The translations under genes were made by a program, and so were the position numbers. Of a DNA stretch of 64,000 bases, positions 1 through 64,000 are shown in pieces (positions within the stretch are counted from its first letter, which is position 1; each line of letters starts with the position of its first letter). The notes below the pieces were generated by a model that was not told the DNA's origin, ran no database searches, and saw nothing but the letters and a program-made list of their open reading frames with translations. Source of the stretch: Nitratidesulfovibrio sp. SRB-5 (GTDB lineage: Bacteria; Desulfobacterota; Desulfovibrionia; Desulfovibrionales; Desulfovibrionaceae); NCBI RefSeq assembly GCF_019931275.1, contig NZ_JAIOTY010000003.1, positions 1 to 64,000 of the forward strand, read 5' to 3'.

Positions 1-50
1 ACCCGTACGATTGATTACTATCGTAAAGGCTGATTCCTTCCCGACTCGCT

Positions 51-68
51 ATTTACTTGTCAAAGAAC
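51..68 (-). promoter_or_regulatory. rRNA leader boxA-like element
   Basis: On the minus strand this reads GTTCTTTGACAAGTAAAT. It matches the TTCTTTGA-type antitermination/leader sequence found upstream of 16S or 23S genes in many bacteria. It lies about 70 nt downstream of the promoter at 138-166 and points out of the left edge. The rRNA gene itself is not in the window, so the assignment is an inference. Confidence 0.45.
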
Positions 69-137
69 CGATTCCGTAAACCGCAGCATTCTGCGGTCCG
101 TCGCCCCGCCGGGGCTTCCCGCCGCGGCGAGGAGCAT

Positions 138-166
138 GTATGCCCCAGCGCCCTGCCAGGTGTCAA
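138..166 (-). promoter_or_regulatory. Proximal rRNA-type promoter (P2)
   Basis: Minus-strand TTGACA is a perfect -35 box, followed 17-18 bp later by a weak -10 (GCATAC/CATACA). Immediately upstream is an A-rich tract (about 167-200 on the plus strand, T-rich as written), which looks like an UP element. It faces the boxA-like leader at 51-68. Confidence 0.5.
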
Positions 167-298
167 CCGCTTTTTTCGTTTTCTTCGTTTTTTCTCGAAG
201 ACCCCGTGAATCCCGCAGTGGGTTCAGGAAAGCGGCAACCTATTGATCCGGCTGAAAGAGCGAGCCGCGTCGAACGCTGTCCGTTGCGGCGAAGGGGG

Positions 299-327
299 TA
301 TCTATGCGCTTCGCCACCCGGCGTCAA
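299..327 (-). promoter_or_regulatory. Distal rRNA-type promoter (P1)
   Basis: Minus-strand TTGACG, a 17-bp spacer and TAGATA, preceded by an A-rich stretch (GACGAAAAACCTG and further A/T-rich sequence to about 365). With the promoter at 138-166 it forms a tandem pair, the usual arrangement of rrn operons. Nothing protein-coding is convincing in 1-428; the small open frames there overlap these sites and have no ribosome-binding site. Confidence 0.5.
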
Positions 328-428
328 CAGGTTTTTCGTCAGCCCGCTGATTTTATTTTCGCTCAGCCCCGCCAGCCCGCGCCAGCCGTGGATTTGCGCA
401 CCGACAAAAAACGCGCCCGCCAAACGAA

Positions 429-453
429 AGCGCCCCGGCAGAACCGGGGCGCT
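429..453 (-). terminator. Rho-independent terminator after mltD
   Basis: A perfect 10-bp stem (AGCGCCCCGG / CCGGGGCGCT) with a 5-nt loop. On the minus strand it is followed by TTTCGTTT. It lies about 70 bp past the mltD stop codon. Confidence 0.7.
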
Positions 454-524
454 GAGGCAAGCATGGTGTCATGCACCACTATCGGGCGGCGCCCGGAAGG
501 CTCCGGGTGCGCTATCGGCAGACG

Positions 525-2396
525 CTACTGGGCGGCGTGCACGGTGATCTGGTCGCCGGGCTTCAGCTGCGCATCGCGCTCCAGGTTGTTCCAGCGCAGC
601 AGATCCTTGGGCGGCACGTTGAACTTGCGGGCAATGGCCCACATGGTGTCGCCTTCCTGCACCTTGTACACGATGGCCCGGCCCGACGGCGCGGAGGATT
701 GGGCGGCGGACTTGGTCGTCGCGCCCTTGGACGCGGTGGCCACGGCCACGGGCGTGGCGGCCCGCTCGGCACCGCCGCGCGAAGCGCTGGCCACGATGGC
801 CTTGTTGGCGGCCTCCGCTTCCTGCCGGGCGATGGCCGTGGCCTCGGCCCCGGCATCGGGAATGTACAGCTTCTGCCCCAGTTGCAGGGCGATACCCGAA
901 AGGCCGTTGGCCTTTTGCAGGGTTTCCACGCTGCTGCCCTGAGCCTTGGCGATGCCGTACAACGTGTCGCCCTGCTTGACGATATACGTTGCGCGGCGCT
1001 CGGCGATGTCGCGGGTGCGGACAGGGGACGGCCTGTCCGATTTGTCCGATTTGTCCGGCCTGTCCGATTTGTCCGTTTTGTCCGCAACGGCCTTGCCGCC
1101 CTTGGCCGAAGTCGCAGACTTCGACGCAGGCGCCTCCGCCTGGGCGGTGAAGCCCGTTGCGTCGCCCCCGCCGGGGATCATCAGTTCCTGGCCCACCTGC
1201 AACTTGCCGCTGGCCTTGTTGACCCGCTTCAGCACCGAAACGGGCACCCCGCACCTTTTGCCGATGCGGTCCAGCGTATCGCCCTGACGCACCTTGTACA
1301 CCCGCCAGCCCGCGTAGCTGCGCTGCTGCGGCTTGGTCAGGAAGGCGGTGGCCGCTTCAAGGTGCATGGGGTGCACGTAGGCGGTGGTGTGGGCATCGGG
1401 CGGCGAAATGTAGCGCCGGAAGGCCGGGTTGTTGGCGGAAAAGTCGCTCCAGCTCTGGCCCATGGCCTGGGCCAGGGCCATCAGGTCGGTGCCGGGCTTT
1501 ACCCGCAGCTGTTCCAGCTTGGGCGGGCAGCTGTAATCCGGGGCCTGAAAGCCCAGGGACTCCAGGTTGCGCATGATCTTGGCCACGGCGATGAACCGGG
1601 GCACGTACTGGCGCGTTTCGTCCTTCAGCTGGGCCTTTCCGTCGAGCATGTGGTTCTTGGTGCGCAGGTCGAAGAACCCTTCGGCCCCGGTGCCTTCCAG
1701 CGCCCGCGAAATCTTGCCTTCGCCCGCGTTGTACGCGGCCATGGCCAGATGCCAGTCGCCGAAGTCGCCGTACAGCTTTTGCAGATAATCCGCCGCGGCG
1801 CGGGCCGACTTGTACGGGTCGCGCCGCTCGTCCATCCACCAGCTGTACGACAGGCCGTAGCGCATGCCGGTGTAGGGCATGAACTGCCACACCCCCACCG
1901 CGCCCGCCGAGGACACGGCATTGGGGTTGAACCCGCTTTCGACGATGGCGAGATAGGCGATCTCTTCGGGGATGCCCTGCTGGCGGAACACCTCGCGGAT
2001 GTGCGGCAGGTAGTTCTGCGAACGCTTCAGGTAGCGTTCGAAGGTGCCGCGCGCGCGGTGGGTGAAGTACTTGAAGTGCAATTCCACGTCGCGCCGGGCT
2101 TCCGGGGAAAGGTTCTTGTCCAGTTCGCCGGTGGAATTGAGGGCCGCCCATTCCTGCGGGGTAAGGGGCACGCCGTCGTCGGCGGGCGGGATGGGCAGTT
2201 CCACCACCTCTTCGGGTTCGGCGGCGGTGGCGGCGGCGCTGGGCGGCACCGGGCAGGCCTCTGCGGGCTGAATGGGAGGAAGATTCTTTTTGGGCGCGCA
2301 GCCGGCGGCCAACAACGCCACCGCCACAAGCACGAGCACGTGCCGGACGGCACGGCGCGCGCGCAGGGCGGAAGACAGGAGTCTGGTTCGCTGCAT
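525..2396 (-). CDS. mltD: Membrane-bound lytic murein transglycosylase D-like lipoprotein with three LysM domains
   Basis: 623 aa. The start at 2396 is chosen because it opens directly on a lipoprotein signal peptide whose lipobox LAAGC puts the lipidated Cys at residue 33; the frame is open for another 56 codons upstream without a signal sequence. A family-1 SLT lysozyme-like domain spans about residues 125-270: AIVESGFNPN gives the catalytic Glu153, then AGAVGVWQFM and AYNAGEGK. Three LysM repeats lie near 365-408, 470-513 and 580-622. The linker before LysM2 is a degenerate Asp-Lys-Ser repeat encoded by nonamer-like DNA. The enzyme cleaves peptidoglycan glycan strands to 1,6-anhydro ends at the outer membrane or periplasmic face. 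It lies downstream of, and in the same direction as, the flagellar operon but is separated from it by the divergent methyltransferase gene. Confidence 0.93.
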   Translation of the reverse strand: MQRTRLLSSALRARRAVRHVLVLVAVALLAAGCAPKKNLPPIQPAEACPVPPSAAATAAEPEEVVELPIPPADDGVPLTPQEWAALNSTGELDKNLSPEARRDVELHFKYFTHRARGTFERYLKRSQNYLPHIREVFRQQGIPEEIAYLAIVESGFNPNAVSSAGAVGVWQFMPYTGMRYGLSYSWWMDERRDPYKSARAAADYLQKLYGDFGDWHLAMAAYNAGEGKISRALEGTGAEGFFDLRTKNHMLDGKAQLKDETRQYVPRFIAVAKIMRNLESLGFQAPDYSCPPKLEQLRVKPGTDLMALAQAMGQSWSDFSANNPAFRRYISPPDAHTTAYVHPMHLEAATAFLTKPQQRSYAGWRVYKVRQGDTLDRIGKRCGVPVSVLKRVNKASGKLQVGQELMIPGGGDATGFTAQAEAPASKSATSAKGGKAVADKTDKSDRPDKSDKSDRPSPVRTRDIAERRATYIVKQGDTLYGIAKAQGSSVETLQKANGLSGIALQLGQKLYIPDAGAEATAIARQEAEAANKAIVASASRGGAERAATPVAVATASKGATTKSAAQSSAPSGRAIVYKVQEGDTMWAIARKFNVPPKDLLRWNNLERDAQLKPGDQITVHAAQ

Positions 2397-2634
2397 GGAT
2401 ATTCCGGATGTGTTGGGAGCGGCGGAAGAAGGCCGCGAGAAGGAGCGTGTGTCGGGTCGTCCGCCGCGTTCCGGCTGGCCCCGGCGCCTGTCGGCCCGGC
2501 GGGTGCGGCACCGTGGCCCCTTGCGTGGAAGCACGTTCAAGGGTACCTGCGGTGTATGCGGCATCCCGACCCTACCTCATGCCGCCCATCCAACGCAACC
2601 CGTCTACCCGCGCCCATCCGGGCGAAAGCGACAC

Positions 2635-4113
2635 ATGCCCAAGAAGCACCCCATTTGGGGCACCGACGCGCGCGACGACGCGCCGCGCGATGCCCGCAAC
2701 GACGATACGCGTGACAGCCGTTCCCGTTCCGCCAACCGCAACCGCAAGGATGGCCGCCCCACGGGTAGGCCCGGCGAACGCGAGGGCGGACGCGGCGATG
2801 CCCCGCGCGGCCACGGCGGCAAGCCCGGAAAGCCCGGCGAACGGAACGAACGGGGCGAACGGGGCGACTCCCGCCCCGGTTCGGGTCGTGACGCCCGCCC
2901 GGAAGGCCGTGGCGACGACCGCCGCAACTCCCGTCCCGGCTCGCGGCCCGGTCCTCGTGATGACCGGCACGGCAGGCCCGAGCGGCCTGGCCGTCCGCCA
3001 CACCGGGGCAAACCCGCCGACGGACGGCGTGACGCCCGTTCCGATGTCCGCCCCGACGCGCGCCCCAGCATGCACACGGACACCCGCGACATCCTGCCCG
3101 ACGCCCCGGAGTCTCCCTGCTCCATCCTGCCCGGCGTGAAGCCGGTGCTGGAGTTGCTGGAATCGGACCCCAGCCGCGTGGAGACCGTGCTTATCCGCAA
3201 GGGCAAGCGCGGGCGCGAGGTGGACCGCATCGTGGAACTGTGCCGCGAGGCGCGGGTGCGCTTCATCTTTGCCGAGGCACACGCCCTGGACCGGCTGTTC
3301 GCGTCGGGCAAGGCCATCGCGCAGACCGGCAGCGACACGACCGAACCGGACATGGCCGAGCCGGGCATGGCCGCACCCCACGCCGACGACGACCTTTTTG
3401 CCGATGACGATGCCGCCTGGGACATTCTGGAAGGCCGGGGCGCGGCACGCGACGCCGGTGACGACGATGACGACCTTTCCGCGGATCGGACCGGGGCACG
3501 CGCCGGACGCGCCGGACGCGCCGCCCAGTCTTCCCACTCTTCGCATCAGGGTGTCATTGCGCGGGTGTTCGACGCCGGGTTCGCCGAATTCGGCGACATC
3601 CTGCGCGACGCCCCCGACGCTCCGCTGCCGCTCATCGTGGCGCTGGACCAGGTGCAGGACCCCGGCAACGTGGGCACCCTGGCCCGCACCCTATACGCGC
3701 TGGGCGCGGCGGGGCTGGTGGTGGTGCGCCATGGCGGGGCCGCCCTGGGCGGGGCCGCAGCCCGCGCCGCCGCCGGTGCCCTGGAAAAGCTGCCCGTGGC
3801 CAAGGTGACCAACCTGGCCCGCGCGCTGGATGAAGCCGACGCGGCGGGCTACACCATCTATGCTGCTGGCGGGGCCGCGCCGGAAACGGACGGCAAGCCC
3901 GGCAGCGGGCCGCGCAACCCGTTCACCGAGCCGCTGCGCACCCCCGCCGTGCTGGTGCTGGGCAACGAGGACAGCGGCATCCGGCCCAACGTGGCCAAGC
4001 GCTGCCACTTCACCCTGTCCATTCCCATGGCCCGCGACTTCGATTCGCTGAACGTGGCCCAGGCCGGGGCCATCCTGGTGGGGTGCTTCGCGGCGCGCCG
4101 CCAGAAGGGATAG
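2635..4113 (+). CDS. TrmH/SpoU-family RNA 2'-O-ribose methyltransferase with long Arg-rich N-terminal extension
   Basis: 492 aa from the ATG at 2635. The C-terminal 180 residues carry the SPOUT signature: motif 1 LDQVQDPGNVGTLARTLYAL, motif 2 LVLGNEDSGIRP and motif 3 LNVAQAGAILV, which form the trefoil-knot SAM site. A substrate-binding-like domain precedes it (about residues 160-220, beginning GVKPVLELLESDPSRVETV). The first 155 or so residues are a disordered extension rich in Arg, Asp, Gly and Pro, unlike the compact E. coli RlmB, and an acidic Asp-rich linker follows the substrate-binding part. The target is probably 23S rRNA or tRNA ribose; RlmB is the closest guess but the site cannot be read from sequence. 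It is a single-gene unit convergent with the flagellar operon and shares the terminator at 4220-4258. The start is uncertain, since the ribosome-binding site is weak. Confidence 0.85.
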   Translation: MPKKHPIWGTDARDDAPRDARNDDTRDSRSRSANRNRKDGRPTGRPGEREGGRGDAPRGHGGKPGKPGERNERGERGDSRPGSGRDARPEGRGDDRRNSRPGSRPGPRDDRHGRPERPGRPPHRGKPADGRRDARSDVRPDARPSMHTDTRDILPDAPESPCSILPGVKPVLELLESDPSRVETVLIRKGKRGREVDRIVELCREARVRFIFAEAHALDRLFASGKAIAQTGSDTTEPDMAEPGMAAPHADDDLFADDDAAWDILEGRGAARDAGDDDDDLSADRTGARAGRAGRAAQSSHSSHQGVIARVFDAGFAEFGDILRDAPDAPLPLIVALDQVQDPGNVGTLARTLYALGAAGLVVVRHGGAALGGAAARAAAGALEKLPVAKVTNLARALDEADAAGYTIYAAGGAAPETDGKPGSGPRNPFTEPLRTPAVLVLGNEDSGIRPNVAKRCHFTLSIPMARDFDSLNVAQAGAILVGCFAARRQKG

Positions 4114-4219
4114 CCGAAGCGCGCCCTTACAGCCGGGCGGAGGGTAACGGACGGACGGGCTGGGTGATTCCCCGCCCCTCCCCTGCCGCCGCCTTCCGAA
4201 ACCCGACCCGCGACAACAC

Positions 4220-4258
4220 AAAGGCCCCTGCCCTTCCACCGGAAGGACAGGGGCTTTT
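4220..4258. terminator. Bidirectional terminator between RNA methyltransferase and flagellar operon
   Basis: Stem GCCCCTG..CCTTCC pairs with GGAAGG..CAGGGGC around an ACC loop. It is flanked by AAAG on the left and CTTTTCC on the right, so it can work for both convergent units. Confidence 0.7.
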
Positions 4259-4260
4259 CC

Positions 4261-4306
4261 GTGCCCGGCCATACCCGGCCATGCCCGGCCATACCGGGCC
4301 GTGGCC
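4261..4306. repeat. Short tandem repeat, unit about 10 bp (CCCGGCCATA type)
   Basis: Four to five degenerate copies of CCCGGCCATA/G lie between the terminator and the fliQ stop codon. The tract is non-coding. Confidence 0.6.
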
Positions 4307-4323
4307 GCGCAATGCGGGGCATG

Positions 4324-4593
4324 CTACCGGATGTAATTGGGAATATTCAGAAACACCTCGCGCGTGTAGGTAATCATTTTATCCATGATCCACGGAAACG
4401 AGATGAGCAGCGCAAGAAAGATGGAGACGATCTTGGGGATGAACGACAGGGTCATCTCCTGGATCTGGGTGGCGGCCTGAATGATGCTGACCACCACGCC
4501 CACCACCAACCCCACGCCCAGCATGGGCATAGAGATGAGCAGGGCGATTTCAATGGACTGGCGCGCGAAGGCAATGACCATTTCCGGCGTCAT
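4324..4593 (-). CDS. fliQ: Flagellar biosynthesis protein FliQ
   Basis: 89 aa, the normal length for FliQ. There are two transmembrane segments (about residues 14-38 and 50-72), and IIQAATQIQEMTLSF is the conserved family core. FliQ is part of the FliPQR export gate of the flagellar type III apparatus in the inner membrane. It starts 14 bp after fliP with an AGAGG ribosome-binding site and is the last gene of the minus-strand operon that begins at motA. fliR is not adjacent; a terminator follows instead. Confidence 0.97.
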   Translation of the reverse strand: MTPEMVIAFARQSIEIALLISMPMLGVGLVVGVVVSIIQAATQIQEMTLSFIPKIVSIFLALLISFPWIMDKMITYTREVFLNIPNYIR

Positions 4594-4606
4594 GTGACGT
4601 ACCTCT

Positions 4607-5488
4607 TCAGACCGCGAAACTGTTGACCAACGACCCCACCAGCAGCGCCCACCCGTCCACCATGACGAAGAGCAGCAGCTTGAAGGGCATGGAGACCATC
4701 ATGGGCGGCAGCATCATCATGCCCATGGCCAGCAGGATGCTGGACACCACCATGTCCAGCACCAGGAACGGGATGTAGATCAGGAAGCCGATGGTGAACC
4801 CGGTCTTCAGTTCGCTGATGACGTAGGCGGCGGCCAGCATCACCGTGGGCACCTCTTCCTTGGTGCGCGGCTGCTCCATCTTGGTGATGGCGTAGAAGAT
4901 CGACAGATCCTTCTCGCGGGTGTGCTTGAACATGAACGAGCGTAGCGGCACCTGGGCCTTGTCCAGCGCCTCGTTGAAGCCGATGCGCTCCTCGAGGTAG
5001 GGTTGCAGGGCGGTGTCGTTGATCTGCTTGCCCACGGGCATCATGATCACCACCGTCATGAAAATGGCAAGGCTGGCCAGCACCTGCGAGGGCGGCAGCT
5101 GCTGCACGCCCAGCGCCTGACGGATGAAGTGAAACACGATGATGATGCGGGTGAAGCTGGTCACGGTAAGCATGATGGCCGGGGCCAGCGACAGCACCGT
5201 GAGCATGAACAGGATTTCGAGCAGCAGCGAGACCTTTTCCGGCTCGGTCTGGCCCGCGCCAAGGGTAAGCTGCATGGTGGGCATGACCAGGTCCTGCGCG
5301 GCATGGGCCACGCCGCCGCCCAGCAACGACAGAAGCGACAGGGGCAGCAGCAGCGCGGTGACCAGGGAAAGCAGGCGGCAGGCGGAGGCGGGACGGGTGG
5401 CGCCGGGTAGTTGGGGACTGCCCGGCAGAGGGGCGTGGCCCACGGGCAGGTCGCAGGAAGCCGGGACAAGGGGGCGGACGGCTGCCAC
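4607..5488 (-). CDS. fliP: Flagellar biosynthesis protein FliP
   Basis: FliP core of about 230 aa: signal/TM segment ending GGGVAHA, then ILFMLTVLSLAPAIMLTVTS, FTRIIIVFHFIRQALG, and MVVSSILLAMGMMMLPP near the C-terminus. It is the central subunit of the export gate. The start is uncertain. The only upstream ATG (5782) gives 391 aa but overlaps fliO by 140 bp and adds a non-conserved, repeat-rich leader. GTG at 5488 gives 293 aa with AGGAC upstream, and GTG at 5443 is also possible. I prefer a GTG start. The leader DNA contains a direct repeat translated as QDAPRQ, which may explain the extension. Gene order is fliO-fliP-fliQ, as in most flagellates. Confidence 0.9.
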   Translation of the reverse strand: MAAVRPLVPASCDLPVGHAPLPGSPQLPGATRPASACRLLSLVTALLLPLSLLSLLGGGVAHAAQDLVMPTMQLTLGAGQTEPEKVSLLLEILFMLTVLSLAPAIMLTVTSFTRIIIVFHFIRQALGVQQLPPSQVLASLAIFMTVVIMMPVGKQINDTALQPYLEERIGFNEALDKAQVPLRSFMFKHTREKDLSIFYAITKMEQPRTKEEVPTVMLAAAYVISELKTGFTIGFLIYIPFLVLDMVVSSILLAMGMMMLPPMMVSMPFKLLLFVMVDGWALLVGSLVNSFAV

Positions 5489-5642
5489 GCACGTGGCGTC
5501 CTGACGAGTGAAACCCTGACGGGGGGCGTCCTGACGGGGGGCGTCCGGCGCGGCGGTCTGGACGGGGGCCCGGGCGATGTCCGCCGTCAGGCCGGTGACG
5601 CCCCGGCGGACGGATGCCGGGGCGGAATTGACGACGGGAGCG

Positions 5643-6329
5643 TCAGTTTCCCGAAGGTGTGCGCCCCTTGCCGAGGGCACGCCCCAGCACCGAGGAGAAG
5701 CCGCCGGAGCCGCGCCCGCCAGGCTGATCGGAAAGGCTTCCGGCGTCGGAAGTTGCGTCGTCGCTGCCGTGCTCATGGTCAAGGTCCTGCTCCGTGAGTA
5801 GCGTTATCTGCTGGTCGGTGACGCCCAGCAGCAATCGCTTGTTCAAGAAGCGTACCACCATGAGCCCCTTGCGCGGGCCAATGGGCAACTGCGCCTCCAG
5901 GCGCAGGTCGTCGCGCGAAAAGCCGCCCGCGCCCGGCACGGCGCGGAACAGCCCGCCGTGGCGGCGCACGGCCCACAGGGCCAGCCACAGCAGCCCCACC
6001 AGCAGGAACAGCACACCCACGGCCTGGATGTACCCGCCCCACGAAAAGGCGGGCACGGCGGCGGCGGCAAGCCCGTCGGAGGCCCCCACTGTCGCGTTGG
6101 CGTGCGCCATGGTGGCGTTCACCGCGTCGGCGGCGCTGGCCGCCACCTGGCCTGCCGCATGGGGCAGGGACTGGGCCGCGTCGCCGAGGGTGGCGTTGGC
6201 GGAAATGGCGGCGCGCACGGCGCCCTCCGCCTGGGCCGAAGCCTGAGCGGCCATGTCGGCGGCGGGACTGGTGACGGGGCTGGCGACGGAACTGGCGGCA
6301 CCCACGGCGGATTCTGTGGCGTTAAGCAA
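5643..6329 (-). CDS. fliO: Flagellar biosynthesis protein FliO
   Basis: 228 aa. An Ala-rich N-terminal region of about 90 residues is followed by one transmembrane helix (GYIQAVGVLFLLVGLLWLAL), then the FliO core with GPRKGLMVVRFLNKRLLLGV. FliO is a membrane chaperone for assembly of the FliP ring. The annotated start is TTG at 6329, overlapping the fliN stop by 8 bp; the ribosome-binding site is weak and a GTG eight codons later is an alternative. Position in the operon supports the call more than sequence, because FliO diverges quickly. Confidence 0.88.
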   Translation of the reverse strand: MLNATESAVGAASSVASPVTSPAADMAAQASAQAEGAVRAAISANATLGDAAQSLPHAAGQVAASAADAVNATMAHANATVGASDGLAAAAVPAFSWGGYIQAVGVLFLLVGLLWLALWAVRRHGGLFRAVPGAGGFSRDDLRLEAQLPIGPRKGLMVVRFLNKRLLLGVTDQQITLLTEQDLDHEHGSDDATSDAGSLSDQPGGRGSGGFSSVLGRALGKGRTPSGN

Positions 6330-6864
6330 GCTGCTTCACCCGTTCGATGGGGCTGATGATGTCGGTCAGGCGCACGCCGAACTTTTCGTTGATGACCACG
6401 GCCTCGCCGCGCGCCACCAGCTTGCCGTTGACGTACACTTCCAGCGGTTCGCCAGCCAGCTTGTTCAGTTCGACCACCGACCCCTGCCCCAGCTGGAGCA
6501 GTTCGTTGATAAGCAGGCGGGTGCGGCCCAGTTCCGCCGAGACGTCCAGCGGAATGTCCAGAATGAAGTCCAGTTCGCGCCGACCGCTGTCGGGCCGGGG
6601 CGACTTGGCCTCTTCCGTCAAATCCTTGAACTTGGCCTCGCGCGCGGCAGACGCAAAGAAGCCCTGTTCCTTTTCCTTCTTCAGTTGGGTCTGCTCTTCA
6701 CTGGCCAGGGCCTTGGCCCATTCCTCGGCCAGGCGGGCGTCGTCCTCGCCGCCCCCGACAGCGGACGAGGCCTTGCCGCCGCCATCCTCGTCGTCTTCCC
6801 CTTCCAGGGCGGCAGCCCACTGGGCCGCCAGCAGATCCTGATCGACATCCTTGCCGTCACTCAT
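6322..6864 (-). CDS. fliN: Flagellar motor switch protein FliN
   Basis: 180 aa, longer than the roughly 137 aa of E. coli FliN because of an acidic N-terminal extension (residues 1-95). The C-terminal SpoA domain is typical: FILDIPLDVSAELGRTRLLI and then GQGSVVELNKLAGEPLEVYV, ending LTDIISPIERVKQL. FliN forms the cytoplasmic C-ring of the motor and binds CheY-P and the export ATPase complex. ATG at 6864 is preceded by AAAGGA at good spacing. It lies 26 bp after fliL in the operon. Confidence 0.96.
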   Translation of the reverse strand: MSDGKDVDQDLLAAQWAAALEGEDDEDGGGKASSAVGGGEDDARLAEEWAKALASEEQTQLKKEKEQGFFASAAREAKFKDLTEEAKSPRPDSGRRELDFILDIPLDVSAELGRTRLLINELLQLGQGSVVELNKLAGEPLEVYVNGKLVARGEAVVINEKFGVRLTDIISPIERVKQLA

Positions 6865-6890
6865 GGGTATTCCTTTTGCGCGCGCCGCGC

Positions 6891-7406
6891 CTACTGGATG
6901 ACCATTTCGGTAATATACACCCGCAGCACCTTGGGGCCGCCCAGAATCTGGTTCAGGCGTTCGGCCACCTCGTTCTTGAGCTGGAGCTTGCTTTCGATGG
7001 GGGCAAGGTCCGCGTACGACTTGCTGGACAGCAGCAGGATGACCGCGTCGCGCACCTTGGCCGACTGGCCTTCCAGCTCCTTGACCGTGGCGTCGGAGCC
7101 AACCTCCACCTCCATGGTCAGCTTGAGGTAGCGACGGCCCGTGGGGTCAGCCAGGTTCACCAGAAACGTCGGCAACTTGGCAACCTTGGCATTGCGGGCC
7201 GGGGCCTCGCCGCCCTTGGCGTCGGCCTTGCCCTCGGCCTTGGCCGGTTCGGGCGCGCCCTCGGCATTCTGCGCGGCGGGCCGCATGACGAACCACCAGT
7301 ACGCCCCGCCACCGCCGCCGCCACCCAGCAACAACAGCAACAGGATGAGGATGATCCACTTCAGCTTGCCGGACTTCTTCTTTGGGGGTGCGGCTTCTTC
7401 CGCCAC
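6891..7406 (-). CDS. fliL: Flagellar basal-body-associated protein FliL
   Basis: 171 aa from GTG at 7406, which has AAGGAG 8 nt upstream; a TTG seven codons earlier lacks a ribosome-binding site. A Lys-rich cytoplasmic segment (PPKKKSGKLK) precedes one transmembrane helix with an unusual poly-Gly end. The periplasmic FliL domain then shows FLVNLADPTGRRYLKLTMEV and ends VLRVYITEMVIQ. FliL surrounds the stator units and supports torque, which fits its place directly after the motB-like genes. Confidence 0.93.
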   Translation of the reverse strand: MAEEAAPPKKKSGKLKWIILILLLLLLGGGGGGGAYWWFVMRPAAQNAEGAPEPAKAEGKADAKGGEAPARNAKVAKLPTFLVNLADPTGRRYLKLTMEVEVGSDATVKELEGQSAKVRDAVILLLSSKSYADLAPIESKLQLKNEVAERLNQILGGPKVLRVYITEMVIQ

Positions 7407-7496
7407 TGCGCTCGCTCCTTGGGGCAACTGGACATCGCGGGGCTGGGCGGGCTGGGCGGGGCTGGCCGCCCGCCGGGCCGCGCCTTGCGGTTCCTG

Positions 7497-8432
7497 CTAG
7501 TATCCGCCGAGTCTCGGCGTGGTCTTTACCAGAATTTCCACCCGGCGGTTGCGGTCGGGATCGCTGGACCCCGCTGCCGCGTCCGGCTCGCCCGAGGCCT
7601 CCGGCACGCCCGGAGCACCGGGAGAGGGAGGCTGCCCGGCCAGAGATGGCCGGTCCGGGCCGTACCCCGCGACGGAAAACCGGGCCGGGTCAAGTTTTCT
7701 TTGCACGAAATATTCCAAAACCGTCAACGCACGCCGCCCGGCCAGTTCGTAACCGATGGCGTCACCCGTTACGGTTCCTGCCCCGCCTCCCGTTCCGGCG
7801 GCCTGCTCCAGCGCGGACACGCCTTCGGTGTGCGGGTCGCTGTGCCCGGCAATGGCCACGTCGGCGGTGACGTATTCCAGCACTTCGGCCAGCATGCCCA
7901 ACAGGGGGCGCGATGCCTCGCGCAGCTGCCACTGGCCGGGGGCGAACAGCAGGTCGTCGGTCAGGGCCAGCACCACGCCCTCCGGATGTTCCAGTATCCG
8001 CAGGTTCTTGTCCAGTGTACTTCGGTCTATGCCGGGGGGCAACTCGGCGCCGGGGAACAGCAGTTCCTTGATCTCGCGCTGGTGGGCGAACACCTGCGCG
8101 GGGCGCGCCAGCAGCGGCTCCAGCAGCCGGATGCGCTCCGGCACCGAGCCGGTGACGCCCGGGGCCTGCTCGCCAGCCTCGCCGAAATGGCTGCCGATGC
8201 GCGACAGGGTGACCCGGTTCATGGACGACATGGACAGCAGCAGCACGAAAAAGGTCAGCAGCAGGGTGACCAGGTCGGAGTAGGTCAGCAGCCACGGCTG
8301 GCGGGGCTTGTCCTCCGCCGGGGCACGGCGCGGACGGCGCGCGGGTCCGTGCACATGCGGGGGCGCATGGGGAGGGACCGGCGAAGACGCCTGACGGGGA
8401 AGGCCGGGGGGGACGGAAGGAATGTCGGCCAT
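7497..8432 (-). CDS. MotB-like stator protein with OmpA peptidoglycan-binding domain (second copy)
   Basis: 311 aa from ATG at 8432, one base after the upstream motB-like gene's TGA. After a 45-residue Pro/Arg-rich cytoplasmic tail comes the MotB plug/TM signature LLTYSDLVTLLLTFFVLLLS, whose Asp is the proton-carrying residue. The C-terminal OmpA/MotB domain contains AGHSDPHTEG and ends in NRRVEILVKT. It should anchor a MotA partner to peptidoglycan. A Pro/Gly/Ser-rich insertion within the OmpA domain (about residues 265-300) is not typical. Paired with the next gene, it could form a heterodimeric B subunit or a second stator. Confidence 0.88.
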   Translation of the reverse strand: MADIPSVPPGLPRQASSPVPPHAPPHVHGPARRPRRAPAEDKPRQPWLLTYSDLVTLLLTFFVLLLSMSSMNRVTLSRIGSHFGEAGEQAPGVTGSVPERIRLLEPLLARPAQVFAHQREIKELLFPGAELPPGIDRSTLDKNLRILEHPEGVVLALTDDLLFAPGQWQLREASRPLLGMLAEVLEYVTADVAIAGHSDPHTEGVSALEQAAGTGGGAGTVTGDAIGYELAGRRALTVLEYFVQRKLDPARFSVAGYGPDRPSLAGQPPSPGAPGVPEASGEPDAAAGSSDPDRNRRVEILVKTTPRLGGY

Positions 8433-8433
8433 C

Positions 8434-9357
8434 TCAGTTCCCCCCGCCACTCCGGCCGGAGTCCGGGCCGGGGTTCTGGCCGGGATTCTGACCGGAGCCG
8501 GGGCCTGAATCCGCTCCGGTTCCCGCGCCGCCGGGCATGGCGAAATCGAACCGGAACCCCTTGTACTGGAAGGTCTCGCGCACGGGTGCACCCTCCTTCA
8601 GGGATTCCATGCGGCGCGCCCATTCGGCGTTGCGCCGGTCGAGCACGATGTCCACGCGCCGGTTGGCGCGCCGCCCTTCGGGGGTCAGGTTGTCGAAGCG
8701 GGGGCGCGTGTCGCCGTGGGCCTCGATGAGCATGCGACCACGCGGCACGCCAAGGTCGGCCAGCCTGCGGTACACCGCCGTGGCCCGCCCCAGCGAAAGC
8801 CGCCACGGCGTGGGCAGGGTTTTTTCGTCGCCGCGCAGCCGGAACAGGATGCCTTCCTCGTCGCGCGCGGGCGAGGCATGCCCTGCCACCAGCACCGGGT
8901 GTTCCACCCCGCGCAGCACCGGGGCGATGCGCGCCAGCAGGGCCGCGCCGCGCTCGGTCAGTTCCGTCGCGCCGGTGCGGAACAGCACCTCGTCGTTGAT
9001 GGAAAAAATCTGGATGTAGCCGTTTTCCTGATAGTTGATGTCGCGCTCGGCATCTTCCCACAGCATGTCGCGCAGGGGGGTCAGGTCGCGGCCACGCGGG
9101 GGCGCGTCACCCATGGGGACGATGCCCGGCACGGGCCGCCCGTCCGCCGGTTCGCGCAGGGTGGCGGTGCCCTGCTCCTGCCCGAAGCTGCCCGCCACCG
9201 ACCCCACGGCCATGACCCTGCGCCGCTCGTCGATGACCGAAATGGCCACCAGCAGCACGAAGAAGGTCAGCAGCAGGGTCATCAGGTCGGAATACGTGAT
9301 GAGCCACGGCGGCTGGGTGATGCCTGCGGGCTGCGGTTTCCGCCTGTTGCGCGCCAT
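8434..9357 (-). CDS. motB: MotB-like stator protein with OmpA domain (first copy)
   Basis: 307 aa. The short basic N-terminus is followed by WLITYSDLMTLLLTFFVLLV with the conserved Asp, then a periplasmic linker and an OmpA-like domain (VAGHASPARDEEG, NLTPEGRRANRRVDIVLDRR). It ends in a Gly/Pro/Asn tail with repeated PGSGQNPGQNPGP. GGAG lies 7 nt before the ATG. It follows motA by 24 bp. Its sequence differs substantially from the next motB-like gene, so the two are old paralogues rather than a recent duplication. Confidence 0.9.
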   Translation of the reverse strand: MARNRRKPQPAGITQPPWLITYSDLMTLLLTFFVLLVAISVIDERRRVMAVGSVAGSFGQEQGTATLREPADGRPVPGIVPMGDAPPRGRDLTPLRDMLWEDAERDINYQENGYIQIFSINDEVLFRTGATELTERGAALLARIAPVLRGVEHPVLVAGHASPARDEEGILFRLRGDEKTLPTPWRLSLGRATAVYRRLADLGVPRGRMLIEAHGDTRPRFDNLTPEGRRANRRVDIVLDRRNAEWARRMESLKEGAPVRETFQYKGFRFDFAMPGGAGTGADSGPGSGQNPGQNPGPDSGRSGGGN

Positions 9358-9381
9358 GGTCGGTGCTCCGGGGTGAGGGGC

Positions 9382-10140
9382 CTAGCTGGTGCGCCGCTCG
9401 CGGGGCGGCTGATAGCAGCTCAGCTTTTCCAGGATGATGCGCGGGTTCTCACCCCGGGCAATGGCCAGGATGCCTTCCAGCTGCATTTCCATCAGCTGCA
9501 CCTCTTCCTTGCTGCGGTGGCGCAGCTTGCCCGCCAGCGGCAGGAAGACCAGGTTGGCCAGCACCACCCCGTAGAAGGTGGTGATGAGCGCCACGGCCAT
9601 GGCCGGGCCGATGGCCGAGGGGTCGTTCATGGAGCGCAGCATCTGCACCAGGCCGATGAGCGTGCCCACCAGGCCCAGCGCCGGAGCATACGAGGCCAGC
9701 GCGTTGAAGATGTCCACCCCCATGGAGTGGCGCGTCTCCAGCGCGGCGATCTCGCTTTCCATGATCTCGCGGATGGCGTCGGGTTCCAGCCCGTCGATGG
9801 TCAGCTGCAACCCCTTGCGCAGGAAGGGGTCGTCCAGGTTGCGCACGGCGGGCTCCAGCGACAGCAGGCCTTCTCGCCGGGCGCGGTGGGCGAATTCCAT
9901 GAACTGGTCGATGACCAGGTCGATGCGGTGCAGCCGGGTGGCGAAGGCCTTGCGGGTGATGGACAGCACGCGCAGGGCCACGGGCAGGGGATAATGCACC
10001 AGCGCGGCCCCCAGAGTGCCGCCGAGCACGATGAGCAGGGCCGCCGAATCCACGAAGAACAGCGGGTTGCCGCCCATGGACAGCGCCGTGCCGATGAGCC
10101 CGAACGAGATGAGGATGCCCAGTACGGTTGCCAGATCCAT
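9382..10140 (-). CDS. motA: Flagellar motor stator protein MotA
   Basis: 252 aa from ATG at 10140, with CAGGGG upstream; the frame is open for 40 more codons without family similarity. The start MDLATVLGILISFGLIGTAL, the cytoplasmic region and the closing helices (LRSMNDPSAIGPAMAVALIT, FYGVVLANLVFLPLAGKLR) match the MotA/TolQ/ExbB proton-channel family, MotA subgroup. With a MotB partner it forms the ion-driven torque generator. It is first in the operon motA-motB-motB-fliL-fliN-fliO-fliP-fliQ. I see no convincing sigma-28 or sigma-54 promoter in the 275 bp upstream. Confidence 0.93.
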   Translation of the reverse strand: MDLATVLGILISFGLIGTALSMGGNPLFFVDSAALLIVLGGTLGAALVHYPLPVALRVLSITRKAFATRLHRIDLVIDQFMEFAHRARREGLLSLEPAVRNLDDPFLRKGLQLTIDGLEPDAIREIMESEIAALETRHSMGVDIFNALASYAPALGLVGTLIGLVQMLRSMNDPSAIGPAMAVALITTFYGVVLANLVFLPLAGKLRHRSKEEVQLMEMQLEGILAIARGENPRIILEKLSCYQPPRERRTS

Positions 10141-10303
10141 GCGGTACCCCTGCTGCGTGCGCGGGCGGTTGGTGCGCGCCCCGTGTGTGGCGGGCGTTTC
10201 GGGCGGTTCGGGCCAGCCCGGCGGAAAAGTCCGGACGGATGTGGCCGGCTCACCCCGCAACGATCAAAGGGAGACGGTCGCCGGGCGCTTGCCGGAGTAT
10301 CGG

Positions 10304-10362
10304 GGGGACAGGGGGCATGGCCTCCTGCCCGCCGGAGGCGTGCAGAAAAGCGCCCTGCCCGC
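10304..10362. repeat. Intergenic palindromic repeat, family A (GCCCGCCGGAGGC core)
   Basis: Contains GGGGGCAT..CTCCTGCCCGCCGGAGGC followed by an A-rich end. The same core and A-rich flank occur at 39450-39500, and an inverted, shorter form at about 54480-54500. It is probably a REP-like element between the motA leader and yggS. Confidence 0.55.
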
Positions 10363-10415
10363 TCCTTGACCGCCACCCCATATGCCCACCATCCCTGCGA
10401 CCCTCACTCTTTCCA

Positions 10416-11234
10416 CTATCCCCTGACCGGACGCGGGCCGAAAATATCGGTCCCCACCCGCACGATGGTGGCCCCTTCGGCCACGGCCACTTCCACGTCG
10501 TGCGACATGCCCATGGACAGGTGCGGCAGGGGCAGGCCCACACGGGCGGACAGCGCATCGCGCAGTTCGCGCAGCCGGGCAAAGTACGGGCGCGAGGCCT
10601 CGCCGTCGTCGAAAATGGGCGGCATGCACATCAGCCCCAGCAGGCGCAGGCGCGGCAGGGCCAGCACGGCGTCCGCCAGGGCGGGCAGGTCGTCCGGGTC
10701 CACCCCGGATTTCTGCTCCTCGTCACCGATGTTCACCTGCAACAAAATGTCCTGACTGGGCGCAACGCCCCCGGCCCCCTGCGCGGGCAGGGTGGCCAGG
10801 CGCTGGTCCAGCTTGCGGGCCAGGGTTTCCGAATCCACGGTGTGCAGCAGGGCAAAGCGCCCCACCACGTCCTTGGCCTTGTTGCTTTGCAGATGGCCGA
10901 TGAAATGCCAGCGCGGGGTTGCGCCCCCCGCCGCCATCGTCCCGGCGGCCGCATCCGGACCCATGCCCGTCATATCGGCAACTTCGGCCTGTTTCCGTAG
11001 TGCTTCCTGCACATAATTCTCGCCAAAATCACGCTGCCCGGCAGCGGCCAGCGCGGCTACGGACGAGGCGGGGTGATACTTGGACACGGCCACCAGGGTC
11101 ACCCCGGCGGGGTCGCGCCCGGCGGCGCGGGCGGCGCCGTCCACGCGGGCGCGCACGGCGGCCCAGCGGTCCAGCAGGGCCTGTGCGGCTTCGGGCGGCA
11201 GAAAGGCGGAGGCGGCGGCAATATCGTGCGGCAT
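10416..11234 (-). CDS. YggS-family pyridoxal 5'-phosphate homeostasis protein
   Basis: 272 aa. It is a single-domain PLP-binding TIM barrel related to the alanine-racemase N-terminal domain. VTLVAVSKYHPASSVAAL carries the PLP lysine (Lys52), FGENYVQEALRK is the family signature, WHFIGHLQSNKAKDVV follows, and LSMGMSHDVEVAVAEGATIV with VRVGTDIFGPR binds the phosphate near the C-terminus. The protein buffers free PLP in the cytoplasm. ATG 11234 is used because upstream codons are not family-like; the ribosome-binding site (CGGGATG) is weak. It is probably transcribed with era, which lies 128 bp upstream on the same strand. Confidence 0.94.
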   Translation of the reverse strand: MPHDIAAASAFLPPEAAQALLDRWAAVRARVDGAARAAGRDPAGVTLVAVSKYHPASSVAALAAAGQRDFGENYVQEALRKQAEVADMTGMGPDAAAGTMAAGGATPRWHFIGHLQSNKAKDVVGRFALLHTVDSETLARKLDQRLATLPAQGAGGVAPSQDILLQVNIGDEEQKSGVDPDDLPALADAVLALPRLRLLGLMCMPPIFDDGEASRPYFARLRELRDALSARVGLPLPHLSMGMSHDVEVAVAEGATIVRVGTDIFGPRPVRG

Positions 11235-11362
11235 GACAGCATCCCGGATGGCAAAAAGCGTGAGCGCCGCCCGCCGCACGACAAACGGCGGACGGACGGC
11301 GCGAAAACCGCTGACGGCGTTCCGGCAGTGCCATGCGGTGGCAGCCTGCCGGTGGTGCGTCG

Positions 11363-12286
11363 CTATTCGTCGGCCAGACCCAGCGAACGCAGGAAGCCCA
11401 CGTCCTCTGTCCAACCTTCGCGCACCTTGACCCACAGTTCAAGGTGCACCTTCTTTTCCAGCAGGGTCTGGATATCCACGCGGGCCTTGGTGCCAAGGTC
11501 CTTGATGGTGGCCCCGGCCTTGCCGATGACCATGGACTTGTGCGAGGGGCGGCCCACGTAGATCACCGCGTGGATGGTCACAAGGTCGCGCCCTTCCTCT
11601 TCATCCCACTTCTCGATTTCCACGGCCACGGAATAGGGCAGTTCCTGGCGCAGGGCCAGAAACAGCTTTTCGCGCACGATTTCCGCCGCCATGAAGCGCA
11701 CCGGCAGGGTGGAAAGCTGGTCTTCCGGGTACATGGCAGGCGCCACGGGCAGCTTGGACTTCAGCAGCTTGACCAGTTCGGGCAGACCGTCGCGCGTCAG
11801 GGCCGAGACGGGGAACACCTCTGCCTTGGGCCACAGCTTCTGCAACTCTATGAACAGGGGCAGCATCTTCGACTTGTCGCGGAACAGGTCCACCTTGTTC
11901 ACGGCCACGATGACGGGGCGCTCTTCGGCGGCCACGGCGTCCATCAGCGGCTTCACGTCGTTTTCGAGAAAGTCGGGCTTCTTGATGTACAGGTCCGCGT
12001 CCAGCATGACCAGGATCACGTCGGCGCTGTGCATGGACTGCCACGCCGTCTGCAACAAAATCTTGTTCATGCGGCCGCGCTGCTGGTGGATGCCGGGGGT
12101 ATCCATGAAGATGACCTGCGCGTCCGGCTCGGACAGGATGCCCACGATCTGGTTGCGGGTGGTCTGGGCGCGCGGGGTGACGATGGCCACCTTGTGGCCC
12201 AGCGCAGAGTTGAGCAGCGTGGACTTGCCCGCGTTGGGCGGCCCCAGCAGGGCAACCCAGCCGCAGCGATGTTCGGTCTTGGTCAT
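11363..12286 (-). CDS. era: GTPase Era
   Basis: 307 aa from ATG 12286, with AGGAG 9 nt upstream. G1 GPPNAGKST, switch region PRAQTTRN, G3 DTPGIHQ, G4 NKVD and G5 SAL are all present, then the C-terminal KH domain with [19 protein letters not shown] and [13 protein letters not shown]. Era binds the 3' end of 16S rRNA and is needed for 30S maturation. The length is normal (about 300 aa). The promoter region is the gene-free stretch beyond 12287. Confidence 0.97.
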
Positions 12287-12832
12287 TATATATGCTCCTT
12301 GCGGAAAAAAAGTCGTGTTCTCCGCCGCATGTTCCACAGCACGGGCCGTGCGTCAAGGAACGGCGGGAAAATTTGGCGGACGTGCGGGGTGCGGGCCGGT
12401 CAATGCCGGGCCAGTCACGAACCGGACGCCGGGCCGGGCGCGGGCCTGCTCCGGACTTGCTCCGAACCTGCTCCGATCAGGACGCAGGGCCGATGGCCGG
12501 ACAGAATGTGACAAAGGAATATGGGGTGCGGACGCCCTGCCCGCGTCATCAACGAACGGGCATTTACGGGCGGCGACAGGCGACAACGGGCCTGCTCCGG
12601 ATTTTCGCCGGGCATGGCGGAACAGGCCCCATACGCGGCTGGGCGCGGCCCGTCAAGGCGCAGCAACCGCAGAAAGGCCGCGCGGCCCGCCCGGACAGGC
12701 GACGAAAACGGGGGACCGGCGATGGCGGCAGGTGGGACAAAGGGGGGACGCACGGCCCACCCGCGCCCACTGTTTTGCCCCGCAGTGGGAGACGCCTTCT
12801 AAAAAAACCGGAATTCCTGCCCCGATAGACCG
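12287..12832. other. Gene-free region upstream of era
   Basis: 546 bp without a supportable gene. It holds short direct repeats of the type acNTGCTCCGA at about 12440-12480 and again near 12590, and an A-run at 12801. Open frames here lack ribosome-binding sites and family similarity. Confidence 0.5.
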
Positions 12833-12860
12833 TTGACGTTCCGGATACCATCTGTATTAC
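12833..12860 (+). promoter_or_regulatory. Sigma-70-type promoter for the 91-aa gene
   Basis: TTGACG, a 16-bp spacer and TATTAC, in the only moderately AT-rich stretch before the gene at 13040. It implies a leader of about 170 nt. Confidence 0.45.
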
Positions 12861-13039
12861 TGACCGCACGACAGAACGTGTATCGACCACTTGGCGCGCA
12901 CGTTCCGGCAAGCGCCGCGCGCGCAGGCATCACCCTGCCGCTTCCGCATCTGGCTCGTGGCGCCTGCCGCCCTGCACCAGTACGGTTCCGCTTGTCTGTC
13001 CATCGTGCCCGCGCCCACTCGCGCCCCACGGAGAACGCC

Positions 13040-13315
13040 ATGCCCCGCAAGGTCAAATCGGTCCGCGTGCCGGAAGAGCTTTCGGCCATCGACCTTTCCG
13101 GCATCATCGCCGAATGCGAAAAGTACCTGCGCGACCTGGAATCAGTCGCCATGCTCAACCAGCAGGGCGAACGCGAGGCGGCAGAAGCATTACTGCGCGC
13201 CCGCCAGTCCGACCTTGGCCGCCGCGTGGGCATGAAGGTGTGGGAGGCCCGCAAGCAGGCCGCGCTGGAGCGGCTGCAAAAGGGCCAGAACGCGCAGGCC
13301 GCCGAATCGGCCTGA
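13040..13315 (+). CDS. Small conserved-looking helical protein of unknown function
   Basis: 91 aa starting MPRKVKSVRVPEELSAIDL, with GGAG seven nt before the ATG. It is strongly helical and charged throughout, with no membrane segment or cysteines. The middle (CEKYLRDLESVAMLNQQ) and the Ala/Gln-rich tail could form a coiled coil. A good ribosome-binding site, an upstream promoter and GC3-rich codons support a real gene. I do not recognise a family. It stands alone between era (divergent) and sfsA (convergent). Confidence 0.7.
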   Translation: MPRKVKSVRVPEELSAIDLSGIIAECEKYLRDLESVAMLNQQGEREAAEALLRARQSDLGRRVGMKVWEARKQAALERLQKGQNAQAAESA

Positions 13316-13371
13316 TTTCGCAACACCCGTTTTTCGGTCAGTCTCGCCCGCCTTCCACCGGGACCGCCCGG

Positions 13372-14166
13372 CTATTTCCCCACCACCGCCATCTCGCACC
13401 CGATGTCCACCCCCGCCATGCCCACCAGGGCGCGGTGGGGGTGAATTTCCACGCCCGCCGCGCGGGCCTCGTGGAACAGTTCGGCATAGGCCGGGTCGAT
13501 GTAGTCCGCCGGGCCGAAGCAGCGTCCGTCGGGTCGCTGGATGAGGTAGAACCCGGCGGCGCGTTCCCCGCGCGCCACGATATCCATCATTTCGCGCAGG
13601 TGCTTGGCCCCGCGTTCGGTGGCGGCATCGGGAAAGGCGGCCACGTCGTCCTCCACCAGCGTCACGTTCTTGCATTCCACCCACAGGGTGGGCAGGCCGG
13701 GGCCGTCCAGCCGGGCGTCCAGCCTGCTTTCGCCACGCCTGGCCTCGCGCCGCAGGGTGGTGTACCCGGCGGCCCACGGCAGCCGCCCGGCGTGGAAGGC
13801 CGCTTCCAGTAGCCGGTTGGGGACGGAGGTGTTCACCCCCACCCAGAAGCCGCGCGGGCCGTCGCCGTCGCAGCGCACCAGTTCCTGGGTGTATTTCAGC
13901 TTGCGGTCCGGGTTGGGCGCAGGCGATGCCAGCACCGCAGCGCCGGGGCGCATCAGCCCCAGCATGGACCCGGAATTGTTGCTGTGCACCCACAGGGGTG
14001 CGCCATCCACTTCCAGTTCCACGCTGAACCGCTTTACCCGCCGCACGAAGCGCCCAACGATGCAGCCGAGCGGAAACGGCAGCAGCGGCGCGCCGTAGCC
14101 CGCCGTGCCCATGATCGGCAAATCGTCCTCCATGTTGTCCCCCGCCGTGCCCGTGGCTCCGGTCAT
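13372..14166 (-). CDS. sfsA: DNA/RNA nuclease SfsA-like protein
   Basis: 264 aa from ATG 14166, which has AAGGGGAACGG directly upstream; an ATG at 14298 would add 44 low-complexity residues. Family features: [88 protein letters not shown] and [19 protein letters not shown]. The nuclease-like Asp/Glu-x-Lys motif is in VECKN. E. coli SfsA (234 aa) was named for sugar fermentation stimulation; its physiological role is unclear. The gene is transcribed away from the aminotransferase gene. Confidence 0.93.
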
Positions 14167-14570
14167 CCGTTCCCCTTCACGACCGTTACTCGCGGAACGC
14201 TCGGCACTGCTGGCGCCACCGGGCACGTTCCCGCCCCCGGCCCGCGCGCCTGCGGCTTTCCCTTTTCCACGGCGTTTTCCGTCGCCCGACATCGCCATTC
14301 CTTACGGCAGGTTGGCGCATGGTACGCGCCGTGCGCCACGGCACGGCCAGCTGCCCGCGCATCCTGCCGGTATGTTTTGATGTTTCCGCAATTTACAGTC
14401 GCCCCGTAAGCTGGTAACCAGCCGCCGAGAGCAGACGCGCCCAACGGCCCGCCCTGCCGCACGATGTTCTCATGCGCGCCCGCCGTGCCACCCGTGCCTT
14501 TCGTGCCTTGCGCATCACGTGGCACGCAGGCGGCAGCGCACCCCATACCACGCGAACAGGACGCACCGTA
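14167..14570. other. Divergent intergenic region between sfsA and the aminotransferase gene
   Basis: About 400 bp that should contain both promoters. The least GC-rich part is 14365-14400. No convincing -35/-10 pair, terminator or RNA element was found. Confidence 0.45.
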
Positions 14571-15743
14571 ATGAGAATCTCCGACCGTCTCACCCGCATC
14601 AAGCCCTCGGCCACCCTGGCCGTCAACGCCAAGGCGCTGGAGCTCAAGGCCAAGGGCGTGCAGGTGGTCAGCCTTGCCGTGGGCGAGCCCGACTTCCCCA
14701 CCCCGGAACACGTGCGCGAGGCGGCCAAGACCGCCATCGACCAAGGCTTTACCCGCTATACGCAGGTGCCGGGCATTCCCGAACTGCGTCAGGCGGTGTG
14801 CGGCTACTTTGCCCGCTTCTACGGGGTGGAAGCCCCCATGGAAGCCACGGTGGTCACCAACGGCGGCAAGCAGGCCTTGTACAACCTGTTCCAGTGCCTG
14901 CTCAACCCCGGCGACGAGGTGCTGGTGCCCGCCCCCTACTGGGTGAGCTACCCCGCGCTGGTGGAACTGGCGGCCGGCGTGCCGGTGTTCGTGGCGTCCC
15001 CGGCGGAGCGCGGCTTCAAGGTCACGCCGGAAGAGCTGGACCGCGCCGTCACCCCCAAAACCCGCGTGCTGCTGCTGAACTCGCCCTCCAACCCCACGGG
15101 CGCCTGCTACAGCCGCGCGGAAACCGACGCCATCATGGAATGGGCCATCGCCCGCGACCTGTTCGTGGTGTCGGACGAAATCTACGACCGCCTCGTCTAC
15201 GAACCGGCGGAAGCCGTCAGCGTATGCGACTGGTGGGAACGCCACCCCGAGAACGTGGCGGTGGTCAACGGCCTGGCCAAGACCTTTGCCATGACCGGCT
15301 GGCGCGTGGGCTACGCCCTGGCCCACCCCGACCTGATAAAGGCCATGACCAAGATCCAGGGCCAGTCCACCTCCAACATCTGCTCCGTGGCCCAGAAGGC
15401 GGCGCTGGCCGCCCTTACCGGCCCCTACGACGCGGTGGAGGAAATGAAGAAGTCCTTCCGCCGTCGGCGCGACCTGGCACACGGCATTGTTTCCTCGTGG
15501 CCGGGCGTGGTCTGCCCCAAGCCGGACGGCGCCTTCTACCTGTTCGCGGACATGCGCGCCCTGTTCACCCCGGCCCTGCCCGATTCGGCCAGCCTGTGCA
15601 CGCACATCATGGAACAGGCCAACGTGGCGCTGGTGCCCGGCGTTGCCTTTGGCGACGATGCCTGCCTGCGCTTCTCGTACGCTGTGTCGGACGACACCCT
15701 GATGATTGCGCTGGACAAGGTGGCCAAGGTTCTCTTCGGATAA
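14571..15743 (+). CDS. Pyridoxal-phosphate class I aminotransferase (aspartate aminotransferase type)
   Basis: 390 aa; ATG 14571 is preceded by AGGA. Fold-type I landmarks: SLAVGEPDFPTPEHVREAAK, YTQVPGIPELRQAV, the SPSNPTG motif, SDEIYDRLVY, and NGLAKTFAMTGWRVGY with the PLP-forming Lys237. Arg367 in LRFSYAVSDD should bind the substrate alpha-carboxylate. This places it in the class I group close to bacterial aspartate/prephenate aminotransferases. Aspartate:2-oxoglutarate transamination is the best guess; exact substrate use cannot be fixed. The next gene, pgi, is 230 bp downstream on the same strand. Confidence 0.92.
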   Translation: MRISDRLTRIKPSATLAVNAKALELKAKGVQVVSLAVGEPDFPTPEHVREAAKTAIDQGFTRYTQVPGIPELRQAVCGYFARFYGVEAPMEATVVTNGGKQALYNLFQCLLNPGDEVLVPAPYWVSYPALVELAAGVPVFVASPAERGFKVTPEELDRAVTPKTRVLLLNSPSNPTGACYSRAETDAIMEWAIARDLFVVSDEIYDRLVYEPAEAVSVCDWWERHPENVAVVNGLAKTFAMTGWRVGYALAHPDLIKAMTKIQGQSTSNICSVAQKAALAALTGPYDAVEEMKKSFRRRRDLAHGIVSSWPGVVCPKPDGAFYLFADMRALFTPALPDSASLCTHIMEQANVALVPGVAFGDDACLRFSYAVSDDTLMIALDKVAKVLFG

Positions 15744-15975
15744 CATCCTGCGTTGCCGCACCGGCCTCGCCCTTCGCTGAAAAGTACGATATGACGGCGG
15801 CATGTCCCGCGCGGCTCGCGCACGCGACCGACCGGGGCATGCCGCCGCTTCGCTGGCCCCGCCCGCGCGACGGCGAGGTGCCCCCCATATTCCACGTCGC
15901 GCCCCGCGCGGCCACGCCGCGCATCACCGGCACGCACGCCATGGGCCTTTTCTCCGGCCCGCAAGGAGCATGACC

Positions 15976-17337
15976 ATGCCCCAGCCCCATCGCCTCGACT
16001 GGACCAACGCCTGGCCCGCCGCGCCGCTGGGCCGCCTGACGCCCGACGCCGCCGCCATCCACGACCTGCACAAGGGCGAAATGGCCCACCGCCTGAAGGT
16101 GGAACTGGCCGCCGGGCACCTGCCGTTCATCGACATGCCCTACCGCGACGCGCTGGAGGCGGGCCTTGCCGCGTTGCAGCCCACCCTTGCCCGCTACCGC
16201 CACATGGTGCTGCTGGGCATCGGCGGTTCCGCGCTGGGCGCGCGGGCGCTGCAACGGGCGTTCTTTCCGCAGCAGGACAGGCCCGGCCATGACGGCCCGT
16301 GGCTGTGGATAGCCGACAACGTGGATGCGGACACCATGGAGGCCTGGTTCGCCAACCTGCCGCCGGAACAGACCATCGTGGTGGCTGTCAGCAAGTCGGG
16401 CGGCACCATCGAGACGCTGGCGCAATACTTTCTGGCCAAGGAGTGGCTGCGTGAAACGCTGGGCAACGCCTGGCGCGAGCACATGCTGGTGGTCACCGAC
16501 GAGAAGGCCGGGTTCCTGCGGCAGGAAGCGCTGACCGAGGGCCTGCCCTCGCTGCCCGTGCCCGACCATCTGGGCGGGCGCTATTCGGTGCTGTCCGCCG
16601 TGGGTCTGGTGCCCGCCGCGTTCATGGGGCTGGACTGGCGCGGGCTGCTGGACGGCGCGCAGGCCGTAGGGGCCCCCCTTGTGGCCGATCCGGCCCACGC
16701 CCTGCCCGGCCACCCCGCGTGGCAGCTGGCCCTGTGGAACATGGCCCTGGCCGATGCCCGTTACTCGCAGCTGATCTTCTTCTGCTACGTGCCGCTGTGG
16801 GCGCCCTTCGGCCCGTGGTTCGCCCAGCTGTGGGCCGAAAGCCTGGGCAAGGAAGGCAAGGGCACCATGCCCCTGCCCGCCGTGGGCGTGACCGACCAGC
16901 ACTCGCTGCAGCAGATGTTTCTGGACGGCCCGCGCGACAAGGGCTGCCTGTTCCTGACCTGCCCCGGCCTGCCGCAGGGCCGGACCTTCCCCGCCGATCT
17001 GCCGGACAAGTGGGCCTTCCTGAAGGGCCGCCGCTTCGGCGAACTGCTGGACGCCGAGGGCCTGGGCACCCGCATGGCCCTGGCCAGCCAGGGCACGCCC
17101 CTTGTGGAACTGCGCATGGGCAGCACCGGCGAAGCCGCCGCGGGCCGCCTGATGGGCCTGCTGGAACTGGCCACCCTGTTCACCGGCTGGCTCATGAACA
17201 TCAACCCGCTGGACCAGCCCGCCGTGGAACTTGGCAAGCGCCTTGCCAACGCCCGGCTGGGCGCCCCCGGCTACCCGGCGGAAGAGGCAGACCTTGCCGC
17301 CTTCCTGGGCCGGGCCGAACAATCGCAGGAGTTCTAG
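15976..17337 (+). CDS. pgi: Glucose-6-phosphate isomerase
   Basis: 453 aa. Two ATGs follow AAGGAG: the one at 15970 is too close (1 nt), the one at 15976 is 7 nt away and is chosen. SIS-domain signatures are GIGGSALGARALQRAFFP and VAVSKSGGTIETLAQYFLA; the C-terminal part has LMGLLELATLFTGWLMNINP followed by DQPAVELGK. It interconverts glucose-6-P and fructose-6-P. The protein is shorter than the 549-aa E. coli enzyme and resembles the compact bacterial type. The histidine kinase gene starts three bases after its stop, so the two may share a transcript. Confidence 0.95.
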   Translation: MPQPHRLDWTNAWPAAPLGRLTPDAAAIHDLHKGEMAHRLKVELAAGHLPFIDMPYRDALEAGLAALQPTLARYRHMVLLGIGGSALGARALQRAFFPQQDRPGHDGPWLWIADNVDADTMEAWFANLPPEQTIVVAVSKSGGTIETLAQYFLAKEWLRETLGNAWREHMLVVTDEKAGFLRQEALTEGLPSLPVPDHLGGRYSVLSAVGLVPAAFMGLDWRGLLDGAQAVGAPLVADPAHALPGHPAWQLALWNMALADARYSQLIFFCYVPLWAPFGPWFAQLWAESLGKEGKGTMPLPAVGVTDQHSLQQMFLDGPRDKGCLFLTCPGLPQGRTFPADLPDKWAFLKGRRFGELLDAEGLGTRMALASQGTPLVELRMGSTGEAAAGRLMGLLELATLFTGWLMNINPLDQPAVELGKRLANARLGAPGYPAEEADLAAFLGRAEQSQEF

Positions 17338-17340
17338 CCG

Positions 17341-18783
17341 GTGCCGCGCCGTTTCGAACTGCCGGGGGGCCTGCCCTTCGGCTTCGCCCGCTTCCTGTCG
17401 TGGGTATCGCTGGTGCTCATCCTGGCCACCAGCATCGTGATGTCCGTGATCATCACCGATTCGGCGCGCAACACCATGTTCCGCAAGCAGCAGGAATTCG
17501 CCTCGCTGCTGGCCGAAAACCTGAACCACCAGATCTACCGGCGCTTCACCCTGCCCACGCTGGTGGGCTTCGGGCGCATCGCCCTGCGCCAGCCGGTGCA
17601 GTACGAACGGCTGGACCAGCTGGTGCAGTCGGTGGTGCACGGGTTGCAGGTTTCGCGGGTGCGCATCTACGACCACGGCAAGATCGTGTCCTATTCCACC
17701 GACCGGGCAGACCTTGGCCGCACCGACCTGGCCGGGCCGGAGGTCACCGTGGCGCTGCGCGACGAAGACCCCAGCTACACCGTGGACGCGAACATCTCGT
17801 TCTGGCAGGCCCTGTTCACCCCCCGGCTGGAGCCGGGCAGCTTCATCCTGCGCACCACCTACCCCCTGCGCGTGGAAAACCGCCTGGGCCGCATCGACGA
17901 TGACGACGACGGCCCCATCATGGGCGTACTGGAGATGACCCAGGACATCACCAACGACACCCGGTCCATCATCGCCTTCCAGTGGCTGATCATCGGCACA
18001 GCCAGCCTTTCGTCGCTGGTATTGTTCGGCATGCTGCTGGTGTTCATCCGCCGCGCCGAACGGGTAATGGCCGAACGCATGCAGGAAAAGCAGCGCCTTG
18101 AGCGCGAACTGCACCAGCACGAAAAGCTGGCGGGCATGGGCCGCGTGGTGGCCAGCATCGCCCACGAAATCCGCAATCCGCTCGGCATCATCCGCTCCAG
18201 CGCGGAACTGCTGCTGAAGCGCCCCAGCAGTTCCGACCCGGTCACCGCGCGCATCCTGCAAGCCATCTACGACGAGGCCAAGCGGCTCAGCCAGACGGTC
18301 AACGACTTTCTGGACTACGCCCGCCCCCGCCAGCCCCGGCAGGATCCTGTGGAAGCCGACGGGGTGCTGGACCGCGTGCTGGGATTTCTGGAGGGCGAGC
18401 TGGCCCGTCGCGAGGTCGCCGTGGCCCGCGAGACGGAGCCCGGCATCACCATTTCCGGCGACGGGGATCTTTTGTACCGCGCCTTCTACAACATCATGGT
18501 CAACGCGTTGCAGGCCATGGACGGCCCCGGCTCCATCACCGTCACCAGCCGCCGCGACGGTGATGCCGTGGAACTGGCCTTCCGCGACAGCGGCCCCGGC
18601 TTCGACCCCGCCAACCGCGAACGACTGCTGGACCCGTTCTTCACCACCAAGGATGACGGCACCGGCCTTGGCCTGCCCATCGTGAATTCCATCATCACCA
18701 GCCACGGCGGCAGCCTGCGCATCGACAACGCGCCGGAAGGCGGCGCCGTGGTGTACGTGCGCCTGCCCCTGCGCGCCGAATAG
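17341..18783 (+). CDS. Membrane-bound sensor histidine kinase
   Basis: 480 aa from GTG 17341, with AGGAG overlapping the end of pgi. TM1 (about 17-38) and TM2 (about 211-237) enclose a periplasmic sensor domain of about 170 aa with no recognised fold. Then come a short coiled linker, HisKA with the phospho-acceptor His275 in ASIAHEIRNPLGIIRSSAEL, and HATPase_c with the N box (YNIMVNALQAM), DSGPGFDP and GTGLGLPIV. Position 342 bp before a sigma-54-dependent response regulator on the same strand suggests an NtrB/NtrC-like pair. The signal is unknown. Confidence 0.93.
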   Translation: MPRRFELPGGLPFGFARFLSWVSLVLILATSIVMSVIITDSARNTMFRKQQEFASLLAENLNHQIYRRFTLPTLVGFGRIALRQPVQYERLDQLVQSVVHGLQVSRVRIYDHGKIVSYSTDRADLGRTDLAGPEVTVALRDEDPSYTVDANISFWQALFTPRLEPGSFILRTTYPLRVENRLGRIDDDDDGPIMGVLEMTQDITNDTRSIIAFQWLIIGTASLSSLVLFGMLLVFIRRAERVMAERMQEKQRLERELHQHEKLAGMGRVVASIAHEIRNPLGIIRSSAELLLKRPSSSDPVTARILQAIYDEAKRLSQTVNDFLDYARPRQPRQDPVEADGVLDRVLGFLEGELARREVAVARETEPGITISGDGDLLYRAFYNIMVNALQAMDGPGSITVTSRRDGDAVELAFRDSGPGFDPANRERLLDPFFTTKDDGTGLGLPIVNSIITSHGGSLRIDNAPEGGAVVYVRLPLRAE

Positions 18784-19125
18784 CCTGCGGGCTTGCGGCG
18801 TGCGGCCCGTGTCCGGGCTGTATCCGGGCTGTATGGGCAGTACGGGCTGTCTGGGTTGTGCGGCGGCTGATCGGCAATGAGTGGCGACGGGTAAGGCCGG
18901 AGGCAACGGGCGTCCAGCCGCCGCATTGCCCCGTGCGAGCGACCCGTTTTGCGGTTTTGCGTTTGCGGCCCGGCCCTTTTTTACGCGTTTCGCCCCGTTC
19001 ACGCGCGCCAAAGCCCCTCGCACGGGTTGCGCGCGCGGCCTTCCGGCCCTATTTCTGTCCCTTGAACCCTGCTGACACCGCCGTGCCCGCGCGCCCGGCA
19101 CCACCACACCGCAACCGGATCCATC
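18784..19125. other. Gap between kinase and sigma-54 regulator genes
   Basis: 342 bp with no gene. It contains two adjacent copies of TCCGGGCTGTAT near 18811-18835 and a T-rich tract near 18975. No terminator or promoter could be assigned, so read-through from the kinase gene is possible. Confidence 0.4.
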
Positions 19126-20505
19126 ATGAACGAAAAGACGCATCTGCTCGTGCTCGACGACGAGAAGAACTACCTGCTCGTGCTCGAGGCCCTGCTGACC
19201 GACGCGGGCTACACCGTCACCGCGCTCAACGACCCGGAGACCGGCCTGGCATTTCTGGAGGAGTCGGAAGTCGACGTCATCGTCACCGACATGAAGATGC
19301 CCAAGATCACCGGGCGCGAGGTGCTGGAACAGGTCAAGAAGAACTGGCCGCACATCCCCGTGCTGATCATGACCGCCTTCGGCTCCATCGAAAGCGCGGT
19401 CGAGGTAATGAAGTACGGCGCCTTCGACTACATCACCAAGCCCTTCTCCAACGACGAACTGCTGCTGTCCGTGCACAACGCGGCGGAACTTTCGCGCATG
19501 CACCGCCAATACCGCGTGCTGCGCGAAAATCTGGAAGAACGCTACGGCATGCACCAGATCATCGGCAAAAGCAGGGCCATCCGCGAAACCCTGGGCATGG
19601 TCGACCGCGCCGCGCCCAGCCGCTCCACGGTGCTCATCTCCGGCGAATCGGGCACCGGCAAGGAACTGGTGGCGCGCGCCATCCACTTTTCCTCGCCCCG
19701 CAACAAGGGGCCGTTCGTCTCCGTCAACTGCATGGCCCTCAACCCCGGCGTGCTGGAAAGCGAACTGTTCGGCCACGAAAAAGGATCCTTCACCGGGGCC
19801 GTGGCCATGCGCCGGGGCCGCTTCGAACAGGCGGGCGGCGGCACCCTGTTTCTGGACGAAATCGGCGAACTGACCCCGGAATTGCAGGTAAAGCTGCTGC
19901 GCGTGTTGCAGGAACGCCGCTTCGAACGCGTGGGCGGCACCGAAGAGGTCGAGGTGGACATCCGCATCGTGGCCGCCACCAACAAGAACCTTCAGGAAGA
20001 AGTGGAAAAGGGCAACTTCCGTGAAGACCTGTTCTACCGCCTGAACGTGGTGCACATCGCCCTGCCGCCCCTGCGCGAACGCCGCGAGGACATCCCCCTG
20101 CTGGTGGCCCACTTCGTGGACAAGCTGGCCCGCGAGAACGGCGTCACCCCCAAGACATTCACCCCCGAAGCCCTGGACTACATGACCGGCTACGAATGGC
20201 CCGGCAACATCCGTCAGCTTCAGAACGTGGTGGAACGCTGCCTCGTGCTCGTCTCCGGCGATACCATCCGCGTGGACGACCTGCCCCCCGAACTGCGCGA
20301 CGAGGAAGCCCAGCTGAAAAGCGCCGTGGACCTCTTGCCCGTGCAACTGGACCTGGCCGATACCCTGGAACGCATCGAGGCCGCCCTTATCCGCCGCGCC
20401 CTGGTCCGCGCAGACTTCGTGCAGGTGAAGGCCGCAGAACTGCTCGCCATTTCCAAGAGCCTGCTGCAGTACAAGCTGAAAAAATACAATATCACCGGGC
20501 ATTAA
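19126..20505 (+). CDS. Sigma-54-dependent response regulator (NtrC family)
   Basis: 459 aa. REC domain 1-120 with Asp55 as the phosphorylation site (VIVTDMKMPK) and Lys105 in DYITKPFS. The AAA+ domain is about 140-380: Walker A GESGTGKE, the sigma-54 contact loop GSFTGA, Walker B GGGTLFLDEIGEL, and the arginine-finger region ending FREDLFYRLNVV. A Fis-type helix-turn-helix closes the protein (VQVKAAELLAISKSLLQYKL). It activates RNA polymerase with sigma-54 when phosphorylated, presumably by the kinase encoded just upstream. Targets are not visible; no clear -24/-12 promoter was found nearby. Confidence 0.95.
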   Translation: MNEKTHLLVLDDEKNYLLVLEALLTDAGYTVTALNDPETGLAFLEESEVDVIVTDMKMPKITGREVLEQVKKNWPHIPVLIMTAFGSIESAVEVMKYGAFDYITKPFSNDELLLSVHNAAELSRMHRQYRVLRENLEERYGMHQIIGKSRAIRETLGMVDRAAPSRSTVLISGESGTGKELVARAIHFSSPRNKGPFVSVNCMALNPGVLESELFGHEKGSFTGAVAMRRGRFEQAGGGTLFLDEIGELTPELQVKLLRVLQERRFERVGGTEEVEVDIRIVAATNKNLQEEVEKGNFREDLFYRLNVVHIALPPLRERREDIPLLVAHFVDKLARENGVTPKTFTPEALDYMTGYEWPGNIRQLQNVVERCLVLVSGDTIRVDDLPPELRDEEAQLKSAVDLLPVQLDLADTLERIEAALIRRALVRADFVQVKAAELLAISKSLLQYKLKKYNITGH

Positions 20506-20523
20506 AGAGACAAATGACACAAC

Positions 20524-20619
20524 CGGGGGAAGGAACCTTTTGCGGCAGCCGTTAGGTGAGCACGAAGGGCGAACCTTACGGATGGCGACCGCAAAGCGTA
20601 AAAAGGTTCCTTCCCCCGG
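20524..20619. repeat. MITE/REP-like element with terminal inverted repeats
   Basis: Ends GGGGGAAGGAACCTTTT and AAAAGGTTCCTTCCCCC are inverted repeats enclosing about 60 bp. The interior (CCGTTAGGTGAGCACGAAGG through CTTACGGATGGCGAC) is the family-B module also seen at 22727-22770, 24462-24510 and 39285-39420. Its hairpin may also terminate transcription after the response regulator gene. The following CCCCCCAACCTCCCAAA also recurs near 22645. Confidence 0.7.
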
Positions 20620-20794
20620 CCCCCCAACCTCCCAAACTCTTTGGTAGGGGTGGGCGTTATTTTTCCTGTTGCTCTCAGCTCCCCTGCAAGCCCTGCGTAT
20701 ACGGCGCACCCTCTTCGAATTTCCCGGCCTTGACGGGTGGTCATGGCCGCCGCATAGTCGACAAGGACGACAAACCGCACCACGGAGGTCTCCC

Positions 20795-21391
20795 ATGGAA
20801 AAGCAGAAGATATCCCTGAGTACCCGGCTGCTCTGCGCGGACGCGGCGGGCGTCGTCGAGGCGCTGGCCGAGGGGCTGAAGGAACGCTGCCTGAAGGTCC
20901 AGAAGGGCGACGAGACGCTGGTGCTCAGCCCGCCCGAAGCCGTCGACGTGGACGTGGAAGCCAAGGTGCGCGACGGGCGCGGCAAGTTCATGATCGAAAT
21001 TTCCTGGCGCATCCCCGACGATGAAACCGTGGCCGCCTGCGAAGAAGTGGCCAACCTGCCCGGTCGCGACCATCTGGCCCCCCTTGGCTGTGCCGACGTG
21101 GAAGAAGTGGGCGACATCGACCTGGACGTGGCCCTCAAAAAGGCCGACAAGCCCGCAAAGGCCAAGGCAAAGGACCACAAGGACGAGAAGCGCGACAAGG
21201 ACGAGAAGCGCGACAAGGACGAGAAGCGCGACGGGGACAAGAAGAAGGACAAGCCCGGCAAGGACGCCAAGCCGGAAAAGAAGTCCACATCCGACAAGTC
21301 CGACAAATCCGGCAAGTCCGGCAAGTCCGAAAAGTCCGCGAAGGACGGAAAGGACAAGAAGAAGGACAAGGACGAAAGCGCGGCGGACTAG
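20795..21391 (+). CDS. Amphi-Trp domain protein with long Lys/Asp-rich repetitive tail
   Basis: 198 aa; GGAGG lies 8 nt before the ATG. Residues 1-75 resemble the small amphi-Trp domain: a leading hydrophobic/charged strand, LAEGLKERCLKVQKGDETLV and then GKFMIEISWRIP. Residues 115-198 are almost pure Lys, Asp, Glu, Ser and Gly, with three copies of DEKRDK and several DKSxKSGKS-type units. The tail should be disordered and highly charged. Function is unknown; nucleic-acid or cofactor binding cannot be argued from sequence. A strong terminator follows at 21416, so it is a single-gene unit. Confidence 0.75.
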   Translation: MEKQKISLSTRLLCADAAGVVEALAEGLKERCLKVQKGDETLVLSPPEAVDVDVEAKVRDGRGKFMIEISWRIPDDETVAACEEVANLPGRDHLAPLGCADVEEVGDIDLDVALKKADKPAKAKAKDHKDEKRDKDEKRDKDEKRDGDKKKDKPGKDAKPEKKSTSDKSDKSGKSGKSEKSAKDGKDKKKDKDESAAD

Positions 21392-21415
21392 CGTCACGCC
21401 TCTGCACGAACGCAC

Positions 21416-21443
21416 AAGGGCAGGCCATGGGCCTGCCCTTTTT
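21416..21443 (+). terminator. Rho-independent terminator
   Basis: Stem AAGGGCAGGC / GCCTGCCCTT with a 5-nt loop followed by TTT, 25 bp after the amphi-Trp protein stop codon. Confidence 0.85.
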
Positions 21444-21610
21444 CATGGTTCACTGCCTGCATGCCTGCCCGGCTGTCGAAGATTCCGGACGCGCCTCGGG
21501 CGCGGCAACACAACCCACGACACGTTTTCTGCCGTTTCGCCCCTGTCCCCGCAGGCGCGGCCACGTTGACAACCCCCGCCCCCCTGCCCTAGGTCGGGGC
21601 AAGGCCCCCC

Positions 21611-24600
21611 GTGCCGACCGCGCATTCCGCTTCCGTTCGCAACCCGCCCCCGGCCAGCCGGGCGCACCCCCAGCCCATGCCCCACGCCCCCGAAGATTCT
21701 CGCCTGCCCGGCACGTCCGCGTCCTTCAGCCCCACGGACACGCCGGGGCAAGGCACCGCCACCGCCGCGCCAGCCGCCGCGTCGTCGCCCGGCAACACCG
21801 CCACTATTCCCGACGCCCCTGCCGCGCCGCGCGCCCCCCTGCACCTCGACGCGGACAACCCCGTGCGCGACTACATCACCGCGCTGCTGGCCTCGCCCTT
21901 CGGGCGGCAGGTCACCCATCACCGCGCCCTGCCCGCGCGCGAGGCCTACCACGCCCCCAACCGCCGCCCGTGGCCCAAGGCCATCCGCGACATCCTTGCC
22001 CGCAACGGCATAGGCGACCTGTACACCCATCAGGCCCGCGCCACCGACCTCATCCGCGCCGGGCGCCACGTTGTCGTCGCCACGCCCACGGCCAGCGGCA
22101 AGACCTACGTGTACAACCTGCCGGTGCTGGAACGCTTTCTGTCCGACCCGGACGCCCGCGCCCTGTACCTGTTCCCGCTCAAAGCCCTGGCCCAGGACCA
22201 GCTTTCCACCTTCACCGGCCTTACCGCCGCCTGGCCCGATGACGCCCGCCCCCGCGCCGCCATCTACGACGGCGACACCACCGACCATTTCCGCCGCAAG
22301 ATCCGCCAGAACCCGCCCACCGTGCTGCTGACCAACCCGGAAATGCTGCACCTCGCCATCCTGCCGCACCACCAGCAGTGGACCAGCCTGCTGGCCTCGC
22401 TGGCCTTCATCGTGGTGGACGAGGTGCACACCTACCGGGGCGTGCTGGGCGCGCACATGGCCCAGGTGTTCCGCCGCCTGCTGCGCGTGTGCGCCCGCTA
22501 CGGCGCGCACCCCACCTTCGTGTTCTGCTCCGCCACCGTGGGCAACCCCGGCGAACTGGCCGCCAACCTGACAGGGCTGGGTGGGGATTTTGGTGAAGAA
22601 AACCCTGCGGGGGAAGGGACCTTTTGCAAAAGGTCCCCTTCCCCCGCGCCCCCATCCCCCAAAACCTTTCAACAGGGTTCCTACCCCACAAAACGGGGTC
22701 AAGGGGACGCGGTCCCCTTGCCCCAGCCGTTGGGCGAGCGCGAAGCGCGAGTATTACGGATGGGGACAGCAGAGCTGCGGGGCGCGGGGCAGAGCCCCGC
22801 ATCTTCCATCAACGTCATCACCGAGAGCGGCGCGCCGCAGGGCCTGCGGCACTTCGTGTTCGTGAACCCGGACGACAGCCCGTCCACGGCGGCCATCCAG
22901 TTGCTGCGCGCGGCACTGGCACGGGACCTGCGCACCATCGTGTACTGCCAATCGCGACGCATGACGGAGCTCATCAGCATGTGGGCCGCGGAAAAGGCCG
23001 GGCCGTACCGCGACCGCATCAGCGCCTACCGCGCCGGGTTCCTGCCGGAAGAGCGGCGCGACATCGAGGCGCGCATGGCCGGGGGCGACCTGCTGGCGGT
23101 CATCTCCACCAGCGCGCTGGAACTGGGCATCGACATCGGCGGGCTGGACCTGTGCATACTGGTGGGCTACCCCGGCACGGTCATGTCCACCCTGCAACGC
23201 GGGGGCCGTGTGGGCCGGGCGCAGCAGGAATCGGCAGTGTTGCTGGTGGCCGGAGAAGACGCGCTGGACCAGTACTTCGTGCGGCACCCCAACGAATTCT
23301 TCGACCGGCCCGCCGAGCACGCCGTGGTCAACCCGGACAACCCGGTCATTGCCAAGCGGCACATCGAATGCGCTGCGGCGGAACTGCCCCTTCCTGCGGA
23401 CGAGCCGTGGCTGGCCGCACCGGGCGCCGCCACCGCGCTGGCGGAACTGGAGGCCGAAGGGCTGGTGCTGCGCAGCGCCGACGGCACCACGCTGCTGGCC
23501 GCGCGCAAGCGGCCCCACCGCCACGTGGACCTGCGCGGCAGCGGCAACACCTTCACCATCGAGGATGGCGACGGAAACGTCATCGGCAGCGTGGACGGCC
23601 ACCGTGCCTACCGCGAAACCCACCCCGGCGCGGTGTACCTGCACCGGGGCCGCAGCTGGGTAATCACCCGGCTGGACCCCGGCGCGCAGAAGGTGGTGGC
23701 GGAGCAGGCCCGCGTATCGTGGTTCACCCGCGTGCGCGCCAACAAGACCACGGAAATTCTCGACATCCACGACCAGTGCGTGGCCTGTGGCACCCGCGTG
23801 TTTCTGGGCAAGCTGCGGGTGACGGAAACCATTACCGGCTACGAGAAGCGCAGCGTGTCCGGCCAGCGCCTGCTGTCCGTGGTGCCGCTGGACGCGCCGC
23901 CCTTCGTCTTCGAGACTGAAGGGTTGTGGTTCGAGATTCCCGACGCCGCCCGCATCGCCACCGAGAACGAACTGCTACACTTCATGGGGGCCATCCACGC
24001 GCTGGAGCACGCCGCCATCGGCATCCTGCCGCTGCTGGTCATGACCGACCGCAACGACCTTGGCGGCATCTCCACCCCCATGCACGCGCAGGTGGGCCGC
24101 CCCGCCGTGTTCATCTACGACGGCCTGCCCGGCGGGGCCGGGCTGACCCGCGCCGCCTTTGCCGATGCCGACGGGCTGTTCCGCGCCACCCGCGCCGCCA
24201 TCGCGGAATGCCCGTGCGAAACCGGCTGCCCCTCGTGCGTGCATTCGCCCAAGTGCGGCTCCGGCAACCGGCCCATCGACAAGGCGGGCGCGCTGTTCCT
24301 GCTGGACCGCATGGCCAGCGGCACGCCGGAATCCGACCCGGTGCAGCCCGGGCTGGAGCAGGGGGGGAAGGCGGACAGGGGGATTTTTATTTCTGATGAT
24401 AGGGTGGGGGAAGAGAGCCGGGGCGCTGCCCCGGACCCCGCCGGGGGACATATGCGCGCTGCGGTCGCCATCCGTAATGCTCGCGATGCTCGCATAACGG
24501 CTGCCGCCCCCCGACCCCCCTTTCTGCGTCCGGGCAATGACGCCCGAAGCGGGCCTCATCGCCCGGACGAGACAGCACGCCACGATTACCAATATATGGA

Positions 24601-25333
24601 AGAGGGGGCAGTACCGCATCGTGCAATGCCTACAGAACGCACCGGAACCGGAACAGTTGCCGACAATGGACCGGATTCGGGCCAACGCCCCATGAAGAAC
24701 GCCTCCAAGGAGCACGCCATGACCACATCCCCCCCCGATGCCGGGCCGCTGCCTGCGTCACCGGCGGCAGGCAAGACGGACGGCAGGATCATCGCCCCCG
24801 TGGGCCGCTACATGGTGCTGGACGTGGAAACCCGCCGCGCGGCGGCGGAAGTAGGCGGCTGGCACCGGGCCGACCGCATGGGCGTGAGCGTGGCCGTGCT
24901 GTACGACGCCGCCGACGATTCCTACACCCCCTACGAACAGGACGCCGTGCCCGAAATGCTCCACCGTCTGCGCGCGGCGGACCTTGTGGTGGGCTTCAAC
25001 ATCTCGCGCTTCGACTACGCGGTGCTTTCGCCCTTCGCCCCCTACGACCTGCACACCCTGCCCACCCTGGACATGCTGACCAAGGTAAAGGACCGCCTGT
25101 CCTACCGCATCTCGCTGGACAACCTGGCCCAGGCCACCTTCGGCACGCCCAAATCGGCGGACGGCCTGCAAGCCCTGCAATGGTGGAAGGAAAAGCGCCT
25201 CGACCTCATCGCCGAATACTGCCGCAAGGACGTGGAAATCACCCGCGCCCTGTTCCTGCATGGCCGCGAAAAGGGCTACCTGCTGTTCACCAACAAGGCC
25301 GGGCAGGCCGTGCGGGTGCCGGTGGCGTGGTAG
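21611..25333 (+). CDS. MrfA/YprA-like DEAD/DEAH helicase fused to MrfB/YprB-like RNase H-fold exonuclease
   Basis: 1240 aa from GTG 21611; ATG at 21677 is an alternative. The helicase core has Walker A ATPTASGKTYVYN, DEVHTYRG, motif III SATVGNPGEL, then STSALELGIDIGGLDLCILV and TLQRGGRVGRAQQ. The DUF1998-type C-terminal part (about 700-910) ends in a four-Cys site, ECPCETGCPSCVHSPKCGSG. About 77 residues between motif III and NVITESGAP are translated repeat DNA, not helicase sequence. After a 120-residue linker that is also repeat-derived comes an exonuclease domain: YMVLDVETRRAAAEVG, VVGFNISRFDYAVL, YCRKDVEITRALF. In Bacillus subtilis MrfA and MrfB are separate proteins that act together in mitomycin-C repair. 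The joint frame here suggests the same partnership. Confidence 0.8.
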   Translation: MPTAHSASVRNPPPASRAHPQPMPHAPEDSRLPGTSASFSPTDTPGQGTATAAPAAASSPGNTATIPDAPAAPRAPLHLDADNPVRDYITALLASPFGRQVTHHRALPAREAYHAPNRRPWPKAIRDILARNGIGDLYTHQARATDLIRAGRHVVVATPTASGKTYVYNLPVLERFLSDPDARALYLFPLKALAQDQLSTFTGLTAAWPDDARPRAAIYDGDTTDHFRRKIRQNPPTVLLTNPEMLHLAILPHHQQWTSLLASLAFIVVDEVHTYRGVLGAHMAQVFRRLLRVCARYGAHPTFVFCSATVGNPGELAANLTGLGGDFGEENPAGEGTFCKRSPSPAPPSPKTFQQGSYPTKRGQGDAVPLPQPLGEREARVLRMGTAELRGAGQSPASSINVITESGAPQGLRHFVFVNPDDSPSTAAIQLLRAALARDLRTIVYCQSRRMTELISMWAAEKAGPYRDRISAYRAGFLPEERRDIEARMAGGDLLAVISTSALELGIDIGGLDLCILVGYPGTVMSTLQRGGRVGRAQQESAVLLVAGEDALDQYFVRHPNEFFDRPAEHAVVNPDNPVIAKRHIECAAAELPLPADEPWLAAPGAATALAELEAEGLVLRSADGTTLLAARKRPHRHVDLRGSGNTFTIEDGDGNVIGSVDGHRAYRETHPGAVYLHRGRSWVITRLDPGAQKVVAEQARVSWFTRVRANKTTEILDIHDQCVACGTRVFLGKLRVTETITGYEKRSVSGQRLLSVVPLDAPPFVFETEGLWFEIPDAARIATENELLHFMGAIHALEHAAIGILPLLVMTDRNDLGGISTPMHAQVGRPAVFIYDGLPGGAGLTRAAFADADGLFRATRAAIAECPCETGCPSCVHSPKCGSGNRPIDKAGALFLLDRMASGTPESDPVQPGLEQGGKADRGIFISDDRVGEESRGAAPDPAGGHMRAAVAIRNARDARITAAAPRPPFLRPGNDARSGPHRPDETARHDYQYMEEGAVPHRAMPTERTGTGTVADNGPDSGQRPMKNASKEHAMTTSPPDAGPLPASPAAGKTDGRIIAPVGRYMVLDVETRRAAAEVGGWHRADRMGVSVAVLYDAADDSYTPYEQDAVPEMLHRLRAADLVVGFNISRFDYAVLSPFAPYDLHTLPTLDMLTKVKDRLSYRISLDNLAQATFGTPKSADGLQALQWWKEKRLDLIAEYCRKDVEITRALFLHGREKGYLLFTNKAGQAVRVPVAW
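22583..22811. repeat. Repeat element inserted in frame inside the helicase gene
   Basis: About 230 bp between the codons for ANLTGL and those for NVITESGAP. It contains a near-perfect 35-bp palindrome (GGGGAAGGGACCTTTTGC and its complement), a CCCCCATCCCCCAAAACC tract, hairpin AAGGGGACGCGGTCCCCTT, the family-B module ending ATTACGGATGGGGAC, and GGGGCAGAGCCCCGC. The left part matches the element at 20524-20619. All reading-frame properties change here (Pro/Gly/Ser-rich translation), yet the frame stays open. Confidence 0.75.
24356..24718. repeat. Repeat-derived linker between helicase and exonuclease domains
   Basis: Contains the hairpin GGGGCGCTGCCCC with GGACCCCGCCGGGGG, an inverted family-B module (GCCATCCGTAATGCTCGCGA through ATAACGGC) and a lower-GC stretch (24560-24610). 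It looks like ordinary intergenic repeat DNA that happens to lack a stop codon in the frame joining the two enzymes. Confidence 0.6.
24719..25333 (+). CDS. MrfB/YprB-like exonuclease, possibly translated independently
   Basis: 204 aa if translation starts at the internal ATG 24719. That ATG has a full ribosome-binding site (AAGGAG, 8 nt upstream), which would be pointless inside a plain fusion. The domain is a DnaQ/RNase H-like 3'-5' exonuclease: acidic pair in LDVETRRAA, VVGFNISRFDYAVL, the helix of DNLAQATFG, and YCRKDVEITR with the last catalytic Asp. I list it separately because it may be the original gene, joined to the helicase frame when repeat DNA removed or bypassed the stop. Both products could be made. 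It overlaps the 3' end of the fused frame. Confidence 0.55.
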   Translation: MTTSPPDAGPLPASPAAGKTDGRIIAPVGRYMVLDVETRRAAAEVGGWHRADRMGVSVAVLYDAADDSYTPYEQDAVPEMLHRLRAADLVVGFNISRFDYAVLSPFAPYDLHTLPTLDMLTKVKDRLSYRISLDNLAQATFGTPKSADGLQALQWWKEKRLDLIAEYCRKDVEITRALFLHGREKGYLLFTNKAGQAVRVPVAW

Positions 25334-25510
25334 ATTGTCCGCGCCAGCACGGCGCAGGTCCGGCATGCCTCCGGCGCGCCATTGCCGCACCACCGGTGCC
25401 GGGCGACAGGCCCAGTCCCGTCCAGACCTTCCCCCCTGCAATATCACCCCATTGATACTCCGCCGCATCCGCTGCTATGCAACAATGAACCATTGCGTGC
25501 GGAGGCTCCC

Positions 25511-26623
25511 ATGGCGTTCCTGCTCTTCTTCCTTGTGCTTTGCGCCCTGTGCCTGCTGGTGTGGCTGATGTTCTTCCGCACGCGCGTCGCATCCGACCAG
25601 GAGATCATGAGCGTGGTGGTGGCCTTGCGCGCCCGCCTGCTGCCCCTGACGGAGACGGAAGGCGACACCGCCCGCGACCCCGAGCACTACGGTCTTTCGC
25701 GCTACCGGTCCGACACCCTGGCCCTGGCCCAGCCCCTGCCGCCCCTCGACATCCTCGACTTCTTCGAACAGACCGGCACCATTGATCTTGCCCGCGATGC
25801 CCTGCGCGACATGCACATGGGCAGGCTGCTCAACCTGCTGCTGTTCTACGCGCTGGCGCGCGGGCGCATCAAAGGGGTGCGCACCTCCGGCAAGGACCGC
25901 GCCCTGTTCGACCTGCTGGCCCGGCACGGTCTGCTCACCCCGGACAACCACACCCTGCTCCATGACAAGGTCATCCGCACCGCCGTGCTCTCGTTCTTTC
26001 ACCCGCGCGGCGACCGGCGTTTTCTGATCCCGTGGATCGCGCAGCACCACGCCGCCGACTTTCACCAGGCCCTGCACCTGCGCAACGCCGAGGTGCTGGC
26101 CGCCATCATCGAGCGCTTCGACGCCCGCCCCCTGCCGCCCCCGGGCATGGCCGCCACGTCGAACGGATTCGCCACGCCGAACGAGGCGGACCCGACGAAC
26201 CTGGCGGACAGGCTCGAGCGGCACGAGGCGCGCCGCACCCACGACTGGCGCATCCTGTACAACCTGCCGCCCGAACGGCTGCGCAACGGCAAGCCCACCG
26301 GCTTCTGGCTGCTTGCCGTGGAGCCGGTGCGGCTGTTCTACATGATTCACGGTCGGGCGCGGCGCAAGGAGTACTGGGGGTTCACCCTGTTCACCATCCT
26401 GTTCGGCGTGGTCATGAGCGTTGCCGACGTGCTGATGCACCTGGACCTGATGAACTACACCTCGCTGCTGTGGCTCATGCCCAGCATAGGCGTGGGCTTT
26501 CGGCGCATGCACGACATCGGGCGCAGCGGATGGTGGTCGGTCATTCCCCTGGTGGGCGTGGTGATGGCCTGCATCCCCGGCCTGCCGGAAGCCAACATGT
26601 ACGGCCCAAACCCCAAGGCCTGA
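25511..26623 (+). CDS. DUF805-domain membrane protein
   Basis: 370 aa; GGAGG lies 8 nt before the ATG. An N-terminal transmembrane helix (residues 2-22) is followed by about 240 mostly helical cytoplasmic residues with no recognised family. A C-terminal DUF805 module follows: FYMIHGRARRKEYWGFTLFT, a transmembrane pair, and VGFRRMHDIGRSGWWSVIP, the family hallmark. DUF805 proteins are small inner-membrane proteins without an established activity; the long N-terminal region is unusual, since the family normally starts near the GRxxRxEYW motif. The gene is alone between the exonuclease and dehydrogenase genes. Confidence 0.82.
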   Translation: MAFLLFFLVLCALCLLVWLMFFRTRVASDQEIMSVVVALRARLLPLTETEGDTARDPEHYGLSRYRSDTLALAQPLPPLDILDFFEQTGTIDLARDALRDMHMGRLLNLLLFYALARGRIKGVRTSGKDRALFDLLARHGLLTPDNHTLLHDKVIRTAVLSFFHPRGDRRFLIPWIAQHHAADFHQALHLRNAEVLAAIIERFDARPLPPPGMAATSNGFATPNEADPTNLADRLERHEARRTHDWRILYNLPPERLRNGKPTGFWLLAVEPVRLFYMIHGRARRKEYWGFTLFTILFGVVMSVADVLMHLDLMNYTSLLWLMPSIGVGFRRMHDIGRSGWWSVIPLVGVVMACIPGLPEANMYGPNPKA

Positions 26624-26692
26624 GCCGGGCACTTCCAGCCTGCGGACATTCTTCCCGCGCGTGCGCCGCACGGCGTCTGCCACCCCCACGCC

Positions 26693-26718
26693 GCCCCATG
26701 CTCATGCAGGCATGGGGC
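26693..26718 (+). terminator. Weak terminator-like hairpin
   Basis: Stem GCCCCATGC / GCATGGGGC, 8-nt loop, without a T-run. It lies 70 bp past the DUF805 gene. Confidence 0.4.
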
Positions 26719-26953
26719 TGACCGTCTGCCCCTTTCCGCGCCTGCCTCCAGACTGCATCCCTTCCCGCCATCCACGCCTTCCCGCGTTCCCCCGCGCCGC
26801 CCCCGCCGCGTGAGCGCCCACCCCTTTGGCGCGTCCCCCCTTCCCACGTCCGCGCCCCCATGCTAGGGTTGGGATTCCCGGTGTCCCGTGCGCCGTCCGT
26901 GGCAGTCCAATGGAGCCAGGCCGCCCGGGACTGACCAGCGGGGGACAGGCAAT

Positions 26954-26975
26954 GCGGCAAGTTATACTTGTCCGC
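26954..26975 (+). promoter_or_regulatory. Promoter-like -10 within an imperfect dyad
   Basis: GCGGCAAGT-TAT-ACTTGTCCGC is an imperfect inverted repeat (one-base indel) centred on a TATACT -10-like hexamer, about 115 bp before the dehydrogenase gene. It could be an operator overlapping the promoter. No good -35 was found at 16-18 bp, which favours an activator-dependent or false promoter. Confidence 0.35.
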
Positions 26976-27087
26976 ACGTTGCCCCTGCCGCCATGAAACA
27001 TGGCACGGCACGAACCCGTAACCGCAGACACACTAGACACACTCCCGCCCCAAAGGCTGCCCGCCAACCGCCCAACAGGAGGCATGC

Positions 27088-29916
<2,829 letters not shown>

Positions 29917-29998
29917 AGACTTCGGCTTGTCTTTCCGCCCGCTGGCATTCGCCTGACGGAAACGGACAATACCGCATCCGCCGACACATGAACGAAAC

Positions 29999-30034
29999 GA
30001 CCGGGAGTGGCCGCAGGGCCGCTCCCGGTCTTGT
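29999..30034. terminator. Bidirectional terminator between convergent genes
   Basis: GACCGGGAGTGGCC / GGCCGCTCCCGGTC stem (one T-G pair) with GCAG loop. TTGT follows on the plus strand, GTTTCGTT on the minus strand. Confidence 0.75.
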
Positions 30035-30098
30035 CATGTGTGCGATATGAAAGGGGGAAGGCGAACGGGACAGGGTGATGATGCACGGGCGGCGGGGC

Positions 30099-31385
30099 CT
30101 ACCACAAATAGGGTTCGGCCTCGCGCCACTGGAAGATGAACGGATCGCCGGGCGGCGGAATGAGCCGGACGGCGTCCGCCGTGAACACCCAGCCGGGGTT
30201 CAGCGACCCGGCAAACACGTCGCGCGGGGCAAGGCGGGCCAGCTTGGCGGGCAGTTTTTCCCGGGTCATGCGACCATACACTTCTATCCACTGACCATCG
30301 CGCAGCCCGGCCAGCACGCCCCCCGATGCGGGCACCGGCAGCGTGGGGGCAGCGCCGGGTGCGGGCGGCGAGGTGACGGGAGCCGGGGCAGACCGGGCCG
30401 CGCCAGAAGTTTGTCCCGTGGCCGGGTGGTCGTCTTCCTGCACGCCGGGCCGCACCGCAAAGCCGCCCGCCGTGGCATCGGCCAGGCAGCAGTACAGGCT
30501 TACCCGAAACACGGCCACCGCCCCTTGGGCATCCAGCGTGGGGTGGCGGGTCACCGCGCCGCGAAACACGTAGCGCCCGGCCAGTTCCTCCGGCCTGTTG
30601 CGCTGCTCCAGCAGGAACAGCTCCGCCACGTTGATGCGCACGTAGTCCTTGCCCGCGTAGGTGGCGCGGGGACCAAGTTCATCCTCAATCGGGGCATCGT
30701 CAAACGGACCGGGGCGGGAGCCGGGCTTGCCGGAAGGCTCCCAGATGTCGGGCGGCCCGGCAAAGGCGTCCGGGTCGTCATACCGTGCATCGGATCGTGC
30801 GTCGGGATGCATGCCCGGCCCCGCGGCGGTTCCCAGTGACCCGGACCGGGCCGGAACAGACAGACGGGGCGGATTCGCGGGTGCCGACGCATCCGCCGCG
30901 CCGCCGCCGATCCTGCCCGTCACCACGCCAGGCGAAGCCGCCGTCATGCCAGGCGAAGCCGTCGTCATGCCAGGCGAAGCCGTCGTCATGCCAGACGAAG
31001 CCGTCGTCACGCCAGACGGAGCCGTCACCCGGCCATACAGGGCCGCATCCGTACCCCACCAGTCCACGGTGGCAGTCAGGCTCACCCCCAGCAGCAGCCC
31101 CAGCAGCAGTGCCCGGCGCAGCGGCACGGGCCGCGCCACGGCCCCTGCCCCCAGAGTCGTCGGGGATGCCGCGCCCGTCATGCCGCGCAGCAGCACCGCC
31201 GCGCCCAGCACGGCCAGCGCCGCGCCGGTCAGCAGGGTCAGCCACAGGAAACGCGGGTTCAGGAACATGGAATAGCTGCCCGACCACCCCAGCCAGGCGA
31301 TGATCAGCGCCATGCCCCACAGCAGGGCCACGTCGGCAAGGACGACGGCTGCGGGCAGGCGGAATGCGGTACGGGCGGCACTCAT
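30099..31385 (-). CDS. TIGR03943-family membrane protein (YcgQ-like partner of a permease)
   Basis: 428 aa from ATG 31385, which overlaps the permease stop as ATGA. N-terminal transmembrane helices (about 12-32, 42-62 and 85-105) are followed by a long soluble part. The C-terminal domain has DYVRINVAELFLLEQRNRPE, the conserved cysteine in FRVSLYCCLADATA, WIEVYGRMTREKLPA and the final DPFIFQWREAEPYLW. This fits TIGR03943/DUF1980, a family normally encoded beside a COG0701 permease as here. An internal repeat of about SPGMTTA (four to five copies, about 30945-31020) lies in a low-complexity insertion. Role: accessory subunit of the adjacent permease; the ion or molecule moved is unknown. Confidence 0.8.
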   Translation of the reverse strand: MSAARTAFRLPAAVVLADVALLWGMALIIAWLGWSGSYSMFLNPRFLWLTLLTGAALAVLGAAVLLRGMTGAASPTTLGAGAVARPVPLRRALLLGLLLGVSLTATVDWWGTDAALYGRVTAPSGVTTASSGMTTASPGMTTASPGMTAASPGVVTGRIGGGAADASAPANPPRLSVPARSGSLGTAAGPGMHPDARSDARYDDPDAFAGPPDIWEPSGKPGSRPGPFDDAPIEDELGPRATYAGKDYVRINVAELFLLEQRNRPEELAGRYVFRGAVTRHPTLDAQGAVAVFRVSLYCCLADATAGGFAVRPGVQEDDHPATGQTSGAARSAPAPVTSPPAPGAAPTLPVPASGGVLAGLRDGQWIEVYGRMTREKLPAKLARLAPRDVFAGSLNPGWVFTADAVRLIPPPGDPFIFQWREAEPYLW

Positions 31386-32473
31386 TCCGGCACCCCCAGC
31401 CCGGCCAGCAGCATGCACGCCGCCCACACGCAAAGGGTGGGCAGCACCACCAGCCGCAGCACCAGCCCGCGCCGGAATGCCGCGCCGTACATGACCATCA
31501 GCTTCAGGTCCAGCATGGGGCCCAGCGCCACAAAGGCCAGCCGGGCCGAGGCGGGAAATCCCACGAACGATGCTGCCACGAAGGCGTCGGCCTCGGAGCA
31601 CACGCTGAGCAGCACGGCCAGCCCCATCAGGGCCGGTATGGCCAGAGCCGGGGTATCCATGAACAGGAACAGCGCCTCGGGCGGGGTAAAGGTGCGGAAC
31701 GCGGCGGCGGCCAGCGCGCCGGGCAGCAGCCAGGCGCAGGCGTCCAGCAGGTCGGCGGTCATGTGCCGGGCCACCCCGTGCACCTGCGCCGCACGGGATA
31801 CGGCAGCGGCAGGCGCGATGAGCGTGGGGGACGCCGCACCAGCCGCCGCAGAAGCCGCTGGCGCCGCCATCATGGCGGCCTGCACCTCGTTAAACCACGG
31901 CAGCCGTTGGGCCTGTGCGCCACCCTGTCCGCTTACGGGACCGCTGACGGGTTCGGCAGGGATATGCTCATGCCCGAACTCGGCATCGTCATGCCCGCAA
32001 CCGCACCCGCAGGCATCCGGACCGCCGGGCACATGAGCGCGCAACGCCCCGCCCACGGACATGCGGCGCACCGAAATGCCCACCGCCACAGCCGTGGCGG
32101 CCACCACGGCCGCGCGCAGCCCGGTCATCAGCATGTCGCCGCGAAAGGCCACCCAGGTGGACACCATGACCACCGGATTCACCACCGGCGCGGCCAGCAT
32201 GTAGGCCACCGCCGCAGGCACCGGCACCCCCTTGCCCATCATGCGCCGCACCACGGGCACCACCCCGCATTCGCAGGTGGGCAGCACCGTGCCCAGCGCC
32301 ACGCCAAAGGCCAGCGCCCCCGGCAACGATTTGGGCACCCGCCGCTCCACCCAGGCGCGCGGCACGAACACCTCCATGCAGGCGGACACCAGCGAGCCCA
32401 GCACCAGAAAGGGCAGGGCTTCGAGAAACACGGCAAGGGCGGTCTGGGCGAGATGGATGAGGCGTGCGTCCAT
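31382..32473 (-). CDS. COG0701-family permease (YcgR/YraQ-like)
   Basis: 363 aa from ATG 32473. Eight or so transmembrane segments with the family marks FLEALPFLVLGSLVSACMEV, LPTCECGVVPVVRRMMGKGV and AAPVVNPVVMVSTWVAF, and the second-half repeat PEALFLFMDTPALAIPALM plus CSEADAFVAASFVGFP. The CECG and CSEAD cysteines are typical and may bind the cargo. A central His/Cys-rich loop (CGCGHDDAEFGHEHI) suggests metal contact. Related permeases handle arsenicals or metals, but the substrate here is not established. It forms a translationally coupled pair with the TIGR03943 gene. No clear ribosome-binding site precedes this ATG. Confidence 0.85.
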   Translation of the reverse strand: MDARLIHLAQTALAVFLEALPFLVLGSLVSACMEVFVPRAWVERRVPKSLPGALAFGVALGTVLPTCECGVVPVVRRMMGKGVPVPAAVAYMLAAPVVNPVVMVSTWVAFRGDMLMTGLRAAVVAATAVAVGISVRRMSVGGALRAHVPGGPDACGCGCGHDDAEFGHEHIPAEPVSGPVSGQGGAQAQRLPWFNEVQAAMMAAPAASAAAGAASPTLIAPAAAVSRAAQVHGVARHMTADLLDACAWLLPGALAAAAFRTFTPPEALFLFMDTPALAIPALMGLAVLLSVCSEADAFVAASFVGFPASARLAFVALGPMLDLKLMVMYGAAFRRGLVLRLVVLPTLCVWAACMLLAGLGVPE

Positions 32474-32541
32474 GGAAACGGCAGGGTGGGGAAAGGGTTG
32501 CAAGGTGGCGATTGCAGGGCGGCAACATGACCGGGGAACGA

Positions 32542-32703
32542 TGCACGGGGTGCACCGTGGCTGGCGCCATGGGCAAGACCGCGACGGCGCAAGGCCCTGA
32601 ATACCCGGGGCAATGCAGGGCCGGAGCCGATCCGGTACGAGCTGCACGGGACTGTCCGCAACTGCGCCAATACCCATGCCGCCATGCCCGCATACCCCGT
32701 GCA
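32542..32703 (+). ncRNA. Cobalamin-riboswitch-like structured RNA, orphan on the plus strand
   Basis: Ends TGCACGGGGT (32542-32551) and ACCCCGTGCA (32694-32703) pair perfectly over 10 bp and close a 160-nt fold. Inside, TCCGGTACGAGCTGCACGGG and GACTGTCCGCAACTG resemble the P6/core of B12 riboswitches. ATGCCCGCATACC resembles the B12 box (compare AAGCCCGAAGACC in E. coli btuB). The 5' P3-P4 part is not canonical. A perfect hairpin follows one base later. The strand is opposite to the permease pair, and the nearest plus-strand gene begins 620 bp away, so the target is unclear. Identification is by eye only. Confidence 0.45.
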
Positions 32704-32704
32704 G

Positions 32705-32735
32705 GGGGCAAATGCAACCGGGTTGCATTTGCCCC
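32705..32735. promoter_or_regulatory. Perfect 15-bp inverted repeat with 1-bp spacer
   Basis: GGGGCAAATGCAACC-G-GGTTGCATTTGCCCC. It may be the expression-platform hairpin of the upstream riboswitch-like fold, or a repressor operator for the divergent permease pair. TCTTGCC follows on the plus strand, a poor T-tract for a terminator. Confidence 0.6.
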
Positions 32736-32915
32736 TCTTGCCGTCCCTTGAAACCTGCCCGCCCAGCCCTTGTGCCCGCCGAAGCGAACGAGGTTGCCGT
32801 GGTTATTTTACACTTGATTCATATGTTCATTCCACACCGGGCATGGTATGAAAACGGGTGAATACCCCTTTGCGCCTCTTTCATCCGCCTGACGCGCCGT
32901 CTTTTTCATCATTCA

Positions 32916-32934
32916 ATTATATAAAATATATAAT
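32916..32934. promoter_or_regulatory. AT-rich perfect palindrome
   Basis: ATTATATA-AAA-TATATAAT in a stretch (about 32900-33015) that is strikingly AT-rich for this chromosome. It is 390 bp upstream of the DUF169 gene. Probably a regulatory or promoter region; no regulator can be named. Confidence 0.45.
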
Positions 32935-32991
32935 CATTATTTATTTCACATAAACCTCTCAAAAATACACGTCACAGACCCGTTCCGCTTG

Positions 32992-33014
32992 TGCGAAAAG
33001 TACATTTTTTCGCA
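32992..33014 (+). terminator. Hairpin TGCGAAAA/TTTTCGCA, terminator or operator
   Basis: An 8-bp inverted repeat with a 7-nt spacer containing a T-run, then TTCCCGTTTTCC. No gene ends nearby on the plus strand, so an attenuator or operator ahead of the DUF169 gene is as likely as a terminator. From 33015 to 33325 I see nothing further. Confidence 0.35.
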
Positions 33015-33325
33015 TTCCCGTTTTCCGTTGCCCGGTTTTTTCACCGCTGGTAGGGGCGGCCTACCGAGACGCCACCGTCCCGCATCCGGCTGCCCCGGCT
33101 GGCAGGCCCAGGCAGAACCACCGGATGCGCATGCCGGGCATCCCGCGAAGGCATGCACCCTCCTTCGCCGGAGGCCCCCCTGAAACATCCCCCGCCTGTG
33201 CGGACACGCGGGGGACGACCGGGAATCGAACGGACGGCGGCGGTACCCGCCACAGGCCGCGCGGCCACGCCGCGCCCAGGCAGGCACTACACGCAACGCG
33301 GGCCGCACGCCCGAGGAGATCGCAC

Positions 33326-34102
33326 ATGTCGCTGAGCTACAAGGAAATGCAGCAGGTCCTGATGGACGAACTGCGCCTGTACCACTACCCCATCGCCGTC
33401 AAGTTCTTCTTCGACGAGGCGGAGCTGGAAACCTTCAAGGACAAGGCCGAATTCTACCTGCCCGTGAAGCCCATGACCTTCTGCCAGTGGGAAATCGCCG
33501 CGCGCATGAAGGGCCAGACCGTGCTTTCCGGCCCCGAGGGCCTGGGTTGCTCCAACGCCCTGGTGTCCTTCGGCTGGAAGGAAATCGACGACAACGAAAT
33601 CAAGAGCCACGCCAAGTACGTGCGCGACCTGGCCCAGGCCGAACGCTTCGTGCGGTCCAAGCCGCGCCTGCCCGAAGGCCTGAAGGCCATCGCCGTGGGC
33701 CCGCTGGGTGACGCCGTGGTCGACCCCTCGGTGGTCCACTTCTACTGCGACAACATGCAGGCCTACCACCTGGCCGTGGACTACATGGCCGCCACCGACC
33801 AGCATCCGCTGAAGACCAACGTGACCATGAACTCGTCCGCCTGCGGCGGCACCGTGTTCTCGTACCTGGAAAAGACCGCCAACATGCTGCCCGCCTGCTC
33901 CGGCAGCTACAACGCGGGCAAGACCGAGCGCGGCGAAATCAACTTCGTGATCCCCGGCGAACACATGGGCCTTACCGTGGAACGCCTGCTGGAGCGCAAG
34001 CGCAACCTGGGCAGCGGCGCCATCACCCGCCCCGGCGACAACTTCCCCGGCGCGGACATCTGCAAGAACTGTCCGCTGATCATCTTCAAGAAAGAAAAGT
34101 AG
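33326..34102 (+). CDS. DUF169-family protein
   Basis: 258 aa; GAGGAG lies 8 nt before the ATG. DUF169 features: YHYPIAVKFFFDEAELETF near the start, CQWEIAARMKGQTVLSGPEG, GCSNALVSFGWKE, and a conserved cysteine pattern ending CGGTVFSYL and CKNCPLII. The family is common in anaerobes and has no assigned activity; the repeated cysteines suggest metal or redox chemistry. It is cytoplasmic with no signal. The TauE/SafE gene follows 96 bp later on the same strand, likely in one operon, which hints at a role around a sulfur compound (inference). Confidence 0.85.
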   Translation: MSLSYKEMQQVLMDELRLYHYPIAVKFFFDEAELETFKDKAEFYLPVKPMTFCQWEIAARMKGQTVLSGPEGLGCSNALVSFGWKEIDDNEIKSHAKYVRDLAQAERFVRSKPRLPEGLKAIAVGPLGDAVVDPSVVHFYCDNMQAYHLAVDYMAATDQHPLKTNVTMNSSACGGTVFSYLEKTANMLPACSGSYNAGKTERGEINFVIPGEHMGLTVERLLERKRNLGSGAITRPGDNFPGADICKNCPLIIFKKEK

Positions 34103-34198
34103 GCACGACGGGGCCGCCGCCGTGTCGCCCCCCCCGTAGGCGGCGCCCCCGTTCCCATTTCGGAAGCGCACCGAAACACCATCCCAAGGAGAGAGACC

Positions 34199-35338
34199 GT
34201 GTCCAAGCACACCAAACATCTGCTGCTGCTCGCGGCCGTCGTTGCCGTAAGCCTTCTGTGGTTCGAGCCCGCCTGGGCCGACAAGCTGTCCGACGCCATT
34301 GACGGCGCCGTGCAGGCAGGCAAGGTCAAGGCCGATGCCCCCGCCGGCTTCCTCGGCATTCCCGGCGCCCCCCATGTCAGCCCCATCCTGTCCTTTGCCT
34401 GGGCCGTGTGGGTAGGCTGGATCTTCTCCACCGTGGGCGCGTTCGGCGGCGTCATGGCCGGTGTGGGCCACATGTCGGTGTTCGGCCTTGGCGGCTACGT
34501 CAAGACGCTGGGCAAGGACCTGCCCCTGAACAAGGTGGCCACCGACTCCATCCGCGCCTCGAACCAGTGGCTGGTGGGCTTCTCGGCCCTTATCTCCTCG
34601 TTCAACTACTACAAGATGGGCCGCCTCGTGCTGCCGCTGGCCCTTGCCCTTGGCGCGGGCTCGCTGCTTGGCGCGTGGGGTTCGGCCACGTTCTTCGCGG
34701 GCAAGGTGTCGTTCTCGCAGTACCAGGGCTACTTCGGCCTGTTCGTGCTGGTGCTGGGCCTGTACCTGTTCTGGGAAACCTCTCCCGCCGGCCAGGCTTC
34801 CAAGAAGAAGGCCAAGGAAGCCGCCAAGGCTTTCGAAGAAGCGGTGAAGAAGATCAAGAGCGGCGAACAGGTCGATGAAAAGGCCATCGGCGTGCACGTC
34901 ATCTCCACCAGCCTGACCAAGTGCGTGTTCACCTTCTCGGGCGTGGAATTTTCGTTCAACCCCGTCCTGCCCGTGGTGGGCGGCATCGTCATCTCCGCCA
35001 TCGCCGCGTTCCTGGGCGTTGGCGGCGGCTTCCTGCTGGTGCCGTTCCTGACCAGCATCTCGCAGCTGCCCATGTACCTGGCCGCCGGCACCTCGGCCCT
35101 TGCCGTGCTCGTGTCCATGGTCACCTCCATCGCCACCCTGGTCAGCAAGGGCACCCCGCTCGACTGGACCATGATCGGCACCGAACTGGTGGGCATCTTC
35201 ATCGGCTCGGTTATCGGTCCCCGCACCTCCAAGTACTTCTCCGACACCTGGCTGAAGCGCATCTTCATCGTGCTGGCCCTGTACGTCGGCATCGACTACG
35301 TGCTGCGCGGCTTCTTCAACATCAAGATGTTCGGCTAG
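34199..35338 (+). CDS. TauE/SafE-family sulfite/sulfonate exporter-like permease
   Basis: 379 aa from GTG 34199, with AAGGAGAG upstream. An N-terminal signal/TM segment ends in PAWA. Two homologous transmembrane halves follow: WAVWVGWIFSTVGAFGGVMA and the mirror copy VVGGIVISAIAAFLGVGGGF with LLVPFLTSISQLPMYLAAGT. A charged cytoplasmic loop (residues 200-230, KKKAKEAAKAFEEAVKKIKS) joins them. TauE/SafE proteins export sulfite or organosulfur acids, plausible in a sulfate reducer. The loop and signal segment make it longer than the usual 250-aa members. A strong terminator follows. Confidence 0.9.
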   Translation: MSKHTKHLLLLAAVVAVSLLWFEPAWADKLSDAIDGAVQAGKVKADAPAGFLGIPGAPHVSPILSFAWAVWVGWIFSTVGAFGGVMAGVGHMSVFGLGGYVKTLGKDLPLNKVATDSIRASNQWLVGFSALISSFNYYKMGRLVLPLALALGAGSLLGAWGSATFFAGKVSFSQYQGYFGLFVLVLGLYLFWETSPAGQASKKKAKEAAKAFEEAVKKIKSGEQVDEKAIGVHVISTSLTKCVFTFSGVEFSFNPVLPVVGGIVISAIAAFLGVGGGFLLVPFLTSISQLPMYLAAGTSALAVLVSMVTSIATLVSKGTPLDWTMIGTELVGIFIGSVIGPRTSKYFSDTWLKRIFIVLALYVGIDYVLRGFFNIKMFG

Positions 35339-35362
35339 CCGAGACTCCATCCCGATTCGCCG

Positions 35363-35394
35363 GGGGGCGGGGCCTCAAGCCCCGCCCCCTTTCC
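35363..35394 (+). terminator. Strong Rho-independent terminator after TauE/SafE gene
   Basis: Stem GGGGGCGGGGC / GCCCCGCCCCC, loop CTCAA, then TTTCC and more T/C. It ends the DUF169-TauE unit. Confidence 0.9.
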
Positions 35395-35426
35395 TTTTCC
35401 CGCAAACGAAGGCAACCTGACGCATC

Positions 35427-36125
35427 ATGGATACCCTGCACGCCGCCCTTGCATGGCTGGACCCCCTGTTCATCGCGCCCTACCGGCTGCCCGGCAACGC
35501 CCTGGTCGGCTTCGTGCTGGGCACGGCCGTGCTGGCCCTGTGGTGCATCGCGCTCGGCAGCGGGCTTTCGCTGTGCGCCACGCGCCTCAACCGCCGCCGC
35601 CTGGCGGAACTGCGCCACGGCATGGAGCATCATCACAAACTGTCGGAAGCGGCCCTGCGCGCGGGCGACAAGGAAAGCTACAAGGCCGTCAACAGCCAGG
35701 CGCACGACGCCTTCGGCCACTATTTCTCGCTGGGCGGGGCCATGTTCTGCGTGTCCATCATTCCCCTGCCCTTCGCCCTGGCCTGGATGGACATGCGCTT
35801 TGCCGTGGCCACCCCGGAACTGCCATGGGACGCCCCGCTCATCGGCCAGCAGCCCTCCACCCTGTTCTGGTTCCTGCTTCTGTACATTCCGTTGCGCATC
35901 ACCTATGCCAACGTCATGTCCAGAATAGGGTGGTTCACCCGTTTGCAGGCCTGGGCCGCCACGCCGCCGCCCGGCACCATTCCCGACGCGGCCCCCTCCG
36001 GCCCCGCCATCTCCGGCGCTGCCCTCTCCGACGCTGGCGCTGACGATCCCGCCAACCGCGAACTCCGAGGGGCCAACCAGCCCCATGGGGCCAGCGGGAC
36101 CACCCAGAACGGTCGGGGCGGCTAG
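35427..36125 (+). CDS. Membrane protein of unknown function
   Basis: 232 aa. Transmembrane segments near 25-50, 105-122 and 142-162. Between the first two lies a charged helical loop with His-rich MEHHHKLSEAALRAGDKES and a Ser/Gln/Ala motif NSQAHDAFGHYFSLGG. The C-terminal 60 residues are Ala/Gly/Pro/Ser-rich low complexity. No family recognised. It starts 32 bp after the terminator and lies 27 bp before the binding-protein gene, so it may be the first gene of the signalling cluster that follows. GAAGG upstream of the ATG is distant. Confidence 0.75.
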   Translation: MDTLHAALAWLDPLFIAPYRLPGNALVGFVLGTAVLALWCIALGSGLSLCATRLNRRRLAELRHGMEHHHKLSEAALRAGDKESYKAVNSQAHDAFGHYFSLGGAMFCVSIIPLPFALAWMDMRFAVATPELPWDAPLIGQQPSTLFWFLLLYIPLRITYANVMSRIGWFTRLQAWAATPPPGTIPDAAPSGPAISGAALSDAGADDPANRELRGANQPHGASGTTQNGRGG

Positions 36126-36152
36126 GCCCCTCTTTCCATCCGGAGCCGCACG

Positions 36153-37097
36153 GTGCGCACGCGCTTTCTCGCCATAACCGCCCTTGTCATGGTCATTGCC
36201 GCCGCCATCCAGTTGTGGTGGGACAGCGAACCCGTGACCCCGGTGGACATGACGCGCCGGGCAGAGGTGAAGGCGCCGGAAGCCGTGCCCGCCATCACCT
36301 ATGCCTACCTGCCGCAGTATTCGCACTCCACCTCGTACCTGCGCCACCGCGCCCTGGTGGAATACCTGCAAAAGGCCACCGGCCTCGCCATCCGCCAGGT
36401 GTTCCCCGATACCTTCGAGGCGCACCGCCGCATGGTGGAGCGCGGCGAGATCGACATCTCCTTTTCCAACCCCATGACCTACGTGCTGCTGGCGCAAAGC
36501 GGCGCGCGGGCCTTCGCGGGCATCGTCGAGCCCTCTGGCCGGGCCACCTTCCGGGGGCAGATCATCGCCCGCGCCGACAACACCGCCATCAGGAACGAGC
36601 AGGACTGCCGGGGCAAACGGTGGATCGCCGTGGATCCCTATTCCGCGGGCGGTTACCTGTTCGTGCTCGGCCATTTTCACGACAACGGGCTGACGGAGAA
36701 GGATTTTTCGGAAATCGCCTTTGCCCCGGGCCCCGGCGGCAAGCAGGAAAAGGCCGTGCTGGGCGTGTACGCGGGCCGCTACGACATCGCCTCCATCCGC
36801 GAAGGCACCCTGGGCATTCTGGAAGGCAAGGTGGACCTTTCCGCCCTGAAGGTGGTGGCCAACACCCGCGAATATCCCAGCTGGGTCTACGCCGCGCGCA
36901 AGGGGCTGGACCCGGACATCGTGCGGCGCATCGCCAGTGCCCTGTTCGCGCTTTCGGAAAACGACCCCGAGCACGAGCGCATCCTGGCCGCCGCAGGCAT
37001 GCGCGGCATCATTCCCACCACCGACCGCGACTACGACCCCTGCCGCGAACTGTTCTCCAAGCTGCGGCTGGACCCTTCCAAGGTGGGGCTGGAATGA
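36153..37097 (+). CDS. PhnD-like periplasmic substrate-binding (sensor) protein
   Basis: 314 aa from GTG 36153, with GGAG upstream. An N-terminal signal-anchor (residues 5-22) is followed by a type-2 periplasmic-binding fold of the phosphate/phosphonate (PhnD) class: YLPQYSHSTSYLRHRALVEY, RGEIDISFSNPMTYVLLAQ, GRATFRGQIIARADN, WIAVDPYSAGGYLF and GRYDIASIREGTLGIL. No ABC permease or ATPase gene is nearby. The stop overlaps the histidine kinase start (ATGA), so it probably serves as an extracytoplasmic ligand sensor for that kinase rather than for transport. Confidence 0.87.
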   Translation: MRTRFLAITALVMVIAAAIQLWWDSEPVTPVDMTRRAEVKAPEAVPAITYAYLPQYSHSTSYLRHRALVEYLQKATGLAIRQVFPDTFEAHRRMVERGEIDISFSNPMTYVLLAQSGARAFAGIVEPSGRATFRGQIIARADNTAIRNEQDCRGKRWIAVDPYSAGGYLFVLGHFHDNGLTEKDFSEIAFAPGPGGKQEKAVLGVYAGRYDIASIREGTLGILEGKVDLSALKVVANTREYPSWVYAARKGLDPDIVRRIASALFALSENDPEHERILAAAGMRGIIPTTDRDYDPCRELFSKLRLDPSKVGLE

Positions 37098-39274
37098 ACC
37101 TGCTGCGCCGCCTGAACTTCCGCCGCAAGCTCAACCTCGGCATCACGCTCATCGTGCTGTTCGTGGCCGCGCTGCTGGCCTTGTTCGTCACGCGCATCGC
37201 GGCCAACGCCCTCATCGAGGAAAGCAAGCGGCGCGGCGCCGTGCTGGCCACCAACCTGGCCCTGCGCGCGGCAGACCCCATGCTGTCCACCGACTTCCTG
37301 CGCCTGCGCAACCTGGTGGACGAACTGCTGAACGTGGACAGCGACATCGTCTACGCCTTCATCATGGACGACCGGGCCCAGGTGCTGGCCCACACCTTTG
37401 GCCGCACCTTTCCGCTGGACCTGCTGGAAGCCAACGAATCCGAGGACGGCCACCTTGCCGTGCGCCTGCTGGATACCGGGCGCGAACGCATCTACGACTT
37501 TGCCGCCCCGGTGATGGTGGGCGGGCGCGAGTTCGGCACCATCCGCATCGGCCTTTCGCGCACCAAGGTGCTGGACGTGGTCAACGGCATGATCTTCGCC
37601 ATCAGCGGGCTTTCGGTGGTGGCGCTGCTGGTGGCCGTGGTCATCAGCGCCCACTTCGCCAAGCGCATCACCGCCCGCATCGGCGCGCTGAAGGAACACG
37701 CCGAAGAAATCGTGCGCGGCAACCTGCACCTGCCCGCCACCACCTCTGCACGGCGCAACTGCTGGGAACAGCGGCTGTGCGGCCGCACCGACTGCCCCGC
37801 CTACGGCGATACCGAACGCCGCTGCTGGTACGTCAAGGGCACCGCCTGCGCCGGGTGCGACGGCAGGGCCTATCCCGCAAAGCTTGCCCAGTGCCGCCAG
37901 TGCGAGGTGTACGAAACCTTTGCCGGTGACGAGATAGAGGAACTGGCCGACACCTTCGACGTCATGGCCCACGCCCTGCGCGCCCACATCGCCGAACTGC
38001 GCGAGACCGAGCGCGACCTTACCCGGCAGCAGGGCATCATGCGCACCATCCTGGAAGTGACCCCCGACAGGCTGGCCCTGCTGGACGAACACCTGCGCTA
38101 TCTTTCCGTGAACAAGGCCTTTGCCGATTCGCTGGGGCTGTCCCCGGCGGAAATCATCGGCAAGAGCGACTTCGACATCTTTCCGCGCGACAAGGCCGAA
38201 CTGCGCGTGGCCGAAAACCGCGCCATCCTTACCGGCGGCCAGCCCGTGTACCGCGAGGCGCAGGACCGCCGCGACGCCGCCTCCGCAGCGGGCGGAAGCG
38301 ACGCCGCCTCCGACTTCGGCCATGGCCGCGACGAATGGTTCCACCTGGTCAAGGTGCCGGTGTCCGACGAGACCGGGCGCATCATCGGCGTGCTGTCCAC
38401 CGCGCGCGACATTACCGCCATCCGCAGCTACCAGGACCAGCTCATCCAGTCGCAGAAGATGGAATCGGTCGGCAAGCTGGCCGGTGGCGTGGCGCACGAG
38501 ATCAACACCCCCCTCGGCATCATCCTGGGCTACGCGCAACTGCTGCAAGAGGATGTGCCCCCGGGTGCCCAGATGCATCAGGACCTGCAGATCATCGAAA
38601 AGCAGGCCAAGTTCTGCCGCAAGATCGTCTCCGACCTGCTGGGCTTTTCGCGCCAGACCCAAAGCCAGAAGAAGGAGATGTGCTTCAACAACTCCATCAT
38701 GGAAGTGGTCACCCTTGTGCGCCACACCTTCTCGCTGGAGAACGTGACCATCCTCGCCGATCTCGACGACCGGCTGCCCGTCATCTACGGCGCGCCCGAA
38801 AAGCTGAAGCAGGTCTGGATGAACCTGCTGCACAACGCCACCGGCGCCATGCCCGGCGGCGGGCTGATCAAGGTGCGCACCCGGCTGGACATCATGAACA
38901 TGACCGTCACCGCCTGGTTCGCCGATACCGGCATCGGCATTCCCGAACCCCATCTGCAAAAGATCTTCGACCCGTTCTTTTCCACCAAGCCCGTGGGCAA
39001 GGGCACCGGGCTCGGCCTGTCCGTGTCCTTCGGCATCATCGAGGACCACGAAGGGTTCATCGAGGCACACAGCCCCCTGCCCCCCGGGTTCATCGACGAA
39101 GACATGCCTCAGGGCGCCACGCGCGGCCCCGGCGCCGTGTTTCGCGTGGTTCTGCCTCTGGAACCTCTGGGCGCCGCCGACCTGCCCGATACCGACCCCA
39201 GGGCCAAGGTGCAGGAGGAAGAAAAGAACGGGGTGGACAATACTGAAGAACGAACCGGAGAGGGAACCCCTTAA
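37094..39274 (+). CDS. Sensor histidine kinase with two-CW cysteine domain and PAS domain
   Basis: 726 aa. TM1 12-34 and TM2 163-187 flank a periplasmic domain of about 125 aa. Directly after TM2, in the HAMP region, is a cysteine-rich two-CW module (222-273): [30 protein letters not shown] and [14 protein letters not shown] continues, then PAS (about 315-440; ITAIRS ends it), HisKA with His468 in [20 protein letters not shown], and HATPase_c ([33 protein letters not shown]). The two-CW cysteines could bind a metal or sense redox state (inference). The gene is translationally coupled to the binding-protein gene and followed 257 bp later by a response regulator. Confidence 0.92.
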
Positions 39275-39531
39275 CGCGGTGCGGTCCTCATCCGTAAGGT
39301 TCGCGCGTTGCGCACGATGGCCGTAAGGCTCGCAGGCTCGCCAAGGGCTGGGGCGAAGGGTCGCCCACCCCTAACCCCGCGTTGCCGTCCCCATCCGCAA
39401 GGTTCGCGCTGCGCGCTCGCCAACGGCTGGGGCTCCCCTCAAGAACATTTCGGGGGTGCAGGGGGTATACCCCCTGCCCGCCGGAGGCTTACAAAAAAAC
39501 CGGCCCGCAGAGACAACAAGGAAGGAAGCCC
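39275..39531. repeat. Cluster of REP-like repeats (families A and B)
   Basis: Two or three inverted family-B modules (CATCCGTAAGGTTCGCGCG and CATCCGCAAGGTTCGCGCTG, each followed by CGCCAAsGGCTGGGGC) are followed by a family-A element (GGGGGTATACCCCC, CTGCCCGCCGGAGGC, A-rich end, 39450-39500). They separate the kinase from its response regulator. Confidence 0.7.
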
Positions 39532-39891
39532 ATGGCGGACATCATCGTGCTGGACGACGTCATCGACGCGGGGGTGCTTATCAAGCGCATCCTGGAGCGC
39601 AAGGGCCACGCGGTCTCGGTGTTCACGGACGAGGAAGAGGCCATCGCCCACGTGCGCGACAAGGGCGCGGCCCTGGCCATCCTGGACATGAAGCTGCGGC
39701 GCATGACCGGGGTGGAGGTGCTGGAAGAGATGAAAAAACTGCGCCCGGACATCCGGGTTATCATGCTGACCGGCTACCCCACACTGGAAACGGCGCGCGA
39801 ATCGTTGCGCCTGGGCGCCAACGAGTACTGCGTGAAGCCCATCGACAAGGACGAACTGGAAAGCAAGGTGGCAGAGGTGCTGGGCGGCTGA
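39532..39891 (+). CDS. Single-domain response regulator (CheY-like)
   Basis: 119 aa; GGAAGG lies upstream of the ATG. REC domain only: acidic pair DD at 8-9, phospho-acceptor Asp52 in LAILDMKLRRMTG, Thr near MLTGYP, and Lys in CVKPIDKDEL. Without an output domain it must act by protein contact or as a phosphorelay step. The partner kinase is the two-CW protein upstream. The next gene, the PEP-synthase-like protein, begins 164 bp later and is a candidate target (inference). Confidence 0.93.
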   Translation: MADIIVLDDVIDAGVLIKRILERKGHAVSVFTDEEEAIAHVRDKGAALAILDMKLRRMTGVEVLEEMKKLRPDIRVIMLTGYPTLETARESLRLGANEYCVKPIDKDELESKVAEVLGG

Positions 39892-40055
39892 CGCCGCCGG
39901 ACCGCCTGAACCGGACGGACCGGTCGAACCGGACGAATCGGACGAATCGGGCGACCCGTCTGGCCGGACAGCCGGTCATGCCCGGCGGGCTACCGGGCAG
40001 ACCGGGGTTCCGCATGCGTCCGCCACTTCCACCCCAGCCAGCCCAAGGGAGCGCA

Positions 40056-42641
40056 ATGGCCATCGGCGAACTGTTCCGTCACTGGACCTACCAGGTCTTC
40101 GCGCCCGGCACCCTGCTGCGGCGCAAGTACAACGCGTTCCGCGAGTTGTTGCGGCACGATTCGCGCAGCCTCGAACTCATCGCCGAGCTGGAGGACATCC
40201 ACTACGGCAACGAGAAGGTGGACTGGTCGCGCGTGGTCGAGCTGGCCGATCAGCTGGACGATGCGGTGCGCGCCATGCTGGGCCAGCTGATGGAGATGAA
40301 CCCCGCCCGGTACATGGGCCTGGCCGACTACTGCAACAAGATCGCCTTCTACATGCGCATGGCGGTCAGCGTGCCCGAGCCGGACCTGGCCCCGCCCTAC
40401 GTCATTCCGCTGGCAGAGGCGCACCAGCGCCCGGACCGCGCGGGCGGCAAGGCCGCGCGCCTGGCCGCCGTGCGCAGCCAGTCCATGCTGCCCGTGCCCG
40501 ACGCCACGGTGGTCACCGCCGCCGCCTACCACTACTTCATCGAGCACAACGAACTGCGCGAGCCCATCGACGCGCGCCTGCGCCGCCTGCGCCTGTCGCG
40601 CCCGGACGAACTGGCCGCCATTTCCGAGGAACTGCGGGCCATGATCCTGGAGGCGGAACTGCCGCCCCGGCTGGAAGAGGACATCCTTAGCGCCGCCTAC
40701 GCCATGAGCCCCCAGCGCACCCCGCTGGCGGTGCGCAGCAGCGCCGTGGCGGAAGACGGCCCGGTGTCCTTCGCCGGGCAGTACGCCAGCGTGCTGGGGG
40801 TGGAGCCGGGCCATGCGGGCATGGCCTGGAAGCGGGTGGTGGCCTCAAAGTACCAGCCGCGCGCCCTGTCCTATCGCATCCTGCACGGCCTTGCCGACGC
40901 GGAAACCCCCATGGCCGCGCTGCTCATGCCCATGCTGGACGCGGCCTGCGCCGGGGTCATCTACACCCGCGACCCGGATCCGCCGCGCCGCCTGCCCGCA
41001 GAGGAACTGACCGAGGGCGTCACCGCCGTGCACGCCGTGGCGGGCACCGGAGACGTGCTGGTCAGCGGCGACACCCCCGCGCAGTCGGCGTGGCTGTCGC
41101 GCCGCCCGCGCAGCCGCATTCTGGAACGCCCCGAAGCCGTGGGGGCCACCCTTGCCCAGCCGGTGCCGTCAACGCCCCTGCTGACCACCGAAGACATGAA
41201 GCGCCTGGCCCGCTATGGCCGCGAGCTGGAAAACCTGTTCGGCGAGCCGCAGGACGTGGAATGGGTGCTGGATACGGCGGGGCGCATCTTCATCGTGCAG
41301 TCGCGCCCGGTGCCCGGCGGCACGGAGCACGGCATCGTGCCGGAGCAGACGGCTGGCGCGGAAGGCGGGCCGGACGGCACGGCACCCGCGTCCCATGAAT
41401 CTCTCGCCCTGCTGGCCGAAGGCAGCGAGCCGGTCTCCGCCGGGGTGGGCAGCGGCACGGCCCGCCACGCGGCCATCTGCTGCGAAATCGGCGACATGCC
41501 CCAGGGGACGGTGCTGGTCACCACCACCCTTGGCCCCTCGCTGACCCGGATCATCGACCGGCTGGAGGCCGTGGTGGCCCAGACCGGCAGCCGGGCCTGT
41601 CATTTCGCCTCGGTGGCGCGCGAATTCGGGCTGCCGGTGGTCACCGGCATCGCCGATCCGTTCACGGCCATCGCGGACGGGGCCATGGTCACCGTGGACG
41701 GCGCCACGGGCCGGGTGCACGCGGGCAGGCCGCCCCAGGAAAAGGGGGACGGCACGCGGCCCCGCGCCCGGCGCAAGGCGGCGGCAGCGGCGCGCGAGCG
41801 GCGCGGCGGCATGCGCCGCCTTGCGCGGGCCATGCAGCACATCGCCAAGCTGAACCTGACGGACCCGGCGTCCAGCGACTTCGCGCCGGAAAACTGCCGG
41901 TCCATGCACGACCTGGTGCGCTTTGCCCACGAACGCGGCGTGGCCGAGATGTTCTCCCTCGTGGGGCGCGGCGGGCGCGGCCTTGGCGGCGCCAAGAAGC
42001 TGCGCACCGACGTGCCCATGATCATGTACGTGCTGAACATCGAGGACGGGCTGTTCCCCACGGCGGCGGGCAAGGAAGAGATCGGCCCCGACGACTTCCG
42101 CTCCACGCCCATGTGGGCGCTGTGGTTCGGCCTGTCCGCCGCGCGCGAGCTGTGGGCCAACATGCCCCCGGCGGCGGACTGGAACGAGCTGGACCGCATC
42201 AGCGCGGGCATCTTCCGGCGCGATGCGCCCCAACTGGCCAGCTACGCGGTCATTTCCGCCCACTACGCGCACCTGATGATGCGCTTCGGCTATCATTTCG
42301 CGCTGGTGGACACCCTGTGCTCGCCCGAGGACCGCACCAACTACATCCAGTTCCGCTTCAAGGGCGGCGGCGCGGCGGCGGAAGGGCGCGAACTGCGCAT
42401 CCGCGTGCTGGAACGGGTCCTGGCCCGGCAGGGCTTTGCCGTGAAGACCCGTGGCGACCTGCTGGACGCCCGGCACGGCCCGGACGCAGAGGCCGTGATC
42501 CAGAAGCGGCTGGCCATGCTGGGCATGCTGCTGGCGGAAACGCGCCTGCTGGACGTGCGCCTGGGCGATGCCGACGAGGCCGAGGCCATGGCCGACGACT
42601 TCCTGGCCCGGCTGGACACGGCGGGCGAGGGCGCGCCATGA
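40056..42641 (+). CDS. PEP-synthase/PPDK-like ATP-grasp and phosphohistidine protein lacking the PEP barrel
   Basis: 861 aa; AAGGGAG lies upstream of the ATG. Residues 1-110 are helical and unassigned. The PPDK N-terminal ATP-grasp runs about 125-410: DRAGGKAARLAAVRSQ, TPLAVRSSAVAEDGPVSFAG, DVEWVLDTAGRIFIVQSRPV. The swivel domain (about 485-560) keeps the phospho-acceptor His516 in SRACHFASVAREFGLPVVTG; the usual SHA is ACH here. The C-terminal 280 residues (RRLARAMQHIAKLNLTDP onward) do not look like the PEP/pyruvate TIM barrel. It may therefore transfer the ATP beta-phosphate, via His, to an unknown acceptor, as in rifampicin phosphotransferase-like dikinases. Its TGA overlaps the phosphatase ATG. 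Confidence 0.8.
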   Translation: MAIGELFRHWTYQVFAPGTLLRRKYNAFRELLRHDSRSLELIAELEDIHYGNEKVDWSRVVELADQLDDAVRAMLGQLMEMNPARYMGLADYCNKIAFYMRMAVSVPEPDLAPPYVIPLAEAHQRPDRAGGKAARLAAVRSQSMLPVPDATVVTAAAYHYFIEHNELREPIDARLRRLRLSRPDELAAISEELRAMILEAELPPRLEEDILSAAYAMSPQRTPLAVRSSAVAEDGPVSFAGQYASVLGVEPGHAGMAWKRVVASKYQPRALSYRILHGLADAETPMAALLMPMLDAACAGVIYTRDPDPPRRLPAEELTEGVTAVHAVAGTGDVLVSGDTPAQSAWLSRRPRSRILERPEAVGATLAQPVPSTPLLTTEDMKRLARYGRELENLFGEPQDVEWVLDTAGRIFIVQSRPVPGGTEHGIVPEQTAGAEGGPDGTAPASHESLALLAEGSEPVSAGVGSGTARHAAICCEIGDMPQGTVLVTTTLGPSLTRIIDRLEAVVAQTGSRACHFASVAREFGLPVVTGIADPFTAIADGAMVTVDGATGRVHAGRPPQEKGDGTRPRARRKAAAAARERRGGMRRLARAMQHIAKLNLTDPASSDFAPENCRSMHDLVRFAHERGVAEMFSLVGRGGRGLGGAKKLRTDVPMIMYVLNIEDGLFPTAAGKEEIGPDDFRSTPMWALWFGLSAARELWANMPPAADWNELDRISAGIFRRDAPQLASYAVISAHYAHLMMRFGYHFALVDTLCSPEDRTNYIQFRFKGGGAAAEGRELRIRVLERVLARQGFAVKTRGDLLDARHGPDAEAVIQKRLAMLGMLLAETRLLDVRLGDADEAEAMADDFLARLDTAGEGAP

Positions 42642-44179
42642 GCGGCCCGGACGCGGCACCACCGGCAAGCCCGCCCGGGGGGAGCGGCGGCGACGCCCCC
42701 CGCCGGGGCGGCCTGCTGCAACGCGCCGCGCGAGGGGTGGCGGCCTTCCTGCGCAATGCCCTGACCACGCAGGCCCCTTCGGGGCATCCCGCGTTTCCCG
42801 TCACCTGGGTCACCCAGCACATCGCCGCCGGTCCCGCGCCGGTGACCCGCCAGCACCTCGACGCCCTGCGCGAACAGGGCATACAGGCCATCCTGAACCT
42901 GTGCGAGGAACTGTGCGTGCTGGCCGATCTGGAGCAGGAACAGGGCTTCGACGTGTTCTACCTGCCCATAGAGGACGAACACGCCCCGGACGAAGCCGCC
43001 CTGGAACAGGCCCTGGACTGGCTGGACGAGGCCGTGTACCTGGGCCGCCGGGTATACATCCACTGCCGCTACGGCATTGGTCGCACCGGCACGGTGCTGA
43101 ACGCCTACCTGCTGCGCCGGGGGCTGGGCCAGCGCCGCACCGAACGGCTGATGCGCCGCCTGCGCTCCAAGCCCGCCAACTACCGCCAGTGGAGCGCCCT
43201 GCGCCGCTACGGACGCCGCAACCGCGCCCTGACCCTGCGCGAACCCGCGCCAGAACCCGCCCGCCACGATGATCTTCTGCCCGTGCTGGCCGAATACGAG
43301 GCCCTGGTGGCCCGTCTGGACGCCACCCTGCGCGCCATGCCCGGCATGCCCGGCATGCCTAGTCCGGCGGACGCGCCGCAGTGCGGGCGCGACCATGCCC
43401 GCTGCTGCCGCGTGCCCCCGGTTGTGACGCTGGTGGAGGCGGCGGCGCTGGCCCGCAGCGCCGACACCCTGCTCACCGCCGCCCAGCGCGGGGCCGTGCA
43501 GGAGGCCTGCCGGGCGCACCGCATGGGAGCCGCGCCCGCCCCCACTCACGACAGGGACACGGACACGGGCGCAGGTGCGCTTGCCGGTGGGCAGGGTGGC
43601 GGTGACGCCCCGGCTAACCGGACCGCCTGTCCGCTGCTGGCCCGGACGCCACAGATGGCGGATGCGGGCGTCGTAGGCACTGCCGTCCGGCCCGGCACGG
43701 CGGACATGGCCGACAGGACCGAAAAGGCGGATGCGTCTGGGGCATCCGGGGCATCTGCCGTATCTGCCGTATCTGGCGCGTCCGGCACAGCAGGCGGACC
43801 CGGCACACCGGGCATGCCAGACGAACCGGACGAACCGGTCGGGCGGTGCATGCTCTTTGCCCGCCGCCCCCTGCGCTGCCGCCTGTCAGACATCCCGCCG
43901 TCCACCGGCCCTTGCGGTGACGGCCCCGGCGACGGCCCCAGCGAGAGCGAACGCCTGTGGATCGAAATGCTGGAACAACCGCTGGAAGCTCTGTCGCGCC
44001 GCACCTTCACCGCCCTTGCCGGGTGCGAACCGTCCGAAGATCCCCCCTGTTTCCCCCTGCCGGAGGTGCTGTCCGGTCGCTACGTGCAGACCGTGTTCCA
44101 CGCCATCGCCTGCCTGCTGCGACCCACGGCAAATGGCAATGGCACCAATGGCGGCAACGGCGGCAACGGGGCAAGGTAG
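42638..44179 (+). CDS. Dual-specificity protein phosphatase fused to a YkgJ-like cysteine-rich domain
   Basis: 513 aa, ATGA-coupled to the previous gene. The DSP domain (about 55-200) has the P-loop HCRYGIGRTG: Cys143 nucleophile, Arg149, and an Asp-rich loop before it (EDEHAPDEAALEQ). From about 245 a cysteine pattern CGRDHARCC (249-257) and CMLFARRPLRCR (404-415) resembles the Zn/Fe-chelating CxxxxxxCC family (YkgJ/UPF0153). It is interrupted by about 100 low-complexity residues rich in Gly, Ala and Asp and in SGASG-type repeats. The phosphatase likely reverses a phosphorylation in this cluster; the target could be the His- or Asp-phosphorylated partners or Ser/Thr/Tyr (unknown). Confidence 0.82.
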   Translation: MSGPDAAPPASPPGGSGGDAPRRGGLLQRAARGVAAFLRNALTTQAPSGHPAFPVTWVTQHIAAGPAPVTRQHLDALREQGIQAILNLCEELCVLADLEQEQGFDVFYLPIEDEHAPDEAALEQALDWLDEAVYLGRRVYIHCRYGIGRTGTVLNAYLLRRGLGQRRTERLMRRLRSKPANYRQWSALRRYGRRNRALTLREPAPEPARHDDLLPVLAEYEALVARLDATLRAMPGMPGMPSPADAPQCGRDHARCCRVPPVVTLVEAAALARSADTLLTAAQRGAVQEACRAHRMGAAPAPTHDRDTDTGAGALAGGQGGGDAPANRTACPLLARTPQMADAGVVGTAVRPGTADMADRTEKADASGASGASAVSAVSGASGTAGGPGTPGMPDEPDEPVGRCMLFARRPLRCRLSDIPPSTGPCGDGPGDGPSESERLWIEMLEQPLEALSRRTFTALAGCEPSEDPPCFPLPEVLSGRYVQTVFHAIACLLRPTANGNGTNGGNGGNGAR

Positions 44180-44316
44180 CCACCGAGGCGACGGCAATCC
44201 GCCCCCAAGGCCGCGCTGCCCGACACCATCCCCCGCAGCACCACTGTCGGCGCCACTCGGCAGGCATTCGCCGTTTCCTTTCCCTGTTTTTCACCGCCCG
44301 CACCGCAGACACGACA

Positions 44317-44357
44317 AAGGGCAGGCGGCCATGGCGACCCACCTGCCCTTGCCGTTT
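44317..44357 (+). terminator. Terminator after the phosphatase gene
   Basis: Stem AAGGGCAGG / CCTGCCCTT with a 16-nt loop, then GCCGTTTTCCTTTTT. It lies between convergent genes. Confidence 0.7.
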
Positions 44358-44425
44358 TCCTTTTTCCGGATCGACGGAGTTGCCGTCCCGTCACGAGGCC
44401 ACCCCTCCGTCCCATCGCCTTCGGG

Positions 44426-45184
44426 CTACGCCCCCTGCGCCCCCGTTTCCCCCGGCTCCCCCGGTTCCCTGATGGGTTCGCCCGGATACGGCGCGCAGCC
44501 GCACGAGCGGGCCAGCACTTCCAGCACCGTCTTGGCGGTGCGCTCGGAAGAGGCCGGGTTCTGCCCGGTCACCAGCAGCCCGTCCGCCACCACGTGCGGT
44601 TCCCACAGCGGGCCGCGCTCGTACTTGGCCCCAAGGCGGGTCAGCTCGTCCTGCAACAGGAAGGGCACCACCTGCGACAGGCCCACCGCGTCCTCTTCGG
44701 CGTTGGAGAACCCGGTCATGTTGCGCCGGGCCACCAGCGGCTTGCCGTCGGGCGTGGTGGCCCGCACCAGCACGGCGGGGCCGTGGCAGACCGCCGCCAC
44801 GGGCTTGCCCGCGCGGTGCATCTTTTCGATGATGGCCAGCGAGCGCGCATCGTCCACCAGATCCCACAACGGGCCGTGCCCGCCGGGATAGAACAGCACG
44901 TCGTAGTCCTCCGGGCGCACTTCGGCCAGGGGCACGGTGTCCTTCAGGGCGGCCATGGCCGCCGGGTCCGCCGTGAAGCGGCGGGTGGTCCTGTTCTGGG
45001 CCTCTTCCGTTTCACTGCGGGGGTCCACGGGCGCGGCGCCGCCCTTGGGCGAGGCCAGGGTCACCCGGGCCCCGGCATCCGTGAACGCGTAATAGGGCGC
45101 GGCCAGTTCCTCCAGCCACAGCCCGGTCTTGTGGCCGGTATCGCCCAGCCTGTCGTTGGACGTGACGATCATCAGCACCTTCAT
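44426..45184 (-). CDS. DJ-1/PfpI family type 1 glutamine amidotransferase-like protein (Hsp31/glyoxalase III type)
   Basis: 252 aa from ATG 45184, with GGGAGG upstream. The nucleophile elbow AAVCHGPAVL gives Cys133-His134. Other family marks: TGLWLEELAAPYYAF, VTLASPKGGAAPVDP, DVLFYPGGHGPLWDL and LVTGQNPASS. The Glu in LEELAAP completes the usual triad. This subgroup includes Hsp31-like chaperones and glutathione-independent glyoxalase III (methylglyoxal to lactate). The C-terminal 15 residues are a Gly/Glu/Pro repeat. It is a single gene, convergent with the phosphatase. Confidence 0.9.
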   Translation of the reverse strand: MKVLMIVTSNDRLGDTGHKTGLWLEELAAPYYAFTDAGARVTLASPKGGAAPVDPRSETEEAQNRTTRRFTADPAAMAALKDTVPLAEVRPEDYDVLFYPGGHGPLWDLVDDARSLAIIEKMHRAGKPVAAVCHGPAVLVRATTPDGKPLVARRNMTGFSNAEEDAVGLSQVVPFLLQDELTRLGAKYERGPLWEPHVVADGLLVTGQNPASSERTAKTVLEVLARSCGCAPYPGEPIREPGEPGETGAQGA

Positions 45185-45484
45185 GGCAACCTCCCTATGT
45201 GACGGCGGCATGCGGCCAGCCGTGGCCAATGCGGAAAATTCCGGGACGAACGGCGCGCCGCCGGGCCGACCTTCGGCAACGGCGGGGCTGATCTTCCATT
45301 ATCACAAAATAGTGAAGGCCGGGGGAGGGAGCAAGGGGAAAGACGTGCGGCGGGCCGCCGGGCCGCGAAATGGGGGGCCGGGGACAGGACGCACGAACGC
45401 CGCCGCCATCAGGTGCGGCGGCGGCGTCATCCGCGGGCGGCGCGTTGCCCGCACGTGGCCCGGATGTCTGCTCTCGTCCCGGTG
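45185..45484. other. Spacer upstream of the DJ-1/PfpI gene with extended -10-like sequence
   Basis: 300 bp. On the minus strand TGTGATAAT (around 45297-45306) is an extended -10 candidate within an imperfect dyad CTTCCATTATCAC..TAGTGAAG. No matching -35. Confidence 0.35.
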
Positions 45485-46807
45485 TCAGGCTCCGCTTCCG
45501 GCACTGCCGCCGCCGGAACCCGCCGCGCCCTTGTCCGGACGGGGGACCGGGCGGGGGATTGGATGGGCATTGTCCGGCGTACCCGCCCCCTCCGTGACTT
45601 CCGCTTCCAGCCGTTCGTCCAGATTCAGCCGGTCCAGCCGGTCCAAAGGGTCCAAAGGGGCCAGGGGGGCTGGCGGGAGCGCTGACGGCTGTTCCGGTGC
45701 CTGCTCCGGGGGCCGTTTCTGGGGCGGCGCATCCCGGTCCGCTCCGGCGGCCTTGCCGGAACGGGCGGCCTGCGCGATATGCGGATGCGGCGCGGTGCCC
45801 GCCTGCGGATGCGGAACGCTGGCCCCGGCAGCGGCCCCCGTGGCCCCGCCCGCATCGGCCTTTAGTCCGGGCAGCTTTCCGAACGTGGCGGGAATGAAGT
45901 ATTCCGAGCAGCCGAAGGCTATGCTCACCACCACCGTCTTCAGCACGTCGATGCTGTACACGGTGGCCCCGCCCTGCATGCCGCCCCCCCTGCCCAACGG
46001 CAGGAACAGGTCGTTGATGTTGAACAGCGAGATGATCTTGGCATTGACCAGATAGCAGCCCGCCAGCGCCCCCACCGCACCGATGAGCATGCGGTTGCCG
46101 ATGTACCAGACCGACGCGTACGCCTCCACCTCGCGCAGGCGCGACGTCTTGAAATAGTTGTTCATGCGCAGGGCCACCGTCACCAGCGCGCCCGCGCAGC
46201 CGCCCGCCAGCGCCAGCAGCATCACCTGGCCGATGCCCGGCCCCCGCCACGGCAACCCCGCAGACCCCATGCCGCCCGGCATCCAGTTGACCAGCCACCC
46301 GGCCACCACCCAGAACACCGCAGCAGCCATGGCGGACAGTTCTGCATGGAACAGCATGACCGCAAAGGTGCCCAGCATGAGCCGCACGAGATACTTGCAG
46401 GTGCGTTCCAGCAGCCACTTGCGCCGCTCGCGCTTCTGCGATTCCAGTTGCAGGTCCACAAGGATGCGCGCGAACAGTTCACGCCGGCACTGGGACGACA
46501 TGGGCTTGGGGTCCACATCGGCATAGAACCCCGCCGTGCCCGGGTCCATGATGCCGCGGGCCTGCGACAACAGCCGCTCTATCTCGATGAGCACGCGCTC
46601 GTCGGTATGGAACGGGGCAAGGCTCTGCTCCACGAAGTAGGCATCGTCCCACGAGAAATCCGGCTTTTCCAGGCGGGCCGCCACGGCGGCGTGCACCTCC
46701 GTGCCCTTGAACGGGCCGCGCGCCAGCAACCCGGCCTGTGCCGACAGGGTAGTGCGGAACTGTTGCAGGATCTTGGTATCCTTGCCGCAAATGTTGGCAT
46801 CCGACAT
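45485..46807 (-). CDS. Multi-spanning membrane protein of unknown function
   Basis: 440 aa from ATG 46807; ATG 46819 is equally possible. A soluble N-terminal region of about 130 residues (FFDxxR-like acidic helices, MSSQCRRELFARILVDLQLE) precedes four membrane segments: about 137-170 (split pair), 185-210, 230-255 and 285-310. The C-terminal 120 residues are Pro/Ala/Gly-rich, ending in DPLDRLDRLNLDERLE. No family recognised. It lies downstream of malate synthase on the same strand but beyond a strong terminator, so it is probably a separate unit. Confidence 0.7.
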   Translation of the reverse strand: MSDANICGKDTKILQQFRTTLSAQAGLLARGPFKGTEVHAAVAARLEKPDFSWDDAYFVEQSLAPFHTDERVLIEIERLLSQARGIMDPGTAGFYADVDPKPMSSQCRRELFARILVDLQLESQKRERRKWLLERTCKYLVRLMLGTFAVMLFHAELSAMAAAVFWVVAGWLVNWMPGGMGSAGLPWRGPGIGQVMLLALAGGCAGALVTVALRMNNYFKTSRLREVEAYASVWYIGNRMLIGAVGALAGCYLVNAKIISLFNINDLFLPLGRGGGMQGGATVYSIDVLKTVVVSIAFGCSEYFIPATFGKLPGLKADAGGATGAAAGASVPHPQAGTAPHPHIAQAARSGKAAGADRDAPPQKRPPEQAPEQPSALPPAPLAPLDPLDRLDRLNLDERLEAEVTEGAGTPDNAHPIPRPVPRPDKGAAGSGGGSAGSGA

Positions 46808-46943
46808 GACGGTTTCCATCCCCGCCGGGCGCGGCCCGGCCCGTATGCGCGTGCGCCTTCCCCTCTTCGCGCCATACCGCAGCCCCCGTGCAGCGCCATT
46901 ATTTTCCGACCAACCCGGCGGTCGGCCCGCCCACGACGAAAAA

Positions 46944-46971
46944 CCCCGCCGGAAGCTGGCTTCCGGCGGGG
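46944..46971 (-). terminator. Strong terminator downstream of malate synthase G
   Basis: A perfect 13-bp stem CCCCGCCGGAAGC / GCTTCCGGCGGGG with a 2-nt loop. On the minus strand it is followed by TTTTTCG. Confidence 0.92.
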
Positions 46972-46980
46972 ACAATCATA

Positions 46981-47048
46981 TCAGGCGTATCGGGCGTGTC
47001 TGGCGTGTCTGGCGTGTCTGACGTGTCTGGCGTATCGGGCGTGCCTGG
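46981..47048. repeat. Nonamer minisatellite (GGCGTGTCT type)
   Basis: About seven degenerate 9-bp units (GGCGTGTCT, GGCGTATCG) sit between the glcB stop codon and its terminator. Confidence 0.75.
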
Positions 47049-47079
47049 GCGCCGGGGGCGGCGGCAGACGCCATCCGCC

Positions 47080-49275
47080 CTAGATGATGCCGAACTTCGC
47101 CTTCGCCTCCTGCCTGCGGGCATGCAGGATGGGCTCCGTGTAGCCCGAGGGCTGCTCGCGCCCCAGCAGCACCAGGTCGCACGCGGCCTGGAAGGCCACG
47201 CTGGCGTCAAAGTCGGCGCTCATGGGCCGGTAGGCCGGGTCGCCCGCGTTCTGGCGGTCCACCACGGCGGCCATGCGCTTGAGCACCGCCACCACCTGAT
47301 CGCGGGTGCAGATGCCGTGGTGCAGCCAGTTGGCGATGTGCTGGCTGGAAATGCGCAGGGTGGCGCGGTCTTCCATCAGCCCCACGTCGGTGATGTCCGG
47401 CACCTTGGAGCAGCCGATGCCCTGTTCCACCCAGCGCACCACGTAGCCCAGGATGGACTGGGCGTTGTTGGCCAGTTCCTCTTCCACCTCTTGCGGCGTG
47501 GGGCGGGATGCGGGCCCCATCAGGGGCAGGGTCAGCAGGTCGGCCAGGGTGGCGCGGCGCTGGCCCGCCAGGGTCTTCTGCACGGCGGCCACGTCCACGG
47601 CGTGATAGTGCATGGCGTGCAGTGTGGCTGCGGTGGGCGAGGGCACCCACGCGCAATTGGCTCCCGCCCTGGGGTGGCCGATCTTGGTTTCCACCATCTC
47701 GCGCATCATGTCGGGCTTGGCCCACATGCCCTTGCCCACCTGGGCGCGCCCGGCAAGGCCGCAGGCAAGGCCCGTGTCCACGTTCCAGTCCTCGTAGGCG
47801 ATGATCCAGCGTTCGCCGCGCATGGCGTTCTTGCGCACCACCGGGCCCGCCTCCATGCAGGTGTGGATTTCGTCGCCGGTGCGGTCCAGGAAGCCGGTGT
47901 TGATGAAGATGACCCGCTCCGCCGCCGCGCGGATGCATTCCTTCAGGTTCACCGTGGTGCGGCGTTCCTCGTCCATGATGCCGATCTTCAGCGTATTGCG
48001 CGGCATGCCCAGGGCGTCTTCCGCCATGCGGAACAGCTCGACGGTAAAGGCCACCTCTTCCGGCCCGTGCTGCTTGGGCTTGACGATGTACACCCCGCCG
48101 GTGCGGCTGTTGCGGTGGCTGGACGTGCCGCGCAGGTCGTGCAGGGCGATGTAGGCCGTGGCCATGGTGTCCAGCATGCCTTCGGGAATTTCTTCGCCGG
48201 ACCGGGCGAGCACCGCGTCAGTGGTCATCAGGTGGCCCACGGTGCGCACCAGCAGCAGGCTGCGGCCCGGCAGCGAGAACGCGGCCCCGTCCGGCCCGGT
48301 GTATTCGCGGTCCGGGTTCAGGGTGCGCAGCACGGTGCGCCCGCCCTTGGGAAATTCCGCCGAAAGGTCGCCCCGGAACAGGCCCAGCATGTTGCGGTAG
48401 GCCTGCGCCTTGTCCGCGCCGTCCACCACGGCCACCGAATCCTCGCAGTCGAGGATGGTGGTCATGGCCGCCTCCATCACCACGTCGCGCACCCCGGCGG
48501 CATGGATCCTGCCGATGGCGTGTTCACGGTCGATGCGGATTTCCGCGTGCAGTCCGTGATTGCGCAGCAGCACCGCGCCGTTGCCCCCGGCGGGGTCGCC
48601 CGCATGCCCGACGAAGCGGGCGGGGTCGGCAAGGCCCGTTTCCGCGCCGTCCTTCAGGATGACCGCCAGCTTGCCGCCACGCACGTCGTAGCGCGCCGCA
48701 TCGGCGTGGCTGCCGGTGGCCAGCGGAAAGGCCTCGTCCAGGAAGGCGGCGGCCCGCGCCACCACCAGCGCCCCGCGCGCGGGGTTGTAGGCGCCGCCGC
48801 GCGGCGCGCCGCCCTGCGCAGGGTCTTCGGAAATCACGTCGGTGCCGTACAGGGCGTCGTACAGGCTGCCCCAGCGGGCATTGGCGGCGTTCAGGGCGTA
48901 ACGGGCATTGGTGATGGGCACCACCAGCTGCGGCCCGGCCACCAGGGCGATTTCCGGGTCCACGCCTTCGGTGGTCACGGCAAAGTCCGGCCCTTCGGGC
49001 ACCAGGTAGCCGATGGAGCGCAGAAAGGCCTCGTAGGCGGCGCCATCGTGCGGTGCGCCCCGCCGCTCGCGGTGCCAGGCGTCGATGGCGTCCTGCAATT
49101 CCGCCCGTTTGGCCAGCAGGGCGCGGTTCCTGTCGGCCATGGTTTCCACCATGTTCTCAAGGGCCGTCCAGAACCGGTCGGGGTCCACGCCGGTACCCGG
49201 CGCGATGTCGCGGACAATGACGTCATACAGCGGCGCTGCGATCTGCAAGCCACCCACCTGAACACGCTGCGTCAT
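47080..49275 (-). CDS. glcB: Malate synthase G
   Basis: 731 aa, close to the 723 aa of the E. coli enzyme; GGAG lies 8 nt before ATG 49275. Characteristic sequences: [92 protein letters not shown] with the catalytic Asp, [11 protein letters not shown], and [14 protein letters not shown] near the end. It condenses glyoxylate and acetyl-CoA to malate in the cytosol. No isocitrate lyase gene is present here, so glyoxylate may come from glycolate or purine/glycine breakdown (inference). The divergent neighbour is a chemoreceptor. Confidence 0.97.
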
Positions 49276-49774
49276 GTTGCACTCCTGTACGTTGGCGGAA
49301 CGGGACGAATCCAGAATTGGCCGGAAACGGCCATGCGCGGCATGAACCGACGCAGGCGGACGGCAGCCGGGCGGGGGCACCAGCCCCTGACCACACGGGG
49401 CGGAAGCCGGGCGCGGCAACGCGGACATCTGCCCCATTTTCAAGGATACCCGGCCAGCCCGCCCAATGCAACGTCCCGGCGCTTCCGCCGGGTTCCGCAC
49501 CGGCGCCCCGGTATCCGGCCAAATCCGACCCCATGCGGAAGCCCTGCCCGTTCGTGACCCAGGTCACGGCCCTCTGGCGCGGGCATGCGAAAGTGATTGC
49601 GCGGGCACCGGCATCCGGTGTAGCGCTGCCTTCTGACGGCATGCCCACCCGCAGCCGGAATCCTGCGAAAAAAACGGCGCATCCCGCGCCAACGCAGTTT
49701 CGCCCTCCGCATCCGCGCCACGGCGCCTGCGGGATGGGACACACCATGTACGTACCGCAGCAAGGGGGGCTTTG
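49276..49774. other. Divergent intergenic region glcB / chemoreceptor
   Basis: About 500 bp that should hold two promoters. The only feature seen is the dyad at 49553-49568. Confidence 0.45.
49553..49568. promoter_or_regulatory. CRP/FNR-type dyad
   Basis: CGTGACC-CA-GGTCACG fits the GTGA-N6-TCAC layout of CRP/FNR-family operators. It lies about 280 bp upstream of glcB and 207 bp upstream of the chemoreceptor gene. The binding regulator is unknown. Confidence 0.35.
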
Positions 49775-51553
49775 ATGCGCAACGTCAGAATCGGCACCCG
49801 TCTCGTTTCCTGTTTCATCTTCGTCGCCCTGCTGTCCATGGGCCTCGGCATCGCGGGCTACGTCAGCATGCGCGAACAACTGGCCGCGCAGACGGAACTT
49901 TCCGACGTGTACCTGCCCGGCATAGAGGCGCTGGCCCAGGCCCGCTTCAACCTGCGCAACGTCACGGTGGCCCACCGCACCCTGCTCATCCCCGACCTGG
50001 CCGACCGGCCCCGCCAGTACAAGAACCTTGCGGACGCCGTGGCGGCCTACAAATCGGGCATCGCCCGGTACGAGGCCATAGAGCACGGCGCCTCCGAACA
50101 GGCCGAATGGCGCGAATTCCTGGACAGCCTTGCCGTGTTCGAGCGCGACATGGCCGAGGCCGCCGCCCTCATCGGCGACTGGGAACGCAGCCCCTCGGAC
50201 GACGCGGCACACGACAAGGCCGCCACCCTCGTGCTGGGTCCGGTCACGGAGCGCAGCCGCGCGCTGTTCAAGGAACTGGGCGACGTCATCTCCGTGAACA
50301 TGGCCTCCGCCAAGACCCAGCAGCAGTCCGCCGCCCAGACCGCCGCCGGGCGCCGCACGGTGATCTCGGTGCTGATGGTGGCCGTGCCCGCCCTGGCATT
50401 GCTGGCGGGCGTGCTGCTGACCGTCTCCATCGTCAGGCCCCTGCGGCGCGGGGTGGTGTTTGCCTCTGCCGTGGCCGAAGGGCGGCTGGACACCCGGCTG
50501 GACATCAACCAGCGCGACGAAGTGGGCCAACTGGCCGACAGCCTGCGCACCATGGTGGACAACCTGAAGTCCAAGATCGGCGAGGCCGAGGCCGCCACCC
50601 GCGACGCCGGGGCAGAGGCGGAACGCGCCCGCGCGGCCATGGCCCAGGCCGAAGAAGCCACCCGCCGCGCCCAGTCTGCCCGGCGCGAGGGCATGCTGGC
50701 CGCCGCCGGACAGTTGCAGGGCGTGGTGGAGGTGGTGGGGTCCGCATCCGAACAGCTTTCCGCCCAGATAGGCCAGTCCACCCAGGGCGCCGCCGTGCAA
50801 TCGCAGCGCGTGGCCGAAACCGCCGCCGCCATGGAAGAAATGAACGCCACCGTGCTCGAGGTGGCCCGCAACGCCTCGCAGGCGGCGGACACCGCCGAGC
50901 GCGCCAGGTCCAAGGCCGATACCGGCGCCGCCGTGGTGGGCCGGGTGGTGGAGGAAATCGGCACCGTGGAACGCCAGGCCGTGGCCCTGAAGGACGACAT
51001 GGCCGACCTTGGCCGCCAGGCCGACGGCATCGGCAAGATCATGAACGTGATTTCGGACATCGCTGACCAGACCAACCTGCTGGCGCTCAACGCCGCCATC
51101 GAGGCGGCCCGCGCCGGTGACGCCGGGCGCGGATTCGCCGTGGTGGCCGACGAGGTGCGCAAGCTGGCCGAAAAGACCATGCAGGCCACCCGCGAAGTGG
51201 GCGAGGCCATTACCGGCATCCAGCAGGGCACCCGGCGCAACGTGGAACACGTGGAGCGCGCCGTGGCCTCCATTGAGGAAGCCACCGGCCTTGCGGGCAG
51301 TTCCGGCGAGGCGCTGCGCGAAATCGTGACCCTGGTGGAACAGGCCACCGACCAGGTGCGCTCCATCGCCACGGCCAGCGAGCAGCAATCCGCCGCCAGC
51401 GAGGAAATCAACCGCGCCGTGGACGAGATCAACCGCATCTCGGGCGAAACCACGGACGGCATGCACCAGTCGGCCCGCGCGGTGGAGGAACTGGCAACCC
51501 AGGCCCTTTCGCTGCGCAAGCTCATCGAACGGATGCAGCACGACGAGGCATAA
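49775..51553 (+). CDS. Methyl-accepting chemotaxis protein
   Basis: 592 aa; AAGGGGGG lies upstream, and ATG 49775 is preferred over the adjacent TTG. TM1 (about 8-30) and TM2 (about 190-213) enclose a helical-bundle (4HB_MCP-like) periplasmic domain of about 160 aa. HAMP follows at about 213-265 ([20 protein letters not shown]). The signalling domain has the hairpin tip [20 protein letters not shown] followed by [17 protein letters not shown]. No C-terminal CheR pentapeptide is visible. It couples an unknown small ligand to CheA/CheW and thereby to the motor genes in this window. Confidence 0.95.
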
Positions 51554-51579
51554 CCCACCGCCACATTCATCACGCAGGG

Positions 51580-51620
51580 GGGCGGGACGCACGGCAAGGG
51601 CCGGACGTCCCGCCCTTTTT
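51580..51620 (+). terminator. Terminator after the chemoreceptor gene
   Basis: Stem GGGCGGGACG / CGTCCCGCCC, 16-nt loop, then TTTTT. Confidence 0.9.
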
Positions 51621-51696
51621 GCGTGCCTGCGGGACGAGTGCCCGGCCTGCGCCGCCGAACCGAAAAATCCACGCGGCGACGGTTGCCATTTTATTG

Positions 51697-51713
51697 TTGA
51701 GAATTATTTTCAA
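51697..51713. promoter_or_regulatory. Fur-box-like dyad
   Basis: TTGAGAATTATTTTCAA: the inner 15 bases match the 7-1-7 Fur consensus TGATAATnATTATCA at 12 of 14 paired positions. It sits in a short AT-rich stretch 190 bp before the hsp20 gene. Confidence 0.45.
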
Positions 51714-51905
51714 GTATGGACCGGAGCACACCGCGCGGTCGGACCCCGCATACGCCTCCGCCGTGCCCGTCCGCCTTCCGGAACAGGTCATCGCCGCCCG
51801 GAAGCGGCATCCCCTTTCCGACACGCCTTGCGCACGGCGGCGCGGCCATCCGGGGCCCAGCCGCGCGGCGCCCGTGCCGCCGGTGAAGACAACGGAGGAA
51901 CCGCC

Positions 51906-52559
51906 ATGAAACTGGACGCACTGCACCCCCGGAACTGGTTCCGCAGGAGTGCCGAACGCGAAGACGCCGGTTCCGACCGGCATGATGATGGACGCCTTGC
52001 GGCTCCCGTTCCCTACGATGTGGAATGCGCCAACGAAAAGGAAAAGATCCGCAGGCTCATGGAACTGGCAGGGGCGGAAGAACTGCTGTACGAAACCCTG
52101 CCCCATCAGCCCGCCGAATGCGGGTTTGAGGGTACCCGCCGCCTGGCCGTGGACATCGCGGTTGAGGACGACGCCTACCTCGTGATGGCCGATGTGCCCG
52201 GTCTGGTCCGCATGTCGGCCGGAGACAGGGGCAACGGCGGGATCGGCGACGAGAGCCACACGCCGGTCGACACCCCCGGCCACAACGCGGGGGTAGACGT
52301 GCGGGTGGACGGCAGACGGCTGTTCATCACGGGCCGCATGGGCCCCTCGCCGCAGGACAAGGGGCGCGGCTGGCAACGCATGGAACGCAGGACCGGCACC
52401 TTCAGGCGCATTCTGGTGCTGCCGGATGACGCCGTGGCCGAGGGCATAGCCACGGCCCTTGAAAATGGCGTGCTGACCGTCAGCATCCCCCGCGCCTCGT
52501 CCGAGGAATGCGTGTGGGTGCCCGGAGAAGACGCGCCGCGCGCCGGGTGCCACGCCTGA
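51906..52559 (+). CDS. Hsp20/alpha-crystallin family small heat shock protein
   Basis: 217 aa; GGAGGA lies 7 nt before the ATG. The alpha-crystallin domain is recognisable from about residue 75: DIAVEDDAYLVMADVPG, then VRVDGRRLFITGRM, the beta-sandwich strand RTGTFRRILVLPDDAV, and the closing GIATALENGVLTVSIPR, the family signature. A Gly/Asp/His-rich insertion of about 25 residues (MSAGDRGNGGIGDESHTP) splits the domain after VPG. The N-terminal 70 residues are helical. ATP-independent holdase chaperone of the cytoplasm. It is a lone gene, and no CIRCE element is visible. Confidence 0.88.
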   Translation: MKLDALHPRNWFRRSAEREDAGSDRHDDGRLAAPVPYDVECANEKEKIRRLMELAGAEELLYETLPHQPAECGFEGTRRLAVDIAVEDDAYLVMADVPGLVRMSAGDRGNGGIGDESHTPVDTPGHNAGVDVRVDGRRLFITGRMGPSPQDKGRGWQRMERRTGTFRRILVLPDDAVAEGIATALENGVLTVSIPRASSEECVWVPGEDAPRAGCHA

Positions 52560-53180
52560 TTCCGCTCCATCTCCGACGTCGGGAAGGCGTGCCGCCTGAC
52601 GTGAGGAAGGCAGTCACCTGACGTAAGGAAGACATGTCATCCGACGCAAGAAGACATGTCACGTGACGCCGCAATCCCGAGAGCACGCCGCGCACCGCCC
52701 GCCGGACCGCACTGGCACCCCGGCGGCACCGCGCACAGCATCGCCCCGTATTCACGGAAGCCGTTCCGGATTCCGGCCCGGGGCATCGACGACTCGCCAC
52801 AGCCGACGGCGGAGGGGCCACCCCCTCCGCCGTTTTCCGCATCCCGCGCCCGTTGCCGCCCCGGGCGGCGCAACGCCACACCAGCCGCGCCGCGCCCGGC
52901 ACCCGAAGGGCCGGACCCCGCACCTTCCCCACGTTCCGTGCCCGCCGGGGAATCCCGCACCTTCCCCCCGTTCCGCGCCCGCCGGGGAATCCCGGCCCGG
53001 CGCGCATTCCACCCGGTCGCGCATTCCGGTCCGGCGCATTCCGGCCCGGCATATCGCAGTCTGTTGACACCTGCCGCGCAACCTGCCAGCCTGTCAAAGT
53101 AGACACTCCTCCTTCTTCACCCTTGGGGCCACGCGGCGCGGACCCGGGGGTGGCCACGCGCGCCGCACGGAGGGCAGGCC
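52560..53180. other. Repeat-rich intergenic region between hsp20 and roo
   Basis: 621 bp. At 52590-52670 there are three degenerate copies of a CTGACGTAAGGAAG-like unit with ACATGTCA dyads. At about 52916-53001 there are two 36-bp tandem units (ACCTTCCCCACGTTCCGTGC / CCGCCGGGGAATCCC), then CGCATTCCGG-type repeats to 53055. TTGACA (53064) and TGTCAA (53093) form a spaced inverted repeat and may include the roo -35. No gene is supportable. Confidence 0.5.
52806..52836 (+). terminator. Strong terminator-like hairpin
   Basis: ACGGCGGAGGGG / CCCCTCCGCCGT stem with a 4-nt loop, then TTTCC. It lies 250 bp after hsp20, which leaves room for an unannotated small RNA between them. Confidence 0.75.
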
Positions 53181-54374
53181 ATGCAACTCACCAACCGCGT
53201 CCACTGGGTGGGCAAGATCGACTGGGAACTGCGCACCTTTCACGGGCAGGAATACTCCACCCACAAGGGCTCCAGCTACAACGCCTACCTGGTGCGCGAC
53301 CCCGGTGGCCGCACCGCGCTCATCGAGACGGTGTGGGGGCCGTACGCCCGCGAATTCGTGGATAATCTGGCGAAGGTGGTGGACCTTTCGTCCATCGACT
53401 ATGTGGTGGCCAACCACGGCGAGCCGGACCACAGCGGTTCACTGCCGGAGTTGATGCGCCACATCCCCAAGACGCCGGTGTACTGCTCTGCCAACGGGGT
53501 CAAATCGCTGAAGGGCCAGTACCACGCGGACTGGGACTTCCGGGTGATGCGCACCGGCGACAGGCTTTCGCTGGGCAGTTGCGAACTGGTGTTCGTGGAA
53601 ATGCCCATGCTCCACTGGCCCGATTCCATGATGTGCTACCTGACCGGCGAAAACGTGCTGTTCAGCAACGACGCCTTCGGCCAGCACTACGCCTCGGAAC
53701 TGATGTTCGCGGACCTTGTGGACGAGTGCGAACTGTGGGCGGAGGCCATCAAGTACTACGCCAACATCCTTACCCCGTTCAGCCCGCTGGTGACCAAGAA
53801 GATCGACGAGGTGCTGGCCCTGGGCCTTGCCGTGGACATGATCTGCCCCAGCCACGGGGTGATCTGGCGCAAGGACCCGTTGCAGATCGTGCAGCGCTAC
53901 CAGCAATGGGCGGCCAACTACGCCGAGCACCAGTTGACCGTAGTGTACGACACCATGTGGAATTCCACCCGGCGCATGGCCGAGGCCATCGCCGCCGGGG
54001 CTGTGCAGGCCGACCCCACGCTGACGGTGAAGCTGTTCAATTCCGGGCTGGTGGACAAGAACGACATCATCACCCAGATCTTCCGGTCCAAGGTGCTGGC
54101 CGTGGGGTCGCCCACGGTGAACCGGGGCGTGCTGACCTCCGTGGCGGGCCTGCTGGAAGAGGTGGAAGGGCTGAAGTTCCGGGGCAAGAAGGCCGCCGCC
54201 TTCGGCTCGTACGGTTGGAGCGGCGAATCGCCCAAGGTGCTGGCCGAACGGCTGGCCAAGTGCGGCTTCTCGCAGGTGGGCGACCCGGCCCGCGAGGCCT
54301 GGAACCCCGACGACGAAGGGCTGGAACGCTGCCGCGCCCTGGGCCGCCAGCTGGCCGAGGCCGCCGGGGAATAG
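53181..54374 (+). CDS. roo: Rubredoxin:oxygen oxidoreductase (flavodiiron protein)
   Basis: 397 aa, matching the roughly 400 aa of Desulfovibrio ROO; GGAGG lies upstream of the ATG. Diiron ligands in the beta-lactamase-like domain: HGEPDH (His79, Glu81, Asp83, His84), His145, Asp164 in FSNDAFGQH, and His225 in CPSHGVIW. The flavodoxin domain begins near 255 (LTVVYDTMWNSTRRMAEAIA), with AVGSPTVNRG and AAFGSYGWSGESP contacting FMN. It reduces O2 to water (or NO to N2O) with electrons from rubredoxin in the cytoplasm, giving aerotolerance. Single-gene unit ending in a terminator. Confidence 0.96.
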   Translation: MQLTNRVHWVGKIDWELRTFHGQEYSTHKGSSYNAYLVRDPGGRTALIETVWGPYAREFVDNLAKVVDLSSIDYVVANHGEPDHSGSLPELMRHIPKTPVYCSANGVKSLKGQYHADWDFRVMRTGDRLSLGSCELVFVEMPMLHWPDSMMCYLTGENVLFSNDAFGQHYASELMFADLVDECELWAEAIKYYANILTPFSPLVTKKIDEVLALGLAVDMICPSHGVIWRKDPLQIVQRYQQWAANYAEHQLTVVYDTMWNSTRRMAEAIAAGAVQADPTLTVKLFNSGLVDKNDIITQIFRSKVLAVGSPTVNRGVLTSVAGLLEEVEGLKFRGKKAAAFGSYGWSGESPKVLAERLAKCGFSQVGDPAREAWNPDDEGLERCRALGRQLAEAAGE

Positions 54375-54771
54375 CCGGAGGCCGGGCAAATTGATACGTG
54401 CGGGGCTGCCGGATGCACAATGCCGGGCGCGGGGAAACCCGCGCCCGGTTCAGCTTGTTGGTAATGTCTTTTGTTGGACGCCTCCGGCGGCCAAGTGGCT
54501 ACCGCCCCTTGGAACCCCGTATTTTACGATCCCCAAATGTACAGGAAATACAAACAATTTCTTCAAAGAAAGGAGCGGAGAAACAAAGCATCGTACCTCA
54601 TTCTTGTGTCGCCGTGCATCGGCGCATGGGCCTTGCCGAATTCGCCGTTCTCCCTGCTTTCATTGACGGCACGCCGCGCCACCCCCTATGACGGCCACAG
54701 GCAGACCGCGCACCGCACACACCATGCGGACCGGCCCGAGCCCTTGTCGTCACCTCCACCACGAGGAACCC
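54375..54771. other. Gene-free region with repeat remnant and AT-rich patch
   Basis: About 400 bp. 54480-54530 is an inverted family-A-like element (GCCTCCGGCGGCC then CCAAGTGGCTACCGCCCC and TTGG). 54530-54600 is AT-rich, with AAAGAAAGGAGCGGAGAAAC, which looks like a ribosome-binding site but has no start codon after it. No gene is supportable. Confidence 0.45.
54423..54448 (+). terminator. Terminator after roo
   Basis: A perfect 11-bp stem CCGGGCGCGGG / CCCGCGCCCGG with a GAAA tetraloop, followed by TTCAGCTTGTTGG. Confidence 0.75.
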
Positions 54772-56016
54772 ATGCACCGCCGCACGCCGCCCTTCGCGGG
54801 CGATTCCTGCGCCACCGGGGTCTGAGCGCCGCCGCAGGCCCCGGGCGGGGCCGCCGCGTCCCCTTCCGCCTCTTCTTTCCCGTCCGGGTGCGCACCCGGC
54901 GGGCATGCCCCTGCCGCACTGAGCCCGGCGGAACGGGCGCTGGTGGCCCGCGCCGTGCGCGACCGCTTCATCGCCGTGGCCCAGGGGCCGGAGGGCAAGT
55001 TCCGCTATCCGGTGGGTGACGCCGGGCTGGCTGGCCTTGGCTATGACGGGGCGCTGACCGACCGTCTGCCCGCCGCCGTGCGCGCCCATTTCTGCGGCGT
55101 GGGCAACCCCTTCGCCGCCGTGGACGCCTGCGTGTGGCCGCCGGTGTGCCTGCTGCCGCCACCGCCGCCCGCCGGATACCCCTCCGCTGCGGGCAGCGGC
55201 GTGCCCGGCGATATCTTTTGCGACATGCCGGACGCGGAACTGGATGCCCCGGTGCGCTTTGGCGACAATAGCGACGACGGGGCTGACAACGCGGCTGGTG
55301 ACGGCAGCCCCGCCGCCCCCCGCGACCGCTGCCTGCCGCCGGAACTGGCCGCCTGCCCGGTGCGCCCCGGAGATGCCGTGCTGGACGTGGGCTGCGGCGC
55401 GGGGGTGGACACCCTGTGCGCCGCCCTGCTGGCCGGGCCGGACGGCGCGGTGACCGGTGCCGACGCCAGCCCGCACATGCTGGACCGCGCCCGCGCCAAT
55501 CTGGCCGCCACCAATGCCGCAACGGCCCCAGTCACGCCCCCGGTGGGGCGCGTCCCGACCCCGTCCGGGCCAGACTTGTCCGGGCCAGACCCGTTGGGAC
55601 CAGACTTGTCCGGGCCAGACCCGTTGGGACCAGACCGCCAGTCCGCCCGGATCCGCTTCGTGGAAACCGGGGCCGAGTGCCTGCCCTTTGCCTCCGGCAG
55701 CTTCGACGTGGTCATTTCCAACGGGGTGTTCAGCCTGATAGTGGACAAGCCCGCCGCATTGCGCGAAATCCACAGGGTGCTGCGGCCCGGTGGCCGCCTG
55801 CGCCTAGCCGACCAGATGCTGGACGGTCCCGCCCCGCAGGGCGCGGACGTGGTGTCCAGCTGGTTTCGCTGACAGGGCGGCGCCGTACCGGGAACGGTGT
55901 TCCTGGCCATGCTCCGCGAGGCGGGATTTCACGATGCGGCCTGCCTGGGCCGCACCGGCTACCGCAGTTCGTCCGTCACCGAAGGAATGCTGTTCGCCGC
56001 CACCAGGGCGGAATAG
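54772..56016 (+). CDS. Candidate selenoprotein: SAM-dependent methyltransferase with two in-frame UGA codons
   Basis: One frame, 414 aa if both UGAs are read. ATG 54772 has GAGGA upstream. UGA-1 is at 54823 (residue 18), UGA-2 at 55870 (residue 367), stop TAG at 56014. A conventional call would be GTG 54943 to 55872. The fold is a class I methyltransferase: VLDVGCGAGVDT (203-214), GADASPHMLDRARANLAAT, VVISNGVFSLIVDKPAALRE and IHRVLRPGGRL. After UGA-2 the family C-terminus continues in frame (QGGAVPGTVFLAMLREAGF..TEGMLFAATRAE). UGA-2 falls where I expect the Cys of the W-x-x-C-x-GGA-like motif. Hairpins at 54837-54852 and 55888-55906 resemble bacterial SECIS. A 30-bp tandem repeat (DLSGPDPLGP twice) interrupts the domain. 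Alternatives: pseudogene or nonsense mutation. Confidence 0.65.
54837..54852 (+). promoter_or_regulatory. SECIS-like hairpin after UGA-1
   Basis: GGCCCC-GGGC-GGGGCC begins 11 nt after the UGA at 54823, with a possible bulged A and two more pairs below. Geometry is like the E. coli fdhF SECIS, but GC-rich DNA forms such hairpins easily. Confidence 0.3.
55888..55906 (+). promoter_or_regulatory. SECIS-like hairpin after UGA-2
   Basis: CCGGGAAC-GGT-GTTCCTGG: 8 bp with one G-U pair and a GGU apical loop, starting 15 nt after the UGA at 55870. A G/U loop at this distance is what bacterial SelB recognises. Confidence 0.45.
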
Positions 56017-56056
56017 CCCCGCCCGCGCGTCACGACACAGTACGGGAGAAACGCCC

Positions 56057-56422
56057 ATGACCACCCCGGCCGCCGCTTCCGGCCTGCCCGCCATCACCTG
56101 GGACGACTTCGAGAAGGTGGAACTGCGCACCGGCACCATCGTGCAGGTGGAACCGTTTCCAGAGGCCCGCAGCCCCGCGTGGAAGGTGTGGGCCGACTTC
56201 GGGCCGGGCATCGGCGTGCTGAAGTCCAGCGCGCGCATCACCCACCTGTACGAGGCGGACGACCTGCTGGGCCGCCAGATCATCGGCGTGGTGAACTTTC
56301 CGGCCCGGCAGATCGGGCCGTTCCGCTCGGAATTCCTGGTCACCGGCTTCGCGCAGGCGGACGGCAGCGTGGTGCTGGCCGTGCCGGAGCGGCCCGTGGA
56401 CAACGGCCTGAAGCTGGCCTAG
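56057..56422 (+). CDS. csaA: CsaA-like tRNA-binding-domain protein
   Basis: 121 aa; GGGAG lies before ATG 56057. The EMAP/Trbp111-type OB fold starts WDDFEKVELRTGTIVQVEPF and continues ARSPAWKVWADFGPGIGVLK, SSARITHLYEADDLLGRQII and VVNFPARQIGPFRSEFLVTG, all typical of CsaA (about 110 aa, homodimer). CsaA is described as a secretion-related chaperone and binds tRNA-like RNA. It lies 40 bp after the methyltransferase frame and may share its transcript. The stop codon sits within a tandem duplication. Confidence 0.93.
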   Translation: MTTPAAASGLPAITWDDFEKVELRTGTIVQVEPFPEARSPAWKVWADFGPGIGVLKSSARITHLYEADDLLGRQIIGVVNFPARQIGPFRSEFLVTGFAQADGSVVLAVPERPVDNGLKLA

Positions 56423-56457
56423 GCGACATCCGGCCTGAAGCCGGCCCAGGCAACATC
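56404..56457. repeat. 27-bp tandem duplication across the csaA stop codon
   Basis: Copies 56404-56430 and 56431-56457 are adjacent and differ at three positions. The first carries the TAG stop, which reads CAG in the second. Confidence 0.9.
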
Positions 56458-56550
56458 CGGATTGTCCTTTCGCCCGTTGGCGCTGTTGAGCACGCCGTCT
56501 CCAGCCCAACGGATTTCCGACATCATCCCCATGCATTGCAAGGTTTTTTC

Positions 56551-58740
56551 ATGACCAGCCAAGCCGACACCCCCGCCGCCAGCAACGCCCCCCATCAGCC
56601 CCATCAACAGGACCAGATCGCCGGGGCCGACCGATCCGACCAACCCAACCGGCCCATTCGGCCCATCCGGCCCGTGCGCTACGTCATGGGCGTGGACACC
56701 GGCGGCACCTGCACCGACGCCGTGCTGGTGGACGCCGCCACCCACCGGGTGGTGGCATCGGCCAAGCGGCCCACCACCCATCACGACCTTGGCCGGGGCA
56801 TGGCCGGGGCCATGGCCGCCGCGCTGGCCTCGTCCGGCCTGCCCGCCAGCGCCGTGGACCTGGTCTCCGTGTCCACCACCCTCGCCACCAACGCCGTGGT
56901 GGAAGGGCAGGGGGCCGAGGTGGGGCTGTTCATCATCGGCTACGCCGGGCGCATCACCGTGCCCTGCGCCTCCATGGACGCCATCCCTGGCGGTCACAAG
57001 CTGGACGGCTCGGAAGAGGAGCCGCTGGCGCTGAACCGGCTGGTGGACGCCATCCGCCTGATGCAGAACCGGGTGGACGCCTACGCCGTGTGCGGCATGA
57101 TGAGCTTCGTGAACCCGGCCCACGAACTGGTGGCGGAGCGGGCCATCGGCATGGTGGACCCCAAGCCGGTGTTCTGCTCGCATCTGGCCAGTTCGCGCGC
57201 GGGCATGAAGGAGCGCGCGGCCACGGCGGTGCTCAACGCCCGCCTGCTGCCGGTGATGCGCCGTTTTCTGGACGGGGTGCGCACCGCGCTGGAGGATCTG
57301 GGCATTGCCGCCCCGGTGGTGGTGGTGCGCGGCGACGCCACGGCCATGCCCATGGACGCGGCCCTGCGCAACGCATCTGCCACCGTGGCCAGCGGCCCCG
57401 CCGCCATGGCCGGGTACGGCGCGGCGCATGCAGCCAGCAGGCTGCCAAATGGAAATGATGACGCCGGCAGGCTGCCAAATGGGGATGAAGACGCCGGAAA
57501 CGCGGACGGAAAGGAACACGCGATACCGGCAGGCGCAAACGCGGGCAAGGACGTGGCTTCGCCCGCCACGGCCCCGAACACATCGCCGGATGCATCGGCA
57601 AACACCGGCACCCCGCCACCGCCGGACGCCCTCATCGTGGACGTGGGCGGCACCACCACCGACGTCACCCTGCTGCGCCGGGGCCGCCCGGTCATCCAGG
57701 CCGACGGCATGGTGGTGGGCGACTGGGAAACCCACGTGGAAGCCGTGGAAATGTTCACTGTGGGCGTGGGGGGCGACAGCCTGGTGCGACCGGATGCGGA
57801 CGGCACGCTGTCCGTGGGGCCGTTGCGGGTGGTGCCGCTGTGCATGGCCGGTCCCCTGCCGGACCCGGCACAATGGCTGCGCGCCGGGGGTCTGGCGCGG
57901 TGCATCTGTCCCGCGCGCCGTGAGGACGCATGCGATGAAAAGGAGGGGGCTGCCCAGTCCGCGCCATCCGCCCCGTCCGCTCCATCAGGCCCATTCGCTG
58001 ACGCCGCCGAACGCGCTGTGCTGGACCACCTGAACGCCCACGGCCCCACCCCGGCGGGCGACCTGCTACGCGCGCTGCGCCTGCCGGAAAGCACGCTGGA
58101 GCGGGCCATCGACCGGCTGGCGCGCCAGCGTGCCGTGCAGGTGGCCGGGTTCACCCCCACAGATGCCCTGCACGTGCTGGGCCTGCTGGATCTTTCCGAT
58201 GTGCCTGATCTGCCGCCCGGAGCGGGCAATGCCGCCGCCGCACTGGCCGGGGCGCGGGCGCTGGCCGCACTGCTGCCGCCCGTTGCGGGGGGCGAGGATG
58301 TCCGGGGCAAGGACGCGCGGGGTGATGCCGAGGCCGGGGCGGAGACCGCCGCCGCGTCGGCAACCGTTCCCGGCGCTCTGCACACCACGCCCAATACCTC
58401 GCCCAATACCCCACCCAACACCCCACAGGACGCGGCCCGCGCCGTGCTGGCCGCCGCCAGCCAGCGCATTGAGGATGCCGTGGTCCAGCATGTGGCCCGG
58501 CGCGAGGTGGGCGGCAACTTCGCGGCCTATCTGGCCCAGCGGCACCGGCATGCCCTGCTGCGGGTCAACGTGTCGCTGGGGGTGCCCATGGTGGGCATCG
58601 GCGCGGCATCGCGCCACCTGCTGCCAGCCGTGGCGCGTGCGCTGGGCACAACGGTTACCTTTCCGGCCCGCTACGACGTGGGCAACGCCCTGGGGGCGGC
58701 CCTGCTGGCGCTGGGTGAAGGGCATGCCGCCGGGGCGTGA
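56551..58740 (+). CDS. Hydantoinase/oxoprolinase family protein (HyuA-like)
   Basis: 729 aa; AAGG lies 7 nt before the ATG. The ASKHA ATPase fold shows phosphate-1 VMGVDTGGTCTDAVLVD (Asp49), STTLATNAVVEGQGAEVGLF, and phosphate-2 LIVDVGGTTTDVTLL (from Asp364) with the metal/ATP-binding pattern. FTVGVGGDSLVRPDADG and a C-terminal glycine-rich region (RYDVGNALGAALLALG) complete it. Low-complexity insertions (two copies of RLPNGxxDAG near 295-315, then Thr/Pro/Asn-rich NTSPNTPPNTPQD near 615) are unusual. It would hydrolyse a cyclic amide or carboxylate ring using ATP. No HyuB partner is adjacent, so the substrate is open. Confidence 0.85.
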   Translation: MTSQADTPAASNAPHQPHQQDQIAGADRSDQPNRPIRPIRPVRYVMGVDTGGTCTDAVLVDAATHRVVASAKRPTTHHDLGRGMAGAMAAALASSGLPASAVDLVSVSTTLATNAVVEGQGAEVGLFIIGYAGRITVPCASMDAIPGGHKLDGSEEEPLALNRLVDAIRLMQNRVDAYAVCGMMSFVNPAHELVAERAIGMVDPKPVFCSHLASSRAGMKERAATAVLNARLLPVMRRFLDGVRTALEDLGIAAPVVVVRGDATAMPMDAALRNASATVASGPAAMAGYGAAHAASRLPNGNDDAGRLPNGDEDAGNADGKEHAIPAGANAGKDVASPATAPNTSPDASANTGTPPPPDALIVDVGGTTTDVTLLRRGRPVIQADGMVVGDWETHVEAVEMFTVGVGGDSLVRPDADGTLSVGPLRVVPLCMAGPLPDPAQWLRAGGLARCICPARREDACDEKEGAAQSAPSAPSAPSGPFADAAERAVLDHLNAHGPTPAGDLLRALRLPESTLERAIDRLARQRAVQVAGFTPTDALHVLGLLDLSDVPDLPPGAGNAAAALAGARALAALLPPVAGGEDVRGKDARGDAEAGAETAAASATVPGALHTTPNTSPNTPPNTPQDAARAVLAAASQRIEDAVVQHVARREVGGNFAAYLAQRHRHALLRVNVSLGVPMVGIGAASRHLLPAVARALGTTVTFPARYDVGNALGAALLALGEGHAAGA

Positions 58741-59184
58741 CGCGACGGCTCCGCCGCGCGAACGCTGCGGGTGGCAAGATGACGGGGCGACGGGCACACA
58801 CACGCCGACAATACACACGAAATCCAAGCGGCCCCCACGGGGGCACTGGACAAGGCGTGGCCCCGGCTCCAACGGCAATGGTGGCGTCAATGCCGGGAAC
58901 AGCGGGCCGCAACGAACGGCAACAGACATCCCTGCCGCGCGCGTCCGCGCCCCAGCCCGCGCGGGTGGTGCGCCATCCGCATGCCGCCATCTTGACGCGC
59001 GCCCCCCTTTCAGCGCACCGTCACAGGACTGGACTGGGCAGGGCGGAGCGGGCCAGACATCTGCCCCACCGCGCGCAGCCCCGCAACGCGCGCTGCGCAT
59101 CCTGCCGGGACGCCCGCAACCATCCGAGACGTCCTCAACCACCGTCACGCACCACCGCCGCCACGCGGCGCGCAAGGATACCCC
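58741..59184. other. Gene-free region
   Basis: 444 bp. It holds a short hairpin GCCCCC-AC-GGGGGC at 58831-58844 without T-run, possibly a weak terminator for the hydantoinase gene. Nothing else supportable. Confidence 0.4.
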
Positions 59185-59610
59185 ATGCACAGCCACGATC
59201 CTTTCCAGCCCCCCACATCCGATGCCTGCGGCTGCGGCCACGATCACGCCCATGACCACGACTGCCAGTGCGCCACCGGGGCGCACCGTCCGTCCTGCTT
59301 CGACGCCGCGCTGGAAGTGGCCAGCGAATGCGAGGACTGCCGCGTGGTGCACGCCTGGCTGCACCTGCACGGCAAATGGGTGCTGCACGCCTGGGGAGAA
59401 ACCGACGAGGCCGTGTACGACCTGACGGAAACCCGCAACCCGCAGCCCCGCGCAGACTACTACGCCCGCAACGGCGTGACCGAAGAACGCCTGCGCCGCT
59501 ACGGCAGGGTGGAATTCTTCACCATCATGGCGGACACCGGCAGCTTCGGCCCCTTCGACACCGCCTTCTTCTTCGCGCCGGAAAGCGACACCGACCCGCT
59601 GATGCGGTAG
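59185..59610 (+). CDS. Small protein with His/Cys-rich N-terminus, function unknown
   Basis: 141 aa; AAGGA lies 6 nt before the ATG. The first 40 residues have a dense metal-binding look: CGCGHDHAHDHDCQC and then CFDAALEVASECEDC. The rest is a small alpha/beta domain (VVHAWLHLHGKWVLHAWGET, YDLTETRNPQPRADYYARNG, RVEFFTIMADTGSFGPFDTA). No family recognised with certainty. The His-rich tail resembles metallochaperone or metal-storage extensions (inference). It has its own terminator-like hairpin downstream. Confidence 0.72.
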   Translation: MHSHDPFQPPTSDACGCGHDHAHDHDCQCATGAHRPSCFDAALEVASECEDCRVVHAWLHLHGKWVLHAWGETDEAVYDLTETRNPQPRADYYARNGVTEERLRRYGRVEFFTIMADTGSFGPFDTAFFFAPESDTDPLMR

Positions 59611-59659
59611 CCCGCGCACCGACCTGCGCGTCCACGTCACCCCATCTCCTGCAAACACC

Positions 59660-59690
59660 ACGGGCCGAAGGATCACTCCTCCGGCCCGTT
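59660..59690. terminator. Terminator hairpin with conserved loop GATCACTCC
   Basis: ACGGGCCG-A-AGGA-TCAC-TCCT-C-CGGCCCGT, then TTTGCG. The same GGATCACTCCTCCGGCC core recurs at 62480-62503. It lies between convergent genes. Confidence 0.75.
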
Positions 59691-59793
59691 TGCGTGGTTT
59701 CACCCCATGTTCCCAGTCCGGCAACCGCACGCGACCTGTCCGGACGTCTGGTGGTATCCTTTCCCGCGCCCGCCTGTCCCCGGCATGCGCCGC

Positions 59794-60609
59794 TTATTGC
59801 GGCCCACCCTCCACCGCCGCCGGAATGTCATCCTTGTCCGGACGGGCGCAACCCACGGCCAGCAGGTCCACCACGCGGTGGGGGTCGGTATCCCGTACCA
59901 GCGCGACCACCCGGTACCGCTCGCAGGAAGGCATGGTGCGCCCCACGGGGGTATGCGCGAACCGCTCCAACCCGTCGAGAAACTGGCCCTCCTCATCCCC
60001 GACGATATCGAAATTGCCCATGCTGCCGCCGGAATAGGCCCCCGTCATTTCCACCGTCACCAGACGGGCGCGCCGCACCAGTTCCACCTCGTGCAATTCC
60101 GAGGGCATGACCATCTGCCACCATGAGGGGTCTCGCGTGCCTTTGCCTCGGACCCGGCATACGTCACCTTCCGCACACACGGCCCGCACCTTGCTTTCCA
60201 GAGGAAAACCTTCGGGAATTACCAGATTGTCCTCCGTGACCTGCGGGGAGCTCAAAAACAGATAGCCATCCGTCTGCCTGCCAAGAACGCCTGTTACGTC
60301 GAAATCCCCAGGTGTTGCTGCCACAAGACGCCGCACCGAACTGACAAGGACAAACTCGTTGCCAAGGCGCTCTATTTTTTTTTCTACACCCACTATACGG
60401 CACAGATCACCGAATGCGCAGACTGCATGGATACTACGCGTAACTCGTGGGTCAATCCCCAGCCCGGAGCTTGTCCCAGAGTAATATATCGATCCCCTGC
60501 TCACTATTCCTGTGCGGGAAACATGTCCTTCATCACATGATGCATCGCCTTGTGCATAGAAGAGAAAAAAAACAAGCATTGCAAAATGCGCAATCCTACT
60601 CCTCACCAC
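59794..60609 (-). CDS. Secreted protein, candidate immunity protein of the adjacent lysozyme-like effector
   Basis: 271 aa from GTG 60609, with GGAGG 7 nt upstream, overlapping the upstream gene's end by 14 bp. An N-terminal signal peptide (IAHFAMLVFFLFYAQGDA) predicts export. The mature part has regularly spaced cysteines in VCAFGDLCRIVG and VCAEGDVCRVRG, indicating an internal duplication of a domain of about 90 aa. No known family. Lower GC and a richer mix of codons than flanking genes suggest acquisition. A periplasmic protein translationally coupled to a peptidoglycan-hydrolase-like protein fits an immunity role, but this is inference. Confidence 0.7.
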   Translation of the reverse strand: MVRSRIAHFAMLVFFLFYAQGDASCDEGHVSRTGIVSRGSIYYSGTSSGLGIDPRVTRSIHAVCAFGDLCRIVGVEKKIERLGNEFVLVSSVRRLVAATPGDFDVTGVLGRQTDGYLFLSSPQVTEDNLVIPEGFPLESKVRAVCAEGDVCRVRGKGTRDPSWWQMVMPSELHEVELVRRARLVTVEMTGAYSGGSMGNFDIVGDEEGQFLDGLERFAHTPVGRTMPSCERYRVVALVRDTDPHRVVDLLAVGCARPDKDDIPAAVEGGPQ

Positions 60610-62119
60610 CTGAAGCCTCCGCTTTGGGTTCCAATGCTTGCTGGAGATTTTTCAAATTCCCATTAAACTCGTAGTCAACTCTTTTCTCAACTTCAGTATC
60701 CCCCTTATACCCCGTCTTGAACGCCTTACCCAATACATCCAACTGCTCTTCCACACCCATCTTCCTCAGTGTGTCGCTATCCGGAAGATGCTTCACCACG
60801 TTTTTCGAAAATGCGTTCGGCCCTCTGAGTACCCCCATGGAGTACGCCGCATTTTGAATGACCTCCGATCCAGTATCAAGCCCTGCTTTTTCAAAGGCTT
60901 TCAGTGTCGGTTGGTAATGCGTCCTCTGAATAAACGCCTCGTTGGCGGCGGCCAACGCGTCAGGATGCTTGCGGGCCATTTCCGGCCATGCGGCGGCAAT
61001 GGCCTTGGGGTCGTCCTTCAGTGCTCGGTATTCTTCCGGCAGGTTCGCCGCTTCACGGCTTTTCATGAAATCTCCCAGCGTCCCCCCGGTCAACTGGTAC
61101 GGCCCGCACGACCCCGATTGGGATACGGTTTCCAATCCCTTGGCCGTGGTTTCGTGCAAGGCGGTGATGTCGCCGGGCTTGCGGTAGTAGTCCAGTATCT
61201 TGTCCGGCCGCAGGATGTTCTTCGAAGGGTCGGCGAAATCCTCCAATGGCGGGGTACGGCGGCCCGGCGTGGCCTTGCCGCCTGCTGATCCGCGTCCTGC
61301 GCCGCCCCCCGCATCCATGGCGCTGCGGTTCTGCCGGGCGCTGCCGTTGCGGTTGGCCGCCATCAGGGTGCCCGCAAAGGGATCATCCTGCGTTTCCCGC
61401 GTCGGGGCCGTGCCGCCGCGCAGCGCCAGATCGTCGTCGCTCGTCGCATCCGGTGCGCCGGGCCATTGCCGCAACATTGCGTCAACGCGGGGCGAACGCT
61501 CCTGCCCGGCAGAAGGCGTACGCCGCTGCCAAGGATGCACGTCCTGCGGAAAGGCCGCCTCCATGGCGCGTTCCCACCAACGCGTGCCCGGCGCGTTGTT
61601 ACGTTCGGGGACGGAGCCGCTTCCGGCGTTGTGCGAAAGCGGAACCAACTCGCCCCTGGTTTCGGCAGTGCCCGGCAAGGTGCGCTCTTCACCTGTCACC
61701 TCGCGGAGCCTGGGAAGCCGCCTCTCCTTTTCGGTCTCCGGAATCTGCCGTTCCAACTGCGGGACGTTCCTGCGTTCGAAAATGTCGCGCATGCGTTCTT
61801 CCTGCAACACGTCGTACCCCCGGTCGCGGGGCTGCCGGAACCCGGCATAATCTTGCAGTTCGTGAACGCCGGTGTCGTCGAACATGGTGCGCTGGAAGCG
61901 CTGCCGCCAGTCCTTGTCCTCGTCGTCGGGCAACATGCCCTGCCCGTCGTGGCCAAAGGCGTCGATGGTGCGGATGCCCTGTACCAGTTCTCCATACCAA
62001 TCCTGCATGGTGCGCGCCGAACGGGCGCGGCCCACCGCCCCTTCCAGCGAACCCGCCAGCTTGCGGCGGCGGGGGTCGTCAGCGTTCTTCAGTCCGGACG
62101 TGAACAAGCCGGAGGTCAT
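60596..62119 (-). CDS. Lysozyme/chitosanase-fold-like protein, candidate peptidoglycan-targeting effector
   Basis: 507 aa from ATG 62119, with GGAGG upstream. Residues 1-290 are charged, Arg/Glu/Pro-rich and apparently disordered (repeated RRxxP and ERxLP segments), with no signal peptide. The C-terminal domain (about 305-450) resembles phage-type peptidoglycan hydrolases: SQSGSCGPYQLTGGTLGDFM (Tyr341), W-rich WPEMARKHPDALAAANEAFI, QRTHYQPTLKAFEKAGLDTG and VIQNAAYSMGVLRGPNAFSK. Catalytic residues cannot be assigned; the Glu just before SQSGSC (GLETV) is a candidate. GC drops over the last 350 bp. A polymorphic N-terminus plus hydrolase, coupled to an exported partner, suggests an antibacterial effector or a phage-derived lysin. 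Confidence 0.65.
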   Translation of the reverse strand: MTSGLFTSGLKNADDPRRRKLAGSLEGAVGRARSARTMQDWYGELVQGIRTIDAFGHDGQGMLPDDEDKDWRQRFQRTMFDDTGVHELQDYAGFRQPRDRGYDVLQEERMRDIFERRNVPQLERQIPETEKERRLPRLREVTGEERTLPGTAETRGELVPLSHNAGSGSVPERNNAPGTRWWERAMEAAFPQDVHPWQRRTPSAGQERSPRVDAMLRQWPGAPDATSDDDLALRGGTAPTRETQDDPFAGTLMAANRNGSARQNRSAMDAGGGAGRGSAGGKATPGRRTPPLEDFADPSKNILRPDKILDYYRKPGDITALHETTAKGLETVSQSGSCGPYQLTGGTLGDFMKSREAANLPEEYRALKDDPKAIAAAWPEMARKHPDALAAANEAFIQRTHYQPTLKAFEKAGLDTGSEVIQNAAYSMGVLRGPNAFSKNVVKHLPDSDTLRKMGVEEQLDVLGKAFKTGYKGDTEVEKRVDYEFNGNLKNLQQALEPKAEASGGEE

Positions 62120-62592
62120 ACGCGCCTCCGTGTATAGATGGATGTGATGCTTGGGACCCCATAAGGCGTGCCAACGTGGCGCAGGCAAAGCGGCGGGGCG
62201 GGTTGCAGGCGCCCCGCCGCCAGAGGAAATGCACGCCCCAATGGCGCGGAGTCAGCGTATCCCATGCCTTGCGGGCACATCCGGCCACAGGGGGATCGGA
62301 AGGGGGTTGCGGGGTGGTCCCAAGGGTGCCCGGACATGACGCAAAAAACATAAAACGATGCGAAAGGACGTGTCGGGGCACACGGCATGAAATCCGCCAC
62401 GTACCCGGCAACACGCACACTGGGCAGCCGAACAGCCGCCTGCCCCCCCCCACGCCATCTCTCTGGCACAAACGCAACGGGCCGGAGGATCACTCCTCCG
62501 GCCGTGCCATGCCTTCCATATTCCTATGCCGTGCCCTGCCTGCCCCGGCTCCGCCCCAGCCCTGCACACCCCGACTTCACCCAGCCCCGTTC
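62120..62592. other. Gene-free region between MocR-type regulator and effector gene
   Basis: 473 bp, containing the hairpin at 62480-62503 and an AT-rich patch (62338-62365) that may hold the effector promoter. Nothing else supportable. Confidence 0.4.
62480..62503 (-). terminator. Terminator hairpin, second copy of the GATCACTCC family
   Basis: GGCCGGAGGA-TCAC-TCCTCCGGCC, a perfect 10-bp stem, about 90 bp past the stop of the MocR-type gene. On the minus strand CGTTGCGTTTG follows. Confidence 0.65.
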
Positions 62593-64000
62593 CTACCCCG
62601 CTCCCGCGCCCGTCCGGCACTCCCCGGCCAGCCGCCCCAGGGTGCGCAGCCCTTCGGCCATGCGCTCGTTCCACAGGCCGTTGCAGCCAAGGCGCAGGTA
62701 GTTGGCGAACTTTTCCTGCGTGCTGAACACGGCCCCCGGCGCCACGGATATGCCCGCCTGCCGCGCGCGGAAGAACAGTTCCACCCCGTCGGTGCCGGGC
62801 GGCAGTTCCACCCACAGCACGCCGCCGCCCTCGGGCCGGGTCACCCCGGTACCGGGCGGAAAGCAGTCCGCAAGGTGCATGCGCATGGCCTGCATCTGGC
62901 GCGAAAAGGCCGTGCGCAGGCGGCGCAGCTGCCGCTCGAACAGCCCCTGTCGCAGGTATTCGGCCATGGCGAACTGGGTCAGGGTGGCCCCGCAGACATT
63001 GGTGGTGGCCTTTATCTCCCGCGCGCGCTCGCCGATGCGCCCGGTGACCATCCAGCCCATGCGAAAGCCCGGCGCCACGGTCTTGGAGAACGACGAGCAC
63101 AGCGTGACCAGCCCGTGCACGTCCCATTGCAGAAAGGTGGACGGGCGCGAGGGGCCGTAGTGCAGGTCCGTGGACACGTCGTCCTCTATGAGGTGGATGC
63201 CCCGCCCGGCCAGCATGTCCAGGATTTCGCGCTTGGCGTCGTCGGGGGTCAGGCTGCCGTCCGGGTTGTTGAAGTTGGGCGAAAAGGCGCACGCCGCCAC
63301 CCGGTGCCGGTCCAGGATGTGCCGCACGTCGCGCGGGTCCACGCCCGCCTCCGGCGTGCTGGGCACCTCGATGGCGCGCAGCCCCAGCGATTCGATGAGT
63401 TGCAGGAAGCAGTAGTAGGTGGGCGACTGGATCATCACGATGTCGCCGGGCCGGGTCAGGCAGCGCAGGGCGATGTACAGCGCCTCCACCGCGCCGTTGG
63501 TGATAAGGATGTCGTCCGGCCCCGCGCCCACGCCGCATTCGCGATGCCGCCAGGCGATCTGGCGGCGCAGTTCCAGGTCGCCGGGAATGGTGGCGTAGGC
63601 GGCGGCCTCGCCCGCGCGCGAGCGCATCACCTCGGACAGGATGCGCCCCAGCGCCCGGCCCGGCAGCAGCGTTTCGTCCGGGCACAGCACGCCGAAGGGC
63701 ACCAGGTCGCGGTTGCCCACGGCTTCGAGCACGGTGGAGATGAGCCGGGCGCGGTTCACCTCGCGCGGGCCGGTGGGCGGGGCCGGGCGGGCCTGCGGCA
63801 CGGGCAGGCCGCGCATGCCCTGGCGCACGAAATAACCGGAACGGGGCCGCGCCTCGATGATGCCCTTGCGCTCCAGTTCCAGATAGGCGTGCCCCACGGT
63901 GGCGATGGACAGCCCCATGGAGGTGGACAGCCCGCGCAGCGATGGCAACCGGTCGCCGGGGCGAAACCTGCCGGACTGGATCATGTCCGTCACGTGGCGC
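62593..64000 (-). CDS. MocR-type GntR-family regulator with aminotransferase domain (5' end outside window)
   Basis: At least 469 codons are visible; the frame runs off the right edge (R-H-V-T-D-M-I-Q precedes the first in-window start candidates), so the true start is beyond 64000. The N-terminal GntR winged helix shows SGRFRPGDRLPSLRGLSTSM and GHAYLELERKGIIEARPRSG. A fold-type I aminotransferase domain follows: ILITNGAVEALYIALRCLTR, PNFNNPDGSLTPDDAKREI, and LCSSFSKTVAPGFRMGWMVT with the PLP-binding Lys. MocR proteins use PLP or amino-acid adducts as effectors to control vitamin B6, GABA or amino-acid genes. The target is unknown. Confidence 0.9.
   Translation of the reverse strand, partial: RHVTDMIQSGRFRPGDRLPSLRGLSTSMGLSIATVGHAYLELERKGIIEARPRSGYFVRQGMRGLPVPQARPAPPTGPREVNRARLISTVLEAVGNRDLVPFGVLCPDETLLPGRALGRILSEVMRSRAGEAAAYATIPGDLELRRQIAWRHRECGVGAGPDDILITNGAVEALYIALRCLTRPGDIVMIQSPTYYCFLQLIESLGLRAIEVPSTPEAGVDPRDVRHILDRHRVAACAFSPNFNNPDGSLTPDDAKREILDMLAGRGIHLIEDDVSTDLHYGPSRPSTFLQWDVHGLVTLCSSFSKTVAPGFRMGWMVTGRIGERAREIKATTNVCGATLTQFAMAEYLRQGLFERQLRRLRTAFSRQMQAMRMHLADCFPPGTGVTRPEGGGVLWVELPPGTDGVELFFRARQAGISVAPGAVFSTQEKFANYLRLGCNGLWNERMAEGLRTLGRLAGECRTGAGAG

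Follow-up and report, generated by a model that had tools for sequence, protein, structure and literature searches.

A predicted ArsM-fold methyltransferase of Nitratidesulfovibrio sp. SRB-5 with selenocysteine at the ArsM Cys224 position and a probable second selenocysteine on an N-terminal arm

A gene of Nitratidesulfovibrio sp. SRB-5 (RefSeq assembly GCF_019931275.1), found within the 64,000-nucleotide stretch of contig NZ_JAIOTY010000003.1 that we analysed (hereafter the window), appears to encode a genuine selenoprotein, a methyltransferase whose reading frame contains UGA at codons 18 and 367. Comparison with homologues shows that the frame is open, that the predicted protein belongs to a family with a putative selenocysteine (Sec) at the place of Cys224 of the arsenic methyltransferase ArsM, that the hairpin behind UGA367 covaries like a SECIS element, and that the genome codes for Sec machinery. 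On this comparison UGA367 almost certainly specifies Sec, and UGA18 very probably does so too. The full reading, in which translation would run from ATG 54772 to TAG 56014 with Sec at both UGAs, giving a methyltransferase of the ArsM fold with the Sec roles proposed below, we regard as probable. An earlier note, made from the DNA letters alone, had suggested possibly two Sec residues; both now look likely, the first (UGA18) being less certain than the second (UGA367).

The features of the gene are collected in Table 1. As the earlier note had reported, an ATG with a GAGGA site is followed in frame by a UGA, and the frame continues beyond the second UGA, by 47 sense codons and not the 48 that had been given. 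A gene caller stopping at UGA would truncate the methyltransferase at both ends. Simple scans of positions 54300-56500 gave no sigma-70 promoters and no intrinsic terminators, and no plasmid matches were found at E <= 1e-20. Within the methyltransferase domain, the Gly-Pro-Asp-rich insertion is built of repeated GPDLSGPDPL units in the window; it is shorter or nearly gone in three other sequences (L012, L033 and L034), and relatives outside the genus are without it.

Table 1. Features of the methyltransferase gene, in coordinates of the window
Feature	Position	Strand	Details
Methyltransferase gene	54772..56016	+	414 codons if both UGAs are decoded as Sec; stop codon TAG 56014-56016
GAGGA, Shine-Dalgarno-like site of ATG 54772	54763..54767	+	GAGG in 7/7, GAGGA in 6/7 genus sequences
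UGA18, probable Sec codon on N-terminal arm	54823..54825	+	genus conservation
SECIS-like hairpin of UGA18	54837..54852	+	6-bp stem GGCCCC/GGGGCC, loop GGGC at +17
SAM-dependent methyltransferase domain, ArsM type (predicted)	54919..56013	+	residues 50-414 (start approximate)
Gly-Pro-Asp-rich insertion in methyltransferase domain	55525..55650	+	about residues 252-293, fast-varying
UGA367, almost certain Sec codon at ArsM Cys224 position	55870..55872	+	homologue alignment, conservation
SECIS hairpin of UGA367 (predicted)	55888..55906	+	8-bp stem, loop GGU at +23

The host, which is presumably a sulfate reducer like its kin named Desulfovibrio, has the genes that such a reading presupposes. The proposed check of the genome for selA, selB, selC and selD turned up all four: selA, selB, selD and the tRNA-Sec gene (selC, anticodon UCA) each score above their family cut-offs, and selD itself contains an internal TGA. 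A genome-wide reassignment of UGA was considered and is ruled out, as four copies of the gene in the genus terminate in TGA that is not followed by a SECIS-type hairpin.

In an alignment with solved arsenic methyltransferases, residue 367 falls on a Cys, which is Cys224 of 4kw7 when counted along the printed alignment. We searched 297 genomes at class level with the profile NF041537, with no selection on UGA and at most six candidates scored per genome; 102 genomes matched at E <= 1e-30. All 33 of the 33 best matches (translated, with E <= 5.2e-60) had UGA at the residue-367 position, and of 17 weaker, ArsM-type matches that were translated, 12 had Cys and five had UGA there. A phylum-level search with the same limit of six candidates per genome covered 395 genomes, 165 of which matched at E <= 1e-35. 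Among the 25 best phylum matches, the window included, every one contained exactly one internal TGA; the site itself was read in 16 of these 25, and in a further three by way of other loci (L151, L071 and L157). The claim that this UGA sits where related methyltransferases have Cys is thus borne out in a somewhat fuller form, the close relatives having a predicted Sec and ArsM proteins a Cys (or Sec). At site 367 an in-frame UGA, with the frame continuing beyond it, faces Cys or Sec in homologues, as expected of a bacterial selenoprotein.

An ordinary methyltransferase ending at UGA367, or a pseudogene with the downstream frame as a relic, is extremely improbable. While gene callers usually read UGA as a stop, and the domain is nearly complete at this point, the frame runs through a UGA at the same place in the 33 of 33 best class-level matches, the pN/pS ratio downstream of UGA367 is 0.19-0.24, and the SECIS hairpin covaries. 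The frame is also kept in related genomes, as expected of the intact rather than broken gene that had been proposed.

Five ArsM-type proteins in the set (L085, L086, L087, L088 and L089) keep the N-terminal CC, GCG and SNC cysteines and have UGA at the place of Cys224. From their sequences, these appear to be Sec-containing ArsM proteins of another kind than the lineage of the window.

The hairpin behind UGA367, whose stem starts 15 nt after the UGA, has a folding energy of -10.2 kcal/mol and lies inside the published SECIS limits. Across homologues, nt 15-34 after the UGA at the residue-367 position can fold into an 8-bp stem capped by a loop of 3 nt. All eight pairs are present in 43 of 53 rows (51 of them distinct), one is missing in six rows, and two to four are missing in L074, L079, L098 and L120, while the loop is GGA, GGT or GGC in all 51 distinct rows. 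In a 45-column alignment of 48 distinct rows, 95.3% of stem cells were paired, against 23-67% when the partners were slid. Four versions each occur of the loop-closing pair (CG, AU, GU, GC) and of the pair fourth from the loop (GC, AU, UA, UG); the changes at these two pairs couple a second codon position with the third position of another codon. Cells changed on both sides numbered 41, compared with 15.2 in shuffles, none of 500 shuffles reaching as high a value, and RNAalifold recovered five of the eight pairs unaided. The covariance analysis that the earlier note had proposed for this hairpin thus comes out in its favour, with a stem that covaries across 51 sequences.

The same architecture was found in four FdhA genes and in selD of the genome (stems of 7-8 bp and, at +20 to +23, a GGC or GGA loop). 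Of the TGAs in the family gene set, 32 of the 35 internal ones were followed by a SECIS-type hairpin of at least 6 bp, and none of the 15 terminal ones. Since membership of the SECIS set required a motif starting with UGA, it is uninformative on how frequent UGA is at this site; the class-level count of 33 out of 33 is the informative one. Left out of the SECIS set were L088, L089, L122, L124 and L128-L130 (ArsM type) and the duplicates L105 and L107; L104, L110, L118, L119, L121, L123 and L125-L127 fell outside its motif pattern, and L085-L087 outside another motif pattern.

The earlier note had described hairpins with G-rich apical loops 11 nt beyond the first UGA and 15 nt beyond the second, and both were recovered, with the loops GGGC and GGU. 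We measured how often such structures arise by chance in the window. Of the 1,197 TGA triplets on both strands, 14, among them UGA18 and UGA367, are followed by a hairpin whose stem has at least 6 bp and whose GG-initial loop, 3-4 nt long, lies at +16 to +26. Two of the 1,197 have a stem of 8 bp or more and a loop of 3 nt. Under the looser published bSECIS limits (PMC13188914), 158 of 1,196 TGAs in this window of 68% GC pass; passing them was consequently discarded as proof of Sec. At 37 of the 1,196 TGAs, the hairpin matches that of UGA18 in stability. Because such hairpins are common in the window, hairpins alone are weak evidence, and it is the comparative evidence that decides.

On alignment and tree, the methyltransferase core belongs with the ArsM-type selenoproteins of NF041536, NF041537 and NF047649, and its motif UQGG fits the UxxG of that group. 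ArsM-type selenoproteins with a UxxG motif, double and triple ones among them, are already in print (in a table of PMC13188914), and the fused families were named by Haft and Tolstoy 2025, as cited in the same source. The window protein reaches none of the three whole-protein cut-offs; the matches are restricted to the methyltransferase part, and the protein stops where the C-terminal parts would start. With NF041537 (arsenite methyltransferase/AhpD domain selenoprotein; 258 bits, cut-off 510) it has in common the core with its UxxG Sec, but it lacks the C-terminal AhpD part with CxxU and carries its extra predicted Sec at the N-terminus instead. With NF041536 (arsenite methyltransferase/DUF2284 domain selenoprotein; 230 bits, cut-off 575) it likewise shares the core, and it has neither the DUF2284 part nor the Sec-bearing tail. 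NF047649 (methyltransferase/UXPK-star double selenoprotein; 233 bits, cut-off 460) has two Sec as well as the common core, whereas the second Sec predicted in the window protein is N-terminal and in another motif. Full members of two of these families were present among our loci: L151 for NF041537 (604 bits) and L150 for NF041536 (696 bits).

In the fused relatives, C-terminal Sec motifs take the form of CxxU plus CSSU or CSTU in L151 and L152 and of repeated PGGGUP in L150. The tail motif CSSU or CSTU lies behind the CxxU site (L151:6087 and L152:6060) and has a 7-8 bp hairpin. In L150, an ArsM/DUF2284 fusion, the C-terminal PGGGUP/PGGTUP repeats contain in-frame TGAs at 6147, 6231 and 6312, each followed by a 6-9 bp hairpin at +22/+23, and there is a further UxGG site with a TGA at 5577; this one protein possibly contains four Sec. 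A second gene of the core family occurs in Desulfovibrio sp. A2 (L035:4426-5198; also L021, L024 and L026). It has UGA at the residue-367 place and lacks the N-terminal arm; in Desulfovibrio sp. A2 its halves lie in different frames, owing either to a gene break or to an error in the draft genome.

ArsM itself (PRK11873/NF008823; PDB 5evj, 4kw7 and 4fr0; 114 bits, cut-off 263) has the fold and the residue-224 position in common with the window protein. The ArsM residues Cys72, Cys174 and Cys224, together with the N-terminal cysteines, are those we take to bind As(III). In the window protein Cys72, Cys174 and the N-terminal Cys cluster are missing, and only position 224 is kept, as the predicted Sec; the replacements in the family are YPTG for the N-terminal SCC, Val for Cys72 and Gly for Cys174. 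The family members do not all have Cys108, which lies two residues ahead of the Cys72 position. Of the earlier label of an arsenite-methylation-like enzyme, the fold therefore stands, and the canonical arsenic site does not, the other As-binding cysteines being absent.

These replacements bear on whether the protein may be a true arsenite methyltransferase that works as ArsM does, with Sec in place of Cys224. Its closest solved relatives are indeed arsenic methyltransferases, and genuine ArsM-type proteins with Sec predicted at the Cys224 place do appear to exist (L085-L089), but the latter retain the very cysteines that have become YPTG, Val and Gly in the family of the window, and Cys108 is not conserved throughout that family. 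We consider this function very unlikely.

The evidence on UGA18 comes from within the genus. Eight genomes were searched, including that of the window; the arm stretch was found in seven, as six whole genes and a contig end (L015), and G001, the eighth, yielded a single weak match. Upstream of the ATG, GAGG is present in 7/7 of the genus sequences and GAGGA in 6/7, and the Shine-Dalgarno-ATG unit and the residues MHRRTPP are kept in all seven. UGA18 itself is present in six of the seven sequences that cover the stretch. As one of these copies (L011) comes from a one-contig genome, a sequencing error at UGA18 is unlikely. In the seventh (L034), an in-frame deletion removes UGA18 together with its hairpin, and the ATG and MHRRTPP remain in frame with the domain; because L034 groups with the UGA18-bearing L033 (tree support 99/80), UGA18 was lost there, and the Sec18 arm is dispensable in this relative. 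Among the homologues compared, the arm with UGA18 had no homologue outside the genus and no form with Cys.

The stem of the UGA18 hairpin starts 11 nt after the UGA, with a folding energy of -12.5 kcal/mol and within the published limits. Its geometry (a 4-nt loop at +17) places it closer to the UGA than the five other sites of the genome (3-nt loops, +20 to +23) and resembles that of the CxxU sites in the AhpD parts of L151 and L152. Five copies agree at 33 of the 36 nt that start with UGA18, against only 11 of 21 ungapped positions in the next stretch, and the stem has no variable base in the five copies that have the hairpin whole. The pN/pS ratio falls from 0.49 in codons 1-17 to 0.17 in codons 19-29 and rises to 0.57 in codons 30-49. 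An invariance equal to or higher than that of the UGA18 stretch was, however, seen in 83 of 311 alignment windows, and four-fold sites are variable at 2 of 9 in the stretch compared with 53 of 198 overall, which is no better; invariance was discarded as too weak to prove a SECIS at UGA18. The hairpin and its conservation are on their own suggestive only. In-frame TGAs upstream near the ATG of L054, L056, L059, L061 and L064 were also considered, and are read as part of the ribosome site, not as Sec.

The spacing between arm and domain helps to decide how the N-terminal end is used. The genus sequences place the domain anchor 132, 147, 156, 153, 102 and 33 nt from codon 17, every one of these distances being divisible by three. 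This counts against a reading in which UGA367 would be the sole Sec codon, ATG to UGA18 would encode a 17-codon leader peptide, the enzyme would be translated from a GTG inside the frame (54943 or 54955), with the GC-rich hairpin being regulatory or incidental. Relatives outside the genus do start just before the domain and have no in-frame UGA after the start, hairpins as strong as that of UGA18 are not rare in the window, and the genus sequences retain GTG 54955 and its codon, as such a leader would allow. A linker kept in frame at six different lengths, and the leader joined in frame to the domain in L034, speak against it; moreover, codon 58 is GTC in L034 and is replaced by ATG GTG ATC in L033, and an internal start would lose pre-domain residues that relatives have. 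We therefore judge a leader peptide unlikely, and favour Sec insertion at UGA18 as well as UGA367.

In the mechanism we propose, Sec would be inserted at UGA18 and UGA367, each insertion being directed by the hairpin directly downstream, and the product would be a SAM-dependent methyltransferase of the ArsM fold. There is about an even chance that Sec367 acts as an active-site selenolate that binds a soft acceptor (a metalloid, metal or chalcogen) or aids its methylation beside SAM. The Gly/Pro-rich arm bearing Sec18 might serve as a flexible redox or resolving arm, doing the job of the C-terminal Sec parts of the fused kin, a role that is possible if somewhat doubtful. As a by-effect, the full-length enzyme would be made only if selenium suffices for two insertions. 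More speculative, and on balance rather unlikely, is that the core lineage is obligately Sec-dependent with a chemistry that may need selenium, and that a mobile N-terminal Sec arm, which the genus would have instead of the C-terminal Sec parts of its fused kin, pairs with the active-site Sec (as a diselenide or by bridging a metal) while acting as an early selenium checkpoint of translation; the Sec-obligate part of this idea comes from the absence of any Cys form among the 33 best class-level matches.

Genomic context was also compared. The gene has as neighbours in the window a protein with metallo-beta-lactamase and flavodoxin domains and a tRNA-binding-domain protein. In a BLASTP comparison of 22 flanks (20 flanks of 6-11 kb, the window slice and L033), setting aside three clusters that overlap the methyltransferase gene in its own and other frames, no neighbour was common to more than three. 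With no neighbours common to the family at large, the context gives no lead to a substrate. At L034:2086-3576 the methyltransferase frame reaches the next gene without a stop and continues in frame into the tRNA-binding-domain protein, whose gene stands by itself in the window.

In an open-licence library, which lacks most subscription papers, we found no N-terminal second Sec with a natural loss on a methyltransferase of this type. A lineage of methyltransferases whose active site showed, as predicted here, only Sec would allow the selenium need of an enzyme that is not an oxidoreductase to be tested directly, and the relative with the in-frame loss of the N-terminal Sec offers a natural comparison for the role of the extra residue.
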